In this document: positions 1 through 64,000 of the stretch, in pieces
Position numbering within the stretch: position 1 is the first letter of the stretch
How the letters are laid out: every line of letters begins with the position of its first letter
From: Photobacterium sp. DA100
GTDB lineage: Bacteria > Pseudomonadota > Gammaproteobacteria > Enterobacterales > Vibrionaceae
Length of the DNA stretch: 64,000 bases
Assembly (NCBI RefSeq): GCF_029223585.1
Contig: NZ_CP119423.1
Location: 2,666,001-2,730,000, forward strand
Direction of reading: 5' to 3'
Translations under genes and position numbers: made by a program
The notes under the pieces: model-generated
Database searches by the model: none
Told to the model about the DNA's origin: nothing
Seen by the model: only the letters and a program-made list of their open reading frames with translations

Positions 1-967
1 GCTGAACAGCCGTATCGATGATCTGGACCTTAACCTTGAAGACTTCACCCAGCGCGTAAACAGCGACGTAGTCAACAAGATTGTTAACCTAGCATCTCGT
101 AACGCAGGCTTCATCGCCAAGCGCTTCGAAGGCAAACTGTCTGACAACTTTGCCGAGCCTGAGCTATACGCAGAGTTCGTTGCAGCGGCTGATCGCATCG
201 CCGAGCTATACGAAACCCGCGAGTTTGGCCGCGCTATCCGCGAAATCACCGCCCTGGCCGACAAAGCCAACCAGTACGTTGACGAGAAAGCTCCTTGGGT
301 TGTGGCTAAGCAAGAAGGCAAAGATCAGGAACTACAGGAAATCTGCTCTGTCGGTATCAACCTGTTCCGCGTACTGATGACTTACCTGAAACCTGTTATG
401 CCTCAGCTTGCTGAACGTACAGAAGGCTTCCTGAACGAAACGCTGACGTGGGATGGTATTGCCCAGCCACTAACCGGCCACGAAGTGACCAAGTTCAAAG
501 CGCTGTTCAACCGCATCGATGCCAAGAATGTCGAAGCCATGGTTGAATCTTCGAAAGAAGATGCGGCCGCTGAAGTCGCAGCGAAAGAAAAAGCTGAAGC
601 AGCGAAGACAGAAACTGAACTGAGCAAAGACCCGATTGCAGACGAAATCGAGTTCGATGATTTTGCCAAGGTTGATATGCGTATCGCCAAAATCATTTCT
701 TGCGAAGAAGTGCCTAAAGCGAACAAACTGCTTAAGTTCCAGCTCGATATCGGCGGTGAAACCCGTCAGGTATTCTCAGGCATCAAGTCGGCCTACACGC
801 CGGAAGAGCTTGTTGGCAAGCACACGGTAATGGTGGCCAACCTGAAGCCACGCAAGATGAAGTTCGGCATGTCTGAAGGCATGATCCTTGCTGCAGGCCC
901 TGGCGGTAAAGATCTGTGGATCCTTGAACCGCACGAAGGTGCCCAGCCAGGTATGCGCGTAATGTAA
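1..967 (+). CDS. metG: Methionyl-tRNA synthetase, C-terminal part (5' end outside window)
   Basis: This is the last 321 codons of methionine-tRNA ligase, which charges tRNA-Met in the cytoplasm; the Rossmann catalytic domain lies upstream of the window. The reading frame is open from base 2. The first 150 or so residues are the helical anticodon-binding domain ([20 protein letters not shown], then [18 protein letters not shown]). A charged linker rich in Lys, Glu and Ala follows, then a C-terminal OB-fold tRNA-binding domain of the EMAP/Trbp111 type ([12 protein letters not shown] ... [13 protein letters not shown] ... [19 protein letters not shown]), ending PGMRVM as in Enterobacteria. A strong terminator follows at 997-1024, so it ends its own transcript. 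Identification is firm. Confidence 0.96.
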
Positions 968-996
968 TACGCCGGTCTTAACAGACGCCCATGACT

Positions 997-1024
997 AAAC
1001 CAGCTCAATTGAGCTGGTTTTTTT
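997..1024 (+). terminator. Rho-independent terminator of metG
   Basis: A perfect 24-base palindrome (AAACCAGCTC ... GAGCTGGTTT around AATT) begins 30 bases after the metG stop and is followed by a run of T. Confidence 0.9.
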
Positions 1025-1167
1025 ATATCTGAATAAAGGCGAAATTTTTATTTATGCGACGGAAGACCAGGCAAAGCCACTTATAGTTAATTAGCACACG
1101 TTACAAATAAAGCCGATTTGCATGCAGAACAATTGCACCTTGATGGTTCACCAAAGAGGGATACACA

Positions 1168-2289
1168 TTGAATCGCGATGATAATGAAAACCTAAAGCAA
1201 GTACTGTCGGCAGCGTTTACGGCCTCGTTAATCCGCTTCTCGGTTATCACCTTAATTGTTTTAGTGTGCTTTTGGGCATTCTTGCCCTTTCTCCCGATTT
1301 TAATGTGGGCTTTAGTACTTGCCATTGCACTTTATCCTGTCCGGCAATTCCTGGAAGCTAAGTTTGGCTGGTCCGCTGCGCGGACATCCACCCTAATAGC
1401 CATTGTCGGTGTGCTAGTGCTCGGTATCCCAACTGCCATGGTAGGTAACTCGTTCGCATCAAAGATATTTGGCGCCTATGAAGCTTACGAGGCAGGGACC
1501 CTCGAGGTACCTGCACCTTCGGCCAGTGTCAAAGAGTGGCCATTGGTGGGAGATAAAATGCATGAAGCCTGGCAAGAGGCTGCAGCAGATCTCCCCCGTT
1601 TCGTAGAAAGACGTCAACCGCAACTCAAAAGTTTGTCCAGCTGGTTTGTAGAGAAGGCAAGCGGCGCTGCAAGAAGTGTCTTCCTGATGATTGGAGCCAT
1701 TATTCTCGCAGGCATAATGCTGGCCTGGGCTGAGCCAGCTAGCCGTTCGACACGTCGGATTTTCACCAGCTTTTCCAACCGCGAAATTGGACCGGAATTA
1801 CACCATCTCACCACTGCGACGATCAGGCAGGTTGCTGTTGGCATCATTGGCATTGCATTCCTCACCGCGGTGGTATTTGGTGCAGCCGTTGCGCTTGCTG
1901 GCGTACCCGCAGCGGCATTGTTTACATTGATTGCTTTGATATTCGCAATTATGCAGCTGCCAGTGACGATTGTGGCTCTCGTCGCAGTTGGGCTGCTGTG
2001 GTCAAGCGGAGAGAACTCAACACTGCACAATACGATATTTTCTATTTTGATCATTGCTGCAAGCCTGATCGACAACTTTCTGAAACCCATGATCCTGGGC
2101 CGGGGGCTAGATGTACCAATGCCGGTAGTCTTGATAGGTGCAATTGGTGGCATGATGTCTGGCGGCATATTGGGGATGTTTATCGGAGCCGCTTTCCTCT
2201 CTGCGGGCTATCAAGTCTTTATGAAATGGGTTGATTCAGAAAATGCGCCCTCCCCAGCCGGCAGCAAACGGCCCAAAGGTGGAGAGTGA
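1168..2289 (+). CDS. AI-2E/PerM family transporter (YdiK-like)
   Basis: A 373-residue inner-membrane protein of the AI-2E transporter/UPF0118 (PerM, COG0628) family, most like E. coli YdiK in length and C-terminal pattern. Two membrane segments lie at about residues 20-60 and another near 75-95, then a soluble loop, then four or five segments from about 165 to the end. The family's conserved C-terminal block is present (DNFLKPMILGRGLDVPMPVVLIG ... GMFIGAAFLSAGY). The start is TTG: no in-frame ATG occurs before the first membrane segment and an AGAGGG ribosome site sits 7-8 bases upstream of 1168. Substrate is unknown; family members have been linked to autoinducer-2 export and, in some halophiles, to Na+/H+ exchange. 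It is monocistronic by position. Confidence 0.85.
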   Translation: MNRDDNENLKQVLSAAFTASLIRFSVITLIVLVCFWAFLPFLPILMWALVLAIALYPVRQFLEAKFGWSAARTSTLIAIVGVLVLGIPTAMVGNSFASKIFGAYEAYEAGTLEVPAPSASVKEWPLVGDKMHEAWQEAAADLPRFVERRQPQLKSLSSWFVEKASGAARSVFLMIGAIILAGIMLAWAEPASRSTRRIFTSFSNREIGPELHHLTTATIRQVAVGIIGIAFLTAVVFGAAVALAGVPAAALFTLIALIFAIMQLPVTIVALVAVGLLWSSGENSTLHNTIFSILIIAASLIDNFLKPMILGRGLDVPMPVVLIGAIGGMMSGGILGMFIGAAFLSAGYQVFMKWVDSENAPSPAGSKRPKGGE

Positions 2290-2860
2290 TCCGTAACCTC
2301 TCCTGCCTACGGCAACGTTGCTTGGTCACCGGCCTAACTTTTTTCTCACCAAAATGGATTTCGTGCAAAAAACCACCACTCCACCATTCCCGCCGCCCCC
2401 AGATTCATTAACTTTTTTTACATATGTTAAAAGACGAAATATTGGTGATATCTAATTTTCCAGTTTTGAAAACTGCAAGACAGATCGCAGAAAGAAAATA
2501 AAATCAATGCTGGCATTTTTTCCCCCGCAATCAGCAATCCAAACAAAAACCTTTAAAATTAACAACCTAAGATATTTACCAATAATCCCCAGTGGCGTTC
2601 CCCCCGACAATACCCATGGATAATCCGAGCTATAAGCTCGAATTTACCGATGTGACGGAAATCATTGCTAACAATTTGACATCAATTGAAACAACAGATT
2701 GGTACCAAATGAGCTACATGAGCATAACCTTAGGAACTGTGCTTTGAATTGCGGCCTTGGATGGGCAAGCAATTCAACAGCGGGTCGAAAAATGAGCACG
2801 GATGGTTTGTTTCCTCTCATTTATACACTCATCCCCCAGGCAGTTATCAAGGTATTTGTA
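2290..2860 (+). promoter_or_regulatory. Gene-free upstream region of the A/V-type ATPase operon
   Basis: About 570 bases of AT-rich DNA with no convincing gene. It holds a small palindrome at 2461-2475 (CAGTTTT/AAAACTG), a 6-bp hairpin at 2626-2640 (CGAGCT/AGCTCG), a CRP-like site at 2651-2666 (TGTGA-N6-TCATT, 8 of 10 core matches) and a perfect -35-like TTGACA at 2676-2681 without a good -10 partner. An open frame runs from a TTG at 2699 into the B-subunit gene, but its extra 54 residues do not resemble the family. Promoter assignment is tentative. Confidence 0.3.
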
Positions 2861-4234
2861 ATGCCACAGAGTCTATTACGTTACACCAACATACTCAGTA
2901 TCGTCGGTGATTTGATCCGGGTAGAAGTACCCAACCTCTCGTCAAGCAATGCGAAGGCCAAGTACGGCGATCTCGCGATGGTCGAGCAAAACGGTGAAAA
3001 CTACTCGCTCGCTCAGATCATCAAAATCGACAACGAAGAAGTCTCGCTTCAGGTCTTTGCCGGCTGTAAAGGTCTCTCAACCAATGCCGCCGTTTGCTTC
3101 CTTGACCAACCGATGCAGGTCACCTACTCACCGAATATCCTCGGCCGCATCTTCGACGGTGCCGGGCAGCCAATCGACCATGGTCCGGAGCTTGAGACCG
3201 ATCCCAAGGTTGAAATCGACGGCCCTTCGGTCAACCCGGTCCGCCGTACGCTAGCCACCCGCATGGTACGGACCAACGTGCCGATGATCGATGTGTTCAA
3301 CACCTTGGTTGAATCGCAGAAAATTCCTATTTTCTCTGTCGCCGGCGAGCCATACAACAAATTCCTCGCCCGCATAGCCATCCAGGCCGAAGCCGATGTG
3401 GTGGTCTTCGCCGGAATGGGGCTTATCTATGACGACTACCATTTCTTCAAAACCCAGTTTGAGGAAGCCGGCGTGTCATCCCGTACCGTGATGTTTGTCA
3501 ACCAAGCCTCGGACCCTACCGTTGAACGCTTGCTGGCACCGGACATGGCGCTCTCGGTCGCGGAACATTTTGCTGTCGATGAAAGCAAACGGGTACTGGT
3601 GCTGCTGACCGACATGACCTCCTATGCCGATGCGATGAAAGAAATCGGGGTCGCGATGGACAAGATCCCCGCTAACCGGGGTTACATGGGCGATCTCTAC
3701 TCCCAGTTAGCCAAACGCTACGAAAAGGCCTGCGACTACAAAGGCGCCGGCTCTGTCACCTTGCTGGCGGTGACCACCATGCCGGGCAACGATGTCACCC
3801 ACCCGGTACCGGATAACACCGGATACATCACCGAAGGACAATTCTATCTGCACGATGGCGTGCTTGACCCATTCGGCTCGCTGTCCCGTCTTAAGCAGAT
3901 GGTGGTCGGCAAAGAAACCCGAGAAGATCACAGCGCCATCATGAGTGTGATGATTCGCTTCTACTCTGATTCCGTCGAGGCCCAGCAGAAGCAGGCCATG
4001 GCGTTCGAACTATCGGAGTATGACAAGAAAACACTGAAATTCGGCAAGTACTTCAAGGACAACTTCATGACACTGGACGTCGACATGAACCTGGAAGACG
4101 CCCTGGACTTCAGTTGGAAAATCCTCGCGGAGTGTTTTGATCCCGAAGAAACCTTGATCAAAGACAGCCTGCTGGAAATGTACTGGCCGTATCCAGAGCA
4201 GTTAGATCTGGACACAGAAGCAGCAGAGGGTTAA
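2861..4234 (+). CDS. A/V-type ATP synthase/ATPase subunit B
   Basis: The 457-residue non-catalytic nucleotide-binding subunit of a rotary A/V-type ATPase; three copies alternate with subunit A in the cytosolic head. The N-terminal beta-barrel begins [16 protein letters not shown]. In place of a Walker A loop it has [15 protein letters not shown], as is usual for B subunits, followed by [16 protein letters not shown] and the tail YDYxGAGSVT-like segment [19 protein letters not shown] with [20 protein letters not shown]. The start at 2861 was chosen because it has AAGG at the right distance and gives the family's normal N-terminus. It is the first gene of the operon and sits 3 bases before the D gene. 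F1-type beta was considered and excluded because the catalytic P-loop is missing. Confidence 0.93.
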
Positions 4235-4237
4235 TCC

Positions 4238-4861
4238 ATGGCTAAGGTAGCACTTAACAAAAGCTCGCTAAACAAGCAAAAGCGGAGTTTGAAAACCTAC
4301 AACCGCTACCTACCTGCGTTGGAACTGAAGCGACAACAATTGATGCTGGAGCGCAAAAAAGCCGAGCAGGCTCTGGAGCAAGCTAAACTACGCGTTGCCG
4401 ATTTGCGCGCGGTGGTAGAGGAAGCAATTCCGATGCTCGCCTGCAAGGATATTAACGTCAATAACCTGGTCAAGGTCACCGACGTTAAGCTAGCCACCCA
4501 GAACATTGTTGGTTGCCGGGTCCCGATTGTCGAGTCGGTCGACATCGAAGTGACCCCATACAGTTATCTTGCCCGCCCGCACTGGGTCGATAGTGTGGTC
4601 CGCCAGCTGAAGGAAATGGTTCGTTTGCGTGTTGAACTGGCTGTATACCAGCAACGCTACGAGCTGATCAGCGATGCCACACGGATCACCAGCCAGCGCG
4701 TGAATTTGTTCTCGAAGGTACTTATCCCTGATACCCAAGAAAGTATCAAACGGATTGGCATCTACCTATCGGATCAAGATCGCGCCGCGGTAATGAACGC
4801 CAAGCTATCGAAACAAAAAGTGCTGGCACAGCAAGAGAAAGCGCAGGGAGGCCAATCATGA
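4238..4861 (+). CDS. A/V-type ATPase subunit D (central stalk)
   Basis: A 207-residue subunit D, the long coiled-coil rotor shaft that turns inside the A3B3 head. The family N-terminal pattern is clear: a basic start (LNKSSLNKQKRSLKTYNRYLPALELKRQQLMLERKKAEQALEQA), then a central globular part and a second long C-terminal helix (SQRVNLFSKVLIPDTQESIKRIGIYLSDQDRAAVMNAKLSKQKV). This two-helix hairpin and the LFxKVLIP motif are diagnostic of V-type D subunits. The gene follows subunit B by 3 bases and overlaps the start of the subunit I gene by 4 bases (ATGA), so translation is probably coupled. Confidence 0.9.
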   Translation: MAKVALNKSSLNKQKRSLKTYNRYLPALELKRQQLMLERKKAEQALEQAKLRVADLRAVVEEAIPMLACKDINVNNLVKVTDVKLATQNIVGCRVPIVESVDIEVTPYSYLARPHWVDSVVRQLKEMVRLRVELAVYQQRYELISDATRITSQRVNLFSKVLIPDTQESIKRIGIYLSDQDRAAVMNAKLSKQKVLAQQEKAQGGQS

Positions 4862-6663
4862 GTATCAAACAGCTAAAACGCCTGACACTCGGTGGTCAAG
4901 CTTCCCGCCGGGAAGAAATCCTGATGGCATTGCAGGCCCTTGGCTGCATGCACCTGATCCCGCTCAGCCAGGATGAGGCCGACGCCAACCATGCGATGGC
5001 CATGCAGCAGCCCTCCGATGCCAGCGAGGCATTGGCCTGGCTGAGCCGGGTCGAGCGCAGGCGCCGCCCAGTCAGGGACAAGGACTTGGTAGATGTCGAG
5101 GAATTGGTCTCCCAGATCCTCGAAAACAAACTCCATATCCGCCAGCAGCAGGACAAGCGCGATTTGCTCAAAGAGCGTCTGCAACTGCTACGTCCCTGGG
5201 GGGAGTTTGAACTACCTGACATCAGCACCATCAACAACTTGCGCTTCTGGTTTTACCTATTGCCACTGAAAAAACTCTCTGCTATGGCAGAGGTTGATCT
5301 GCCTTGGCAAGAGGTGCACAGGGACCAGAAAAATGCCTATATCGTGATTGTATCTGAGTCCGAGCCCGATCCGGTACTGCTTCCGGTTGACCGTTCGCAC
5401 ATTGGTGGCAATAGCCTATCCCAGGTCGAGGAACACCTAGAGATTGCCGAGCAGCACCTGGAAGACTTGCTGGCCGAACGCGAGGCGCTAACCCGCTGGA
5501 TCTATCCGCTCAGCCAGTCCCTGGCAGCCAGTCAGGACAAGGCCGAGTTGCTATTGGCTTCCTCTGGAGTTCAGGATGAAGGCGAGTTCTTCCTGATCCA
5601 GGGATGGATGCCGGCCGACGCCCAGGACGCAGTGCTCGAGCTGGCCGAGGCCTATGGCTCTGCCGTGCTGTTCGAAGATCCCAAAGCCGATGACCAGCCT
5701 CCGACCCTGCTGGAAAACTCCGAGCTTACCGGAGGAGGCGCCGAGGCAATGGGCTTTTTCCAGACCCCTAACTACCGTGCATGGGACCCGGGCAACCTGG
5801 TGTTTTATTCGTTCTCGTTGTTCTTCGCGATGATCATGAATGATGCCATGTACAGCGCCATTCTCGGCCTGATCATCCTGTTCTTCCGTGACAAGTTCGA
5901 TGCCTCGCCAGAAGGCAAGCGACTGAAGAATATGGGGCTGTTCATGTCCGGGCTGGGCATTTTCTGGGGCGTGCTCGCCGGCAGCTACTTTGGTATCGCG
6001 CCAGAGGAAGGCAGCTTCTGGGGCTTTTTCCACATCATCGACATGAACGACTACGGCGCCATGATGCGGCTGTCGGTCTTTATCGGTGTCATGCACCTGA
6101 TCATCGCCAACGTGATGACCGCCTACATCAACCGCCCCCACAAACGTGCTTTCGCCCCGCTTGGCTGGGCGGCACTGATGTTTGGCGGCATGCTGTTGTG
6201 GTTCGGGATCAGCGGCGCGGTCTGGAGCTGGTTCGGCAAGGGGCTCGGCGGACTGTTGATGCTGGGCGGCGCCGGCCTGGTGTGTGTCTATAGCAGTGAC
6301 CGGCCAATCAATAGCCGTATGGATATGGCACTCCGCGTACTCGATGGTGCCAAGGCGATTTACAACATTACCAGTGCCTTCGGTGACATCCTGAGCTACA
6401 TGCGTCTGTTCGCACTTGGCTTATCCGGTGCATCGCTGGCGATGACATTTAACTCATTGGCAGGACAAGTGGTCGAAGCCCAGCCCGTTTCAGGGGTGTT
6501 GTTTGGCGGTTTGATCTTGCTGCTTGGCCATATTCTCAACTTCGCGCTCTGTGTCATGAGTGGCGTGGTACACGGTATGCGCCTAAACGTAATTGAATTT
6601 GTTAACTGGGGCCTATCCGACGAAGGATACCCATTCAAAGCTTTTCGGAAGAAAGAGGATTAA
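4858..6663 (+). CDS. A/V-type ATPase subunit I (a subunit, ion-conducting stator)
   Basis: A 601-residue membrane stator subunit. The first half (about 1-300) is the cytosolic coiled-coil/alpha-beta arm that contacts the peripheral stalk. The second half has seven or eight membrane helices starting near LVFYSFSLFFAMIMNDAMYS. The essential arginine facing the rotor glutamate is at residue 516 in GDILSYMRLFALGLSG, the family signature. The final helices (GHILNFALCVMSGVVHGMRLNVIEF) contain the expected HGxRLxxxEF motif. It overlaps D upstream and lies 3 bases from K downstream. The protein is somewhat shorter than many archaeal I subunits (about 650) but complete. Confidence 0.93.
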   Translation: MSIKQLKRLTLGGQASRREEILMALQALGCMHLIPLSQDEADANHAMAMQQPSDASEALAWLSRVERRRRPVRDKDLVDVEELVSQILENKLHIRQQQDKRDLLKERLQLLRPWGEFELPDISTINNLRFWFYLLPLKKLSAMAEVDLPWQEVHRDQKNAYIVIVSESEPDPVLLPVDRSHIGGNSLSQVEEHLEIAEQHLEDLLAEREALTRWIYPLSQSLAASQDKAELLLASSGVQDEGEFFLIQGWMPADAQDAVLELAEAYGSAVLFEDPKADDQPPTLLENSELTGGGAEAMGFFQTPNYRAWDPGNLVFYSFSLFFAMIMNDAMYSAILGLIILFFRDKFDASPEGKRLKNMGLFMSGLGIFWGVLAGSYFGIAPEEGSFWGFFHIIDMNDYGAMMRLSVFIGVMHLIIANVMTAYINRPHKRAFAPLGWAALMFGGMLLWFGISGAVWSWFGKGLGGLLMLGGAGLVCVYSSDRPINSRMDMALRVLDGAKAIYNITSAFGDILSYMRLFALGLSGASLAMTFNSLAGQVVEAQPVSGVLFGGLILLLGHILNFALCVMSGVVHGMRLNVIEFVNWGLSDEGYPFKAFRKKED

Positions 6664-6666
6664 AAC

Positions 6667-7116
6667 ATGGAACAATTTGTTATTGCACTTGGCTGGTTGG
6701 GCGCGTTCGCTCCTGTTGCACTGGGTGCTATTGGTTCAGCTATCGGCTGTTCGGTAGCCGGCCAGGCTGCTTGTGGTGCCATGCTGGATGTTGAATCTGG
6801 TTACGGTAAGTACATCGGTCTGTCTGCCATGCCTTCCTCTCAGGTTATCTACGGTATCGTGATTATGTTCACCCTAGCAGGTATTGGTGTCGACGCCGAA
6901 ACCGCTGGCGGTCTGTTCGGTGTTGGCTTGATGACAGGTCTGGCCCTGCTGTTCTCTGCTATCTACCAGGGGCAGGCAGTCTCGGCTGCTATCAATGCTT
7001 CTAAGAACAAGCCCGAAGTATTCGGCCTATCGATTGCCCCAGCGGCAATTGTTGAAGGCTTCTCGGTTTTTGCTTTCGTTTTTGCGCTAGTCATGGGTGC
7101 CAACATCGGCGCATAA
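6667..7116 (+). CDS. A/V-type ATPase subunit K (proteolipid rotor ring), probable Na+-binding
   Basis: A 149-residue proteolipid with four membrane helices, a duplicated two-helix hairpin, forming the rotor ring. The single carboxylate is Glu130 in helix 4 (APAAIVEGFSVFAFVFA). Helix 2 carries PSSQVIYG (Ser57, Ser58, Gln59) and helix 3 YQGQAVSAA (Gln101, Gln103). In the Enterococcus hirae Na+-ATPase the Na+ ligands are a Thr-Gln pair in helix 2, a Gln in helix 3 and the helix-4 Glu, so the same pattern is visible here with Ser for Thr. That supports Na+ rather than H+ coupling, by inference. Located between I and E in the operon. Confidence 0.93.
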   Translation: MEQFVIALGWLGAFAPVALGAIGSAIGCSVAGQAACGAMLDVESGYGKYIGLSAMPSSQVIYGIVIMFTLAGIGVDAETAGGLFGVGLMTGLALLFSAIYQGQAVSAAINASKNKPEVFGLSIAPAAIVEGFSVFAFVFALVMGANIGA

Positions 7117-7126
7117 GGAACAGAAC

Positions 7127-7810
7127 ATGCCAGTAGACAATCAAAACACCACACCGGTTTCCGCCGGGATCAAGCAGCTGGTCGACACACTTCGCCAGGA
7201 AGGTGTCGAGGCCGGTAAGCAAGCTGCCGACCAAATCATTGCCGAAGCGCGTGAAGAGGCATCGACCATCGTTGCCGAAGCCCGTGATAAAGCAGGCCTG
7301 ATCCTTGGCAATGCCCGCAAGGAAGCCGACTTTATTTCAACCGCCGGCAAGCAGGCGTTCGAAATGGCCAACCGCAACGCGATTTTGGAGCTCAAGGCTT
7401 TCTTGCAAGATGAGTTTGCCAAGCAGATCAAGGCAACAGTCGGTACCCAGATGACGGATGAAAAGCTGTTGCAGCAGATGATCCTCGAAGTGGCCGGCCG
7501 CAGCGCGATCAAAACCGATGAGCCGGTTGAAGTGATCTTGCCGACCCGCGTAGTCGGCGTGAACGATTTGAGCGCCAACCCCGAAGAACTCAAGGAAGGC
7601 ACCCTGATCCACTTCGCAGTTGCCCAGGCGGCCGAGATGCTGCGCGAAGGCGTGACCTTCAACGTCAGCGAGGATAACAAAAACGCCGTTGTGTTCCGCC
7701 TGAAAGATAAAGATATCGAAGTGGCACTGTCGGATGAAACCGTCACCCAAATGATGCTTAACCACCTCCAGCCTCGTTTCCGCGCGCTGTTGGAAGGTAT
7801 CGTCAAATAA
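7127..7810 (+). CDS. A/V-type ATPase subunit E (peripheral stalk)
   Basis: A 227-residue subunit E. The N-terminal 100 residues are a charged right-handed coiled coil with hendecad-like spacing (GKQAADQIIAEAREEASTIVAEARDKAGLILGNARKEADFI), and the C-terminal globular domain would sit on top of the B subunit. An open frame extends upstream to 7097 over the end of subunit K, but the ATG at 7127 has an AAGGAA ribosome site and gives a plausible start. No separate subunit G/H, the usual partner in the peripheral stalk, is found in the operon. The call rests on coiled-coil pattern, length and position. Confidence 0.8.
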   Translation: MPVDNQNTTPVSAGIKQLVDTLRQEGVEAGKQAADQIIAEAREEASTIVAEARDKAGLILGNARKEADFISTAGKQAFEMANRNAILELKAFLQDEFAKQIKATVGTQMTDEKLLQQMILEVAGRSAIKTDEPVEVILPTRVVGVNDLSANPEELKEGTLIHFAVAQAAEMLREGVTFNVSEDNKNAVVFRLKDKDIEVALSDETVTQMMLNHLQPRFRALLEGIVK

Positions 7811-7857
7811 GTACAAGAGGCAGGCTTGCCCTGCCTCTCCTTTAACAAGGAACGTAT

Positions 7858-8538
7858 ATGTCTGATAAAGCATATCATGGCCTGTTGACGTCGCTGCCGC
7901 ATATCGACTCTCTGTTTGATAGCAAAATCACGCCGATTTCCCGTTACCAACTGGAGCGTCGATTAAGTGCCCTGTCGTTCGATGAGCGCAGGCGCCTCAA
8001 TATGATTGAGCAAATCATGCATTGGGATCGCACCAAAGACGATGCCGATGACGCCGAGCTGATCAAGTTTGCCACCCGGGCACGCAGCCAGGTAAAAAGC
8101 AAAGTGCTGCAGGATCTGATTGACTGGCGCTTGGACATGCGCTCTGTGGTGGCCGCCCTGCGGCGTAAAAAAGCCGGAGAAAAAGCCCCGGCCGAGCCGC
8201 GATGGAGCTTTGGTACCCGCTACGAATTTATCCGCCGCAACTGGAATGTGCCTTATTTCAATCTGCACTTTACTTTCCCTTGGCTGCCGGATGTCGCTCG
8301 GTACATGGAGCACGACCAGAGCCTGGACGTTGAAAAAGCCTTGCTCGAGGCCGTCTGGGAGCAGCTAGACCGTATCAGCACCAAAGAGCGCTTTAGCTTC
8401 GAAGCCGTGGTGATTTACCTATTGCGCTGGAATTTGGTTTTCCGCTGGACCACTTACGACAGCGAAATAGCTATCGAGCGATTCGACCAACTCGTAGAGA
8501 ACGCACTGGGTGACTTTGCCAGTGATCTACCGCATTAA
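7858..8538 (+). CDS. DUF2764 family protein of the A/V-type ATPase operon
   Basis: A 226-residue soluble, mainly helical protein with no membrane segment. The N-terminus (YHGLLTSLPHIDSLFDSKITPISRYQLERRL) matches the pattern of DUF2764 proteins, which in Chlamydia, Spirochaetes and Bacteroidetes lie between the E and A genes of V-type ATPase clusters. It holds that same place here. Subunit C, which joins stalk and ring, is missing from the operon, so DUF2764 may do the C job; this is inference. An ACAAGGAACGT ribosome site precedes 7858. Family assignment is from pattern and context and should be treated as probable. Confidence 0.72.
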   Translation: MSDKAYHGLLTSLPHIDSLFDSKITPISRYQLERRLSALSFDERRRLNMIEQIMHWDRTKDDADDAELIKFATRARSQVKSKVLQDLIDWRLDMRSVVAALRRKKAGEKAPAEPRWSFGTRYEFIRRNWNVPYFNLHFTFPWLPDVARYMEHDQSLDVEKALLEAVWEQLDRISTKERFSFEAVVIYLLRWNLVFRWTTYDSEIAIERFDQLVENALGDFASDLPH

Positions 8539-8559
8539 TTTAGACAAACAGGTTGTTCA

Positions 8560-10398
8560 ATGAGCACGGAATTAATCAATAAAACGCCGACTGCCCACGT
8601 TACGGCAGTCATTGGCGATACCCTGACCATCCGCCTGAACCCGGGCGAGAAAGGCCAACTGGTCAAAAACGAAGTCGTGTATGTGCTGCCGAGCCGCAAG
8701 CAAACCGACGGCCTTGACGAAATGCTGATGGCCGAAGTGCTGCGTGTACGCGGTGATTCTGCCGATATCCAGGTCTACGAAGATACCCGCGGCGTTGCTG
8801 TCGGTGACAGCATAATCCAAACCGGGGAAATGCTGAGCGTCGACTTGGGGCCTGGGATCTTGGCCCAAATCTATGATGGCCTGCAAAATCCGCTTGAGCG
8901 CCTGGCGCAAATTCATGGCAAGTTCCTCAAACGTGGTGTGCAGGTAGACGCGCTCGATAAAGCCGAGACCTGGGCCTTTACGGCAGTAGCCAAAAAAGGG
9001 GACAAACTGCGTGCTGGTCAATCGCTGGGGACGGTGCAGGAGGGCCGCTTTACCCATCAGATTATGGTGCCTTTCTATATTAAGGGCGAAGTCGAAGTAA
9101 CCTGGATCCAGGAAGGCAGCTTTACGGTTGATACCGTTATTGCTCACATCACCGACAACCGCGGCAAGGAGCATAACCTGACCATGGTTCAGAAGTGGCC
9201 AGTGCGCCAATCTATCGCCAATACCCTGACCAAAAACGGTGGCAAGACCCAGCGCAAATTCCCTAATGAGCCCTTGGTGACCACAACCCGTACCATTGAT
9301 ACCTTCTTCCCGATTGCCCGTGGCGGAACAGGGTGTGTACCGGGCCCATTCGGCTCGGGCAAAACTGTACTACAGCACGGGATCTCCCGCTATTGTGACG
9401 CTGACATTGTTATCGTGGTGGCCTGTGGCGAGCGTGCCGGTGAAGTGGTCGAAACCATCGAAGAGTTTCCTCACCTGCCGGATCCTAAGCATGGTGGTAC
9501 CCTTATCGACCGTACCGTTATCATCTGCAATACCTCATCCATGCCGGTTGCGGCTCGTGAGGCCTCAATCTATACCGGCCTGACACTGGGCGAGTACTAC
9601 CGCCAGATGGGCTACAACGTACTGTTGCTGGCCGACTCGACCTCGCGCTGGGCACAGGCGATGCGTGAAACGTCCAACCGCCTGGAGGAGATCCCTGGCG
9701 AAGAGGGCTTCCCGGCCTACATGGACTCGGCCATCAAGGGCGTTTATGAGCGCTGCGGTGTGGTGGATAACGAAAACGGCACGGACGGCTCGCTCACCAT
9801 GATTGGCTCGGTGTCTCCCGCCGGCGGTAACTTCGAAGAACCCGTCACCCAGTCAACCCTGGGGACGGTCAAGACCTTCCTGGGCCTGTCATATGACCGC
9901 GCCTACAAGCGCTTCTACCCGGCCATTGACCCGCTGATCTCCTGGTCCCGCTACCTCGATCAACTTGAAGGCTGGTATGCCGAAAACCTCGGCCCAGAAT
10001 GGGTACCTACGGTCAAAGAGATGAAGGCCCTGCTATCGACCGGCGACAGCATCGGCCAGATGATGCAGGTAACCGGTGAGGAAGGGATCTCGCTGGAGGA
10101 CTACGTGGTCTATCAGAAAGCGCTGTTCCTCGACATGGTGTACCTGCAGCAGGATGCCTTCGACGAAGTCGACGCGTCGTGTAGTTTCGAGCGACAGCAG
10201 TTTGTCTTCGGCAAGGTGGTTGATGTGATCCGCACCGAGTACGACTTCTCAGATAAAGCCGAAGCCCGTAAGTACTTTACGGCCATGACGCGATACTTCC
10301 GTAACTTCCATTACGCCAAAGACAATACCGCGGAATACCACGACTATGTCTCTCGGATTGAGATGTTGTTGGAGGATACAACCAGCGCCACTGCATAA
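8560..10398 (+). CDS. A/V-type ATP synthase/ATPase catalytic subunit A
   Basis: The 612-residue catalytic subunit that hydrolyses or makes ATP. The Walker A loop GPFGSGKT is at residues 262-269. It is followed by the A-subunit block ACGERAGEVVETIEEFPHLPDP and by MPVAAREASIYTGLTLGEYYRQMGYNVLLLADSTSRWAQAMRE, with the arginine-bearing SWSRYLDQLEGWY region further on. The large 'non-homologous' insertion before the P-loop that distinguishes A from F1-beta is present (residues about 115-190). The gene ends the operon, after DUF2764, whereas in Chlamydia-type clusters A precedes B. A large hairpin lies just downstream. Very confident. Confidence 0.96.
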   Translation: MSTELINKTPTAHVTAVIGDTLTIRLNPGEKGQLVKNEVVYVLPSRKQTDGLDEMLMAEVLRVRGDSADIQVYEDTRGVAVGDSIIQTGEMLSVDLGPGILAQIYDGLQNPLERLAQIHGKFLKRGVQVDALDKAETWAFTAVAKKGDKLRAGQSLGTVQEGRFTHQIMVPFYIKGEVEVTWIQEGSFTVDTVIAHITDNRGKEHNLTMVQKWPVRQSIANTLTKNGGKTQRKFPNEPLVTTTRTIDTFFPIARGGTGCVPGPFGSGKTVLQHGISRYCDADIVIVVACGERAGEVVETIEEFPHLPDPKHGGTLIDRTVIICNTSSMPVAAREASIYTGLTLGEYYRQMGYNVLLLADSTSRWAQAMRETSNRLEEIPGEEGFPAYMDSAIKGVYERCGVVDNENGTDGSLTMIGSVSPAGGNFEEPVTQSTLGTVKTFLGLSYDRAYKRFYPAIDPLISWSRYLDQLEGWYAENLGPEWVPTVKEMKALLSTGDSIGQMMQVTGEEGISLEDYVVYQKALFLDMVYLQQDAFDEVDASCSFERQQFVFGKVVDVIRTEYDFSDKAEARKYFTAMTRYFRNFHYAKDNTAEYHDYVSRIEMLLEDTTSATA

Positions 10399-10404
10399 GC
10401 TTTA

Positions 10405-10478
10405 AAATCAGGCAGTTAAACATAGCAACCAGCATACCTGCCGTCAGGTGGTGCTGGTTTGTTATGGCCGCCTGATTT
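10405..10478. repeat. 74-base nested inverted repeat after the ATPase operon
   Basis: Three stacked stems: AAATCAGGC/GCCTGATTT (9 bp, perfect) outside, CATAGCAACCAGCA pairing with 10452-10466 (14 bp with one wobble and one bulge), and ACCTG/CAGGT around CCGT at the tip. It begins 6 bases after the subunit A stop. There is no T-tract on either side, so it is an atypical terminator, an mRNA-stabilising 3' structure or a mobile palindromic unit. Confidence 0.7.
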
Positions 10479-10962
10479 CGCGACAACGCGGCACCCGCAA
10501 CAAAAGTGCAAAACACCATACCAATGGAAAATAAGGACCCAGAATAAACCCAGGAAAGCAGGATTAATCACTTAGAATTTACCGGCCAGGCAGATAATTT
10601 AACCTTGCCGTCACACCTGATACTTTGCGGGCATCAAGCACCATAAAATCCTGCAAAAGCGAATGTTAAAAGGGGCTTTTCCCACCCCCGAAAATCAGGT
10701 GCAAACTCGGCAAAACCTTAGCAAAATTTCGCTCAAAACGATTTATCAGCACAAAAAACGCCCAAAAACCGCCGAGTGCGTTAAAATTCAGTTAATAAAT
10801 ATGTTTTCAGAATATCGTACTGCCACAAAAAGTGTGATCTGAAACATATCTTTGATTATTGCTCAGCATTTTACTTCGCATTAACACGCGAAGTGCTGTT
10901 AACCTGCTCCGCGCTCTGGTGAAAGATTTACAGAGTGAATAATTATAAGGAGTGTTTTATTC
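10479..10962 (+). promoter_or_regulatory. Upstream region of the dicarboxylate/amino-acid symporter gene
   Basis: About 480 bases without a gene. A CRP-like site lies at 10833-10848 (TGTGA-N6-ACATA, 8 of 10 core matches), which would fit catabolite control of a carboxylate or glutamate transporter. A 7-bp hairpin (ACTTCGC/GCGAAGT) is at 10873-10894. An AAGGAG ribosome site directly precedes the ATG at 10963. The operator call is tentative. Confidence 0.35.
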
Positions 10963-12270
10963 ATGCAAGCACAAAAGAAAAAAATGTCCCTGACCGGCCG
11001 AGTAATTCTGGGTATGGTTCTGGGCATCTTGACAGGATTCATTATTCGTTCACTTTTTTCTGAATCATCTTTTGTCCACGAATATATTGTGAATGGCCTG
11101 TTCGAGGTCGGTGGTGCAATCTTCATTGCAAGTTTGAAGATGCTCGTTGTGCCACTGGTGTTTGTCTCTCTGGTGTGCGGTACCAGTACACTTAAAGACA
11201 TCAGCACGCTGGGCCGCCTGGGCGGGAAAACTCTGGCGTTCTACCTGAGCACCACCGCGATTGCTATTTCACTGGCCCTCGTTATGGGTAACCTGTTCAA
11301 GCCAGGTGCCGGTGCAGACCTTTCTGCTGCAACGACATTTGCCTCTAGAGAAGCGCCGTCACTGGGTCAGGTCATTATCGACATGTTCCCGACCAACCCA
11401 ATCAGCTCGATGGCTAACGGTAACACGCTGCAGATCATCGTGTTCGCTATCCTGTTCGGTATCGCAATCAGCGCTGCAGGCAAGCCGGGGGAGCGTATTG
11501 CAGGTATCTTCGCTGATCTCAATGAAGTGATCATGAAGCTAGTTGCCCTGCTGATGAACATTGCCCCATTCGGTGTTTTCTTCCTGATGGCAAAACTGTT
11601 CACCGGTCTAGGTCTTGATGCGATTTTCAATCTATTAGGTTACTTCCTGGTACTGACTTGTACTCTGCTGCTGCACGGTATCGTGGTGTACGGTTCACTG
11701 TTCAAAATCTTCACCGGTTTGAGCCCGAAAGTGTTCCTGAAGAAGATGGAAGATGCGATCATGTTCGCCTTCTCCACCGCGTCTTCAAACGCAACAATTC
11801 CTGTAACTATGGAAACGGCGACCAAGCGTCTTGGCGTGAAAAACCGTATCGCATCATTCACGGTACCACTTGGCGCAACCATCAACATGGATGGTACGGC
11901 GATCATGCAGGGTGTGGCGACGGCATTCATTGCCCAAGCATTTAACATCGACCTGACCATGGGTGATTACTTAATGGTCATTGCAACAGCAACTCTGGCT
12001 TCGATCGGTACTGCTGGTGTGCCGGGTGTCGGTCTTATCATGCTGGCAATGGTATTGAACCAAGTTGGCCTTCCGGTTGAAGGTATCGCAATTATCATGG
12101 GTGTTGACCGTCTGCTGGATATGATCCGTACCGCAGTCAACATCACAGGTGATAGCTGCGTCACCTGTATCGTTGCCAAATCAGAAGGTGAGATGGATAT
12201 CAACCGCTTCAACGACCCGCATGCGGGCGAAAAAGAAGAAGAGGTTCACCTACACCCAATTCGCGATTAA
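10963..12270 (+). CDS. Dicarboxylate/amino acid:cation symporter (DAACS family, GltP/DctA-like)
   Basis: A 435-residue secondary transporter of the glutamate/dicarboxylate:cation symporter family (TC 2.A.23), with eight membrane helices and two re-entrant hairpins. Hairpin 1 carries STASSNATIPVTM, helix 7 NMDGTAIMQG, hairpin 2 the GTAGVPGVG loop, and helix 8 DMIRTAVNITGDSC. The Arg in DMIRT is the residue that binds the side-chain carboxylate of acidic substrates, so glutamate, aspartate or a C4-dicarboxylate is the likely substrate. Helix 7 and hairpin 2 residues are those used for Na+ binding in GltPh. It has its own terminator and is not part of the ATPase operon, though a Na+-pumping ATPase next door would suit a Na+-driven importer. 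Confidence 0.9.
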   Translation: MQAQKKKMSLTGRVILGMVLGILTGFIIRSLFSESSFVHEYIVNGLFEVGGAIFIASLKMLVVPLVFVSLVCGTSTLKDISTLGRLGGKTLAFYLSTTAIAISLALVMGNLFKPGAGADLSAATTFASREAPSLGQVIIDMFPTNPISSMANGNTLQIIVFAILFGIAISAAGKPGERIAGIFADLNEVIMKLVALLMNIAPFGVFFLMAKLFTGLGLDAIFNLLGYFLVLTCTLLLHGIVVYGSLFKIFTGLSPKVFLKKMEDAIMFAFSTASSNATIPVTMETATKRLGVKNRIASFTVPLGATINMDGTAIMQGVATAFIAQAFNIDLTMGDYLMVIATATLASIGTAGVPGVGLIMLAMVLNQVGLPVEGIAIIMGVDRLLDMIRTAVNITGDSCVTCIVAKSEGEMDINRFNDPHAGEKEEEVHLHPIRD

Positions 12271-12286
12271 GGCACTCCATACCAAA

Positions 12287-12310
12287 AGCTCCCATCCGGG
12301 AGCTTTTTTT
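12287..12310 (+). terminator. Rho-independent terminator of the symporter gene
   Basis: AGCTCCC/GGGAGCT stem with an ATCC loop, followed by seven T. Confidence 0.92.
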
Positions 12311-12484
12311 GCACCACAATCCACCATGGTTGCACCGATATCGCCCACTCCTCCGGGCTTCTCAACCGTTCAAAAATAAGCGTTTGAAATTTATATATTT
12401 AATTTTTCTGCCTCTTGATCCAGGATGGAATAATGCTTGCTACATAGCTAACCATAAACTGGCATCTATGTTTCGGGAGGCAAT

Positions 12485-13330
12485 ATGCTTTATTTTTTTC
12501 TTATCCTCTGTCTTACTGGCATTTTGCTCAGTGCCGTCATGGTCCGTACCCACCAACAGCGCGACCTGCTGCAAAGCCGCTTCAATCAAATTATCGGCCT
12601 GCGTCAGCTGATCCACCTGCTGCGTTTCCATCGTCGCCGCTCGCACCAGGCCTTGAAGCACACCTCGGCAGAGAGCCTGAGCGAAGCGATCGCAATCAAG
12701 ACCCTACTCCACAGCCTGATCAGCCAAGCAGAAAAGCCCAACAAGCCGATGTACCGGATCCTCAGCAAACAGCTGAGCACCATGCTCGATGAATGGCCCA
12801 AGTATTCTACGCAGCGCAACCAGTCCACCCACGGTAAAGCCATCCGCCATGTGCTGTACCTGATTGATGATACCCTGACCCAATGCCTTATCACGTGCGA
12901 GAAAGACGAACTATTCAAACATTATCAAGGTACATGGCCAGTGATGCTCAATGCTATCGACAGCCTGAGTCGCTTCCGTTATGCCATTGAAAACTATGAG
13001 ATGGGCACCGATGTCATGGCAAGAGAGCTTGGACTTCACGCCCAGATCCTCAAACGTAGAATGGCGCAGCTGCATTTGCCCGGTGATCCCGCAGTACCAC
13101 CACTGATCATCGAGAAGTTGTTCAGCCACTACGACAGCATCAATATGAATGGTCATGACAAGGAGTTGGTCAAGCACCAACTCTACCAGTTCTCGTTAGA
13201 GGCGTCGGATACCCTATTTCACCTGTTTGATCTGGTACTTGGCCATATCGGTGCACAGCTGTCGATTAAATTGCCGGAGCTGGCAACGAGGGAGGATAAG
13301 AAAGTGGTGCAGATCATTGCCCGGCACTAA
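12485..13330 (+). CDS. Unrecognised membrane-anchored helical protein
   Basis: I do not recognise this 281-residue protein. It begins with one hydrophobic segment (LYFFLILCLTGILLSAVMV, residues 2-20) followed by basic residues, so it is probably anchored with the rest in the cytoplasm. The remainder is predicted to be all-helical, rich in Leu, His, Arg and Gln, without obvious catalytic motif, repeats or cysteine clusters (RFNQIIGLRQLIHLLRFHRRR; EMGTDVMARELGLHAQILKRRMAQL). A GGGAGG ribosome site sits 5 bases before the ATG, which supports it being expressed. It faces the yjiH-like gene tail to tail. Confidence 0.65.
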   Translation: MLYFFLILCLTGILLSAVMVRTHQQRDLLQSRFNQIIGLRQLIHLLRFHRRRSHQALKHTSAESLSEAIAIKTLLHSLISQAEKPNKPMYRILSKQLSTMLDEWPKYSTQRNQSTHGKAIRHVLYLIDDTLTQCLITCEKDELFKHYQGTWPVMLNAIDSLSRFRYAIENYEMGTDVMARELGLHAQILKRRMAQLHLPGDPAVPPLIIEKLFSHYDSINMNGHDKELVKHQLYQFSLEASDTLFHLFDLVLGHIGAQLSIKLPELATREDKKVVQIIARH

Positions 13331-13341
13331 GACCGGGCAAT
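13316..13341. terminator. Inverted repeat spanning the stop codon, between convergent genes
   Basis: ATTGCCCGG and CCGGGCAAT flank an 8-base loop that contains the TAA of the upstream gene. There is no T-tract, so its action as a terminator for either convergent gene is uncertain. Confidence 0.4.
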
Positions 13342-13365
13342 AGAAGAATGGAAGCAGAACTGAGA

Positions 13366-14739
13366 TCAGAAGATTAAGTGGGCAATCGCGACGATGATCG
13401 GCAACGTCACCAGCGTACGCAGAACAAAGATAGCCACCAACTCAAGGAAGTTAATTGGCACTTTGCTGCTTAGGATCACCGAGCCGGTTTCCGACATGAA
13501 AATCAGCTGGGTGACCGACAGTGCCGCAACAACAAACTTGGTCAGCTCGGCATTGATACTCGAAGCGGCAATGATTGACGGCACATACATGTCCGTGAAA
13601 CCCACCAGCATTGTCTGCGCGGCGGCTTGTGCCTCTGCGACGTTCAGTAACTCAAGCAGCGGCACAAACGGTGCACCCAGCAGCGAGAACAGCGGCGTCG
13701 TTTCCGCCACAACCAGACCAAGCGTACCGATTGCCATGACGACTGGCAGCACGCCAATCACCATATCCAGTGCGTTGTGGATACCTTCCTTGGCTACCGA
13801 GCCAAGGCTTTTCACTTTATCGGCACGCTGTAGGGCCAAGTCCATGCCAAAACTCATCGCTGACTGGCCTTGCGGTACCAGTTCGTCATCACGGTTCGGC
13901 TTGGTACCATCAATATAGAGATCTTTCTTGTAAGACAGAGGCGGCAGGAACTGGATCACCATGGCTGCAACCACGCCCGACAAGCAAATAGCAGCATAGA
14001 AAGGGACAAAGTAGTTCTGCAGGCCAACCTGGGTCAGTACCACCAGCGAAAACGAAATCCCCACCGGCGAGAACATGGTCGCCACCACAGCAGCCTCACG
14101 AGCCGTATATTTCTTCTGCTCGTACTGCTTGCTGGTCAGAATAACCCCAACCGTACCATCACCCAACCAAGATGAAATACAGTCAATCGCCGCCCGTCCC
14201 GGTAGCCTGAACACCGGACGCATGAACTTGCTCAGCAAGGTGCCCAGCAGTTCAAGCAGGCCGAAGTTAAGCAGCAAAGGCAGAAGCAAGCCGGCAAAGA
14301 TGAAAGTCACGAATAGTGAAGGCAGCAGATCATGCAGCACCAGGCCACCGGTATTTTCATTCCAGAACATTTCTGGACCTAGCTGATGAAGCGCCGCTAG
14401 AGTAAATACCGCCCCCAGGCTACGAATAACTAACCAGGTTGGGCTCAATACAAAAAGGCGAGTCAGCAAAGAAGACTGGGTTACAAAACTAGGCTTTGCC
14501 ACACTTGCCAGTAGTGAAATCACAGCAGACAAACAGATCACCGCCGTCACCAACGGCAAGATAGCGTCCCCCAACACGGCCTTGAAGCCTTTAGCCATCA
14601 GGGCTAGCGGGAAGGTAAAGTCACCGTTGACGGTCAGTGGTGCCAAGAAAAAGAACAAGCCAAGTAATGATGGGATGGCGAACATCAGCACATTCCGGCT
14701 GGTCTTGTGATGGTTTTGCGCTAAAAGGGTATCTGTCAT
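13366..14739 (-). CDS. YjiH family membrane protein (nucleoside-recognition/Gate domain)
   Basis: A 457-residue polytopic inner-membrane protein of the YjiH family (COG3314), with about ten hydrophobic segments. It contains the Gate-type 'nucleoside recognition' repeats seen in spore maturation and nucleoside transport proteins (AIDCISSWLGDGTVGVILTSKQYEQKKYTAREAAVVATMFSPVG ... MLVGFTDMYVPSIIAASS). The duplicated architecture, each half with an F(T/S)D/LGDG motif, is consistent with a secondary transporter. Substrate is unknown. AGGAAG lies upstream of the ATG. It is downstream of serS on the same strand but separated by a terminator. Confidence 0.8.
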   Translation of the reverse strand: MTDTLLAQNHHKTSRNVLMFAIPSLLGLFFFLAPLTVNGDFTFPLALMAKGFKAVLGDAILPLVTAVICLSAVISLLASVAKPSFVTQSSLLTRLFVLSPTWLVIRSLGAVFTLAALHQLGPEMFWNENTGGLVLHDLLPSLFVTFIFAGLLLPLLLNFGLLELLGTLLSKFMRPVFRLPGRAAIDCISSWLGDGTVGVILTSKQYEQKKYTAREAAVVATMFSPVGISFSLVVLTQVGLQNYFVPFYAAICLSGVVAAMVIQFLPPLSYKKDLYIDGTKPNRDDELVPQGQSAMSFGMDLALQRADKVKSLGSVAKEGIHNALDMVIGVLPVVMAIGTLGLVVAETTPLFSLLGAPFVPLLELLNVAEAQAAAQTMLVGFTDMYVPSIIAASSINAELTKFVVAALSVTQLIFMSETGSVILSSKVPINFLELVAIFVLRTLVTLPIIVAIAHLIF

Positions 14740-14920
14740 TCTACTGCTTCCTGAATGATTACACTTTCAATAAAAGTGAATAAATTCTCAATGGTGCGAT
14801 TATATCGAATACAATTAAGGACACAATAGTAAAACGATAAAATAATCACTTTTATCGCATAAAAAACCAAACAGTAGTCACCCTGCCAGATGGTTGTTTC
14901 TTTTCCCTGTTTATCAAGCC

Positions 14921-14950
14921 CCAAAAAAAACCCAGCCAATCGGCTGGGTT
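14921..14950 (-). terminator. Rho-independent terminator of serS
   Basis: Read on the minus strand: AACCCAGCC, loop GATT, GGCTGGGTT, followed by further T. Confidence 0.9.
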
Positions 14951-14984
14951 TGGGGGTGTTCTGTTCGAACTTACGCGTAACGGA

Positions 14985-16389
<1,405 letters not shown>

Positions 16390-16419
16390 TGATCCCTCAA
16401 CAATACCCAAAAAGCCCTA

Positions 16420-17760
16420 TTATTGATAGCGCTTTGACGCGCTTTTTGCATCTAAAGAAGCAAGATAATCTAACTTTTCAGAAATTTTGGTCTCTAAGCC
16501 CCGATTTGTCGGCTGATAATAGCGAGTGCCCGCTAACTCAGGCGGGAAGTAGCTCTCGCCGGCGGCATAGGCACCCGGCTCGTCATGGGCATAGCGGTAT
16601 TCCTGGCCGTAGCCCATTTCCTTCATCAACTTGGTCGGCGCATTGCGCAAATGATGCGGCACTTCATAATCAGGATAGTTAGCGGCATCTAACTTGGCCT
16701 GCTTAAATGCGGTATACACGGCATTGCTTTTCGGCGCGCAGGCCAAATACACGATTGCCTGGGCGATAGCCCGCTCGCCTTCGTAGGCGCCTACCCGGGT
16801 AAAGCAGTCCCAAGCCGACACGGCAACCTGCATCGCGCGCGGATCGGCATTGCCAATATCTTCCGAAGCGATGGCCAGCAGTCGGCGGGCAACATAGAGC
16901 GGATCACAACCGGCCTGCAGCATGCGGGCATACCAGTACAGGCCGCCATCCGGGCTCGAGCCGCGAATCGACTTGTGTACGGCCGAAATCATGTCGTACC
17001 ACAAATCCCCCTTGTTATCGAAGCGGGCAATTTTCTCCCCGGCTACTTCGGCCAACAGGGCCAGGGTGATCTGCTTGTTGCCTTGCTGATCCTCGTCTGC
17101 CATATCGATCAGCTGCTCGAGGTAGTTCAGCGACATGCGGGCATCGCCGCCGACCAACTCGGCAAGGCGCTCTTTCACCTCATCGACAAACACCAGATTG
17201 GTTTCCGTAACACCGCGCTCTTTGTCGCCAAGGGCCTGCTCAATCACCTCGAGGATCTCATCGGTATCGAGGGATTTGAGCTTGTAGACCCGGGCGCGGG
17301 ACAACAATGCGTTATTGAGTTCGAAAGACGGGTTTTCTGTTGTGGCACCGATGAAGGTCACCGTACCGTCTTCGATATGGGGCAAGAAGGCATCCTGCTG
17401 GCTCTTGTTAAAGCGGTGGACCTCATCGACGAACAGGATAGTCCGGCGGCCGGCCATCTTGTTATCGCGCGCCTTGTCGATAGCCGCGCGGATATCTTTC
17501 ACCCCGGAGGTGACTGCCGACACGCGTTCGACTTCGGCATTGGCATAGTGGGCCGCCACCTCTGCCAAAGTGGTTTTTCCGGTGCCAGGAGGCCCCCACA
17601 GGATCATCGAATGCAGGTGTCCGGCTTCCAGCGCACGCCTCAGCGGTTTGCCTTCTGCCAGGATATGTTTCTGGCCGATGTACTCCTGCACGGTACGTGG
17701 ACGCATTCTGGCTGCCAGCGGCCGGAAATCCGACGAAAAGTCCAGGCTGAAATTACTCAA
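16420..17760 (-). CDS. rarA: Replication-associated recombination ATPase RarA (MgsA)
   Basis: AAA+ ATPase of the clamp-loader class that acts at stalled replication forks, about 446 residues. Walker A is [12 protein letters not shown], Walker [12 protein letters not shown] with sensor 1 [12 protein letters not shown]. The C-terminal tetramerisation region matches E. coli RarA closely ([28 protein letters not shown] ... [11 protein letters not shown]). The frame opens with GTG at 17766 and TTG at 17760. The TTG gives MSNFSLDF, like the E. coli start, and places the AGAGGAG ribosome site 8 bases upstream, so 17760 is preferred. In E. coli the same order lolA-rarA-serS is found. Confidence 0.95.
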
Positions 17761-17812
17761 AATCACCGCTCCTCTGGACCAACCCGAATCGTTGCTGATT
17801 TGAGTTGGTCAT

Positions 17813-17847
17813 AAAACAAAATTAGGTGGTACTGCCGTACCACCTAA
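17813..17847 (-). terminator. Rho-independent terminator downstream of lolA
   Basis: On the minus strand an 11-bp perfect stem (TTAGGTGGTAC/GTACCACCTAA) with loop GGCA is followed by TTTTGTTTT. It separates lolA from rarA. Confidence 0.88.
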
Positions 17848-17899
17848 GTCAATCTGGTTCACTGTCGCTTGCTAGCGGCCTTGAAAGCCGGGCTGTCGC

Positions 17900-18517
17900 T
17901 TAATTGCGCTGGTCATCCAGCTCCACGCCCTCTGGTGGCGTAAAGGTGAACAGGCTCGCTGCGGGCGTGTGCTTCTTAAATTTAGACAGTCTGAAATTGC
18001 TTCGCTGGCCGTCTTGCTCAACCACCGAGAAACTGCGCACTTCACCGGACTTGGCAACCGTCACGACAAACTGCCCCATCGAAGACGCACCACTTTTCGG
18101 CGTCAGGGTGAAAGTGTCGGCGGTTTGCGACACATTGTAGTTGGCCCAGTCAGCCGCACTGTTGCGAGTCAGCAATACGAACGGGGTCTGATCGGTGGCA
18201 TCATTGAGCCACATCGCGGTAACCTGCTCGATAAACGGGCTGTAATACCATAGGGTCTTGCCATCAGAGATCAGAATGTTCTCATCCGGCGTTTCGGTAT
18301 TCCAACGAAACAGGTTCGGCCGCTTGATGGATACATCACCGCTACCCTCCACCAGCAGGCTGCCCTCGGGGCTCACGACCGTTTGGGTAAAGTCGGCACT
18401 GAAGGCATTGACTTTGCCCAAGCGAGTACTCAATTCCTGCTGCGGATTTGCCAATGCCTGGCCTGCCAGCAACAGCGGGCTGGCTACCAACATACTCAAA
18501 AGCACTTTTTTAATCAT
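17900..18517 (-). CDS. lolA: Outer-membrane lipoprotein carrier protein LolA
   Basis: Periplasmic chaperone that takes lipoproteins from the LolCDE transporter to LolB, 205 residues. The signal peptide is residues 1-23 (MIKKVLLSMLVASPLLLAGQALA). The mature part begins NPQQELSTRLGKVNAFSADFTQTV, with the conserved RPNLFRWNTETPDENILISDGKTLWYYSPFIEQVT block and the C-terminal segment FTPPEGVELDDQR. AAAAGG lies 9 bases before the ATG. It follows ftsK on the same strand by 70 bases, the usual gammaproteobacterial order. Confidence 0.95.
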   Translation of the reverse strand: MIKKVLLSMLVASPLLLAGQALANPQQELSTRLGKVNAFSADFTQTVVSPEGSLLVEGSGDVSIKRPNLFRWNTETPDENILISDGKTLWYYSPFIEQVTAMWLNDATDQTPFVLLTRNSAADWANYNVSQTADTFTLTPKSGASSMGQFVVTVAKSGEVRSFSVVEQDGQRSNFRLSKFKKHTPAASLFTFTPPEGVELDDQRN

Positions 18518-18587
18518 TCTGTTAAACCTTTTCTAATGCCTGCCCTTTGATCGTAGCAGGCATGGTAATTACTGGTTATGTTGTGGG

Positions 18588-21500
18588 TTAATCACGTGGC
18601 GGCGGCGGTGGTGCCAGTACTTCACGGTTGCCGTTGTGGCCCGGCGGGCTCACGATACCGTGCGCCTCGAGTTGCTCGACGATTCGGGCCGCTCGGTTGT
18701 AGCCGATCTTAAAGCGGCGCTGGACACCTGACACGGAGCCGCGACGCGATTCGGCAACAAAAGCCGCCACTTCATCAAACAGCTGATCCAAATCGTCATC
18801 ACCGCCGGTTGGGGTCTCGCCCGGCAACAGGCCTTCGGCTCCTTGGTCTGCCTCGAGAATGCCCTCGATATACTGTGGCTTGCCACGGGCTTTCCAGTCG
18901 TTCACCACGTTGTGTACATCTTCATCCGAGGCAAACGCACCATGAACACGCACAGGGTGGTTACTGCCCGCTGGCAAGTAGAGCATGTCACCCATACCGA
19001 GCAAGGATTCGGCACCGCCTTGGTCGAGGATGGTGCGCGAGTCCGTTTTGGTCGATACAGTAAAGGCCATCCGGCTCGGGATATTGGCCTTGATAAGGCC
19101 GGTGATGACATCTACCGATGGACGCTGGGTTGCCAACACCAGGTGGATCCCGGCTGCACGCGCTTTCTGTGCCAATCGAGCAATCAGCTCTTCAACTTTC
19201 TTACCGACAACCATCATCAGATCGGCAAATTCATCTACAATCACCACAATGCTCGGCATTTTTTCCAACAGTGGTGGGTACTCATCCATGCTGTCGCCCG
19301 GCTTCCATAGAGGATCGTGGATTGGGTGGCCTGCGGCAGCGGCTTCTTCCAACTTGGCGTTAAAGCCTGCCAAATTACGCACCCCGCAAGCCGCCATTAG
19401 CTTATAGCGACGTTCCATCTCACCGACACACCAGCGCAAGGCATTGCTGGCGTCTTTCATGTCGGTGACCACTTCGGTCAACAAATGCGGGATACCTTCA
19501 TAAATCGACAGCTCCAGCATTTTCGGGTCGATCATAATAAAGCGACAATCTTCAGGCTTACACTTGTACAGCAAGCTCAAGATCATCACGTTGACCCCCA
19601 CCGATTTACCGGAACCCGTGGTACCGGCAACCAGCAAGTGGGGCATCTTGCTCAGGTCGGCGACCACGGCTTCACCGGCAATGTCGTAACCCAATACAAT
19701 CGGTAGAGCGCCCTTCTTATGCTGGAAGTTATCGCTAGCGACAACCTCAGACATATATACCGTTTCACGGTTCACATTCGGCAGCTCGAGACCGATATAC
19801 GGCTTACCCGGAATAACTTCAACCACACGTACCGCAGATGCGGACAAGGCACGCGCCAAATCTTTAGCAAGGCCGGAGATGCGGCTGACTTTCACACCTG
19901 GTGCCAGATCAAGCTCATAACGGGTAATGACCGGCCCCGGATACACCCCAACCACTTTCGCTTTGATCTTATAGTCAGCCAGCTTGGCTTCCACCAGCAT
20001 CGCGGTTTGCTTGAGCTCTTCCTCGGTGGTTGACTGCACGTTCTGCTTTGGCGGTGCCAGCAGATCAATCGTCGGCATAGGCGAAGTTGGCTTCGGCAAG
20101 TCGGCTTCGCGCTTCATCAAGAACGGATTGTCCAGGCCGGCCGCTTGCGCTTGGGCTTTCTGGGCATCACGGATTTTCTTGAGGAATGCCTCTTCGTCAC
20201 TCAGGCCGTCTTCGCTACTGTCCTCACCACCGGCAGGCGCAATTTCGCGCTCTGCCCGCTCCAGCTCGGACATGCCATCCTGAACACCGATTTCAATATC
20301 ATGATCCAACTCGACACCGTTTGGTGACATCGTTTCCGTTGGCCTTTCCCGGTTGCTCTCAGCCATAGCCGTTGCCTCTGGCACAGCAGGCTCGAAAGAG
20401 CCAACCTCTGCATCATGAGGCTCTGTTGTAACAGGCTCAAAATGAACCGGCGATGAATGTGCTTGCATCGCCTCCGGGGTGAAGCTCTCGTCGCTGAAGG
20501 ACATCCCAGCCGACAAGGCCGGAGCATCCTGTGCCGGAACATCCTCTACGGGTGCTGCCGCCATGGCCAACGCAGCCGCTGATGGCGCAGCCTCACCTAC
20601 GGTACTGTCGATCACGCTATCAAGTGCCTGGGCCGCCGGTGTGGCAACCGGTCCACTGCTCTGCTCAGCCGCAGGAAGGACTGGGGCCCCATTCTGCCCG
20701 TGAGGAACAACTTGGCCTTCGTCAACGTATACCGTGAAGTTTTCATCGATATCCAGCTGCTTTTCAAGCTCGGCAATTGTCATGCCTTTCGCTTGCTGAG
20801 TCGAGTTGACCTCAACAATCTCTTCGCTGACCAAATCGTGAGCCGGTTCAACGGGCACGGCCGCTGGCTGCTCTGAGTAAGGTTCAGCGACGGCTTGGAC
20901 TGGCGCCGAGGTAGTGGCATAGGCCGGCTCTGCCAGCACCGATGGTTGGCTAAGCGGTTGCTCTACTGCCACCGGGGCTTCGGCTTCCTGGCTTGCCCCG
21001 GCATCTGGTGCAGAGGCTATCGCCGCGGCAGCCGTTGCGGCCTGGGCCTGGCGGTGACGTTCCGGCATGACAATTTTCGGCTCGCGGGTATCGAGCAGCG
21101 GATCAGCATCGTATCCGGCCCCGTCCAGCAAAGGATCACCTGGCTCAGACCGATTGAAACTCGGTTCCTGGCGGGCAAAACGACTGCGGTCATCGGCAGA
21201 TTCTGACGTTGCGCGACTACTCGACGCCAGTAGCACATCATCTGCATCAGGTTCGGATTCCGCTTGCTGCATGGCCAATTGGCGGCCGAATTCAGTCTGA
21301 TGCTCACCGGGAATGTCTGCCGCAAACGGCGTCAGCGTCTCTGATTTATCGGCGCGCACTTTGTTCAGCAGCCATGCCATCGAGCCGAGTACCGTTTCGC
21401 CAATGGTATCGACGATGGTCAGCCAGGAGATCCCGGTAAAGAGGGTAAAGCCCACCGCCCAGGCAAACATCAGGATCAGAGTGGCCCCCAGCAAATTAAA

Positions 21501-21965
21501 CAGAGGCAGGGCCATATTCGATACCACATCGCCAATCACCCCACCAGAGGAGAAATACCAGATGTCGTCAAAGTTGAGGTCGGCCAGCCCGCAACTGGCG
21601 ACGAAGATGATCAGCAGGCCGAGCAAACGGGTGCCGTAAATCATGTAATCCACACTGAGAGGCTGCCGGCGTCTGCGGAAAAGGACCCAGGCAGCAAGAA
21701 CAATGACCGCAGGCAGCGGGTAGGCCAGGGAACCAAACGTAAACAGCAAGGTGTCGGCAACCAGTGCACCGAAGGACCCGGCCTTGTTCTGCACCGGCCC
21801 TTCCCAAGCAGTCTGGGACCAAGAAGGGTCAGCAGGATCGAAACTCAACAGCGCAACCATGATGAAAATCGCCGACAAGATGCCGATGATCAGAAAGCTC
21901 TCCAGTAAGCGCTGTCCCCCGGAAAGACGCATTTTAGGCTGCTTCTTGCCCTTTACTTTCCTCAA
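18588..21965 (-). CDS. ftsK: DNA translocase FtsK
   Basis: Septum-located DNA pump that coordinates division with chromosome dimer resolution, about 1125 residues. The first 200 residues hold four membrane segments (from [21 protein letters not shown]). A long Ala/Glu/Pro-rich linker runs to about 690. The motor domain carries Walker [14 protein letters not shown] and Walker [14 protein letters not shown], and the gamma winged-helix domain for polar-sequence recognition ends the protein ([29 protein letters not shown]). The frame opens 66 codons further upstream, but those residues are unlike FtsK; a TTG at 21965 preceded by CGGAG at 7-8 bases gives a normal start. An ATG 11 codons later lacks a ribosome site. 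Confidence 0.93.
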
Positions 21966-22427
21966 AAAAACACTCCGATGTAACAAATTGCGTAACGCCC
22001 ACCCCAACCTGTCTTGGTGGAGATTCGTAGGGCAGATACATTGAATCTTTTTAACTATCAGAACAAGGACATCCCTGCTCGTTGATATTATTGTGCCAAT
22101 CGCTGGTGGCGTGTCAGACGCCAGTAAAAATAAGGCCTGATGATCTTTTGAATTCAACCACAAAAGGTCAATAGGCCCTACTGCCTATCTTATACTAAAT
22201 AGCGTCCAATTTTGCCATTTTGAAAAGGGCGAGCGCGAAAGGGATGGCGATTTTTTCCCAGCATGTGCTGAAAATCCCAGCAACTTGGGGGGGACGGTGC
22301 TAACAACGTGACGAACTAAGGGGCGAGCATCCGGGAATGCTTGGCCCGAAAACAAATCAAGCGGCCAAGAGCCGCTCGATTGATATACCCAAGCTAATTG
22401 GGCTGTGGCATATTTCAAATGTGAAAC
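21966..22427 (-). other. Gene-free region between ftsK and lrp
   Basis: About 460 bases holding the lrp terminator near its right end (22349-22380) and, to its left, the presumed ftsK promoter and leader. No convincing promoter hexamer pair or small gene was identified. Confidence 0.5.
22349..22380 (-). terminator. Rho-independent terminator of lrp
   Basis: On the minus strand ATCGAGCGGC pairs with GCCGCTTGAT (one wobble) around TCTTG and is followed by TTGTTTT. Confidence 0.85.
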
Positions 22428-22922
22428 TTAACGCGTTTTGATCACAAGATTGTTGGTCTGCTTCACTTCTTCCATGACCACGTAGGTACGGGTATCGTTC
22501 ACCCCAGGAAGACGCAGCAGGGTTTCACCCAACAACTTACGGTATGCCGACATGTCAGATACACGGGTTTTCAGCAAGTAGTCGAAGTCACCGGATACCA
22601 AGTGGCACTCCTGGATATCTTCCAGTTCCTGCACTGACTTGTTGAATTGCTCGAACACATCCGGCGCACCACGGTTTAGCGTGATTTCTACGAACACCAA
22701 CAGGGAGGCATCGAGATACTGCGGATTGAGAAGCGCGGTGTAGCCACTGATGTAGCCCTGACGCTCTAGGCGGCGTACACGCTCAAGACATGGCGTAGGA
22801 GACAAGCCGACACGCTTGGATAACTCTACATTTGAAATACGACCGTCTTTTTGAAGTTCATTCAATATGTTACGGTCAATACGATCCAATTCCTTGGATG
22901 GTTTTTTCTTGGTATCTACCAT
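22428..22922 (-). CDS. lrp: Leucine-responsive regulatory protein
   Basis: Global feast/famine transcription regulator, 164 residues. The N-terminal helix-turn-helix is at about 18-62 (DRIDRNILNELQKDGRISNVELSKRVGLSPTPCLERVRRLE), and the C-terminal RAM/effector domain contains GDFDYLLKTRVSDMSAYRKLLGETLLRLPGV. It is nearly identical to E. coli Lrp over its length. It is divergent from ald, and Lrp-family proteins commonly control adjacent ald genes, so the 156-base intergenic region is probably a shared regulatory region. ftsK follows it on the same strand but after a terminator. Confidence 0.95.
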   Translation of the reverse strand: MVDTKKKPSKELDRIDRNILNELQKDGRISNVELSKRVGLSPTPCLERVRRLERQGYISGYTALLNPQYLDASLLVFVEITLNRGAPDVFEQFNKSVQELEDIQECHLVSGDFDYLLKTRVSDMSAYRKLLGETLLRLPGVNDTRTYVVMEEVKQTNNLVIKTR

Positions 22923-23078
22923 TTTTTATTCCACCTTCTTACTTCCTTGCAAAAAAATATACTACATCTTTCTATTTTTTAGAATCAAATACTCTATTAG
23001 TCAAACTATACTGCCATTAGATCTGCATTTACATCCTTGTCAATAGCCAAACATACTAGAGGCCAAGGGAGGAGCAGC

Positions 23079-24200
23079 ATGATTATTGGTGTCCCCAAAG
23101 AAATCAAAAATCACGAATACCGTGTTGGCTTGGTTACCAGCAGTGTCCGTGAGCTCACATCACTCGGCCATCAAGTCTTGGTCGAAAGCCAAGCCGGTGT
23201 CGGGATCGGGCTGTCAGACTCAGACTACGAGAACGCTGGCGCTACAATTATTTCTAACGCTAAAGAAGTTTTTACCAGATCAGAGATGATTGTCAAAGTA
23301 AAAGAGCCTCAAGCAGTAGAAAGAGCCATGCTGTCCGAAGGGCAAATTTTATTCACATATCTTCATCTTGCACCAGATTTTCCACAAACAAAAGACCTAA
23401 TAGACAGCAAAGCTGTCTGTATTGCTTACGAAACCGTCACGGATTCCTCCGGCAAATTACCGCTTCTCGCCCCGATGTCTGAAGTTGCTGGCAGAATGTC
23501 TATCCAAGCAGGCGCGCAAACGCTAGAGAATTCTAACGGCGGACAAGGCTTACTACTGAGCGGCGTACCCGGCGTCGAGCCGGCCAATGTGATCATTTTA
23601 GGAGGAGGCGTTGTCGGCTCCAATGCCGCACGTATGGCTGTTGGCATGCGAGCCAACGTCACCTTGCTCGATCGCAATGTCGATACGCTTAGGGCATTGG
23701 ACTGCGAGTTCAAAGGCGCCGTCAATCTTGTCTACTCGACCTCCGAGGCCATTGACCGATTGGTGCCCGAAGCCGATATTATCATTGGCGCGGTCCTGAT
23801 CCCCGGAGCCGCCGCTCCCAAGCTCATTACCGCCGAACACGTCAAGCAGATGAAGCCAGGCTCGGCTTTGGTTGACGTCGCAATCGACCAGGGCGGCTGC
23901 TTTGAAACCTCGCACCCGACAACCCACACCGACCCCACCTATATCGTCGATGATGTAGTCCATTACTGTGTCGCCAATATGCCGGGAGCTGTGGCAAGAA
24001 CCTCAGCCTTCGCGCTTAACAACGCGACGTTACCGTATGTGATAAAGCTGGCCAATTTGGGATACAAGAAGGCCCTGCTGGACGATCCGGGATTCCTTGC
24101 CGGCATGAATATCATCTACGGCAAGGTCACCTGCAAAGAGGTTGCTGAAAGCTTCAATTTGCACTTTACTGATCCAACTGTCGCTATTAGCATGCACTAG
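23079..24200 (+). CDS. ald: Alanine dehydrogenase
   Basis: NAD-dependent oxidative deamination of L-alanine to pyruvate and ammonia, 373 residues. The N-terminal substrate domain begins MIIGVPKEIKNHEYRVGLVTSSVREL, with the conserved KVKEPQ and FTYLHLAP motifs. The NAD-binding Rossmann loop is ILGGGVVGSNAARMAVGM, and the C-terminal part carries VDVAIDQGGCFETSHPTTH and NMPGAVARTSAFALNN. The frame opens further upstream at 23037, but the ATG at 23079 has a GGGAGGAG ribosome site and gives the standard start. It is divergent from lrp, which is likely to regulate it in response to amino acids. Confidence 0.96.
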   Translation: MIIGVPKEIKNHEYRVGLVTSSVRELTSLGHQVLVESQAGVGIGLSDSDYENAGATIISNAKEVFTRSEMIVKVKEPQAVERAMLSEGQILFTYLHLAPDFPQTKDLIDSKAVCIAYETVTDSSGKLPLLAPMSEVAGRMSIQAGAQTLENSNGGQGLLLSGVPGVEPANVIILGGGVVGSNAARMAVGMRANVTLLDRNVDTLRALDCEFKGAVNLVYSTSEAIDRLVPEADIIIGAVLIPGAAAPKLITAEHVKQMKPGSALVDVAIDQGGCFETSHPTTHTDPTYIVDDVVHYCVANMPGAVARTSAFALNNATLPYVIKLANLGYKKALLDDPGFLAGMNIIYGKVTCKEVAESFNLHFTDPTVAISMH

Positions 24201-24251
24201 CACGTAATTTATATATAACTATCAGCTATTTCTTATAGCAAATCCATCTAA

Positions 24252-25364
<1,113 letters not shown>

Positions 25365-25371
25365 TAGTTTT

Positions 25372-25395
25372 GGCCACCTTCCATGGTGGCCTTTT
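25372..25395 (+). terminator. Rho-independent terminator of trxB
   Basis: GGCCACC/GGTGGCC stem around TTCCAT, followed by four T. Confidence 0.88.
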
Positions 25396-25442
25396 AGCCT
25401 TCACCTTTAAGCCGGCTCCCCTTAGCGGCTCAAGAATTTAAT

Positions 25443-27215
25443 ATGGACAAACAATTACAACGCGATTTAACCAAGTGGTTGAAATCACAGAGTAAGCTGG
25501 CAAAACGCTGGCTCATGCTCAGTGTCGGCCTTGGGTTCTTGTCGGGGTTGCTACTCGTTGGCCAGGCCGCTTTGCTGGCCCATATCCTGCACCAACTCAT
25601 CATTGAACACACCGATAAATACCAACTGGTTTCCAGTTTTGTCGGGCTATTTATCATTGTCGGCCTGCGGGCTGGCTGTAGCTGGGGGCGAGAAATTTTC
25701 GGCTACCGCTGCGGCGAACAAATCCGGCTCCACATCCGCCAGCTGATCCTCCAGCGCCTGCAGCAGTTAGGTCCCGCCTACATCAAAGGCAAGCCTGCCG
25801 GTGTATGGGCCAGCCTGGTACTGGAGCAAGTAGAAGAAATGCAAGACTTCTTCTCCCGCTACATCCCGCAAATGTCGATTGCGGTATTGGTTCCGCTGGT
25901 GATTTTGTTCGCCGTGTTCCCGCTCAACTGGGCCGCGGGGCTGATCTTCCTGATCACCGCACCACTGGTGCCTATGTTCATGGCACTGGTTGGATTGGGG
26001 GCGGCCGATGCTAACCGCCGCAACTTCAAGGCGCTGCAACGCCTTTCTGGCCACTTCTACGACCGCCTGCAAGGCCTGTCGACCCTGCGCCTGTTCCACC
26101 GTGCCGAGGCAGAAGCGGAAAACCTCCACGCCGCCTCCCACGTGCTGCGCAAGCGGACGATGGAAGTGTTGCGCATGGCCTTCCTCTCGTCGGCGGTGCT
26201 GGAGTTTTTCTCCGCCATCTCGGTAGCGATTGTTGCGGTATACTTTGGCTTCTCCTTTATCGGCGAGCTCAATTTCGGCCACTACGGGGTGCCAATTAGC
26301 CTGTTTACCGGTCTGTTCATTCTGGTGCTGGCGCCGGAGTTCTACCAGCCGCTGCGTGATCTGGGCACCTTCTACCACGCCAAGGCCCAGGCCATCGGGG
26401 CGGCAGAGTCCATTGTCGAATTCCTCAACAGCGAAGCTGATGGCATGAGCCAAGGCCAAACCAACCTCGACTCTCCGGAAACAATCTCCATCAGTGCCGA
26501 GCAGCTAGAAGTGCTGAGCCCACAGGGCCAAGTACTGGCGGGTCCGCTCAGCTTTAGCATCAATGCCCACGAACAAGTCGCCCTGGTCGGCCCGAGCGGG
26601 GCCGGCAAAACCAGCCTGCTCAATGCGCTGCTGGGGTTCCTGCCCTACCGTGGCAGCCTGAAAATCAACGGTACCGAGCTTAGCGAGCTTGATCACAGCC
26701 AGTGGCGCCAGGCGATCAGCTGGGTCGGCCAAAACCCGCTATTGCTTCACGGCACTGTCCGCGACAACATCACCCTGGGCAACCCACTCGCCACCGAGGA
26801 ACACATCAAGCAGGTCGCACAACAAGCCTACGCCGATGAATTCATCCAGCGCCTGGAGCAAGGTTACCAGCATCAGGTCGGTGACCGCTCCGGGGGACTA
26901 TCGGTCGGCCAGGCCCAGCGTATCGCGGTAGCGCGTGCCATGCTGCAAAGCGGGGCTTTCTGGTTGCTTGATGAGCCTACCGCCAGCCTAGATGCCAATT
27001 CGGAGCACTTGGTGCTGGAGAGCCTGAAAACGGCAGTCAACGGCCAGACGACGCTAATGGTGAGCCACCGCCTGGACCAACTGGCTGCCATGGACCGAGT
27101 CCTAGTGATGGAAAACGGCAAACTGGTCCAGAATGGTCCATTCGAACAGATCCGCCAGCAAGGCCTGCTTGCTGAGATGCTGGCCCATACCGACAAGAGG
27201 GATCTCGATGCGTGA
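25443..27215 (+). CDS. cydD: Cysteine/glutathione ABC exporter, permease-ATPase CydD
   Basis: One half of the heterodimeric CydDC exporter that moves reduced thiols (cysteine, glutathione) to the periplasm and is needed for cytochrome bd assembly; 590 residues. Six membrane helices lie in the first 330 residues. The nucleotide-binding domain has Walker A GPSGAGKTSLLNALL, Q-loop SWVGQNPLLL, signature LSVGQAQRIAVARA (a non-standard LSxGQ), Walker B FWLLDEPTASLD and H-loop MVSHR. It overlaps cydC by 8 bases. Only a weak ribosome site is visible before the ATG. Confidence 0.95.
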   Translation: MDKQLQRDLTKWLKSQSKLAKRWLMLSVGLGFLSGLLLVGQAALLAHILHQLIIEHTDKYQLVSSFVGLFIIVGLRAGCSWGREIFGYRCGEQIRLHIRQLILQRLQQLGPAYIKGKPAGVWASLVLEQVEEMQDFFSRYIPQMSIAVLVPLVILFAVFPLNWAAGLIFLITAPLVPMFMALVGLGAADANRRNFKALQRLSGHFYDRLQGLSTLRLFHRAEAEAENLHAASHVLRKRTMEVLRMAFLSSAVLEFFSAISVAIVAVYFGFSFIGELNFGHYGVPISLFTGLFILVLAPEFYQPLRDLGTFYHAKAQAIGAAESIVEFLNSEADGMSQGQTNLDSPETISISAEQLEVLSPQGQVLAGPLSFSINAHEQVALVGPSGAGKTSLLNALLGFLPYRGSLKINGTELSELDHSQWRQAISWVGQNPLLLHGTVRDNITLGNPLATEEHIKQVAQQAYADEFIQRLEQGYQHQVGDRSGGLSVGQAQRIAVARAMLQSGAFWLLDEPTASLDANSEHLVLESLKTAVNGQTTLMVSHRLDQLAAMDRVLVMENGKLVQNGPFEQIRQQGLLAEMLAHTDKRDLDA

Positions 27216-28929
27216 TTTAATCCCTTATCTCAAGCTATATCGTAAGCACTGGTTCGGCCTGACCCTTGGCATGTTGCTCGGGCTAGGCACACTGCTTGCG
27301 GCCATGAGCCTGCTGACCCTATCGGGCTGGTTTATCGCCGCCTCCGCGGTGACGGGCCTTACCATCGCCCGAGAGACCTTCAACTACATGCTGCCGGGCG
27401 CCGGCGTGCGTGGTTTCTCGATCGCCCGTACAGCGGGTCGCTGGGGCGAGCGCGTGGTCAGCCACAATGCCACCTTCAAGCTGTTGGCTGATCTGCGTTT
27501 GTTCTTCTTCCGCAAGCTGACCCCGCTGATCCCGGGTCGTCAAGCCAACCTGCGCGATGCCGACTTGCTCAACCGCCTGGTTGCCGACGTCGATGCCATG
27601 GACCATGTTTACCTGCGCTTGGTCAGCCCGCTGATCATCGGTGTGATTGGCCTGTTGGCGATTACCGGCTTCCTCGCTTGGTTCGATGTCACTATCGGCC
27701 TGACACTGGGCGCTATTTTGCTGGCCCTGATGCTTTCCCTGCCGGTTGTTTTCTACCGCCTGGGCAAATCCAACGGCGAAACCCTGACCATGGCCAAGGC
27801 CAACTACCGGGTGAAGATGCTGGACTGGATCCAGGGCAATGCCGAGCTATTGCTATTCAATGCCGAGGATCGCTACTACCAAGCGGCCCTTGATGAGCAG
27901 CAAGCCCTGCTGGCTGCCCAGCGGAAGATGGCTAACTTGACCGGCCTGGCCAATGCCATTTTGATGGCGGCAACCGGCTGGACCCTGGTATTGATCACCT
28001 GGATAGCGGCAGACGGGATTGCAGGCCAGGCCCCCGATCCGTTCGTGGCGATGGTGGCCTTTGCGACAATGGCCAGCTTCGAGTTGATGATGCCTGTAGC
28101 CGGTGCCTTCCAGTACCTGGGCCAGACCCTGACTTCTGCCCGCCGCCTCAATGAGATCATCGAGGCGACGCCGGATACTCCGTTTGATCCCGACGGCCAC
28201 ACCGCACCGGTTGCAGGCTCAGTGGATATCCAGGCGATCAGCTATACCTATTACGGCAGTGATGAGCCGGTACTGAAGAATATCTCACTGGCAATCGGAG
28301 CTGGCGAGAAAGTCGCACTGCTCGGCCGTACCGGCTGTGGTAAATCAACCCTGTTGCAGCTGCTCACACGCAACTGGGATCCGCAGCAAGGGCAAATAAC
28401 CTTGGATGGCGTACCGCTGCCCCAGTGGCAAGAAGCGCCTCTGCGCCAGGCCATCACGGTTGTAAGCCAACGTGTCGATGTCTTCAATGGCTCACTGCGT
28501 GAGAACCTACTGCTGGCCAAACCCGAAGGCCGCGACGAAGAGCTCTGCGAAGTACTTGAAAAAGTAGGCCTCGGTGCCCTGCTCGAAGGCAAAGGTTTGG
28601 ATACCTGGCTGGGTGAAGGCGGTCGCCAGATCTCCGGCGGCGAACGCCGCCGTATCGGTATCGCCCGTGCCCTGCTGCACGATGCACCGATCCTGCTGAT
28701 GGATGAGCCGACCGAGGGGCTCGACCGCCGTACCGAGCAGCAGATCATGACGTTGCTGCTCGAACACGCCAAGGACAAGACCGTGCTGTTCATTACCCAC
28801 CGCCTGGTTGGCCTGGAGCAGATGGATCATATCTGTTTGATGGACGAAGGTGAGATCATCGAGCAGGGCAAACACCAGGCCCTGCTTGACCAAAATGGCC
28901 GTTACACCGAACTGTGGCAGCGGATCTGA
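27208..28929 (+). CDS. cydC: Cysteine/glutathione ABC exporter, permease-ATPase CydC
   Basis: Partner of CydD, 573 residues, exactly the E. coli length. The membrane domain (residues 1-320) starts MRDLIPYLKLYRKHWFGLTLG. The ATPase domain carries GRTGCGKSTLLQ, Q-loop VVSQRVDVFNG, signature ISGGERRRIGIARALL, Walker B ILLMDEPTEGLD and switch ITHR. The ATG at 27208 lies inside the end of cydD, which implies translational coupling and equal amounts of both subunits. An upstream in-frame extension to 27133 was rejected. Confidence 0.95.
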   Translation: MRDLIPYLKLYRKHWFGLTLGMLLGLGTLLAAMSLLTLSGWFIAASAVTGLTIARETFNYMLPGAGVRGFSIARTAGRWGERVVSHNATFKLLADLRLFFFRKLTPLIPGRQANLRDADLLNRLVADVDAMDHVYLRLVSPLIIGVIGLLAITGFLAWFDVTIGLTLGAILLALMLSLPVVFYRLGKSNGETLTMAKANYRVKMLDWIQGNAELLLFNAEDRYYQAALDEQQALLAAQRKMANLTGLANAILMAATGWTLVLITWIAADGIAGQAPDPFVAMVAFATMASFELMMPVAGAFQYLGQTLTSARRLNEIIEATPDTPFDPDGHTAPVAGSVDIQAISYTYYGSDEPVLKNISLAIGAGEKVALLGRTGCGKSTLLQLLTRNWDPQQGQITLDGVPLPQWQEAPLRQAITVVSQRVDVFNGSLRENLLLAKPEGRDEELCEVLEKVGLGALLEGKGLDTWLGEGGRQISGGERRRIGIARALLHDAPILLMDEPTEGLDRRTEQQIMTLLLEHAKDKTVLFITHRLVGLEQMDHICLMDEGEIIEQGKHQALLDQNGRYTELWQRI

Positions 28930-28962
28930 CCCAAGCGGCCAGCCTCCGGATATGCCATAACC

Positions 28963-28992
28963 AAAACGAGAGCCACCTGGCTCTCGTTTTTT
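28963..28992 (+). terminator. Rho-independent terminator of cydDC
   Basis: AAAACGAGAGCC/GGCTCTCGTTTT stem with loop ACCT, followed by T-rich sequence; the A-rich left arm also lets it serve the convergent rimJ gene. Confidence 0.9.
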
Positions 28993-29017
28993 CTTTGATG
29001 CATGCAGTCGGCGGGAT

Positions 29018-29605
29018 CTACACCGGGATGGTCCAGTCAGCATTGAGCCGGGATGTCAGTATGTGGTCTTCCCATTTACCGTTGATCAGCAAGTAATCCC
29101 TCGCCTCCCCCTCAATCACATAACCGCATTTCTTCAATACCGCCGCACTCTTGGCATTGCGGGGCATATAGGCCGCCATGATCCGGTGGAAGGACTGATC
29201 CTCGAACATCCAGTCATTGGTCGCAGCCAGCGCCCGGCTCATCAGACCCTTCCCCTGGCAGTCCTGATCCAGCGAGTAGCCAACATGGCAGGCATGGAAA
29301 GGATGGCGGACGAGGTTGCTGTAATTGACCACCCCGCATATCTCGTCACTGCCATGTTGCTGGATAACAAAGTAGTAAGCCATTTTATGCTTATGCAGCT
29401 GCATCAGCTGCTCCAGTCGCCGCTGCCAACCAGTTTCGGTGAAGAAGGCTTCCTCGCGCAGCGGCTCCCAAGGCTGCAAGAAGGCCCGGTTGCGCTGATA
29501 GTATGCGGTTATGGCCGCAACATCTTTAGTGGTAATAAGCCTAACCGTCGCGTCACCAATATTGATCGAGGTCGCTCGGCTGATAATAGAATGAAACAAC
29601 AGCAC
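29018..29605 (-). CDS. rimJ: Ribosomal-protein-alanine N-acetyltransferase RimJ-like
   Basis: GNAT-fold acetyltransferase of 195 residues that matches E. coli RimJ (194 residues, acetylates the N-terminal Ala of ribosomal protein S5) along its whole length. Conserved blocks are RAFLQPWEPLREE, ICGVVNYSNLVRHPFHACHVGYSLDQDCQGKGLMSRAL (acetyl-CoA loop QGKGLM), HRIMAAYMPRNAKSAAVLKKCGYVIEGEARDYLLINGKWEDHILT and the end ADWTIPV. The start is GTG at 29605 with AAGGA 5 bases upstream; CTG and TTG codons follow directly, so the exact start is open by a residue or two. Substrate is inferred from similarity. Confidence 0.9.
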   Translation of the reverse strand: MLLFHSIISRATSINIGDATVRLITTKDVAAITAYYQRNRAFLQPWEPLREEAFFTETGWQRRLEQLMQLHKHKMAYYFVIQQHGSDEICGVVNYSNLVRHPFHACHVGYSLDQDCQGKGLMSRALAATNDWMFEDQSFHRIMAAYMPRNAKSAAVLKKCGYVIEGEARDYLLINGKWEDHILTSRLNADWTIPV

Positions 29606-29767
29606 ATCATCCTTATGCTACATACGATGTTGAAACGTTAGCACAGCCCGCGGGCGATGAATACACCCTCAAGGTAAACTTATTTCAGGACAAAGATTTG
29701 CCCGCATGTTTGAGCTATCATTGTGATAGCCGCGCCGCGCTTGACCTTAACCAACACAGTGATGATT

Positions 29768-30247
29768 ATGTATTACGACTACCTTGATACGGTATTGGGA
29801 AAGATATACTTATTAGCAGACGAAAAGGGGTTACGACAACTGACCATCGCCAGTGGCGGATTTACCCCAGACAGCCATTGGGAGCACGATCCAGCATTCA
29901 TGGCCACTTACATCACCCAGCTGGCCGAATACCTCGACGGGAAAAGAAAACAGTTCACCATCCCCCTCGCTCCTCCCGGTACCGACTTCCAGCAGCAAGT
30001 TTGGCAAGCCATCAGCGAAATCCCCTACAACAGCCACCGCTCCTACCAACAAATAGCCGCCCACATTGCGCATTCCACCGCAATCCTTGCTATCGGCATG
30101 GCTAAGAACGTCAACCCAATCCCGATTATTATCCCGTGCCACCGCGTCGCAACCGAGGTCGAGGCCCAGCAGAGCTGCCGCTACGGCCAAGATCTCATCT
30201 GCCAGCTCAGGGAGCTCGAGCAGGGGAAGTTGACGTTGTTGAAGTGA
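29768..30247 (+). CDS. Methylated-DNA cysteine methyltransferase-like protein with altered C-terminus
   Basis: A protein of about 159 residues resembling Ogt, which removes alkyl groups from O6-alkylguanine by transfer to a cysteine. It has the N-terminal ribonuclease-like domain (DTVLGKIYLLADEKGLRQLTI) and the DNA-binding domain with the active-site motif IIPCHRVA and upstream NVNPIPI. In the family PCHR is followed by GxxGxLxGYxGGxxxKxxLLxxE; here the stretch reads ATEVEAQQSCRYGQDLICQLRELE, so the GYAGG turn is missing. Activity may be changed. Candidate ATGs at 29762 and 29768 lack a clear ribosome site. It is convergent with tyrR across a repeat element. Confidence 0.75.
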   Translation: MYYDYLDTVLGKIYLLADEKGLRQLTIASGGFTPDSHWEHDPAFMATYITQLAEYLDGKRKQFTIPLAPPGTDFQQQVWQAISEIPYNSHRSYQQIAAHIAHSTAILAIGMAKNVNPIPIIIPCHRVATEVEAQQSCRYGQDLICQLRELEQGKLTLLK

Positions 30248-30264
30248 AAGAGTTAAGGGGCAAG

Positions 30265-30364
30265 TTTCTGGATCCTAGTTCCGAGATACAGATTTTCACT
30301 AATGGCTAAGATGATTAGCTCTTTCTAGGATCTAGGAACTGCTTTATCTAGGATCCGCTGGAAA
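30265..30364. repeat. 100-base repeat-like intergenic element with terminal inverted repeats
   Basis: The ends are inverted (TTTC near GGATCCTAG at 30270; CTAGGATCC near GAAA at 30364), and a third GATCCTAG copy lies inverted at 30325-30332 next to GGAACT, which mirrors AGTTCC at 30277. This gives a fold-back unit of three related arms with no coding capacity, like a miniature inverted-repeat element or intergenic palindromic repeat. Only one copy is in the window. Confidence 0.55.
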
Positions 30365-30391
30365 CAAAACGCCCGATGAAATTCATCGGGC
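30362..30391 (-). terminator. Rho-independent terminator of tyrR
   Basis: On the minus strand GCCCGATGA, loop ATT, TCATCGGGC, then GTTTTGTTT. Confidence 0.88.
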
Positions 30392-30429
30392 ATTGGCATT
30401 AATGTAAGTCACCGTCGCTAATTGGGAAC

Positions 30430-31965
30430 TTAATGTTTTCCAATCCCATACTCACGTAACTTGTTGGCCACAGCAGTGTGAGATACGCCGAGCCGTTTCG
30501 CCAGCTTGCGCGTCGACGGGTAGCTCCGGTAGAGGCTATTGAGAATACCTGACTCATAGCGCTTCATGATTTCGTCGAGCGAGCCATCGAGGGTCTCCTC
30601 GCTGATCACCGTGGCCGACTCGTTTTCCGGCAGCTGGACATCGTTGACGCTGATTTCCGTCCCTTCCAGCTGTGTCATGGCGCGGAACAACACATTGCGC
30701 AGCTGGCGAATGTTGCCCGGCCACGCATACTGGCTCAGGTACTGGGCGACCTCGGCCGAGATAGACGGCTTGGGCTGCTGCAACTCCTGGGCAAACTGGC
30801 TCAGGAACAAATCCGCCAGCGGCACGATATCGGCGGTTCTCTCACGCAGCGGCGGCACGGTCAGAGACAAGACATTGAGGCGATAGTACAAGTCTTCCCG
30901 GAACTGCCCGGTCGCGACCAGCTCTGGCAGTTTCTTCTGGGTCGAACAGATCACCCTGACATCCACCTTCATCTCTTTCTCTTCGCCGACGCGGCGGAAG
31001 GTACCGTCTTGCAGGAAACGAAGCAGTTTGATCTGCAGGTGCTCCGACATTTCACCCACTTCGTACAAGAAGGCGATACCGCCATCGGCCTGTTCGAAAA
31101 TCCCTTTCTTACCCGGTTCGGTTGCGGTTGCGGCCATGCCGAACAGCTCCGTTTCGGCAGCATTGTCCGGCATCGACATGCAGTTGACCAGCAGGAATGG
31201 GTTGTCGCGGCGCAGCGAGCGCTGGTGGCAGGCCCGGGCCAGCATTTCTTTGCCGGTACCGGTTTCGCCCTGGATCAGCAAAGGCGCATCCAGCATCGCC
31301 AGCTTCTTGGCCTGGGACACCAATTGCTTGAAGCGGGAAGACTGGCCAACAAGATGCTCAAAGCCATTGTCACCGCTGAGCTGACGCATCGCCAGCGGCA
31401 TTTTGGCCTCGGACAGAGACTTGAGCAGGATAACCGCACTGGCCAGTACCTGCTCCTCCGTCTCGTCGGTCACATACACCGGCATGATTTCCATCATGTA
31501 ATCGAGGCCGGACAGCACCACCAACTCACTGCGGCGGCTAGCATTGTCTTTTTCAAGCCAATGGTGAATATTGAAACCGACAAAAGTCTGAATATGCTCG
31601 CCGACAATATCTTCTCTGCTCTTGCCGAGCAGTACCTCAGCGGCATCATTGGCGAGATCGATCTTGCCTTGCAAGCTAATAGAGAAAAACGGATCAGGTA
31701 AGGCTTCCAGCAATGCTTTCAGTTCTTTGTGTTCACGCTCACTCGGCATGAACTGGATCTTTCTGACATCTGTCACACCATCCAGCTGGCGGATCTGCGA
31801 CATCAACTGACTGAACTGCTCGAACTCAACTTCAGGGCAATTCAGGTAAATAATCCCAACCCGGTCAATTTCAATGCCCCGCAAGTCAATCTGCCGGCTC
31901 GCAAGGATATCCAGCAGCTCTCGGGTCATGCCAAGTCGGTCTTCACAAAAGACTTGTAGCCTCAT
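30430..31965 (-). CDS. tyrR: Transcriptional regulator TyrR
   Basis: Regulator of aromatic amino acid biosynthesis and transport, 511 residues. Domains in order: ACT (1-75, MRLQVFCEDRLGMTRELLDILASRQIDLRGIEID), PAS (about 80-190), AAA+ ATPase (about 205-425; Walker A GETGTGKE) and Fis-type helix-turn-helix at the end (STRKLAKRLGVSHTAVANKLREYGI). As in known TyrR the GAFTGA loop used to contact sigma54 is absent (the position reads ELFGMAATATEPGKKG), so it acts on sigma70 promoters. The start at 31965 gives the family N-terminus and is preceded by GGAAG; the frame is open 13 codons further. A GTGTCA/TGACAC palindrome lies just upstream. Confidence 0.95.
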   Translation of the reverse strand: MRLQVFCEDRLGMTRELLDILASRQIDLRGIEIDRVGIIYLNCPEVEFEQFSQLMSQIRQLDGVTDVRKIQFMPSEREHKELKALLEALPDPFFSISLQGKIDLANDAAEVLLGKSREDIVGEHIQTFVGFNIHHWLEKDNASRRSELVVLSGLDYMMEIMPVYVTDETEEQVLASAVILLKSLSEAKMPLAMRQLSGDNGFEHLVGQSSRFKQLVSQAKKLAMLDAPLLIQGETGTGKEMLARACHQRSLRRDNPFLLVNCMSMPDNAAETELFGMAATATEPGKKGIFEQADGGIAFLYEVGEMSEHLQIKLLRFLQDGTFRRVGEEKEMKVDVRVICSTQKKLPELVATGQFREDLYYRLNVLSLTVPPLRERTADIVPLADLFLSQFAQELQQPKPSISAEVAQYLSQYAWPGNIRQLRNVLFRAMTQLEGTEISVNDVQLPENESATVISEETLDGSLDEIMKRYESGILNSLYRSYPSTRKLAKRLGVSHTAVANKLREYGIGKH

Positions 31966-31982
31966 ATTTCTTATCTTCCAAG

Positions 31983-32002
31983 GTGTCAGGAATTGTTGAC
32001 AC
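31983..32002. promoter_or_regulatory. Palindromic candidate operator upstream of tyrR
   Basis: GTGTCA and TGACAC arms separated by 8 bases, 18 bases before the tyrR start. TyrR boxes are TGTAAA-N6-TTTACA, so this differs in sequence and spacing. It may be an autoregulatory site or simply a leader hairpin. Confidence 0.3.
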
Positions 32003-32148
32003 AAGAAGTTTGCGCCTTCCCCGTATTGGAGTCAAGTCATTGACACCCATACCTGAGAGGTTGCGCACTATCAATCCACCGGCAACCAAAAATCGGCGTA
32101 ATGAATACACTCTTCGGAAAAGGAATACGGCTTAGTAAAGAGAAAAGA

Positions 32149-32167
32149 AAGGCCCTAAACGGGCCTT
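32149..32167 (-). terminator. Rho-independent terminator of ycjXF
   Basis: On the minus strand AAGGCCC, loop GTTTA, GGGCCTT, then a T-rich run (TTCTTTTCT). Confidence 0.82.
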
Positions 32168-32183
32168 CATGGTGTGGAAAAAC

Positions 32184-33224
32184 TCAGTCCCGACGGTCTT
32201 TATGGGTCAGCCGGCTAAGCAGGTCCTTGCGAATTTCACTCAACTTGGGTTGTTGCTCTGGCTGCCACGGTAACGGGCGCATCAAACTGATAGCCTTGAG
32301 TCCCAATCGGCCGGTTAGCAGGCCGACACCGACCCCTTGCGCCACCCGGGTCGACACCCGGCCAGCCAAGTCCATCGACAGCATATCCATACCGCTATCG
32401 GCGATCACTTCACTGGCCCCGGCGATCGCCATGTTGGCCAGCACCAGTTTGACCAGTTTGATGCGTGACCAGTAGCCCAGCTCGACCCCGTACACCTTGG
32501 AGATCTGGTCAATAAGCCGGAAATTACGCCAGGCCACCAGTAGCATGTCAGCCAAGGCTAACGGGCTGAGTGCGACCATCACCGCCGCCTCGCTGGCATA
32601 TTTGGCCACCAGCTGTCGCGCCAACTTATCTTGCTGGCCCAGCACCATGCGATCATAGAGCTGCATGACTTCGCGATCGTTATGGGTAGCGGCCAGAGAC
32701 TGCAGCCACTTGTCGTAACCGGCATGCTCGTCCATCACCTTGCCTTGCTTCGCCAGCCGGGTACAGAAGGCCTTGGCTTGGCCGATGCCATCGGCCTCAA
32801 GCAAGGCCTGTGCCTGCTCCCGCTCGCTCTGGCGCTGCTTTAGCCGGCGCAAACTCAGTAGTTCTCGCCCCAGCGCGGTGATCCCCGCGGCGGCGATACC
32901 GGCCACAATCACGCTCCAGCCCAGGGCAAGCCAGTCACCGCCCTGATAGGCCGTAACAACATAGTCGATCGTTTGCCACCCCACCATGGCTGCGCCGCCA
33001 ACCAGGAGTCCTTTGAGCCAGCCTGTACGGCGTTTGGGCCTGCCCCTGAGGGCTCTGGCCAGCTCTTCTTCAACGTCCGACTGTTCATTGTCCGCCGCCT
33101 CGGGCAAGAAGCTCTTCTCCTGCTCGGCAAACTGCATCTGGGAGGTCAACTCGACCTCGCCGCCAGCCGGTTCGCGTTTGGCGGGCTCGTCAAAAACAAT
33201 TTTACTTTTCAGCGGCTCACTCAT
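32184..33224 (-). CDS. ycjF: YcjF family inner-membrane protein (DUF697)
   Basis: A 346-residue membrane protein of the YcjF/TIGR01620 family. An acidic cytosolic N-terminus (1-65) is followed by two membrane segments (LLVGGAAMVGWQTIDYVV and LGWSVIVAGIAAAGITAL, about 72-118) and a C-terminal DUF697-type region (ALSPLALADMLLVAWRNFRLIDQISKVYGVELGYWSRIKL). Its function is not established; in Enterobacteria it is co-expressed with ycjX in the phage-shock regulon. Its ATG overlaps the ycjX stop by 4 bases. Confidence 0.9.
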   Translation of the reverse strand: MSEPLKSKIVFDEPAKREPAGGEVELTSQMQFAEQEKSFLPEAADNEQSDVEEELARALRGRPKRRTGWLKGLLVGGAAMVGWQTIDYVVTAYQGGDWLALGWSVIVAGIAAAGITALGRELLSLRRLKQRQSEREQAQALLEADGIGQAKAFCTRLAKQGKVMDEHAGYDKWLQSLAATHNDREVMQLYDRMVLGQQDKLARQLVAKYASEAAVMVALSPLALADMLLVAWRNFRLIDQISKVYGVELGYWSRIKLVKLVLANMAIAGASEVIADSGMDMLSMDLAGRVSTRVAQGVGVGLLTGRLGLKAISLMRPLPWQPEQQPKLSEIRKDLLSRLTHKDRRD

Positions 33225-34618
33225 CGTAATTTGTCCCCTAACAAGTATTCCATCGCCTTATCCATCCGGATATGGGGCAATGGCTCGTCGCTCTGCATTT
33301 CGAGCGGGCGAAAATTCATAAAATCAAAGCCCGACTGCTGCCAGAAGGTATCACTCGGCAACCGGCGCGGTACTTCACCGGGAAACAGGGTCTTGGCCCC
33401 ACCACCGATCTGATGCCCCCGCAGCGCCGGGACCTGGCGGCCTTGGTAGTCGACAAAACCCGGCTCGGTCGCCTGGATCGAGGACAGGCTGACACAGTCC
33501 ATCTTGATCCCCTCAAACGAGGCGGTCTGCCATGCCTCATTCACCAGCTGCTGGAGCAAGCTGACCAAATTGGGGTGCTGTTCCGGCGTGACATGATCGG
33601 CCTTGGTCGCCGCAAACAAGACCTTGTCGATCCGCGGCGAGAACAAACGCCTCAGCATTGAACTTCGGCCGTAACGGAAACTTTGCATCAGTTGATCGAG
33701 CGCCTGGCGCATATCATTGAAAGACTCCGGCCCGGCATTGAGCGGCTGCAGGCAATCGACCAAGATGATCTGGCGGTCGAACTTGGAGAAATGTTCCTTG
33801 TAGAACGCTTTCACCACATGCTGCTGGTAATAGCGGTAACGGCTCCTGAGCATGCCAAGGTTGGTTTCCTCACTGGCATCACTCCACTGCTGCTCGGTCA
33901 TTTTCTCAAGCCAGACCATAGGGAAAAACTGCAATACCGGCGCCCCGGCCAGCTCACCCGGCAGGACGAAACGCCCCGGCTGCACCCAGTGCAGCCCGCC
34001 TTCCGCCTTGCACTTGTACAAGTACTCGGTAAAACGGGCCGAGATCTGCTCAATCAATGCCTCGTCAGCCGGGGCCAGTGGATCAAACGACTCGGCCATC
34101 GCCAGCCATTCTGATGCCAGCTCCAGGCGCTTACCTTTCAGGATCTGGGCCTGCTGGCGCGACCACGCCATGAAGTCCAGCTCTAGCAGCGGCAAGTCCA
34201 GCAGCCACTCGCCGGGGTAATCCACAATGTCCAGGTACAAGGTTGCGGTATCTTGCAACAGTTTCATTGGCCCCCGCTGGGGCTTGTAGCGCAGTGCCAG
34301 CCGGGTCTGGCTGACATCCCTCGTCGGCTCGGGCCAGCAGGGCGGCTGCGACAGCAGCGCCGTCATCCCTTCTTCGTAGGCAAACTTGGGGACATGCATG
34401 TCAATTTGCGGCACCCGCTTGGCACCCAGTAACTGGCCGTCCCTGACGGCGGTAAAAAGCGGCAACCGAGGGTTAGTACTCACATGCATAAGTTGATTAA
34501 CCAGCGAAGTAATGAAAGCGGTCTTCCCCGCCCGGGACAGGCCCGTCACCGCCAAACGGACATGGCGGTCTAAACTCCGGTTCACCAGTTTGTTCAGCTC
34601 ATTGCTAAATCGATTCAT
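33221..34618 (-). CDS. ycjX: YcjX family nucleotide-binding protein (DUF463)
   Basis: A 465-residue protein of the DUF463/YcjX family with a GTPase-like P-loop TGLSRAGKTAF near residues 25-35 and DYPGEW acting as a Walker B/switch motif. Other conserved blocks are LPGELAGAPVLQFFP and LFAATKADHVTPEQHPNL (a TKAD variant of NKxD). It is linked with the psp genes and thought to take part in membrane stress responses; biochemical role is uncertain. The start at 34618 matches the E. coli N-terminus (MNRFSNELNKLVNRSLDRH) and has AGGAAA upstream. A terminator after pspC means it probably has its own promoter in 34619-34770. Confidence 0.9.
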   Translation of the reverse strand: MNRFSNELNKLVNRSLDRHVRLAVTGLSRAGKTAFITSLVNQLMHVSTNPRLPLFTAVRDGQLLGAKRVPQIDMHVPKFAYEEGMTALLSQPPCWPEPTRDVSQTRLALRYKPQRGPMKLLQDTATLYLDIVDYPGEWLLDLPLLELDFMAWSRQQAQILKGKRLELASEWLAMAESFDPLAPADEALIEQISARFTEYLYKCKAEGGLHWVQPGRFVLPGELAGAPVLQFFPMVWLEKMTEQQWSDASEETNLGMLRSRYRYYQQHVVKAFYKEHFSKFDRQIILVDCLQPLNAGPESFNDMRQALDQLMQSFRYGRSSMLRRLFSPRIDKVLFAATKADHVTPEQHPNLVSLLQQLVNEAWQTASFEGIKMDCVSLSSIQATEPGFVDYQGRQVPALRGHQIGGGAKTLFPGEVPRRLPSDTFWQQSGFDFMNFRPLEMQSDEPLPHIRMDKAMEYLLGDKLR

Positions 34619-34770
34619 AAACTTTCCTGAAAAATACATTCACAGCGCGAGGCGGGTCGCTTCCCAAAGCCCCTAAAAAATCCAGAGAAACCATGCCCCG
34701 GACTATACAGGCCTGCCGATTAACCCTTGATGAATCACCTCGTTAACCTTGCATTGGGTCGGCCTGAAAA

Positions 34771-34798
34771 AGAAAAGCAGGCAATAGCCTGCTTTTCT
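34771..34798 (-). terminator. Rho-independent terminator of pspABC
   Basis: Perfect 12-bp stem AGAAAAGCAGGC/GCCTGCTTTTCT with a 4-base loop, followed on the minus strand by TTTTTC. Confidence 0.92.
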
Positions 34799-34811
34799 GC
34801 GTACTCGACCG

Positions 34812-35198
34812 TTACAGATTGCGAAATTCGCGGTCGACCTTGAAAGCGGAGGAGGTGACATAGGCCTCCATGTCTCGCAGCTCCTGCTCCATCTTGTCGA
34901 GCTCGCTTTCGACATTTTGAAGGATTTGACCGGCGGGTTTGCCAGCCTGCCAAGGCTTTTGCTTGACCTGGTGCTCGCGGAAAATCGTCTGCTGCTGGAT
35001 CCGTTCCTCGGGCATCTTGTCGAGGATCAGCCAAGCGGCCACATAAGCCAAGGTGACAACGAAGCCCACCCCGAGTAAGAACGCTGACACAGTGAGGATC
35101 CTCACCAACCAGATTTCCATACCAAAGTATTCGGCAACCCCGGCACAAACGCCACCCAACTTGCCGTTCTTCGGGTCGCGGTAGAGGGTCTTATTCAT
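34812..35198 (-). CDS. pspC: Phage shock protein C
   Basis: Inner-membrane sensor and PspA-binding partner, 128 residues. The PspC domain begins MNKTLYRDPKNGKLGGVCAGVAEYFGMEIWLVRI, followed by the membrane segment LTVSAFLLGVGFVVTLAYVAAWLIL and a C-terminal coiled coil (VESELDKMEQELRDMEAYV). The ATG at 35198 overlaps the pspB stop by 4 bases. It ends the psp operon; no pspD or pspE follows, as a terminator comes directly after. Confidence 0.94.
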   Translation of the reverse strand: MNKTLYRDPKNGKLGGVCAGVAEYFGMEIWLVRILTVSAFLLGVGFVVTLAYVAAWLILDKMPEERIQQQTIFREHQVKQKPWQAGKPAGQILQNVESELDKMEQELRDMEAYVTSSAFKVDREFRNL

Positions 35199-35425
35199 AA
35201 TTTGCGCCTCCACTGCGGGACTTCCGCATCGAGAATACGCTCTAGGGTCACGATCCGCTCTTGCATCTGCTCTGCGCGAGCCACCAGCTCCTGCAGTTTC
35301 TGCTGGTCTTCACCAGACAGCCCTTCACTTGCATGCTTCTTGCTTCGATAGTGGAGGATCAACCACAGCGGGGCAACAAAGATCATGAATACGACTAACG
35401 GCCCAACAATAAACCCCATAGACAT
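35195..35425 (-). CDS. pspB: Phage shock protein B
   Basis: Small bitopic inner-membrane protein of 76 residues: membrane segment MGFIVGPLVVFMIFVAPLWLILHY, then a leucine-zipper-like cytosolic coiled coil (LSGEDQQKLQELVARAEQMQERIVTLERILDAEVPQWRRKL). With PspC it senses secretin mislocalisation and other envelope stress and recruits PspA. It overlaps pspC by 4 bases and lies 90 bases after pspA. Confidence 0.94.
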   Translation of the reverse strand: MSMGFIVGPLVVFMIFVAPLWLILHYRSKKHASEGLSGEDQQKLQELVARAEQMQERIVTLERILDAEVPQWRRKL

Positions 35426-35515
35426 TATTTATCTCCTTAAATTCGCGCAGATTCAATTCTTTAGATCGTCACAATCGCCACTGCCATCATAACAACCAAC
35501 TCCCGTTAAGGTGAA

Positions 35516-36181
35516 TTACTCTTTGTCCTTGAGGTTGGCTTTCATGCGCTCAAGCTCTTTTTCAATTTCGTCCTGCGCCTGCAAGTCAGCAAACTCTTCG
35601 TGCAGGTTCTTGCCGCGCCCAATACTGTAGCTGTCCGCCTCCGCTTCCATTTCGTCGATCCGGCGCTCGTATTGTTCAAACTTCGACAGAGCCTCGTCGA
35701 CTTTACCCGTATCCAATTGACGGCGTACGTCACGACGGGTATCCGCAGCCTTGTGGCGCATTACCAGTGCCTGCTGGCGAGCACGGGTTTCTTGCAGCTT
35801 ACGCTCTAGCTCAGCCACTTCGGCAGCCAGTTTTTCGATGGTTTCCTCCACCAGCTTGTACTCTTCGTGCAAGGTCAATGCGACATCATTGAGCTTCTGC
35901 TTTTCAATCAGCGCTGCACGAGCGAGATCTTCACGGCCTTTCTGAATCGCCAGACTGGCTTTTTCCTGCCAATCACGGCTCTGGGACTCAATGGCCTGGA
36001 TGCGGCGCTGCAGCTCTTTTTTGTCAGCCAGGGCGCGAGCAGAAGAGGTTCGGACTTCAACCAGCGTATCTTCCATCTCCTGGATGATAAGACGGATCAT
36101 TTTTTGCGGATCCTCGGCCTTATCCAGCAAGGAATTGACGTTGGCGTTAACAATGTCGGCAAAGCGAGAAAAAATGCCCAT
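35516..36181 (-). CDS. pspA: Phage shock protein A
   Basis: ESCRT-III-like membrane-remodelling effector and inhibitor of PspF, 221 residues. It opens with the amphipathic helix [44 protein letters not shown] and continues as long coiled coils ([61 protein letters not shown]), ending with [23 protein letters not shown] lies before the ATG. The gene is divergent from pspF; a sigma54-type promoter lies at about 36373-36389 and a tandem octanucleotide array in the presumed leader. Confidence 0.96.
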
Positions 36182-36206
36182 AGTAATTATCTCCTAAAAT
36201 AAATAT

Positions 36207-36270
36207 GGTCCTGTGGTCCTGTGGTCCTGTGGTCCTGTGGTCCTGTGGTCCTGTGGTCCTGTGGTCCTGT
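36207..36270. repeat. Octanucleotide tandem repeat, 8 perfect copies of GGTCCTGT
   Basis: Eight uninterrupted identical 8-base units fill 64 bases, starting 12 bases upstream of the pspA ribosome site and ending 215 bases before pspF. Because 8 is not a multiple of 3 and the array is non-coding, changes in copy number would alter the length of the pspA leader. Perfect identity of all units suggests recent expansion. Confidence 0.97.
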
Positions 36271-36372
36271 CAGCAGGCTTTCATTTCCTGGTTAACCGTC
36301 AATTCAGAAGTTACCCGTAATGATAATGTCCCATCGGGCCTTAGTACCATAGAACCGCTCTATCCTAGTCAT

Positions 36373-36389
36373 ATCAACATGCATGCCAA
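36373..36389 (-). promoter_or_regulatory. Candidate sigma54 promoter of pspABC
   Basis: On the minus strand TTGGCATGCATGTTGAT has the -24 GG and, 10 bases on, a GA where consensus has GC. The E. coli pspA promoter also departs at this place (GT), so the match is credible. Transcription would start near 36362, giving a leader of about 180 bases that includes the octanucleotide array. Confidence 0.6.
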
Positions 36390-36423
36390 CTTTTAGTCTT
36401 TTACATATCATGCACTTAGCTTT

Positions 36424-36452
36424 ACACCTTCATAGATTGCCTGCTAAGGTGT
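36424..36452. promoter_or_regulatory. Inverted repeat, candidate PspF upstream activating site
   Basis: ACACCTT and AAGGTGT arms lie 22 bases apart centre to centre (two helical turns), 60-90 bases upstream of the predicted pspA start and 34 bases before pspF. That is where an enhancer-binding protein and autoregulator would bind. A -35-like TTTACA at 36421-36426 overlaps it and could belong to pspF. Confidence 0.4.
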
Positions 36453-36485
36453 AAGTAATTACGCCAACTATTAGCGAGATTAACC

Positions 36486-37514
36486 ATGCGCAAAACAGAT
36501 AACCTGATCGGCGAGTCTGAGGCGTTCCTCACGGTACTGGATCAAACCTCGCGCCTTGCCCCGCTGGACCGCCCTATCCTGATCATCGGCGAGCGAGGCA
36601 CCGGGAAAGAGCTGATTGCCCAGCGCCTGCACTACCTCTCCCGCCGCTGGGACCAGCCGCTGATCTCGCTAAACTGTGCGGCACTGAGCGAAGGGGTTAT
36701 CGACTCTGAACTCTTCGGCCACGAAGCCGGCTCCTTTACCGGTGCCAAGGGCAGGCACCAAGGCCGATTCGAACGAGCCGAGAACGGCACCCTGTTTCTC
36801 GACGAGCTGGCAACAGCTCCCATGGGGGTACAGGAAAAGCTACTCCGGGTCATTGAATACGGCGAGTACGAACGTGTCGGTGGCAGCAGAACCTGCCAGG
36901 CCAATGTCCGCCTGATCTGTGCCACCAACGAGAACCTGCCGCAACTGGCGGCGGACGGTAAGTTCCGTGCCGATTTGCTCGACCGGCTCGCCTTCGACAT
37001 CATCCATCTTCCGCCCTTGCGCGAGCGCCAAGAAGATATCCTCCCTCTGGCCGAATACTACGCCGTGAAAATGTGCCGTGAGCTCAACTTCGCCTTTTTT
37101 GCCGGCTTTAGCCAGCATGCCCGGCAACAACTGCAGGCCTACCGGTGGCCCGGCAATATCCGCGAACTCAAAAACGTGGTGGAACGCTCGGTTTTTCGCC
37201 ATGGTCTCGAAGATGTCCCGGTCGACACCATCATCATTGACCCGTTCAGGCCACCTTGGTTGCAGGATGAGGCAAATCTCATCGACACCACGGCGCCTCA
37301 ACTTGAGGTCCCCCCGGCCAACGACAGCAGCCGCGAGCAGTGGGGGTTGCCCATCGACTTCCGCCAATGGCAGCAAGATCAGGAAGTTGCCATGCTGCGA
37401 CTGGCCCTGGAACAAGCCCAGTTCAATCAGCGCAAAGCGGCTGAGTTACTCGGCTTGAGCTACCATCAACTTAGGGGCCTACTGCGCAAGTACCAGTTGG
37501 TCGGAAATGAGTGA
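36486..37514 (+). CDS. pspF: Phage shock operon activator PspF
   Basis: Sigma54 enhancer-binding ATPase without an N-terminal regulatory domain, 342 residues. Walker A GERGTGKE is at residues 35-42. The sigma54-contact loop reads GSFTGA at 82-87, a Ser for the usual first Ala of GAFTGA. Walker B is GTLFLDEL and the arginine-finger region FRADLLDRLAFDIIHLPPLRER. The C-terminal Fis-type helix-turn-helix is FNQRKAAELLGLSYHQLRGLLRKYQL. It is held inactive by PspA and activates the divergent pspABC promoter. sapA follows 121 bases downstream on the same strand. Confidence 0.96.
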   Translation: MRKTDNLIGESEAFLTVLDQTSRLAPLDRPILIIGERGTGKELIAQRLHYLSRRWDQPLISLNCAALSEGVIDSELFGHEAGSFTGAKGRHQGRFERAENGTLFLDELATAPMGVQEKLLRVIEYGEYERVGGSRTCQANVRLICATNENLPQLAADGKFRADLLDRLAFDIIHLPPLRERQEDILPLAEYYAVKMCRELNFAFFAGFSQHARQQLQAYRWPGNIRELKNVVERSVFRHGLEDVPVDTIIIDPFRPPWLQDEANLIDTTAPQLEVPPANDSSREQWGLPIDFRQWQQDQEVAMLRLALEQAQFNQRKAAELLGLSYHQLRGLLRKYQLVGNE

Positions 37515-37602
37515 GTTTGTACGGTTTTTGCTCATAAAGAACCCATAAATCACAGGTATTTTAATGAGGTGACTTGGTGGCGGAGTGGGATAGTGGTAAA
37601 TT

Positions 37603-37608
37603 TATAAT
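37603..37608 (+). promoter_or_regulatory. Possible -10 element of the sap operon
   Basis: A perfect TATAAT lies 28 bases before the sapA ATG, without a good -35 at the right distance. If used, the leader would be about 20 bases long and lack a ribosome site. Confidence 0.3.
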
Positions 37609-37635
37609 CTTGTTTCCAAAAAAATCCCTTATTCT

Positions 37636-39261
37636 ATGAGCGCCTATACTCGTCTTTTGCTTGTGTGCGTCAGCCTTGCCGGCCTGGTTGGCTGTAGTGA
37701 TGACCCACAGCAGGATAGCAATATTCGCAGCCAAGGCTTCGTCTATTGCGGACAAGATAAGCCAACAACCTTTAACCCACAATTAATCGATGGTGGATTA
37801 ACGGCTGATACCTTGGCTGCGCAACTGTTCGATCGCCTGTTACTGCTTGACCCGGTTAGCCACCAGCCCCTGCCGTCACTGGCCAAAAGCTGGAACATCA
37901 GTAACGATGGCTTGGCCTACACTTTCGTCCTGCGGGAAGGCATCGAGTTCCAGACCACCGATTGGTTTAAACCTACGCGCCAGTTTAATGCACAGGATGT
38001 GGTGTTTAGCTTTAAGCGAGTCATCCAGTCTGACCATCCTTTCCATGCCGTTTCCGGCGGTCGCTACCCATGGTTTGACAGCCAGGGCTTTGCTAACCTG
38101 ATTGAAGACATCCAAGTGGTCGCCCCCCTCACGGTGAAATTTATCCTCAGCCGGCCTGACAATGCCTTTTTGGCCAACCTGGCGACCACCTACGCGGTGA
38201 TCCACTCGCAGGAATATGCCGAGCAAACACTGCGTGCCGGTAAACCCGATCAGCTCGATTCCTTACCGGTCGGTACCGGGCCGTTTTACCTCGACAGCTA
38301 CCAGGCCAATGACTTTGTCAGGCTTAATCGCCATGAAGGATACTGGCTGGGAGCGGCACCAATGGAGCAAGTGGTGTTTGACATTGCCAGCCGCGGCACG
38401 GGAACGCTGGCCAAGCTCCTGAGCCACGAGTGTGATGTGCTGTCGTCTCCGGTTGCCAGCCAGCTTCCGATCATCAGCGCCGACGAAGATTTCAGCCTCA
38501 ACGCCCAAACCGGCATGAATGTGGCCTTCTTGGCGCTGGACAACAACCAGCCAGAATTGAGCGACATTCGCGTTCGCAAGGCGATAAACCATGCCATCAA
38601 CCGCGAGAACCTGCTCAATTCGGTTTACTACGGAACCGGCACCAAGGCCCGCAGTATCCTACCGCCGATGTCATGGGCCTATAACCACGGCAGCCAGGCA
38701 CTGGACTACGATCCGGCTAAAGCCCTTGCCCTGCTCAAGGAAGCCGGCTACGACAAGAACCTGGCCCTGACCTTGTGGGTACCGCTGGAGCCACGCCCCT
38801 ACAACCCAAGCCCGCGCAAGACTGCTGAGCTGATCCAGGCCGATCTCAACGCGGTCGGGGTGAAAGTCGACATCATCACCCAAGATACGGTGAGCCGCTT
38901 TAGTGCCATTGACAAATTCAACAGTGATTTGATCTTGACCGGCTGGGTTGCCGATAATGGCGATCCGGACAATTTCCTTCGGCCACTGCTCTCTTGCGAT
39001 GCCAAGCAAGCCGGCCTCAATGTGGCGAACTGGTGCAACCTCAGCTTTGACAACCTGCTCGAGCTGGCTTCTCGCACCCCTAAACTCAACCAGCGGCTCA
39101 ATTACTACCACCTGGCCCAAGATATCTTAGATACGGAGGTACCGATTGTACCGTTGGCCCATGGCGTCCATTTCCAGGTCCATCACAAATCGCTGCAGGG
39201 GCTGCAGATGAGTCCATTTGGCACCCGCTCCTTCTCGACAGTATTCCGGAGCGAGATCTAA
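37636..39261 (+). CDS. sapA: Peptide ABC transporter substrate-binding lipoprotein SapA
   Basis: Extracytoplasmic solute-binding protein of family 5 (DppA/OppA type), 541 residues. The signal sequence ends in a lipobox (LAGLVGC, Cys20), so it should be lipid-anchored; the enterobacterial SapA is described as periplasmic. Conserved family-5 blocks are TFNPQLIDGGLTADTLAAQLFDRLL, LPSLAKSWNISNDGLAYTFVLREGIEF and VGTGPFYLDSY, then VRKAINHAINRENLL. The position after pspF and before sapBCDF supports SapA rather than DppA. The Sap system has been tied to antimicrobial peptide resistance, putrescine and haem uptake in different species. No clear ribosome site precedes the ATG. Confidence 0.9.
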   Translation: MSAYTRLLLVCVSLAGLVGCSDDPQQDSNIRSQGFVYCGQDKPTTFNPQLIDGGLTADTLAAQLFDRLLLLDPVSHQPLPSLAKSWNISNDGLAYTFVLREGIEFQTTDWFKPTRQFNAQDVVFSFKRVIQSDHPFHAVSGGRYPWFDSQGFANLIEDIQVVAPLTVKFILSRPDNAFLANLATTYAVIHSQEYAEQTLRAGKPDQLDSLPVGTGPFYLDSYQANDFVRLNRHEGYWLGAAPMEQVVFDIASRGTGTLAKLLSHECDVLSSPVASQLPIISADEDFSLNAQTGMNVAFLALDNNQPELSDIRVRKAINHAINRENLLNSVYYGTGTKARSILPPMSWAYNHGSQALDYDPAKALALLKEAGYDKNLALTLWVPLEPRPYNPSPRKTAELIQADLNAVGVKVDIITQDTVSRFSAIDKFNSDLILTGWVADNGDPDNFLRPLLSCDAKQAGLNVANWCNLSFDNLLELASRTPKLNQRLNYYHLAQDILDTEVPIVPLAHGVHFQVHHKSLQGLQMSPFGTRSFSTVFRSEI

Positions 39262-39262
39262 T

Positions 39263-40225
39263 ATGTTTATCTATACCATCCGTAGGCTGAACCTTTTTCT
39301 AATCACCCTGCTGATCCTGACCTTGATCGGTTACAGTATCTTACGCCTCGACGGCACGTCGCTGTGGAGTAGCCAGCCATTCTGGTCGGGTTGGGCGATC
39401 TATCTCGATAACCTGATGTCGGGCCACTTGGGATTGAACCTGCAGGGCGATCCCATCGTCCATGAGGTCATAGCCGTTTTCCCGGCCACCCTTGAGCTTA
39501 GCTTCTTTGCCTTTGTGCTATCGCTGCTGATCGGTATTCCAATCGGTACGCTGGCCGGGGTTAAACGCGGTAAATTCATCGACACCGCTATCTCGTCGAT
39601 CACCCTGGTAGGGTACTCTATTCCGCTATTTTGGCTGGCGATGCTACTTATCATGCTGTTTTCATTGGAATTAGGCTGGCTGCCCGTTTCAGGCCGATAC
39701 AGCTTGCTGTACGAAATTGATCACGTCACCGGCATTGCCCTGGTTGATGTGATGCTGTCTGACAAGCCATACCGCGCGGAAGCCCTGATGGATACGATCA
39801 GGCACCTTGTGCTACCAACCGTGGTGCTGGCAATGGCGCCGACCACTGAAGTCATCCGGCTAACCCGCGCATCGGTGTCGGATGTCATGGATCAAAATTT
39901 CATCAAGGTCGCCCAGACCAAGGGCCTGTCGATGTTCGAAATCATCACCCGCCATATTCTGAGAAATGCCATTCCGCCAATTATTCCGAAGCTTGGCATG
40001 CAGTTCTCGACCATGATGACCTTTGCCATGCTGACCGAGTCGATTTTCAACTGGCCGGGGATCGGCCGCTGGTTGCTCGATGCCATTTCGGCCCAGGACT
40101 ATGTCGCGATCCAGGCCGGTGTGATCACTGTGGGCAGCTTTATCCTGATTGCCAACATCCTGTCTGATCTGACCGGTGCCTTTGTCAACCCTCTGGTAAG
40201 GAAGGAATGGTATGCTATCAAATAA
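39263..40225 (+). CDS. sapB: Peptide ABC transporter permease SapB
   Basis: Inner-membrane permease of 320 residues with six helices, the first typical of DppB-type proteins (MFIYTIRRLNLFLITLLILTLIGYSILRL). The EAA loop that contacts the ATPase is DQNFIKVAQTKGLSMFEIITRHILRNAIPPIIPKLG. The ATG follows the sapA stop by one base; an open frame back to 39218 is inside sapA. It overlaps sapC by 14 bases. Confidence 0.94.
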   Translation: MFIYTIRRLNLFLITLLILTLIGYSILRLDGTSLWSSQPFWSGWAIYLDNLMSGHLGLNLQGDPIVHEVIAVFPATLELSFFAFVLSLLIGIPIGTLAGVKRGKFIDTAISSITLVGYSIPLFWLAMLLIMLFSLELGWLPVSGRYSLLYEIDHVTGIALVDVMLSDKPYRAEALMDTIRHLVLPTVVLAMAPTTEVIRLTRASVSDVMDQNFIKVAQTKGLSMFEIITRHILRNAIPPIIPKLGMQFSTMMTFAMLTESIFNWPGIGRWLLDAISAQDYVAIQAGVITVGSFILIANILSDLTGAFVNPLVRKEWYAIK

Positions 40226-41099
40226 CATCTACCAGGAGACCAAGATCCCGACCCAGCTGGAGCGGGCATGGCAGAACTTCAGAAACAACTCCCTGGCGAT
40301 GTTCGGTCTGTGGTGCCTGTCTTTCCTTATTCTGGTCACCCTGCTGGCACCTTGGCTGGCACCTTATGATGTCTTCGGCCAGGTCGGCGAACTGCTGATG
40401 CCACCGTCGTGGGATACCGCAGGCAAGGTGGAATACTTCTTTGGCACCGATGATCTCGGCCGTGATATGCTCAGCCGCCTGTTGCTCGGTACCCGCCTCA
40501 CTTTTGGCTACGCGGTATTAGTTGCCCTCGCCTCGGCGACAATCGGGATCCTGATCGGGGTTCTGGCAGGGATGACCCAAGGCCTGAAATCCAGCTTCCT
40601 CAACCACGTGCTGGACACGGTACTCTCGATCCCGTCACTGCTCCTGGCGATCATCGTCGTGGCTTACATGGGACCAGGCGAAACCAATATCCTGCTGGCC
40701 ATTTGGCTGGCGCTGATCCCGCGCTTTATCCGTGCGGTGTATACCGCAGTGCACAACGAGGTAGAGAAAGACTACATCATGGCGGCACGCCTCGATGGTG
40801 CCAACAACTTCTACCTGCTGTATAACTCGATCCTGCCCAATATCCTAACGGTGCTCACCAACGAGTTTACCCGAGCAATTTCAATTGCCATTCTCGATAT
40901 TGCCGCCCTCGGCTTCCTTGGCCTTGGTGCCCAGGCACCGATGCCTGAATGGGGGGCGATGCTGGGCGATTCCATCGAACTTATCTACCTAGCGCCGTGG
41001 ACAGTCACCTTGCCGGGGCTGGCCATTACGTTCAGTGTATTGGTAGTAAACTTAGTAGGGGAAGGACTCCGCCAAGCTATTAATGCGGGGATTGACTGA
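40212..41099 (+). CDS. sapC: Peptide ABC transporter permease SapC
   Basis: DppC-type permease of 295 residues. The N-terminus ([38 protein letters not shown]) and the [31 protein letters not shown] segment are typical. The EAA loop is [35 protein letters not shown]. It pairs with SapB to form the channel. Its stop overlaps the sapD start by one base. Confidence 0.94.
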
Positions 41100-42100
41100 T
41101 GCCACTATTAGATATTCGTAACCTGACCATTGAAATCGATACGCCACAAGGCATGGTGAAAGCGGTTGACCGCATGAGCCTGACTATTAACGAGGGCGAG
41201 ATCCGCGGCCTGGTAGGTGAATCCGGCTCGGGTAAGAGCTTGGTCGCCAAAGCCATTGCCGGCGTGACCAAGAGCAACTGGCGTGTCAGTGCCGATCGCC
41301 TCCGCCTCGGGGATATCGATCTGCTGACCCTGACGCCGCGCGAAAGACGACGGGTGGTTGGCCGCGAGATCGCAATGATTTTTCAGGAGCCGTCCTCGTG
41401 TTTGGATCCGTCAGAGAAAGTCGGCGAGCAGCTAGAAGAAGCGATCCCGTCATCGTCTTTCGACGGTTACTTCTGGCAGCGTTTCCACTGGCGCCAGAAG
41501 CAGGCCATTGCCCTGCTGCACAAAGTCGGGATCAAAGAGCACCGCCGGGTCATGCGAAGCTATCCCTACGAGCTCACCGACGGTGAATGCCAGAAAGTGA
41601 TGATCGCCATGGCTATCGCCAACCGCCCTCGCCTGCTGATCGCCGATGAGCCAACCAATGACTTGGATCCGATCACCCAGGCGCAGATATTCCGCCTGCT
41701 CAGCCGGATGAACCAACTGGGCAACACCACCATTTTGCTGGTCAGCCACGACTTGACCACCGTAACCCAGTGGGCAGACCGGATCACGGTGATGTACTGC
41801 GGCCAATCAGTCGAGTCTGCCAACCGCCAGCAGTTGCTGGAGTCGCCGCACCACCCCTATACCGAAGCACTGCTGCGAGCGATGCCTGACTTCAACCTCG
41901 ATAAGCTCGCCCACAAGAGCAAACTCGAAACCCTGCCGGGCTCGATTCCCCCACTCCAGCATTTGCCAATCGGCTGCCGGCTGGGGCCCCGCTGCCCGCA
42001 CGCCCAACGTAAATGTGTCGAAGTGCCAAAGCGCAGAAAGATCAAGAATCACAAGTTCAGCTGCCACTTCCCGCTGAACATGGAGAGCAGTACCAAATGA
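41099..42100 (+). CDS. sapD: Peptide ABC transporter ATPase SapD
   Basis: ATPase of 333 residues. Walker A is GESGSGKS, Q-loop [13 protein letters not shown], Walker [13 protein letters not shown] and H-loop LLVSHD. The signature reads LTDGECQKV in place of LSGGQ, a feature of SapD proteins. The C-terminal oligopeptide-type domain carries four cysteines ([14 protein letters not shown] ... FSCHF), which in related ATPases bind an iron-sulfur cluster. SapD also supports Trk potassium uptake in E. coli. It overlaps sapC and sapF by a few bases, indicating one transcript. Confidence 0.94.
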
Positions 42101-42921
42101 GTGCGTTACTTGAAGTCGAGAACCTGAAAAAAGACTACCACTACCGCTCAGGCTTGTTCCGCCGCCGTACTATAGAGGCCGTCAAGCCGGTTTCCTTCAG
42201 TCTGGAGGCCGGCGAGACTATCGCCTTTATGGGGGAAAACGGCTCGGGGAAATCCACCTTGGCCCGAATGCTCGCGGGCGTAGTCGAGCCGACCGAAGGC
42301 GTTATCCGAGTCAATGGCGAGCCGCTGGCTCACCGGGATTACCAGACCCGCTGCAAGCTGATCAGGATGATCTTCCAGGATCCCAACACCTCGCTCAATC
42401 CGCGGATCCAGATCGGCAAAATCCTCGAAGGGCCGCTGAAGCGAAACACCAATATGACCCCGCAGGCCCGTGAGCGCCGGATCATGGAAACCCTGAAGCG
42501 TGTCGGCCTGCTGCCGGAACACGCTTACTTCTACCCGCAGATGCTGGCGACCGGCCAGAAACAGCGTGTGTCACTGGCCCGGGCCTTGATCCTGCAACCT
42601 TGTATCATTGTCGCCGACGAAGCGCTCAACGGGCTGGATATGTCGATGCGCTCTCAGATCATCAACCTGCTACTCGAGCTGCAGGAAGAAATGGGCCTGT
42701 CATACATCTATGTGTCGCAGCACATGGGGGTGATCAAGCATTTCTCCGATAAAGTTATCGTGATGCAGCACGGTGAGATTGTCGAACAGGGCACAACCAG
42801 TGAGGTCTTCAGCAACCCGCAGCACGCGCTGACCCAGAAGTTGCTCGACAGCCACTTCTCAGCCCCATCCCACGACCGGACAACCCGCCTGAGCAGGGCA
42901 ACGCCGAAAATTGAGTGCTAG
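42097..42921 (+). CDS. sapF: Peptide ABC transporter ATPase SapF
   Basis: Second ATPase, 274 residues, starting [25 protein letters not shown] at an ATG that overlaps the sapD stop. Walker A is [15 protein letters not shown]-loop [13 protein letters not shown], signature [19 protein letters not shown] and Walker [13 protein letters not shown] (Ala for the usual Pro in DEP), then [11 protein letters not shown] as H-loop with His. These departures are normal for SapF. It is the last gene of the operon, with a terminator 26 bases downstream. Confidence 0.94.
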
Positions 42922-42946
42922 GCCTGCGCTGCCAATACGTGAAACG

Positions 42947-42973
42947 AAAAAACGGGCACCTTGCCCGTTTTTT
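42947..42973. terminator. Bidirectional terminator between sapF and the MgtC-like gene
   Basis: Perfect AAAAAACGGGCA/TGCCCGTTTTTT stem with a 3-base loop; A- and T-runs on both arms suit both convergent genes. Confidence 0.92.
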
Positions 42974-43009
42974 GTTTTATCAAGACCACCTCGTCAAACG
43001 GCCTCCAGA

Positions 43010-44281
43010 CTAAGCCAAGAATACCGCCAAGCCACCCAATATCACGGCGCCCGTTACCGGCAAGGCGACGTATTTTCGCAGCCCGGGCTCACCGATGAAC
43101 CACGCCATCCCCATCTTGACCAAGCTGTTCACGGCCGCGGCAATAAAAATCCCTGTCGCTGCCGTCGCGAGCATCTGGCCACCGGCACTCTGGCGCCCCA
43201 AGGCAAGAGTGATGGCATCCACATCGGTGATCCCTGAAATCGCCGCCAGTACCAGTGTCCCTGTATCGCCGAACCACTCCTGCAAACCATTGGCCAGCAG
43301 GATGATAAGTAGCAAGATCACACCAAAACTCAATGCCGAGGTCAGCGCCAGGGGGTTTTGTTTCATCTCGGGATTCATCTGGCTATCCGCCTTGTTTCGC
43401 TGCCATATCCACCAGGCCGGCACATAGAAGCCCAGCATCATCAGCAACATAGGTAACCACAGCAGTTCAATCAATTGCCTGTTGACCACAGAGCACACGA
43501 ACAAGATACGAGGAAACATGGTGCCGCAGCTGAGCAGAATCCCACTAGCCAGCAGCCCATTGAGCTGGGGCTGCTGCTTCGACAGATGGGAAAACTGCAA
43601 TGTCAGCGCCGTCGAGGAGCTGAGCCCGGCAAAAAGACAAGTCAGCAAGATACCTTTTTGTGCCCCGCCGATTTTCATCGCGAAGTAGCCAACGAAGGAA
43701 ATGCCGGCAATCAATACCACCATCCACCAAATCTCGTAAGGGTTAATCGCTCCCCACGGTCCCATCGGCTCATTGGGCAATAACGGCAGCAGTACCGCCG
43801 AGATCAGCAGCAGTCGCAGCGCCGCATCAAGCTCATACTCCTGCAGCCGCTGCAGCGCTGAGTGCAGCTCTTGTTTATTATCGAGGATGATGGCGGTGAT
43901 CACCGCGGCAGAAACCGCCAAGGCTGGTTCGCCGACCACAGCCAGAGCCCCGAGCAGAAAGGTCAGCAACGCCCCTACCAAGCCGGTGATACTGAGGTTG
44001 GTTTGCCTTTTCAATTTCAGGCGGTGGGAGTAGGCGACGGTCAACAGGATGGTTAGTGCGGCAAAAGACAAACCGAGGAACAACTCGGAAAAGCGCTCGG
44101 CCAACAAGCCGCAGATACCACCAAGCAACCCGACCAGCGAATAGGTGCGGATCCCGGCAATCCGGCTCCCTGCTGCTTCATTGCGCTCAACCCATCCGCG
44201 TTGAATACCTATGATTGCGCCAAGCAGAAGTGCAATGGCCAGCCTGATATAGGGAGAGGTTAACGCTAAATCCGAGTCCAT
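43010..44281 (-). CDS. MgtC/SapB-domain membrane protein with DUF4010
   Basis: A 423-residue polytopic membrane protein. The N-terminal half is an MgtC/SapB domain (IRLAIALLLGAIIGIQRGW ... AGSRIAGIRTYSLVGLLGGICG), and the C-terminal half is a DUF4010 domain with six or so helices (LAAISGITDVDAITLALGRQSAGGQMLATAATGIFIAAAVNSLVKMGMAWFIG). Function of the family is unknown; MgtC itself adapts cells to low Mg2+ and inhibits ATP synthase. The ATG at 44281 has GGGAGG upstream, whereas the TTG at 44293 overlaps that site. It stands alone between terminators. Confidence 0.85.
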   Translation of the reverse strand: MDSDLALTSPYIRLAIALLLGAIIGIQRGWVERNEAAGSRIAGIRTYSLVGLLGGICGLLAERFSELFLGLSFAALTILLTVAYSHRLKLKRQTNLSITGLVGALLTFLLGALAVVGEPALAVSAAVITAIILDNKQELHSALQRLQEYELDAALRLLLISAVLLPLLPNEPMGPWGAINPYEIWWMVVLIAGISFVGYFAMKIGGAQKGILLTCLFAGLSSSTALTLQFSHLSKQQPQLNGLLASGILLSCGTMFPRILFVCSVVNRQLIELLWLPMLLMMLGFYVPAWWIWQRNKADSQMNPEMKQNPLALTSALSFGVILLLIILLANGLQEWFGDTGTLVLAAISGITDVDAITLALGRQSAGGQMLATAATGIFIAAAVNSLVKMGMAWFIGEPGLRKYVALPVTGAVILGGLAVFLA

Positions 44282-44374
44282 TGGGCCTCCCAATCCGATT
44301 ACCTTAATCTAGTTTAGGATGACTCCCGGCAAGCAACTGTCTGCTGCATCACGGAATTGATATCACCGGACAAT

Positions 44375-44403
44375 AAAAAAGCAGGCCCTCGTTGAGGGCC
44401 TGC
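44375..44403 (-). terminator. Rho-independent terminator of pyrF
   Basis: On the minus strand GCAGGCCCTC, a 3-base loop, GAGGGCCTGC, then six T. Confidence 0.93.
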
Positions 44404-44429
44404 CTGAAAACTATCGGCGAGATGCCTGG

Positions 44430-45125
44430 TTAGGCAAGTGTCTTGTTGATTTCTGCCAGTACCGCAGCAGGATCTGCTGCCTGGGTAATTGGGCGTCCGA
44501 TCACCAGATAGTCAGAGCCGGCTTTCACCGCCTCAACCGGCGTCATCACACGGCGCTGGTCGCCTGCCGCGCTACCTGCTGGGCGGATCCCCGGCGTCAC
44601 CAGCTTGAACTCGCTCCCGAGCTCGGCTTTCAACATACTCGCTTCCTGGGCCGAGCAAACCACACCGTCAAGGCCGCTGTTTTTCGTCAGGCGGGCAAGG
44701 TTCAAGACATGCTCTTTCGGCTCGGCGGTAATACCAATCCCCTTAAGATCAGCCGCTTCCATACTGGTCAATACCGTTACACCGATAAGTAGCGGACGAT
44801 CTTTGCCATAGGGCTCAAGGATTTCGCGCGAGGCGGTCATCATACGCTCGCCACCACTAGCGTGGACATTCACCATCCAGACACCCAGCTCAGCAGCAGC
44901 AGCCACCGCACGGGAACAAGTATTCGGGATATCGTGGAATTTCAAATCCAGGAATACAGAATGGCCCCGCTCATGCAGTTTACGCACAAAGTCAGGGCCA
45001 AAAAAAGTAAACATCTCTTTGCCAACTTTCAATCGGCAACTGCCCGGTTCAATCCGGTCAACAAAGGCTAGTGCTTCGTCTTGGCTTGGGTAGTCGAGAG
45101 CGACAATTACTTTTGGATCTAACAT
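44430..45125 (-). CDS. pyrF: Orotidine 5'-phosphate decarboxylase
   Basis: Last step of UMP synthesis, 231 residues. The catalytic Asp-Lys-Asp array is in [12 protein letters not shown] (DxKxxD). Other family blocks are [40 protein letters not shown] and the phosphate-binding end VTPGIRPAG ... DYLVIGRPI. In E. coli pyrF follows lapB in one operon; here a terminator and about 310 bases separate them, so pyrF seems to have its own promoter. Confidence 0.96.
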
Positions 45126-45437
45126 GGCATCTCCTGCTTAGTTATAAGGTCAAACTAGCCCAGCATGCTGAGCGCGCTCAGGATTGTACAGCAAAATAGT
45201 TTTTTATCGAGCATTAATTAACAAACCGCACCAAACAGCCAAAAACCACACCCAACACCAACAGCCAATCGTTTCATTCGCCAACTAAATTTTTCAACAT
45301 CTTTTTCGATGGTCAAAAGCAGTCCAAAAAAAATCTAGTTGAATAATTCGCCCTAAAAAGCCCTACTTTTGACACAAAAAAGCCCACTTGAACTACAAGC
45401 GGGCTTTTAATGGCAATTTAACCATGTAAACTTCAGC
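45126..45437 (-). other. Gene-free region between lapB and pyrF
   Basis: About 310 bases. The right part holds the lapB terminator; the remainder is AT-rich and presumably carries the pyrF promoter and leader. I see no small gene in it. Confidence 0.5.
45377..45408 (-). terminator. Rho-independent terminator of lapAB
   Basis: On the minus strand AAAAGCCCGCTTG pairs with CAAGTGGGCTTTT (one G-U pair) around a 5-base loop and is followed by more T. Confidence 0.88.
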
Positions 45438-46607
45438 TTATTCGCCGTCCAAACCGCGAATTGGCTTGATCGAACCCCACCCCTTACAGGAAGGACACTG
45501 CCAATAGAGAGAGTGGGTGGCAAAGCCACACTGGCGGCAGCGGTAGTGAGGCTTAATCTTAATCTGCTCGCCAACCAAACCTCGTAGCGTCGTCAAGCTG
45601 TCTTTCGCCCTGCCTTCCTCGGCCTCGTCCAGATGATAGTCCATCAACTGATAGAAACCCTTCATCGTTGGGTTCTTCTGCAATTGACGGGTCATGAACG
45701 TCTGGGCCATCGTCGGGCCTTCTCGCTTGGCAATCTCGTCGGCCAGCATCAGCTCGGCGGTCGACCCTGCCTTTTGCTCTACACAGTAGCGCAAGTACTT
45801 GAGCCAGCCGGACTCATTGTCCATCGCTTCGTAGCACTCCAGCAGCAGCGGCAGCGCTTCACCGATGAATTCGATATCCTGCTCGGCAACACGCTCTAGC
45901 TGCTTGGCCGCCGATTTGAACTCATCTTCGGCAATCAAGATCTTTGCCAGCATGATACTGGCCCTGACACAGGTTTTATCCGCGGACAGCGATTTTTTGA
46001 GGAGCTGCTTGGCCTTATCCGGGTTCTGCGCGCTCATCTCCAGCATCGCCATTTCACACCAGTAATGGGCGATATCGTGTTTGAGCCTGCTCTTCCCCAT
46101 CTTGACCAAGTGGCTAGCAATATTAATCGCTTTTTCCCACTCTCGCGTCTGTTGGTAAATGGTCAGGAGTTGCTGCAGCGCCCCTTTGCGGTGGTCGGGT
46201 TCATCCAACAGCTGCTCGAAGATTTTCTCGGCGCGGTCAAAAAAACCAGCCGCCATATAGTCTTGGGCTAACTGCTGCAAAGCGAGATTACGCTGGTCAA
46301 TAGTCAGATTTGGGCGGGCAATCAGATTTTGGTGGATGCGAATCGCACGATCAACTTCGCCCCGGCTCCGGAAAAGATTTCCCAAAGCCAGGTGTGTATC
46401 GATCGTTTCACTATCAACCTGGAGCAGCTCAATAAACACATCCACTGCTTTATCGGACTGGTCCGATAACAGCAGGTTCAGGCCTGTCACGTACTGGCGT
46501 GACATGTGATGAGACTGCTCTTGTTGCTTGTTACTAGCGCTCCTGTTACCCATATACCAGCCGTAGGCGGCAGCAATAGGCAATAACAGGAACAACAGTT
46601 CTAGCAT
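45438..46607 (-). CDS. lapB: LPS assembly protein LapB (YciM)
   Basis: Inner-membrane-anchored TPR protein of 389 residues that presents LpxC to the FtsH protease and so limits lipopolysaccharide synthesis. The N-terminal anchor is LELLFLLLPIAAAYGWYMG. It is followed by about nine TPR repeats (for example VFIELLQVDSETIDTHLALGNLFRSRGEVDRAI) and a C-terminal rubredoxin-type metal site with two CxxC pairs (YRCRQCGFATHSLYWQCPSCKGWG). It lies 6 bases after lapA, as in E. coli. Confidence 0.95.
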   Translation of the reverse strand: MLELLFLLLPIAAAYGWYMGNRSASNKQQEQSHHMSRQYVTGLNLLLSDQSDKAVDVFIELLQVDSETIDTHLALGNLFRSRGEVDRAIRIHQNLIARPNLTIDQRNLALQQLAQDYMAAGFFDRAEKIFEQLLDEPDHRKGALQQLLTIYQQTREWEKAINIASHLVKMGKSRLKHDIAHYWCEMAMLEMSAQNPDKAKQLLKKSLSADKTCVRASIMLAKILIAEDEFKSAAKQLERVAEQDIEFIGEALPLLLECYEAMDNESGWLKYLRYCVEQKAGSTAELMLADEIAKREGPTMAQTFMTRQLQKNPTMKGFYQLMDYHLDEAEEGRAKDSLTTLRGLVGEQIKIKPHYRCRQCGFATHSLYWQCPSCKGWGSIKPIRGLDGE

Positions 46608-46613
46608 TAAATG

Positions 46614-46898
46614 TTATTCCTTAACTGGCTCGGCTCGTAGCTGATCCAGTTCTTGTTGCTGCTTTTGGACTTTCTTGCTCAGGCGGTTTTTGGTGAAACG
46701 GGCCTTGAGGTACAGCAGGCCGCAGATCAGCCAGCCGATAACGAACCCGGAACCGAAGGCAATACCCAGCAATGTCGATAGCTGGAGTTCTCCCTGGGCA
46801 ATCAAATAGTCAAAGTTCACCAACTGCTGATTTTGGGCACCCAGCGCAAGGGTAACCAAGAAACACGCAGCCAGTAAGAGTACGGTCAGAATTTTCAT
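46614..46898 (-). CDS. lapA: LapA family membrane protein (YciS)
   Basis: A 94-residue inner-membrane protein with two membrane segments (LTVLLLAACFLVTLALGAQN and LLGIAFGSGFVIGWLICGLLYLKARF) and a short cytosolic coiled coil (KKVQKQQQELDQLRAEP). It works with LapB in control of lipopolysaccharide assembly. It lies 200 bases downstream of ihfB, across a terminator, so the lapAB unit has its own promoter in 46899-47048. Confidence 0.92.
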   Translation of the reverse strand: MKILTVLLLAACFLVTLALGAQNQQLVNFDYLIAQGELQLSTLLGIAFGSGFVIGWLICGLLYLKARFTKNRLSKKVQKQQQELDQLRAEPVKE

Positions 46899-47048
46899 CG
46901 TGAATCCTTCTCACTTGAACGAAATATAGATGATACCTATCTGGTAAAGGCAATGCCCCAAAACCGAAAAAAACATCTGGTATAAGCACAGACGGGTATG
47001 GCCTGATTATGCAAGATTTTGCCTCATCAGACCATGATCAATACGCAT

Positions 47049-47084
47049 AAAAAAACGGCATACTTAACAGCATGCCGTTTTTTT
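47049..47084 (-). terminator. Rho-independent terminator of ihfB
   Basis: A 13-bp stem with A7 and T7 arms (AAAAAAACGGCAT/ATGCCGTTTTTTT), 13 bases after the ihfB stop. Confidence 0.93.
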
Positions 47085-47097
47085 GTTCTAAACGTGC

Positions 47098-47388
47098 TTA
47101 ACTAGCAATAGACTGGTTAACACGGTCGCGCAATTCCTTGCCAGGCTTGAAGTGAGGAACGTACTTGCCGTCCAGCTCAACCTTGTCACCTGTTTTCGGG
47201 TTTCGACCTACACGTGGAGCGCGGTAATGCAAAGAGAAGCTACCAAAGCCACGGATTTCGATTCGGTCACCCTCAGCCAGGGTCGTAGCCATATGCTCAA
47301 GGATTTCCTTAATAGCATCTTCTACCTGTTTGGCAGAAAGATGTGTTTGTTGACTGCATAGTCTTTCAATTAATTCAGACTTTGTCAT
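47098..47388 (-). CDS. ihfB: Integration host factor subunit beta
   Basis: DNA-bending nucleoid protein of the HU family, 96 residues. It starts [33 protein letters not shown], followed by [28 protein letters not shown] with the intercalating Pro in the RNPKTG beta arm. The ATG at 47388 has GGAG upstream; the 24 extra codons open in frame reach into the rpsA stop and are not used. The heterodimer partner IhfA is not in the window. The order cmk-rpsA-ihfB is conserved in gammaproteobacteria. Confidence 0.96.
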
Positions 47389-47460
47389 AAACACTCCGTT
47401 TTTAGTATGTTTCTCAATAGTATAACCGCTTGGGAGGAAAAGTGATCCCCCCGAGCTCAA

Positions 47461-49131
47461 TTATTCGCCTTTAGCCGCTTTGAAAGCGTCAGCCATTGCG
47501 CTACCGAAAGAAGCATCTTCTTGCTTGTTCAGGTTAGCCATAGCTTCTTGCTCTTCAGCAACGTCTTTAGCGCGTACAGATAGGTTGATTACGCGGTTCT
47601 TACGGTCAACGCCTGTGAATTTAGCTTCAACAGAATCGCCAACAGAAAGAACTAGAGTTGCGTCTTCAACACGGTCAACTGATGCTTCAGAAGCACGTAG
47701 GTAACCTTCAACACCTTCAGCTAGCTCGATAGTTGCGCCTTTCGCGTCAACTGCAGTAACAGTACCAGTAACTAGAGCACCTTTCTTGTTAACTGCAACG
47801 AAGCCGTTGAACGGGTCTTCTTCGATCTGCTTGATACCTAGAGAGATACGCTCGCGCTCTGCGTCAACCGCTAGAACAACTGCAGAGATCTCGTCGCCTT
47901 TCTTGAAGTCGCGAACTGCTTCTTCACCTGCAACATTCCAAGAAATGTCAGATAGGTGAACAAGACCGTCGATGCCGCCTTCAAGACCGATGAAGATACC
48001 GAAGTCAGTGATAGACTTGATCTTACCAGTTACGCGATCGCCCTTAGCTTGCATTTCAGCGAATGACTGCCATGGGTTAGCTTTACACTGCTTAAGACCT
48101 AGGCTGATACGACGACGCTCTTCGTCGATATCAAGAACCATAACTTCAACTTCGTCGCCCACGTTAACAACTTTAGATGGGTGGATGTTCTTGTTAGTCC
48201 AATCCATCTCAGAAACGTGTACAAGACCTTCAACGCCTTCTTCGATTTCAACGAAGCAGCCGTAGTCAGTTAGGTTAGTTACGCGGCCAGAAAGCTTAGT
48301 ACCTTCTGGGTAACGCTTAGCGATTGCTACCCATGGATCTTCGCCTAGCTGCTTAAGACCTAGTGATACGCGAGTACGCTCACGGTCGAACTTAAGAACT
48401 TTAACGTTGATCTCGTCGCCAACATTAACGATTTCAGATGGGTGCTTAACGCGCTTCCAAGCCATGTCAGTGATGTGTAGAAGACCGTCAACACCACCAA
48501 GGTCAACGAACGCACCGTAGTCAGTAAGGTTCTTAACGATACCTTTAACTTCCATGCCTTCCTGTAGAGAAGCAAGAAGTTCATCACGCTCAACGCTGTT
48601 TTCAGATTCGATAACTGCGCGACGAGAAACAACTACGTTGTTACGCTTCTGGTCTAGCTTGATTACTTTGAACTCTAGCTCTTTGTTTTCTAGGTGAGCA
48701 GTGTCACGAACTGGACGTACGTCTACTAGAGAGCCTGGTAGGAACGCACGGATGCCGTTAAGTTCAACTGTGAAGCCGCCTTTAACTTTACCGTTGATGA
48801 TACCAACAACAGTTTCAGCGTCTTCGTAAGCTTTCTCAAGAACGATCCAAGCTTCGTGGCGCTTAGCTTTCTCGCGAGAAAGTTTAGTCTCACCGAAGCC
48901 GTCTTCTACTGCGTCTAGAGCAACGTCAACTTCTGCGCCGATTTCGATTTCGATTTCGCCAGCAGCGTTCTTGAATTCATCAGCAGGGATAGAAGACTCA
49001 GACTTAAGGCCTGCGTCAACTAGTACGTAACCGTTTTCGATAGCTACAACAGTACCTTTAACGATTGCACCTGGACGTGTTTCTAGTTCGTTTAGAGACT
49101 CTTCAAAAAGTAGAGCAAAAGATTCAGTCAT
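47461..49131 (-). CDS. rpsA: 30S ribosomal protein S1
   Basis: RNA-binding ribosomal protein of 556 residues with six S1 (OB-fold) repeats, starting at [26 protein letters not shown] and recurring as, for example, [31 protein letters not shown] and [32 protein letters not shown]. It recruits mRNAs with weak ribosome sites. Its own initiation region has only GAAGA before the ATG, and the 100-base leader can form a CTACC/GGTAG hairpin, which fits the structured, SD-poor leader and autoregulation known in E. coli. Codon use is strongly biased, as expected for a highly expressed gene. Confidence 0.98.
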
Positions 49132-49231
49132 TATTTAATCTTCAATGTGATTAACAACCATGGGTATCCTACCGCATGGGGTTGGTAGTAAAGTCAGTTA
49201 TCTTCCGTGACACCGACGCCATCATGCCGAA

Positions 49232-49915
49232 TTATTCGGCTGATAATTTCGTTTCAATATGGGCCAATGCCAGTTCGATGACTTGATCGATAGACATCTC
49301 TGTAGAGTCTAGCACCAATGCATCAGCCGCGGGACGTAACGGCGCGACCGCACGGTTGCGATCTCGGTAGTCACGTTCCTGAATTTCTTTCAAAAGGTGG
49401 TCAAAGTTAACATCTAACCCTTTCTGTTGCAACTGCTTCATGCGACGATTCGCACGTTCTTCGGCACTGGCATCGAGAAAGATCTTGACTTCTGCCTGAG
49501 GGAACACCACGGTGCCCATGTCACGGCCGTCCGCAACCAGGCCCGGCGCCTCGCTGAATGCACGCTGGCGACGAAGCAGGGCTTCGCGCACGCGCGGCAG
49601 CGCTGCCACCTTGGAGGCTGCCATGCCGGTTTCTTCCTTACGAAGCTCACCCGACACGTCTTCCCCTTCAAGAATCACCTTTACCAACTCACCTTCAGCG
49701 ATAAACTGCACATCCAGGTGAGCCGCCAAAGGTACAAGTGCGTCTTCAGACTCTAGGTCAACTCCGTGGTGCAGCGCCGCCAGGGCCAGCACGCGGTAGA
49801 TAGCGCCAGAGTCCAATAGCTTCCAGCCCAGTTTATCTGCCAACAGCATACATAGCGTGCCTTTGCCGGCACCGCTTGGTCCATCGACAGTGATCACTGG
49901 CGCGTGAGTAGACAT
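49232..49915 (-). CDS. cmk: Cytidylate kinase
   Basis: Phosphorylates CMP and dCMP, 227 residues. The P-loop is [20 protein letters not shown], the CMP-binding insert includes [32 protein letters not shown], and the lid contains [27 protein letters not shown]. It lies 100 bases upstream of rpsA on the same strand; the two are commonly cotranscribed with rpsA also having its own promoter. Confidence 0.96.
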
Positions 49916-50080
49916 AGGTAATCTCCAAACTTGTTTAAATCTAAGCAGTCATACGTATCGGCACCCCATGGGCGTGCCGATACGTATTGCCGCTCTCAAA
50001 CGGGGGCATATTATACGAGAAAAAAGTTGTGATACCAATCAGTAATCGGTCTTCAGGCCAAATAGACCTCGAGATAAAAA

Positions 50081-50104
50081 ACAAAACCCGCCAGTTGACG
50101 GGTT
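50081..50104 (-). terminator. Rho-independent terminator of aroA
   Basis: On the minus strand AACCCG ... CGGGTT, followed by TTGTTTTTTAT. Confidence 0.82.
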
Positions 50105-50131
50105 CTGCTTAACTAATGACAACCCAGACAG

Positions 50132-51412
50132 TTAATGACTCAGAATGGCCAGCTTGTCGAAGTAATCCGGGAAGGTCTTGGAGGTACACTTAGGATCGTT
50201 GATCGTCACCGGCGTGTCGCTCAGTGCCACCAGCGAGAAGCACATCGCCATGCGGTGGTCATCATAGGTGTCAATGGCTGCATGGGTAAGCTGTGCCGGC
50301 GGGGTAATCGTGATGTAGTCTTCGCCTTCTTCTACCTCGGCACCGACCTTGCGTAGCTCAGTTGCCATCGCCGCCAAACGGTCGGTTTCCTTCACCCGCC
50401 AGTTGTAGACATTGCGGATAGACGTGGTGCCTTCGGCAAACAAGGCGGCGGTGGCGATCGTCATCGCGGCATCGGGAATATGGTTAAAGTCCATATCGAC
50501 CGCCTTGAGCACGCCACGGCGGGCAATCACGTAGTCGTCGCCCCACTCGATTTCTGCCCCCATCGCGGCCAGAGCATCGGCAAACTGCACATCCCCCTGG
50601 ATACTCTTCTTGCCGATACCGGTCACTTTCACTTCGCCGCCCTTGATCGCGGCGGCAGCCAGGAAGTAAGACGCCGACGAGGCATCGCCCTCGACCAAGA
50701 AGTCACCCGGAGCCTGATAGGCCTGGCCCCCTTTAACCACAAATTCCTGGTAGTCGCGGTTTTCCACCTCGACACCGAACTGGGCCATGATATGCAGGGT
50801 GATATCAATATACGGTTTCGAAACCAGTTCGCCTTTAATGCGGATCACCGTATCGGCCGAGGCCAGCGGCGCCGACATCAGAAACGCGGTCAGGAACTGG
50901 CTCGAGATAGAACCGTCGATTTCCACCTCGCCGCCTTTCAGGCCCGTACCTTTGATTTTAAGCGGCGGGTAGTTGTCATTTTCCAAATAGGTAATATCCG
51001 CCCCAGCAGTACGCAGGGCATCAACCAGGTGACCGATAGGACGCTCTTTCATGCGTGGCTCACCCGTGAGAACGAACTCGCCCTCCCCCAGGCACAGTGC
51101 CGCCGCCAGCGGGCGCATGGCTGTACCGGCGTTACCCAAGAAGAGTTCCATTGCTTCGGTTGGCTGGAATGCGCCACCAAGGCCTGTTACTTCACACACG
51201 GTCTTGTCGTCAGACAATTGATAGCTCACTCCCAGCTTGGTCAGGGCTGTTAGCATGTGACGGATATCATCACTATCAAGGAGGTTAGTCAGTCGGGTCG
51301 TACCGCTTGCTAACGCCGCCAATAGCAGAGCTCGGTTCGAGACGCTTTTGGAACCTGGCAGATTCACGGTGCCATTAATCTTACTGATCGGCTGTAACGT
51401 TAAACTTTCCAT
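50132..51412 (-). CDS. aroA: 3-phosphoshikimate 1-carboxyvinyltransferase (EPSP synthase)
   Basis: Shikimate-pathway enzyme joining phosphoenolpyruvate to shikimate 3-phosphate, 426 residues. It begins [37 protein letters not shown], with the PEP-site motif [19 protein letters not shown] (class I, with the Gly of NAGTA intact), [18 protein letters not shown] and [13 protein letters not shown] [17 protein letters not shown]. The start at 51412 follows the E. coli protein. An ATG 4 codons earlier (51424) has AGGA close by and could be the real start. The serC gene, often upstream of aroA, lies 4 kb away here. Confidence 0.96.
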
Positions 51413-51520
51413 CTGTTTTTTCATTAATCCTGTTTGGTCGCAGTCATTGCAGAGTAACGAATAATGCCTCCGTTCGCTAGTACTGAATGCGTCAGCCATT
51501 TTCCCCCGGACCGTAACGAC

Positions 51521-51542
51521 AAAAAAGCGCCCGCAGGCGCTT
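51521..51542 (-). terminator. Rho-independent terminator of the DUF5666 gene
   Basis: On the minus strand AAGCGCC, loop TGCG, GGCGCTT, then TTTT. Confidence 0.87.
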
Positions 51543-51575
51543 CAATAACCGATATCGTTTCTACTCAGCTTGGCT

Positions 51576-52844
51576 CTAGTCGTCGCAGCGCGATAGCGTT
51601 GTACCGTTGAAGTCACAGTCGAGATCGACCCAGCGGCCCTCATATTTCGCCAGGGAGTTATCCGTTGCCGCATAGCCCCAGATCGTCCCGCCCTTGACCG
51701 GCCCCTCAAGCTCGATTTCATCGTCAAAACGGTCTTCGCGTTCAATTTCGATCGCCACGTAGCGGCCCACACCGCTGCCGTCTTCAAGGTAGCGCCCTTC
51801 AACTTCGACCCAACTGGTATCCAGATTGTCGTGGTTCAGGCCATCGTCGAACTCGGTCTGGCCATTGATTTCGATTTCAATGCCATTGATGGTGAAGACA
51901 CCCGCTCGGTATCTCGCTTCGCCAACCGCCTGGAACTCCTTGCCCGAGACGCTATTGCCATCGTCTTCAAATTCAATCTCAGTCGCGACCAGGCGCCCTG
52001 AACGATAGGCCATTTCCACCTCGACCCAGCGCCCCGATGCCAGATCCTCGCGGCGGCCGTCGTCAAACTCGGTGCGATCGTTGACTTCGATACGCAGGCG
52101 GCCGTTGAGCTCAATTTGGGTCAGGTTGTTATTGACCCAGGAGATGACCCCTTCGATTTCGGTATCGTCGTAATCGAGATCATCTTCCACATCGACCTCG
52201 CTAGCCACCAGCGTCGTGCCATGCATATCACCGTAGACTTCGACCCATGCCCCGTTGGCCAGCTCATCGTCGTCATCCACTTTTGCCTGGCTGTAGTCCA
52301 CGGTCACCGTGCCGATCTTGAAGGTATAGGCTGCGCTGTCGAGCTGGGAAACCGGCCCCTCGATCTCGACAAAACCAAGATCGGGGACTTTCTGCACCGC
52401 AACCACTTCCACCGAGCCGTCAGCCAGCGGGTAAGTTGTCACCATCACCCAGTCGCCGACATTGATCCCCGCCAGACCCGCAAAAGTCATCGTGATACCG
52501 TTGACCGTAAACTGTTCGCCGTTGATGGCGGTGACAACGCCTGTCAGGGAAGGATCGAGCTTCATCGTTTCAATCAGGTTATCGTCAGCATCGATCTGCA
52601 CTCGCATGCCGTTGACCAGTTCACCAAACGGCAAGGTCACGCCATCACGATAGATGACCGGGGCACCTTCACTGCGCAGCGCATACCCGTTTACGCTCAG
52701 GGTCTTGTTGCTGTGCGAGATATCGGCAACCTGTCCGTCAAGGCGACCGGTTTTGACCTCCGCCGACGAGCCACCCGAACCGGAACTTCCGCCGCAACCG
52801 GCCAACACTATTGCGACCAGAGAAGCTAGTGCCATTTTTTTCAT
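51576..52844 (-). CDS. DUF5666 repeat lipoprotein
   Basis: A 422-residue predicted lipoprotein: the signal ends in VLAGC with Cys17, followed by a Gly/Ser-rich tether (GGSSGSGGSS). The rest is made of about five related beta-rich units of 60-80 residues of the DUF5666 type, each with a pattern such as VEIEGPVSQLDSAAYTFKIGTVTVDYSQAKV and GAWVEVYGDMHGTTLVASEVDVEDD. It is very acidic (DDDDELANG, EDDLDYDDTEIEG). DUF5666 has no known activity. It is divergent from a two-component pair across 107 bases that contain direct repeats, so it may be a target of that system. AGGT lies 5 bases before the ATG. Confidence 0.82.
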   Translation of the reverse strand: MKKMALASLVAIVLAGCGGSSGSGGSSAEVKTGRLDGQVADISHSNKTLSVNGYALRSEGAPVIYRDGVTLPFGELVNGMRVQIDADDNLIETMKLDPSLTGVVTAINGEQFTVNGITMTFAGLAGINVGDWVMVTTYPLADGSVEVVAVQKVPDLGFVEIEGPVSQLDSAAYTFKIGTVTVDYSQAKVDDDDELANGAWVEVYGDMHGTTLVASEVDVEDDLDYDDTEIEGVISWVNNNLTQIELNGRLRIEVNDRTEFDDGRREDLASGRWVEVEMAYRSGRLVATEIEFEDDGNSVSGKEFQAVGEARYRAGVFTINGIEIEINGQTEFDDGLNHDNLDTSWVEVEGRYLEDGSGVGRYVAIEIEREDRFDDEIELEGPVKGGTIWGYAATDNSLAKYEGRWVDLDCDFNGTTLSRCDD

Positions 52845-52903
52845 ACTTTACCTATGATTAATTGCGCATAATTACTAACTGGCGGTATGTTATTACGCTG
52901 CCT

Positions 52904-52920
52904 GTGAAGCAAGCGTGAAG
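52904..52920 (+). promoter_or_regulatory. Direct repeat, candidate response-regulator operator
   Basis: Two GTGAAG hexamers lie 11 bases apart (52904 and 52915), the one-turn tandem spacing used by OmpR/PhoB-family dimers. They sit in the divergent promoter region between the DUF5666 gene and the regulator gene. Confidence 0.42.
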
Positions 52921-52951
52921 AAATGTCTGACGAGGATAAATAAACTGGCTT

Positions 52952-53620
52952 ATGAAAGTGCTGATTGTCGAAGATAACCACCATGTCGCCGAAACACTGG
53001 CTGATTATCTCGAGCTAGAAGGCCATACCATTGACTGCGCATACCATGGCCTTGGCGCAATCCAACTGGTTAAGGACAACCATTACGATGTCATCATCAT
53101 GGATATCATGATGCCCAAAATCGACGGTATTTCAGCCGTTAAGAAAATACGCCAAGAAGTGCTGTGTGACATCCCGATCCTGTTTTTGACCGCCAAGGAC
53201 AGCCTGGAGGACAAAATTGCCGCCTTCCAGGCCGGCGGCGATGATTACCTCGTCAAGCCCTTTGCCATGGAAGAGCTGTGCCTTCGGCTGCAAGCGCTGG
53301 CCAGCCGGGGGGCACGCAAAGATGTTGGCTTGCTGCACTTTGCCGACATTACCATCAACCAGTCCACTGGCGAGGTGCTCCGGGCCGGCAAGCCGATCAA
53401 GCTCAGCCGTATCCAACTGAAAATCCTATCGCTGCTGGTGAAAAAGGCCCCCGCTATAGTATCCCGCCAGGAAGTCATAGACAGCGTGTGGGGAGACGAT
53501 GCGCCGGGTAGCGATGCCCTGCGCAGCCATGTCTATGGCCTGAGAAATGCTATCGACAAAGACTTCGTAGAACCACGACTAGAGACGATTCATGGCCAAG
53601 GATACCGACTCAAAGCCTAA
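52952..53620 (+). CDS. OmpR/PhoB family response regulator
   Basis: A 222-residue two-component regulator. The receiver domain (1-115) has acidic residues Glu7 and Asp8, phospho-acceptor Asp51 (VIIMDIMMPKIDG), Thr in FLTAKD and Lys in YLVKPF. The C-terminal winged helix (about 128-220) ends RSHVYGLRNAIDKDFVEPRLETIHGQGYRL. It overlaps the kinase gene by 29 bases. Targets are unknown; the direct repeats upstream suggest autoregulation and control of the divergent lipoprotein gene. QseB/CarR-type regulators are the nearest in style, but I cannot name it. Confidence 0.9.
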   Translation: MKVLIVEDNHHVAETLADYLELEGHTIDCAYHGLGAIQLVKDNHYDVIIMDIMMPKIDGISAVKKIRQEVLCDIPILFLTAKDSLEDKIAAFQAGGDDYLVKPFAMEELCLRLQALASRGARKDVGLLHFADITINQSTGEVLRAGKPIKLSRIQLKILSLLVKKAPAIVSRQEVIDSVWGDDAPGSDALRSHVYGLRNAIDKDFVEPRLETIHGQGYRLKA

Positions 53621-54881
53621 AGCCTACCCCAGCATTTACCGCAAGATCCGCTGGAGCTTCGGCATTCCCACGCTGATTATGTTTACCTTGTTCTGGTCGG
53701 TGATCTATTTGGCCGAGAATGAGCTTGAGATCATCAGCCTCCACCACTGGCTCGATACCGAGGCAAGCCGCTACAGCCGCGACTACCAGCGCTTTGGGGA
53801 CCAGGCCCAGCTCCCCAATGAGCATGAGTTCTACAGCTACTGGAGCAAAGAAACCCCACCGGCTTGGCTTGATAGCTACCAGGAGCCCGGCTTTTATGAG
53901 CACCTATTGGGTAAGGAGGACAAGCACTTCCTCGTCACCGAGCACCCATCCGGTGATGGCCTGTTCTACATCGTGTTCCAGGATGATGCCGACGACTACC
54001 TCGACGAATACGAAGCCCGCCTGCACTTCATGACATTCAGCTTGGGCGGGGCCGTCTCCCTCGCGGTACTGATCTACAGCTGGTATTTCGTAAAGAGTGT
54101 CTCTCGCCCGCTCGAAACCATCGAGCACAAAATCCGCAATATGCCGCCTGACCAGCCGGACTTTTTGGTCGAGACCGACTACAAAGAAACCCGGGAGATC
54201 GAGCAGGCACTGCATGAGAGCAAGACAAACATTGCCCGCTATTTTCAGCGCGAGCACGAGTTCAGCCGCTTCGCCTCGCATGAACTGCGAACCCCGATTA
54301 TGGTGATCCAGGGTTCGGCGGAGCTGTTGGGCAAAGTGCCTAACCAGCCGCCAGTGGCCATCAAAGCCATCAACCGTCTGCAGCAAGCCAGCGAAGAGAT
54401 GCGCGAGTTAACCGAAGCCTTCTTGCTGCTGGGTAAAGAAAGCATTGACCGCCACCATTTCGGGACCTACCCGCTGGAAGATAACCTCCGCCGGCAACTC
54501 GATGCCATGGCCCCCATTTTCGCCAAACAGGACGCCAGTTACGTCTTGGAGACGCACTCGGCGAGTACGATCTCCGCACCGGAGAGCTTTATCAATATTG
54601 TCATCAACAACCTGATCAAAAATGCGTTCAATTACAGTGTCGGCGATATCCAGATCCGGCTGGTCGAGAATCAGCTGACTATCACCAATTATCACGATGG
54701 CCATGCTACGTTTAATGCAGGATACGGTTGTGGGCTGGTGATCGTTGAGCGAATTTGCGAACGTATGGGATGGGAGTTTACCCCCGTCGACGACAGCGCG
54801 AAATTCACCACCACATTGGTCTTCACTTCCCCACCTCAGGCAAGGAGCGAGGAACATGGTAAACATTTTGGCGCGGTGTAA
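53592..54881 (+). CDS. Sensor histidine kinase, partner of the adjacent regulator
   Basis: A 429-residue inner-membrane kinase. Membrane segments at about 22-42 and 145-167 enclose a periplasmic sensor of about 100 residues rich in Asp, Glu, Tyr and Trp (SLHHWLDTEASRYSRDYQRFGDQ; QDDADDYLDEYEARLHF). The phospho-acceptor is His230 in FSRFASHELRTPI. The ATP domain has the N box (NNLIKNAFNYS) and a G2 box (GYGCGLVIVERICERMGW), while the G1 box is degenerate (TNYHDG where DxGxG is expected). The acidic sensor could bind cations or cationic peptides; that is inference. The gene starts inside the regulator gene and runs into the lipocalin gene. Confidence 0.88.
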   Translation: MAKDTDSKPKAYPSIYRKIRWSFGIPTLIMFTLFWSVIYLAENELEIISLHHWLDTEASRYSRDYQRFGDQAQLPNEHEFYSYWSKETPPAWLDSYQEPGFYEHLLGKEDKHFLVTEHPSGDGLFYIVFQDDADDYLDEYEARLHFMTFSLGGAVSLAVLIYSWYFVKSVSRPLETIEHKIRNMPPDQPDFLVETDYKETREIEQALHESKTNIARYFQREHEFSRFASHELRTPIMVIQGSAELLGKVPNQPPVAIKAINRLQQASEEMRELTEAFLLLGKESIDRHHFGTYPLEDNLRRQLDAMAPIFAKQDASYVLETHSASTISAPESFINIVINNLIKNAFNYSVGDIQIRLVENQLTITNYHDGHATFNAGYGCGLVIVERICERMGWEFTPVDDSAKFTTTLVFTSPPQARSEEHGKHFGAV

Positions 54882-55404
54882 TTTATCCAGGCTAACTTTA
54901 GCAGGGCTATGGGTGCTACTGTCGGGCTGTACCGGGATGCCGCCGTCGATCGAGCCCGTGTCACCGTTTGACGTACAGCGCTACCTCGGTACCTGGTACG
55001 AAATCGCCCGGCTCGACCATAGCTTCGAGCGTGGCCTCAGTAATGTCAGTGCCGTCTATAGCCGCAATGATGACGGCTCGATAACGGTACTCAACCGCGG
55101 GTTTGATACCGAAGAGCAGCAGTGGCAGCAAGCCGATGGCCGGGCGGTGTTTGTCGATGACGATAGCCAGGGCCACCTCAAGGTCTCTTTCTTCGGCCCC
55201 TTCTACAGCAGTTATGTGGTGTTCTTTCTCGAGCCGGACTACTCCGTTGCCCTCGTCAGCGGCTACAGCACCGATTACCTCTGGTTGCTAGCCAGAGAGC
55301 CCGAGCTGGACGCGCCCCAAATCTCCCGCTATGTGGCCATTGCCCAAGAGGCGGGGTTCGACACCGATAAGCTGATTTACCCGGAACAATCCCGCCAGCG
55401 GTGA
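54856..55404 (+). CDS. blc: Outer-membrane lipocalin (Blc-like)
   Basis: A bacterial lipocalin of 182 residues, with lipobox LLSGC (Cys22) for outer-membrane anchoring. The lipocalin signature is FDVQRYLGTWYEIARLDHSFERGLSNVSAVY, with later VSFFGPFYSSYVVFFLEPDYSVALVSG and a C-terminal YLWLLAREPEL motif, all as in E. coli Blc. Blc binds lysophospholipids and is induced by envelope stress. The ATG lies 26 bases inside the end of the kinase gene with a GAGGAAC ribosome site, so it is coexpressed with the two-component genes. An open frame back to 54745 lies within the kinase gene and was not used. Confidence 0.92.
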   Translation: MVNILARCNLSRLTLAGLWVLLSGCTGMPPSIEPVSPFDVQRYLGTWYEIARLDHSFERGLSNVSAVYSRNDDGSITVLNRGFDTEEQQWQQADGRAVFVDDDSQGHLKVSFFGPFYSSYVVFFLEPDYSVALVSGYSTDYLWLLAREPELDAPQISRYVAIAQEAGFDTDKLIYPEQSRQR

Positions 55405-55429
55405 CGGCAACAAGAACACGGCAAAGACA

Positions 55430-55460
55430 AAAAAAGCCGCTGTTGTGAAGCGGCTTTTTT
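55430..55460. terminator. Bidirectional terminator between blc and serC
   Basis: AAAAAAGCCGCT/AGCGGCTTTTTT stem with a 7-base loop between convergent genes. Confidence 0.92.
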
Positions 55461-55491
55461 GTCTTGAGCAATAGCAGGTTACATGGCGGTG

Positions 55492-56574
55492 TTAGGCATT
55501 TTCCTGCTCGAAGTGCTTCATGAACTCGACCAGCGCCTGCACACCTTCAATCGGCATGGCGTTGTAAATCGAGGCACGCATACCGCCGACTGCGCGGTGG
55601 CCCTTCAGCGCTTTCAAACCGGCGGCATCCGCTTGCTCGAGGAACAAGGCATCCAGTGCTGGATTCTTGAGCTGGAACGGTACATTCATCAATGAGCGAT
55701 TGTCCGGATGGACATCGTTGCGGTAGAAGTCCGACTGGTCGATGTAGTCATACAGTACATCGGCCTTGGCGATATTGCGCTGCGCCATGGCTTCCACACC
55801 ACCGAGCTCCTTGAGCCACTTGAACACCTCGCCAGCCAGGTACCAAGCAAAGGTCGGCGGGGTATTGAACATCGACTCTTTGTCGACCTGCACGCTGTAA
55901 TCCAAAATGCTCGGCAGGATAGATTTCGCCTTACCGAGCAAGTCATCACGCACAATCACGATGGTCAGGCCGGCAGGACCGATGTTTTTCTGCGCCCCGG
56001 CATAAATGACACCGTACTTCGACACATCGATAGGGCGAGACAGGATGGTCGACGACATATCCGCCACAATCGGCTTGTCCGTTACCGGCAGATCGCGGAT
56101 TTCTATACCATCAATGGTTTCATTCGGGCAGAAATGGACAAAGGCAGCATCGCCAGACAGTGGCCACTCGGCCGCCGGAAGGATCGCTTTCTTGCCGTCG
56201 CGCTCGCAGGTGATATCGACAATGTTCGGCTGGCAGTATTTCGCCGCTTCCTCGGCGGCGCTGTGCGCCCAGTAGCCTCCATCCATATAGTCGGCGCTAT
56301 CTGCCTCACCCAACAAATTCATCGGTACCGCCGCAAACTGGGCACGAGCACCACCATGGCAGAACAAGACATGGTAGTTGTCAGGGATGGACAGCAGGTC
56401 GCGTAGGTCTTGCTCGGACTGTTTGGCCACGGCAATGAACTCCTTGCCGCGGTGGCTGATTTCCATCACCGAGGTACCGAGATCATTCCAATTAACGAGT
56501 TCTTGTTGGGCCTTTTTCAATACGTCTGCCGGGATCATCGCTGGGCCGGCGCAAAAGTTATAAACGTTGTCCAT
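55492..56574 (-). CDS. serC: Phosphoserine aminotransferase
   Basis: PLP enzyme of serine and pyridoxine synthesis, 360 residues. It begins [26 protein letters not shown]; the PLP-binding lysine is in [19 protein letters not shown]; the substrate loops [13 protein letters not shown] and [16 protein letters not shown] are present. The start at 56574 is the family start; an open frame of 15 more codons was rejected. It ends 31 bases from a terminator shared with blc. gyrA lies upstream on the same strand with its own terminator. Confidence 0.96.
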
Positions 56575-56705
56575 GGTGTAAGACTTGCTCCTGCTGGAAA
56601 AACATAAGGTTGTGGTCAAAGTTGTGACTTAGGTCTGTTTTACACCTTTATAACGGTGCTGAAAAGAGGCAAAGAGAAAATACTCTTGCTGATATTCGCA
56701 GGCAT

Positions 56706-56735
56706 AAAAAAACGCAGCCTTAAGGCTGCGCTTTT
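56706..56735 (-). terminator. Rho-independent terminator of gyrA
   Basis: On the minus strand CGCAGCCT/AGGCTGCG stem followed by seven T. Confidence 0.92.
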
Positions 56736-56757
56736 ATCAGATTAACTAACTACTTAG

Positions 56758-59391
56758 TTATTCCTGCTCAGAAGAGTCGTCTGCTTCGGTGTCGGCAGTT
56801 GGCGTTTCACCCTCTGCAGAATTCTCAGCTTCGACCAGTTCAGCATCTTCGATAAGCTCTTCTTCTTCCGGCTCATCGATACGCTGCAGGCCAACAACCT
56901 GTTCGTCATCAGCAGTACGGATCAGGGTGACACCCTGGGTGTTACGGCCGACACGGCTCACTTCAGCCACACGGGTACGAACCAGCGTACCGCCGTTGGT
57001 GATCATCATGAACTCGTCGCCGTCTTCAACCTGGACAGCGCCGACAACGCTACCGTTACGCTCAGAGACCTTGATCGAAACCACGCCCTGAGTCGCACGG
57101 CTCTTCGCCGGGTACTCTTCCAGTTCAGTACGCTTACCGTAGCCATTTTCGGTTACCGTCAATACATCGCCCGCGTTGTGAGGAACGATCAGAGACACAA
57201 CCTTGTCGCTTTCGGCCAGCTTGATACCGCGAACACCTGCCGCTGTACGGCCCATGCCACGCACCTGCTCTTCAGAGAAGCGGACAACTTTACCGGCTTT
57301 CGAGAACAGCATGATGTCATCGCTACCTTCGGTGATATCCACACCGATCAGCGAGTCACCGTCACGCAGGTTAACCGCGATGATACCCGCGCTGCGAGGA
57401 CGGCTGAAGTCAGTCAGCGGCGTCTTCTTGACGGTACCGTCTGCCGTTGCCATGAAGATGAACTTGTCATCTGCATATTCTTTCACCGGCAGGATAGCGG
57501 TAATACGCTCGCCTTCTTCCAGCGGAAGGATATTGACAATCGGCTTACCACGGGCGGTACGGCTTGCCAGCGGTAGCTGGTACACTTTCAGCCAGTACAT
57601 GCGGCCGCGGCTCGAGAAGCACAGAATCGTATCGTGGGTATTGGCCACCAGCAGGCGCTCGATGAAGTCTTCATCCTTCATGCGCGTTGCCGCCTTACCT
57701 TTACCGCCACGGCGCTGTGCTTCGTAGTCGCTCAGAACCTGGTACTTGACATAACCCTCGTGAGAAAGGGTGACAACCACATCTTCCTGGTTGATCAGAT
57801 CTTCCAGATCGATGTCGTGGCTCGCTGCGGTGATTTCAGTACGGCGAACATCGTTGAACTGCTCTTTGACCAGTTCAAGTTCTTCGCGGATCACTTCCAT
57901 CAGACGCTCTGAGCTTGCAAGGATGTGCATCAGCTCAGCGATTTCTTCCAGCAGCGTTTTGTATTCGCCAAGGATCTTCTCGTGTTCCAGCCCCGTCAGC
58001 TTGTGCAGACGTAGGTCCAGGATCGCTTGTGCCTGCTGCTCGGTCAGGTAGTACTGACCGTCGCGGATACCGTACTGCTCTTCCAGCCATTCTGGACGAG
58101 CGGCATCGGTGCCCGCACGCTCAAGCATCGCGGCAACGTTGCCAAGATCCCAACCGCGCGCAACCAGGCCAGCTTTCGCTTCAGCCGGCGTCGTCGCGTT
58201 TTTGATCAACTCGATGATTTCATCGATGTTGGCCAGTGCCAGTGCCAGGCCTTCAAGGATATGGGCACGTTCACGGGCTTTGCGTAGCTCATAGATAGTA
58301 CGGCGAGTCACCACTTCACGGCGGTGGTTGACGAAGCACTTCAGCATTTCTTTCAGGTTGAAAGTCTTCGGCTGGCCGTTGTCCAGTGCCACCATGTTGA
58401 TACCGAACGTGGTCTGCAGCTGAGTCTGTGCGTAGAGGTTGTTCAGCACCACCTCACCGACAGCATCACGCTTACATTCGATAACAATACGCATACCGTC
58501 TTTGTCAGATTCGTCGCGCAGTGCACTGATCCCTTCTACCTTCTTGTCTTTCACCAGCTCGGCGATCTTTTCGATCAGGCGGGCTTTGTTGACCTGGTAT
58601 GGGATTTCAGTAACAACAATGGTCTCTTTGCCATTCTTGTCAGCTTCGATTTCCGCTTTAGAGCGCAGGTAGATTTTACCGCGGCCAGTCTTGTAGGCAT
58701 CAACGATACCCTTGCGGCCGCTGATCATCGCGGCAGTCGGGAAGTCGGGACCCGGGATGTATTCCATCAGCTGATCAATGGTGATGTCTTCATCATTGAT
58801 GTAGGCCAAGCAACCATCGATCACTTCACCAAGGTTGTGAGGTGGAATGTTCGTTGCCATACCAACGGCGATACCCGATGAGCCGTTAACCAGCAAGTTC
58901 GGGATCTTCGTCGGCAGTACCGCAGGGATCTGCTCGGTACCGTCATAGTTAGGAACGTAATCTACCGTCTCTTTGTCCAGATCAGCCAATAGTTCATGGG
59001 CGATCTTGGCCATACGCACTTCGGTATAACGCATTGCCGCGGCGGAGTCGCCGTCAATCGAACCGAAGTTACCCTGACCATCTACCAGCATGTAGCGAAG
59101 AGAGAAAGGTTGCGCCATACGCACGATCGTGTCGTAAACCGCGCTATCACCATGCGGGTGATATTTACCGATTACGTCACCGACCACACGGGCAGATTTT
59201 TTATATGCTTTATTCCAGTCATTGCCCAGTACGTTCATCGCGAACAAGACGCGACGGTGTACCGGCTTAAGGCCATCACGCACATCAGGAAGAGCACGAC
59301 CCACGATGACTGACATCGCGTAGTCGAGATACGAGCCTTTCAGCTCTTCTTCAATGTTTACGGGCGTGATCTCTTTTGCAAGATCGCTCAT
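56758..59391 (-). CDS. gyrA: DNA gyrase subunit A
   Basis: Breakage-reunion subunit of gyrase, 877 residues. The catalytic tyrosine is Tyr122 in [11 protein letters not shown]. The quinolone-determining region reads [17 protein letters not shown] with Ser83 and Asp87, the susceptible wild-type form. The tower and coiled-coil are followed by a C-terminal pinwheel with the GyrA box (QRRGGKGKA) and an acidic tail ([23 protein letters not shown]). The ATG at 59391 gives the family start [22 protein letters not shown]; 15 upstream codons open in frame were rejected. Confidence 0.98.
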
Positions 59392-59881
59392 GGAGCCAAT
59401 ATCCCTCAGGTAATTTCTGTCGTATACGTATACCAAACGGCATAGTTAGCGCTAAAACGGGCTGAGAGCCAATCTAAGGCGATATCTATAACGTCTGGTA
59501 CCATACGTGCAAGGTGCGAGAATATAGCATATTTCAGCCCAGATAGGCACACCTTTCACCATTATGTTGTGAGTAATTTAGCGGATTGGAAAAAAATCGA
59601 AAGCACTTATCTTAGTATTACCCTTCTGACAGCCTGTTTTTTGCTCAAAGCCTGTTTTTTATTACTTTTCTCATTTTTGATTCTGGCACGTTCAAATTGC
59701 AACCAATTGTAAATTATTGAGCAAGATCGGAATTATGTTACTTCTTCGCCGAGCTGACCGAAAGCTGAACAGAAAACTGATCATTATCAATTTTGCTTCT
59801 ATGCATTTAGGTACAATTAACCCGCAAGAACAAAATCTAAGATTTCAAAAATCACCAATTAGCAGTTAAGCGAGGTCAATT
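59392..59881. promoter_or_regulatory. Gene-free region upstream of gyrA and of the small membrane ORF
   Basis: About 490 bases. A minus-strand promoter candidate for gyrA has TTGCAC at 59507-59512 and TATAGA at 59485-59490 with a 16-base spacer. Two direct copies of AGCCTGTTTTTT lie at 59631 and 59649. The AT-rich right part would hold the promoter of the small ORF. No other gene is seen. Confidence 0.4.
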
Positions 59882-60028
59882 ATGTTAGGCAGAGTAATCA
59901 CCACATTAGGCATGTGTATCATCGGCGGCAAATATCTTCTTATGCTCATTATCGCAGGTATTGCAATGACTACAGGCGGTGTACAGGCTGATATGATGCA
60001 GCTAGCCATGCTAGAACCAACCGAGTAA
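59882..60028 (+). CDS. Small membrane protein, 48 residues, unrecognised
   Basis: A short ORF with GAGG 6 bases before its ATG and a hairpin terminator after it. The product has one long hydrophobic stretch (GMCIIGGKYLLMLIIAGIAMTTGG, residues about 10-33) preceded by Arg4 and followed by an acidic, Met-rich tail (ADMMQLAMLEPTE). It could be a single-pass inner-membrane peptide. I do not recognise the family. Ribosome site, separate terminator and isolation in a 960-base gap support it being real; a chance ORF cannot be excluded. Confidence 0.5.
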   Translation: MLGRVITTLGMCIIGGKYLLMLIIAGIAMTTGGVQADMMQLAMLEPTE

Positions 60029-60353
60029 TACCTATGCAAACACGGAATGTTTACCAGGCTTAGAAGCAACAATGCGACTATCGCGCAGCACCGCTCCTAA
60101 GCCTGAATTGTTTTAAGGACAGGTAATTTTTTCTCACTTCCCCTTTCTCTGTTCTTTGCTTGTTCCAGCTACCGGAAACGCCTGTCGCTCCTCTTTATGC
60201 CGAGCGACAGCGGTGGCCCGGCGCCGTAACGACTCATCCTCGTCTTTTTCAACAACACTGCGATAACATGGCAATAAATTATCGCCAATAACTGCACCTT
60301 CTCCATGCTTGGGGTTATAATGCCGCTATCAGAAAGGAATATGGCAAAGATTC
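60029..60353 (+). other. Gene-free region between the small ORF and ubiG
   Basis: About 325 bases holding a terminator-like hairpin at its left end and the ubiG promoter region at the right. A six-codon ORF (60341-60361) with a close AAAGG overlaps the ubiG start. Nothing else was recognised. Confidence 0.5.
60055..60113 (+). terminator. Terminator-like hairpin after the small ORF
   Basis: CAGGCTTAG (60055-60063) pairs with CTAAGCCTG (60097-60105); the 33-base loop contains a smaller TGCG/CGCA hairpin, and AATTGTTTT follows. Confidence 0.6.
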
Positions 60354-61061
60354 ATGACTAAGCAGTTGAATGTAGACCCTGCAGAAATCATCAAATTTGA
60401 AGAAATGGCGTCCCGTTGGTGGGATTTGGAAGGCGAATTCAAACCGCTGCACCAGATCAATCCCCTGCGCCTCAACTATGTAATAGATAAAGCAGAAGGC
60501 CTGTTTGGCAAAAAAGTATTGGATGTCGGTTGCGGCGGCGGCATTTTGGCCGAGAGCATGGCGGTCGAAGGCGCCGAGGTTACCGGCCTTGATATGGGCA
60601 AAGAGCCGTTGACCGTGGCCCGCCTGCATGCACTGGAAACCGGCACCAAGCTTGAGTATGTCCAGCGCACGGCCGAAGAGCATGCCGAACTGCACCCTGA
60701 GACCTATGATGTCGTGACCTGCATGGAGATGCTGGAGCACGTACCCGATCCGGCTTCGGTGATTGCCTCCTGCGCCAAAATGGTCAAGCCTGGCGGCCAT
60801 GTCTTCTTCTCGACCCTGAACCGTAACTTCAAGTCATACCTGTTCGCTATTGTCGGTGCCGAGCAACTGCTCAAACTGGTACCAAAGGGCACGCATGACC
60901 ACGAGAAGTTTATCCGGCCGTCAGAGCTGTTGGAAATGATTGATGCCACCCCGCTGCAAGACCGCCATATTACCGGCCTGCACTACAACCCGCTCACCGA
61001 CCGTTACTGGCTCGGCAACAATGTCGACGTCAACTATATCGTTCATACCACCAAGCAGTAG
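60354..61061 (+). CDS. ubiG: Ubiquinone biosynthesis O-methyltransferase UbiG
   Basis: SAM-dependent methyltransferase for two O-methylations in ubiquinone synthesis, 235 residues. It starts [43 protein letters not shown]; motif I is [16 protein letters not shown], followed by [11 protein letters not shown] and [15 protein letters not shown] short ORF, ATGGCAAAG to TAA (60341-60361), starts just after AAAGG and overlaps the ubiG ATG, so ubiG may be translated by coupling. The genomic order gyrA-ubiG-nrdA matches Enterobacteria and Vibrio. Confidence 0.96.
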
Positions 61062-61279
61062 CCACAACTGCGAGCCGGTGCCCCTCGCTAGGGTATCTCG
61101 ATCCTAGCGAGCTAAATTCCTGTGCCTCCCGACAGTAACCTCCCGCCAGCCTGGCGTTGATATCTATCCAGCCTACCACCGTGAATATTATGGCAATTAG
61201 CTGCAGGGATCGCTTTTTCGCTGGTCGCCGCGTATATACTGATCTTAAAGCCCCTTTTTCGATACAAGGATATGTAGCT

Positions 61280-61942
61280 ATGACAACCAAGAAGAAAGCG
61301 ATTTTGTTCGATTTGGATGGCACCTTACTTGATACCGCCCCGGATATGGCCGATGCGGCCAACCGAGTACTGGCCGACTACAACCTGCCGCCACTGACGG
61401 AGCAACAAATCCAGGCCAACACCAGCATGGGTGCCAAGGGCTTGCTGACTGCCGGGTTCGGCACGATTCCCGAACACCTCGATATCATGGCGTTAAGAGA
61501 GGAGTTCCTGCGCTATTACCAAGAAAAGATCTGCGTCAATACCTCGCTCTACCACGGTGTAGCGGCCTTGCTCGAACAGCTGGAGGAGCGAGACATTGCC
61601 TGGGGAATTATGACTAACAAACCCGGTTTCCTGACCGATATGCTGCTGCCTTTCTTCCCCCCCTTGCTGCGCGCCCAAGCCATTGTCTGTGGTGATACCC
61701 TCGCCGTCGCCAAGCCCCACCCGGAACCACTGCTCCACGCAAGCAGGCTAATGGGTATCGATCATCAAGACTGTATTTATATCGGGGATATCGAAAAAGA
61801 CATGATCGCCGCCCAAGCCGCCAACATGACTGGCTATGTTGCCGGCTGGGGATACATAGGTGAAGAACACACCCCGTCAGACTGGCACGCACACGGCGTG
61901 CTCACCCACCCGAGCGACATCATCGCCGTTGTCAGCACCTGA
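61280..61942 (+). CDS. HAD-IA family phosphatase (Gph/MupP-like)
   Basis: A 220-residue haloacid dehalogenase-type phosphatase. Motif I is LFDLDGTLLDTAPD, motif II IMTNKP, motif III the Lys of AVAKPHPEPLL, motif IV YIGDIEKDMIAAQ. The cap (about 15-85) is helical as in phosphoglycolate phosphatase. A gene of this family next to ubiG is MupP (MurNAc-6-phosphate phosphatase) in Pseudomonas, so either 2-phosphoglycolate or MurNAc-6-phosphate could be the substrate; I cannot decide. The ATG at 61280 has AAGGA 9 bases upstream; the frame opens earlier, at 61157, without support. Confidence 0.85.
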   Translation: MTTKKKAILFDLDGTLLDTAPDMADAANRVLADYNLPPLTEQQIQANTSMGAKGLLTAGFGTIPEHLDIMALREEFLRYYQEKICVNTSLYHGVAALLEQLEERDIAWGIMTNKPGFLTDMLLPFFPPLLRAQAIVCGDTLAVAKPHPEPLLHASRLMGIDHQDCIYIGDIEKDMIAAQAANMTGYVAGWGYIGEEHTPSDWHAHGVLTHPSDIIAVVST

Positions 61943-62002
61943 GACGTGCTACTAACTAACCAAGAAATAACCAAAAAACATAAGGTTTATCAGTACGTCC
62001 AA

Positions 62003-62047
62003 CGCCTGCAAAAAATCAAGAATTTTTTTTTTGCAGGCGATTTTTTT
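62003..62047 (+). terminator. Rho-independent terminator of the HAD phosphatase gene
   Basis: CGCCTGCAAAAAA/TTTTTTGCAGGCG 13-bp stem with an 11-base loop, followed by ATTTTTTT. Confidence 0.88.
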
Positions 62048-62137
62048 ATCCTTAAAAATTTTTGATTTTTCCTATGATATTGTCACACCTGCGCAAATCA
62101 GTTAGTAGGCACTGACTTAATTTTATGAATCCCCATG

Positions 62138-62146
62138 TTATCCACA
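62138..62146 (+). promoter_or_regulatory. DnaA box upstream of nrdA
   Basis: Exact consensus TTATCCACA, 194 bases before the nrdA ATG. The E. coli nrdAB promoter is also controlled by DnaA boxes. Confidence 0.6.
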
Positions 62147-62215
62147 GCCGGTTAAAAATTACCGCCTTGCATTACCCTGCCCTCACCACTATCTTGTAAC
62201 ACTATAAGCTCAACA

Positions 62216-62231
62216 CCCCAATATGTAGTGT
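62216..62231 (+). promoter_or_regulatory. NrdR-like box upstream of nrdA
   Basis: CCCCAATATGTAGTGT matches the NrdR box ACACWATATATWGTGT at 13 of 16 positions. A second box at the usual three-turn spacing is not convincing; a half-match ACACTATA starts at 62199. Confidence 0.5.
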
Positions 62232-62339
62232 TTTAATCGGCAGTCAGAAACCTAACAAAGATCACAATCTTTGCTAACCTCATTGCTAAAACTTACAAAA
62301 AACACTGCTACTGATGGAAATCTGGGAAAACTACCAAAA

Positions 62340-64000
62340 ATGAATCAACAGCTCACTGTTACCAAGCGTGATGGACGCAAAGAAAGTATCGATCTAGACA
62401 AAATCCACCGAGTGATCACTTGGGCCGCAGAAGGCCTGGAAAACGTCTCTGTGTCTCAGGTCGAACTAAAATCTCACATTCAGTTCTATGAAGGGATCAA
62501 GACTGAAGATATCCACGAAACCATCATTAAAGCAGCAGCTGATCTGATCTCTGAAGAAACGCCTGACTACCAGTATCTGGCAGCCCGTCTGGCCATCTTC
62601 CACCTGCGCAAGAAGGCCTACGGCCAATTCGAGCCGCCAAAGCTGTATGACCACGTCACCAACCTTGTCGAAAAAGGCAAGTACGACAAACATTTGCTGG
62701 AAGACTACAGTAAAGAAGAATTTGATCTGATGGACACTTACATCGATCACTGGCGTGACATGAACTTCTCTTACGCTGCCGTTAAGCAGTTGGAAGGCAA
62801 GTACCTGGTACAGAACCGTGTGAGCGGTGAAATCTTCGAAAGTGCCCAGTTCCTATACATGATGATCGCCGCTTGCCTGTTCGGCAAATACCCGCGCGAC
62901 ACCCGTATGGACTACATCAAGCGTTTCTACGATGCGGTATCCCAGTTCAAGGTTTCACTACCGACACCTATTATGTCAGGGGTTCGTACCCCAACTCGTC
63001 AGTTCAGCTCATGTGTACTGATCGAGTGTGACGACAGCCTGGATTCGATCAATGCAACGTCAAGCGCTATTGTACGTTACGTGTCGCAGCGTGCCGGTAT
63101 CGGCATCAACGCTGGCCGTATCCGTGCCCTAGGCTCAGAAATCCGCGGCGGTGAGGCATTCCACACCGGTTGTATCCCATTCTACAAGTACTTCCAGACC
63201 GCGGTTAAATGCTGCTCTCAAGGTGGTGTGCGCGGTGGTGCGGCAACGCTGTTCTACCCAATGTGGCACGGCGAAGTAGAATCACTGCTGGTTCTGAAGA
63301 ACAACCGTGGTGTTGAAGAAAACCGTGTCCGCCACATGGACTACGGCGTACAGATCAACAAACTTATGTACACCCGCCTGATCAAAGGCGAGAACATCAG
63401 CCTGTTCTCTCCGTCTGACGTGCCGGGCCTATACGATGCCTTCTTCGCAGACCAAGACGAATTCGAGCGCCTGTACGTGAAATACGAGCAGGACAGCAGC
63501 ATCAAGCGCAAGAGCGTCAAGGCGATCGAGCTATTCTCGCTGCTAATGCAAGAACGTGCTTCAACCGGCCGTATCTACGTACAAAACGTCGACCACTGTA
63601 ATACCCACAGCCCGTTCGACCCAAGCGTAGCGCCAATCCGCCAGTCTAACCTATGCCTGGAAATTGCCCTGCCGACCAAGCCACTGAACAACGTGGAAGA
63701 CGAAAACGGTGAGATCGCCCTATGTACGCTATCTGCGTTCAACCTAGGCGCCATTGATACACTGGATGACCTGGAAGAGCTGGCAGATCTGACCGTACGT
63801 GCGCTTGATGCACTACTTGATTACCAGGACTACCCACTGCCAGCGGCATACCGCTCGACCATGAACCGCCGTACCCTGGGTGTGGGCGTGATCAACTTCG
63901 CTTACTACCTAGCGAAGAACGGTGTTCGCTACTCGGACGGCAGCGCCAACAACCTGACCCACGAAGCGTTCGAAGCAATCCAGTATTACCTATTAAAAGC
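62340..64000 (+). CDS. nrdA: Ribonucleoside-diphosphate reductase class Ia, alpha subunit (3' end outside window)
   Basis: The first 553 residues of the aerobic ribonucleotide reductase large subunit (about 760 in full). The N-terminal ATP-cone (activity site) begins LTVTKRDGRKESIDLDKIHRVITWAAEGLENVSV. Active-site parts seen are the Cys of QFSSCVLIECDDSLDSI, the radical-relay region NVDHCNTHSPFDP with RQSNLCLEIALPT (catalytic thiyl cysteine and Glu), and CTLSAFNLGAI. It has a weak ribosome site (GGGAAAAC). nrdB and a ferredoxin gene would be expected beyond the window. Upstream DnaA and NrdR-like sites suggest its control. Confidence 0.97.
   Translation, partial: MNQQLTVTKRDGRKESIDLDKIHRVITWAAEGLENVSVSQVELKSHIQFYEGIKTEDIHETIIKAAADLISEETPDYQYLAARLAIFHLRKKAYGQFEPPKLYDHVTNLVEKGKYDKHLLEDYSKEEFDLMDTYIDHWRDMNFSYAAVKQLEGKYLVQNRVSGEIFESAQFLYMMIAACLFGKYPRDTRMDYIKRFYDAVSQFKVSLPTPIMSGVRTPTRQFSSCVLIECDDSLDSINATSSAIVRYVSQRAGIGINAGRIRALGSEIRGGEAFHTGCIPFYKYFQTAVKCCSQGGVRGGAATLFYPMWHGEVESLLVLKNNRGVEENRVRHMDYGVQINKLMYTRLIKGENISLFSPSDVPGLYDAFFADQDEFERLYVKYEQDSSIKRKSVKAIELFSLLMQERASTGRIYVQNVDHCNTHSPFDPSVAPIRQSNLCLEIALPTKPLNNVEDENGEIALCTLSAFNLGAIDTLDDLEELADLTVRALDALLDYQDYPLPAAYRSTMNRRTLGVGVINFAYYLAKNGVRYSDGSANNLTHEAFEAIQYYLLK

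Follow-up and report, generated by a model that had tools for sequence, protein, structure and literature searches.

The DNA analysed here, a 64,000-nucleotide stretch of the Photobacterium sp. DA100 chromosome referred to below as the window, raises the question of why a genome with an F-type enzyme also carries an operon for a V/A-type rotary ATPase, in a permuted gene order, and what that ATPase might do. We consider it probable that the locus encodes a bacterial V/A-type rotary ATPase that is complete and horizontally acquired, belongs to the DUF2764 subtype, has the gene order usual in its clade, and would most likely work as an ATP-driven Na+ exporter. The host genome (6.01 Mb, 2 contigs) contains F-type alpha and beta genes, and the operon at 2861-10398 is thus a second rotary ATPase in addition to the F-type, as had been supposed in the original prediction.

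Operon content and organization

The operon comprises seven plus-strand open reading frames in the order B-D-I-K-E-DUF2764-A (Table 1), with intergenic gaps, 5' to 3', of 3, -4, 3, 10, 47 and 21 bases, and this order is a rotation of E-DUF2764-A-B-D-I-K; both statements of the original prediction are borne out by the reading frames and by Pfam and NCBIfam matches. B, D, I, K, A and DUF2764 exceeded the cut-off in one or both of these databases, and subunit E was named from V-type E matches below the cut-offs together with its place, which is the same in complete relatives. The start of subunit B was set at the ATG at 2861, and the resulting N-terminal residues are common to relatives. An ordered seven-gene operon of this kind is far beyond chance. 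Measured against the DUF2764-type bacterial V-ATPase, the clustered A, B, D, E, I, K and DUF2764 genes are all present (E by weaker match and position), and the order is B-D-I-K-E-X-A (X, DUF2764) in place of E-X-A-B-D-I-K.

Table 1. Positions of the ATPase genes and neighbouring features in the window and, in the last row, of arginine-deiminase-pathway genes at related loci
Feature	Position	Strand	Evidence or remark
AI-2E-family transporter gene	1168-2289		between metG and 5' gap
5' gene-free gap	2290..2860	.	571 bases, G+C 0.413 vs 0.548 in operon
V-type ATPase subunit B (non-catalytic)	2861..4234	+	NCBIfam PRK02118 701 bits, cut-off 431
Subunit D (central shaft)	4238..4861	+	PF01813 5e-40; PRK02195 over cut-off
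Subunit I (membrane stator, a-type)	4858..6663	+	PF01496 over cut-off; V-type subunit I models below cut-offs
Subunit K (double-hairpin rotor ring subunit)	6667..7116	+	PRK09621 over cut-off; alignment to 2bl2
Subunit E (peripheral stalk)	7127..7810	+	V-type E models 73, 56 bits (below cut-offs); position
Hairpin between E and DUF2764, 9-10 base-pair stem	7815..7839	+ (listed on - strand by the scan)	hairpin scan
DUF2764 protein, predicted short subunit C / V0 d (rotor socket)	7858..8538	+	
Subunit A (catalytic)	8560..10398	+	PRK04192 767 bits, cut-off 470; PF16886 insertion domain
3' gene-free gap	10399..10962	.	564 bases, G+C 0.424
SDF-family dicarboxylate symporter gene	10963..12270	+	PF00375; insertion-site right edge, outside ATPase
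Arginine-deiminase-pathway genes before operon	L053 1238-5809; L066 3-5802; L105 3254-5717; L035 1117-5452		related loci

The hairpin between E and DUF2764 is kept in all eight of the aligned Vibrionaceae loci (8/8), with a two-sided change at one pair, and was not seen in that form in the folded Endozoicomonas loci; this element could determine the balance between E-side and A-side transcripts. Promoter-like sites showed no excess (6, against a mean of 6.4 in shuffles).

Gene order as a clade marker

The original prediction had regarded the permuted order as special to this locus, and had named its being common in Proteobacteria as an observation that would speak against this. An A-alignment scan, from which the best 80 of 522 relatives were kept, and 14 further loci provided 94 loci for examination, of which 68 had the complete order B-D-I-K-E-X-A and 7 the complete order E-X-A-B-D-I-K; since the loci were chosen by similarity to the window A subunit, and the scan favours sequences near the query, the share of permuted loci is no census. 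At another 18 of the 94 loci only some of the genes were found, most of these being truncated at the end of a contig; one more (L020) carried another V-type operon. The named loci (best 80 of 522) included 58 complete permuted and 6 complete classical operons. The claim of a special order did not hold up, and a unique rearrangement at this locus was rejected. For this ATPase type, and among loci picked by similarity, the order is largely a common one in Proteobacteria, and the locus is consequently filed as a variant of the DUF2764-type V-ATPase.

According to the record titles, the permuted order occurs in Gamma- and Alphaproteobacteria, Cyanobacteria, Planctomycetes, Nitrospirales, Gemmatimonadota and Myxococcota, and the sources of the classical order are Verrucomicrobia, Kiritimatiellae, Victivallis, Desulfuromonas, an uncultured bacterium and the genome G383. 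In the tree of subunit A (built by a quick search, with SH-aLRT as its one measure of support), a branch with support of 95 separates permuted from classical order, and the fewest order changes required are one on the A tree (68 vs 7 rows) and one on the B tree (67 vs 7). Two partial rows, L097 and L099, fall on the permuted side of the A tree on long branches, and their place is unsure. The permuted order marks a clade and is no local oddity; being that of a broad clade with one change on both trees, it predates the acquisition. Among the less regular loci, subunit A stands apart at L049 (2736-11708), about 6 kb beyond DUF2764, and at L047 (8178-10052) A is the sole subunit gene found on a contig of 18 kb.

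One of the closest described systems, the V-type ATPase of Bacteroides, Chlamydia and spirochaetes, has the same seven genes including DUF2764, with E-DUF2764-A placed before B, whereas here they follow K; the A subunits of classical-order loci are 50-54% identical to that of the window. V-type enzymes in Proteobacteria have been in print since 2008, as Table 1 of PMC2359735 includes V-type ATPases of Labrenzia (Stappia), Neptuniibacter, Nitrococcus, Nitrosococcus and Synechococcus WH 5701. Among the literature entries listed, none described the permuted order. As a common feature, this order would make a transferable Na+-ATPase clade easy to recognise across several phyla.

Insertion site, distribution and transfer

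PF01813 (subunit D) was detected in 7 of the 52 Photobacterium genomes. Six of the 52 species carry the operon, always beside metG, and the seventh genome (G027) has a different V-type operon (L020), whose A is only 41% identical; this other operon (3744-10999) has a short I subunit. The operon is complete in one stretch in five of the six carriers, and in G034 it extends over two contigs (metG-B-D and the start of I; I-K-E-X-A-SDF). The metG region was fetched for 20 of the 46 genomes of the genus without the operon, and in 19 of these metG and SDF are neighbours across a short gap; the remaining one (G010) has an extra SDF-like gene between the two. The operon is, as predicted, an insert beside metG, and the expected gene-free flanks of about 560 bp between metG and the transport genes agree with the measured lengths. 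A functional link between the site and the operon was rejected, because metG and SDF adjoin in non-carriers too. The G+C content of the operon lies inside the range of the window, and its composition accordingly says nothing on its origin.

In wider samples, DUF2764 occurred in 9 of 296 genomes of the family, which bears on the proviso in the original prediction that the locus might be carried by most Vibrionaceae, and in 5 of 369 genomes of the class, the host genome included. Outside Photobacterium, the same order was found in G424 and G433 (taken as Thaumasiovibrio) and in G637 (Vibrio astriarenae), with metG absent from the fetched stretch. The product of h281 (12485-13330), a gene of unknown function past SDF, is 78-96% identical in four other carriers, 53% in the carrier G036 and 39-56% in non-carriers where found.

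All nine Vibrionaceae rows of the A tree group as a single clade with support of 100. Four Endozoicomonas-like rows join this clade (90), and both lie within a larger group of 15 rows that takes in L035 and L036 (100). The Endozoicomonas operons, the nearest rows outside Vibrionaceae, have the same order and an A subunit 74% identical to that of the window, in the company of other neighbours. Within the Vibrionaceae clade, Photobacterium G036 groups with Vibrio G637, and for the operon tree (without G034) a topology uniting all five complete operons of Photobacterium was rejected (AU p 4.8e-6); the operon tree breaks up the genus, from which it follows that the operon moved within Vibrionaceae. 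On a species tree of metG, serS, rarA and lolA (21 rows, without three species with too few markers, the carrier G034 among them), the presence of the operon requires at least two changes.

These observations can be explained by several histories: (i) gain at the metG-SDF site and transfer between genera, which is the simplest reading; (ii) possibly, an early gain at the same site followed by few losses and one transfer to Vibrio; and (iii) old presence in the genus, or in an ancestor shared with Thaumasiovibrio, with several losses in place of a recent gain. The third is rather unlikely in our estimation: the carriers do share one site and lie in a single region of the species tree, with weak support (66/96), and a relative of h281 lies 3' of A in G433 and G424, followed in G433 by serS as well, but the short metG-SDF gaps in nearly all non-carriers fetched, the rejection of a single Photobacterium operon group and the rarity of DUF2764 in the family argue against it. 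The conflict between operon tree and genus, and the minority presence at metG, uphold the acquisition originally proposed.

DUF2764 as a predicted short subunit C

Classical V/A-ATPases (Thermus, Enterococcus, archaea) have nine subunits, and the Ntp gene set of Enterococcus hirae includes F, G and C. The host genome, by comparison, has neither an F gene nor a classical C gene, and nothing convincing for G: searches of the whole genome with PF01992 (subunit C) and PF01990 (subunit F) gave no match with E up to 1, and the only two matches to the G/H stalk subunit (AhaH), which fell within the E gene and beside the F-type genes, were below the cut-off. Structure models of DUF2764 proteins from both branches (226 residues here, 261 in the classical type) matched well only to C/d chains, over 190-251 aligned residues at 9-16% identity, and PF01992 was the second commonest Pfam family in both sets. 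From these models we predict that DUF2764 is a short form of V/A-ATPase subunit C, most of which would adopt the helical C/d fold, as do the longer subunit C of Thermus and eukaryotic V0 d (about 310-350 residues).

It could be argued that DUF2764 is a separate assembly or regulatory protein that merely has a common helical arrangement. Foldseek alone returned no match at E 0.001, its scores being weak, the window protein itself has no match to PF01992, and a PDB sequence search found no V-ATPase chain. We nevertheless think this quite improbable, as C/d chains alone stand out and over so much of the protein, PF01992 ranks second in both sets, and neither the operon nor the genome offers another C. 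In passages of the Bacteroides fragilis work (a preprint and an mBio paper), the DUF2764-containing V-ATPase is described as uncharacterised and as having fewer subunits than other bacterial V-types; assigning DUF2764 to subunit C would make the subunit plan of this type directly testable.

Coupling ion and proposed function

Subunit K was aligned to E. hirae NtpK (2bl2), and at NtpK positions 61, 64, 65, 68, 110 and 139 it has M, S, Q, Y, Q and E. The sodium-ligand residues are thereby kept, S58, Q59, Y62, Q101 and E130 corresponding to NtpK T64, Q65, Y68, Q110 and E139. Passages of PMC2359735 describe the roles of some of these ligand residues. Across K from permuted-order loci (n=74), S/T64, Q110 and E139 were found in 74/74, Y68 in 70/74 and Q65 in 51/74. 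Judging from these residues, the ATPase is predicted to be Na+-coupled.

That the same enzyme is instead coupled to protons, or makes ATP in place of pumping, seems to us a minority prospect. Sequence does not fix the direction, some H+-ATPases retain part of the Na+ ligand set (PMC2359735), and Q65 is missing in 23 of the 74 relatives; against this, the window K has the ligand set with Q59 and Y62 included, and the Bacteroides relative, whose second operon gene is DUF2764, is described with all Na+ residues in PMC10197588.

For the Na+-coupled pump, a mechanism can be proposed in which (i) ATP hydrolysis by the A3B3 head would turn subunit D; (ii) D would be seated on the K ring by DUF2764, as short subunit C; (iii) the K ring would carry Na+ past subunit I; and (iv) subunit E would hold I to the head. 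Its most likely role would be ATP-driven Na+ export, supplementing the F-type enzyme when respiration is limited, and operation in the other direction, as a Na+-driven synthase, is possible. Mutants in the V-ATPase of Bacteroides fragilis were among those with the most extreme defects in bile acid, according to the passages on them in the same preprint and mBio paper.

Arginine-deiminase-pathway genes beside related operons

Arginine-deiminase-pathway genes were present in the flanks of 9 of the 94 loci, all nine of them complete permuted operons. The largest cluster of neighbouring genes, with members at 11 loci, varies in both strand and side. Hoeflea (L066) and Aestuariivita (L053) have the run arcA-arcB-arcC-B-D-I-K-E-X-A, in which the stop of the carbamate kinase gene arcC overlaps the B start in L053 and 24 bases separate arcC from B in L066. 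The end of arcC lies 9 bases inside B in Tateyamaria (L105), and in L035 arcA and arcC precede the operon at a longer distance from B, the arcC matches of these two loci being below the TIGR00746 cut-off; in Ruegeria (L058, L060) the arc set is found some kb downstream. Of the 58 genomes that carry a named, complete permuted operon, 13 had an arcC match at E 1e-50 and 45 had none, which speaks against a general link; in 6 of the 13 it lay within the fetched flank, for which the chance expectation, estimated from flank and genome lengths, is well under one. These neighbours hint at an arginine-fuelled ion pump in some relatives.

In the host genome such a link was rejected: arcA is about 0.7 Mb from the operon, and its presence in 6/6 carriers against 29/46 other species of the genus is no clear difference. 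Among the matches listed, no gene cluster combining the arginine-deiminase pathway with a V-ATPase was described in titles or the beginnings of abstracts, and one paper on arc gene clusters does not mention ATPase in its main text.

As a tentative proposal, which we would sooner doubt than assert, one ancestral rearrangement may lie at the origin of a large clade of Na+-pumping rotary ATPases that spreads horizontally, has seven subunits with a minimal C (DUF2764) and no F, and in several lineages is wired to arginine fermentation, such that carbamate kinase ATP would be turned into a sodium gradient. The linkage to the arginine-deiminase pathway offers a testable physiological role for the clade and, with the subunit-C assignment of DUF2764 and the Na+ prediction, is what we regard as the worthwhile outcome.

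The Endozoicomonas-like loci L031-L033 have ornithine carbamoyltransferase only, just upstream of the operon; the idea that arcC lies just beyond the flank in Endozoicomonas acroporae was rejected, as it is on another contig. The operon of L032, in a record titled Salinisphaera sp. G21_0, is almost identical to that of E. acroporae, and the title is probably wrong.
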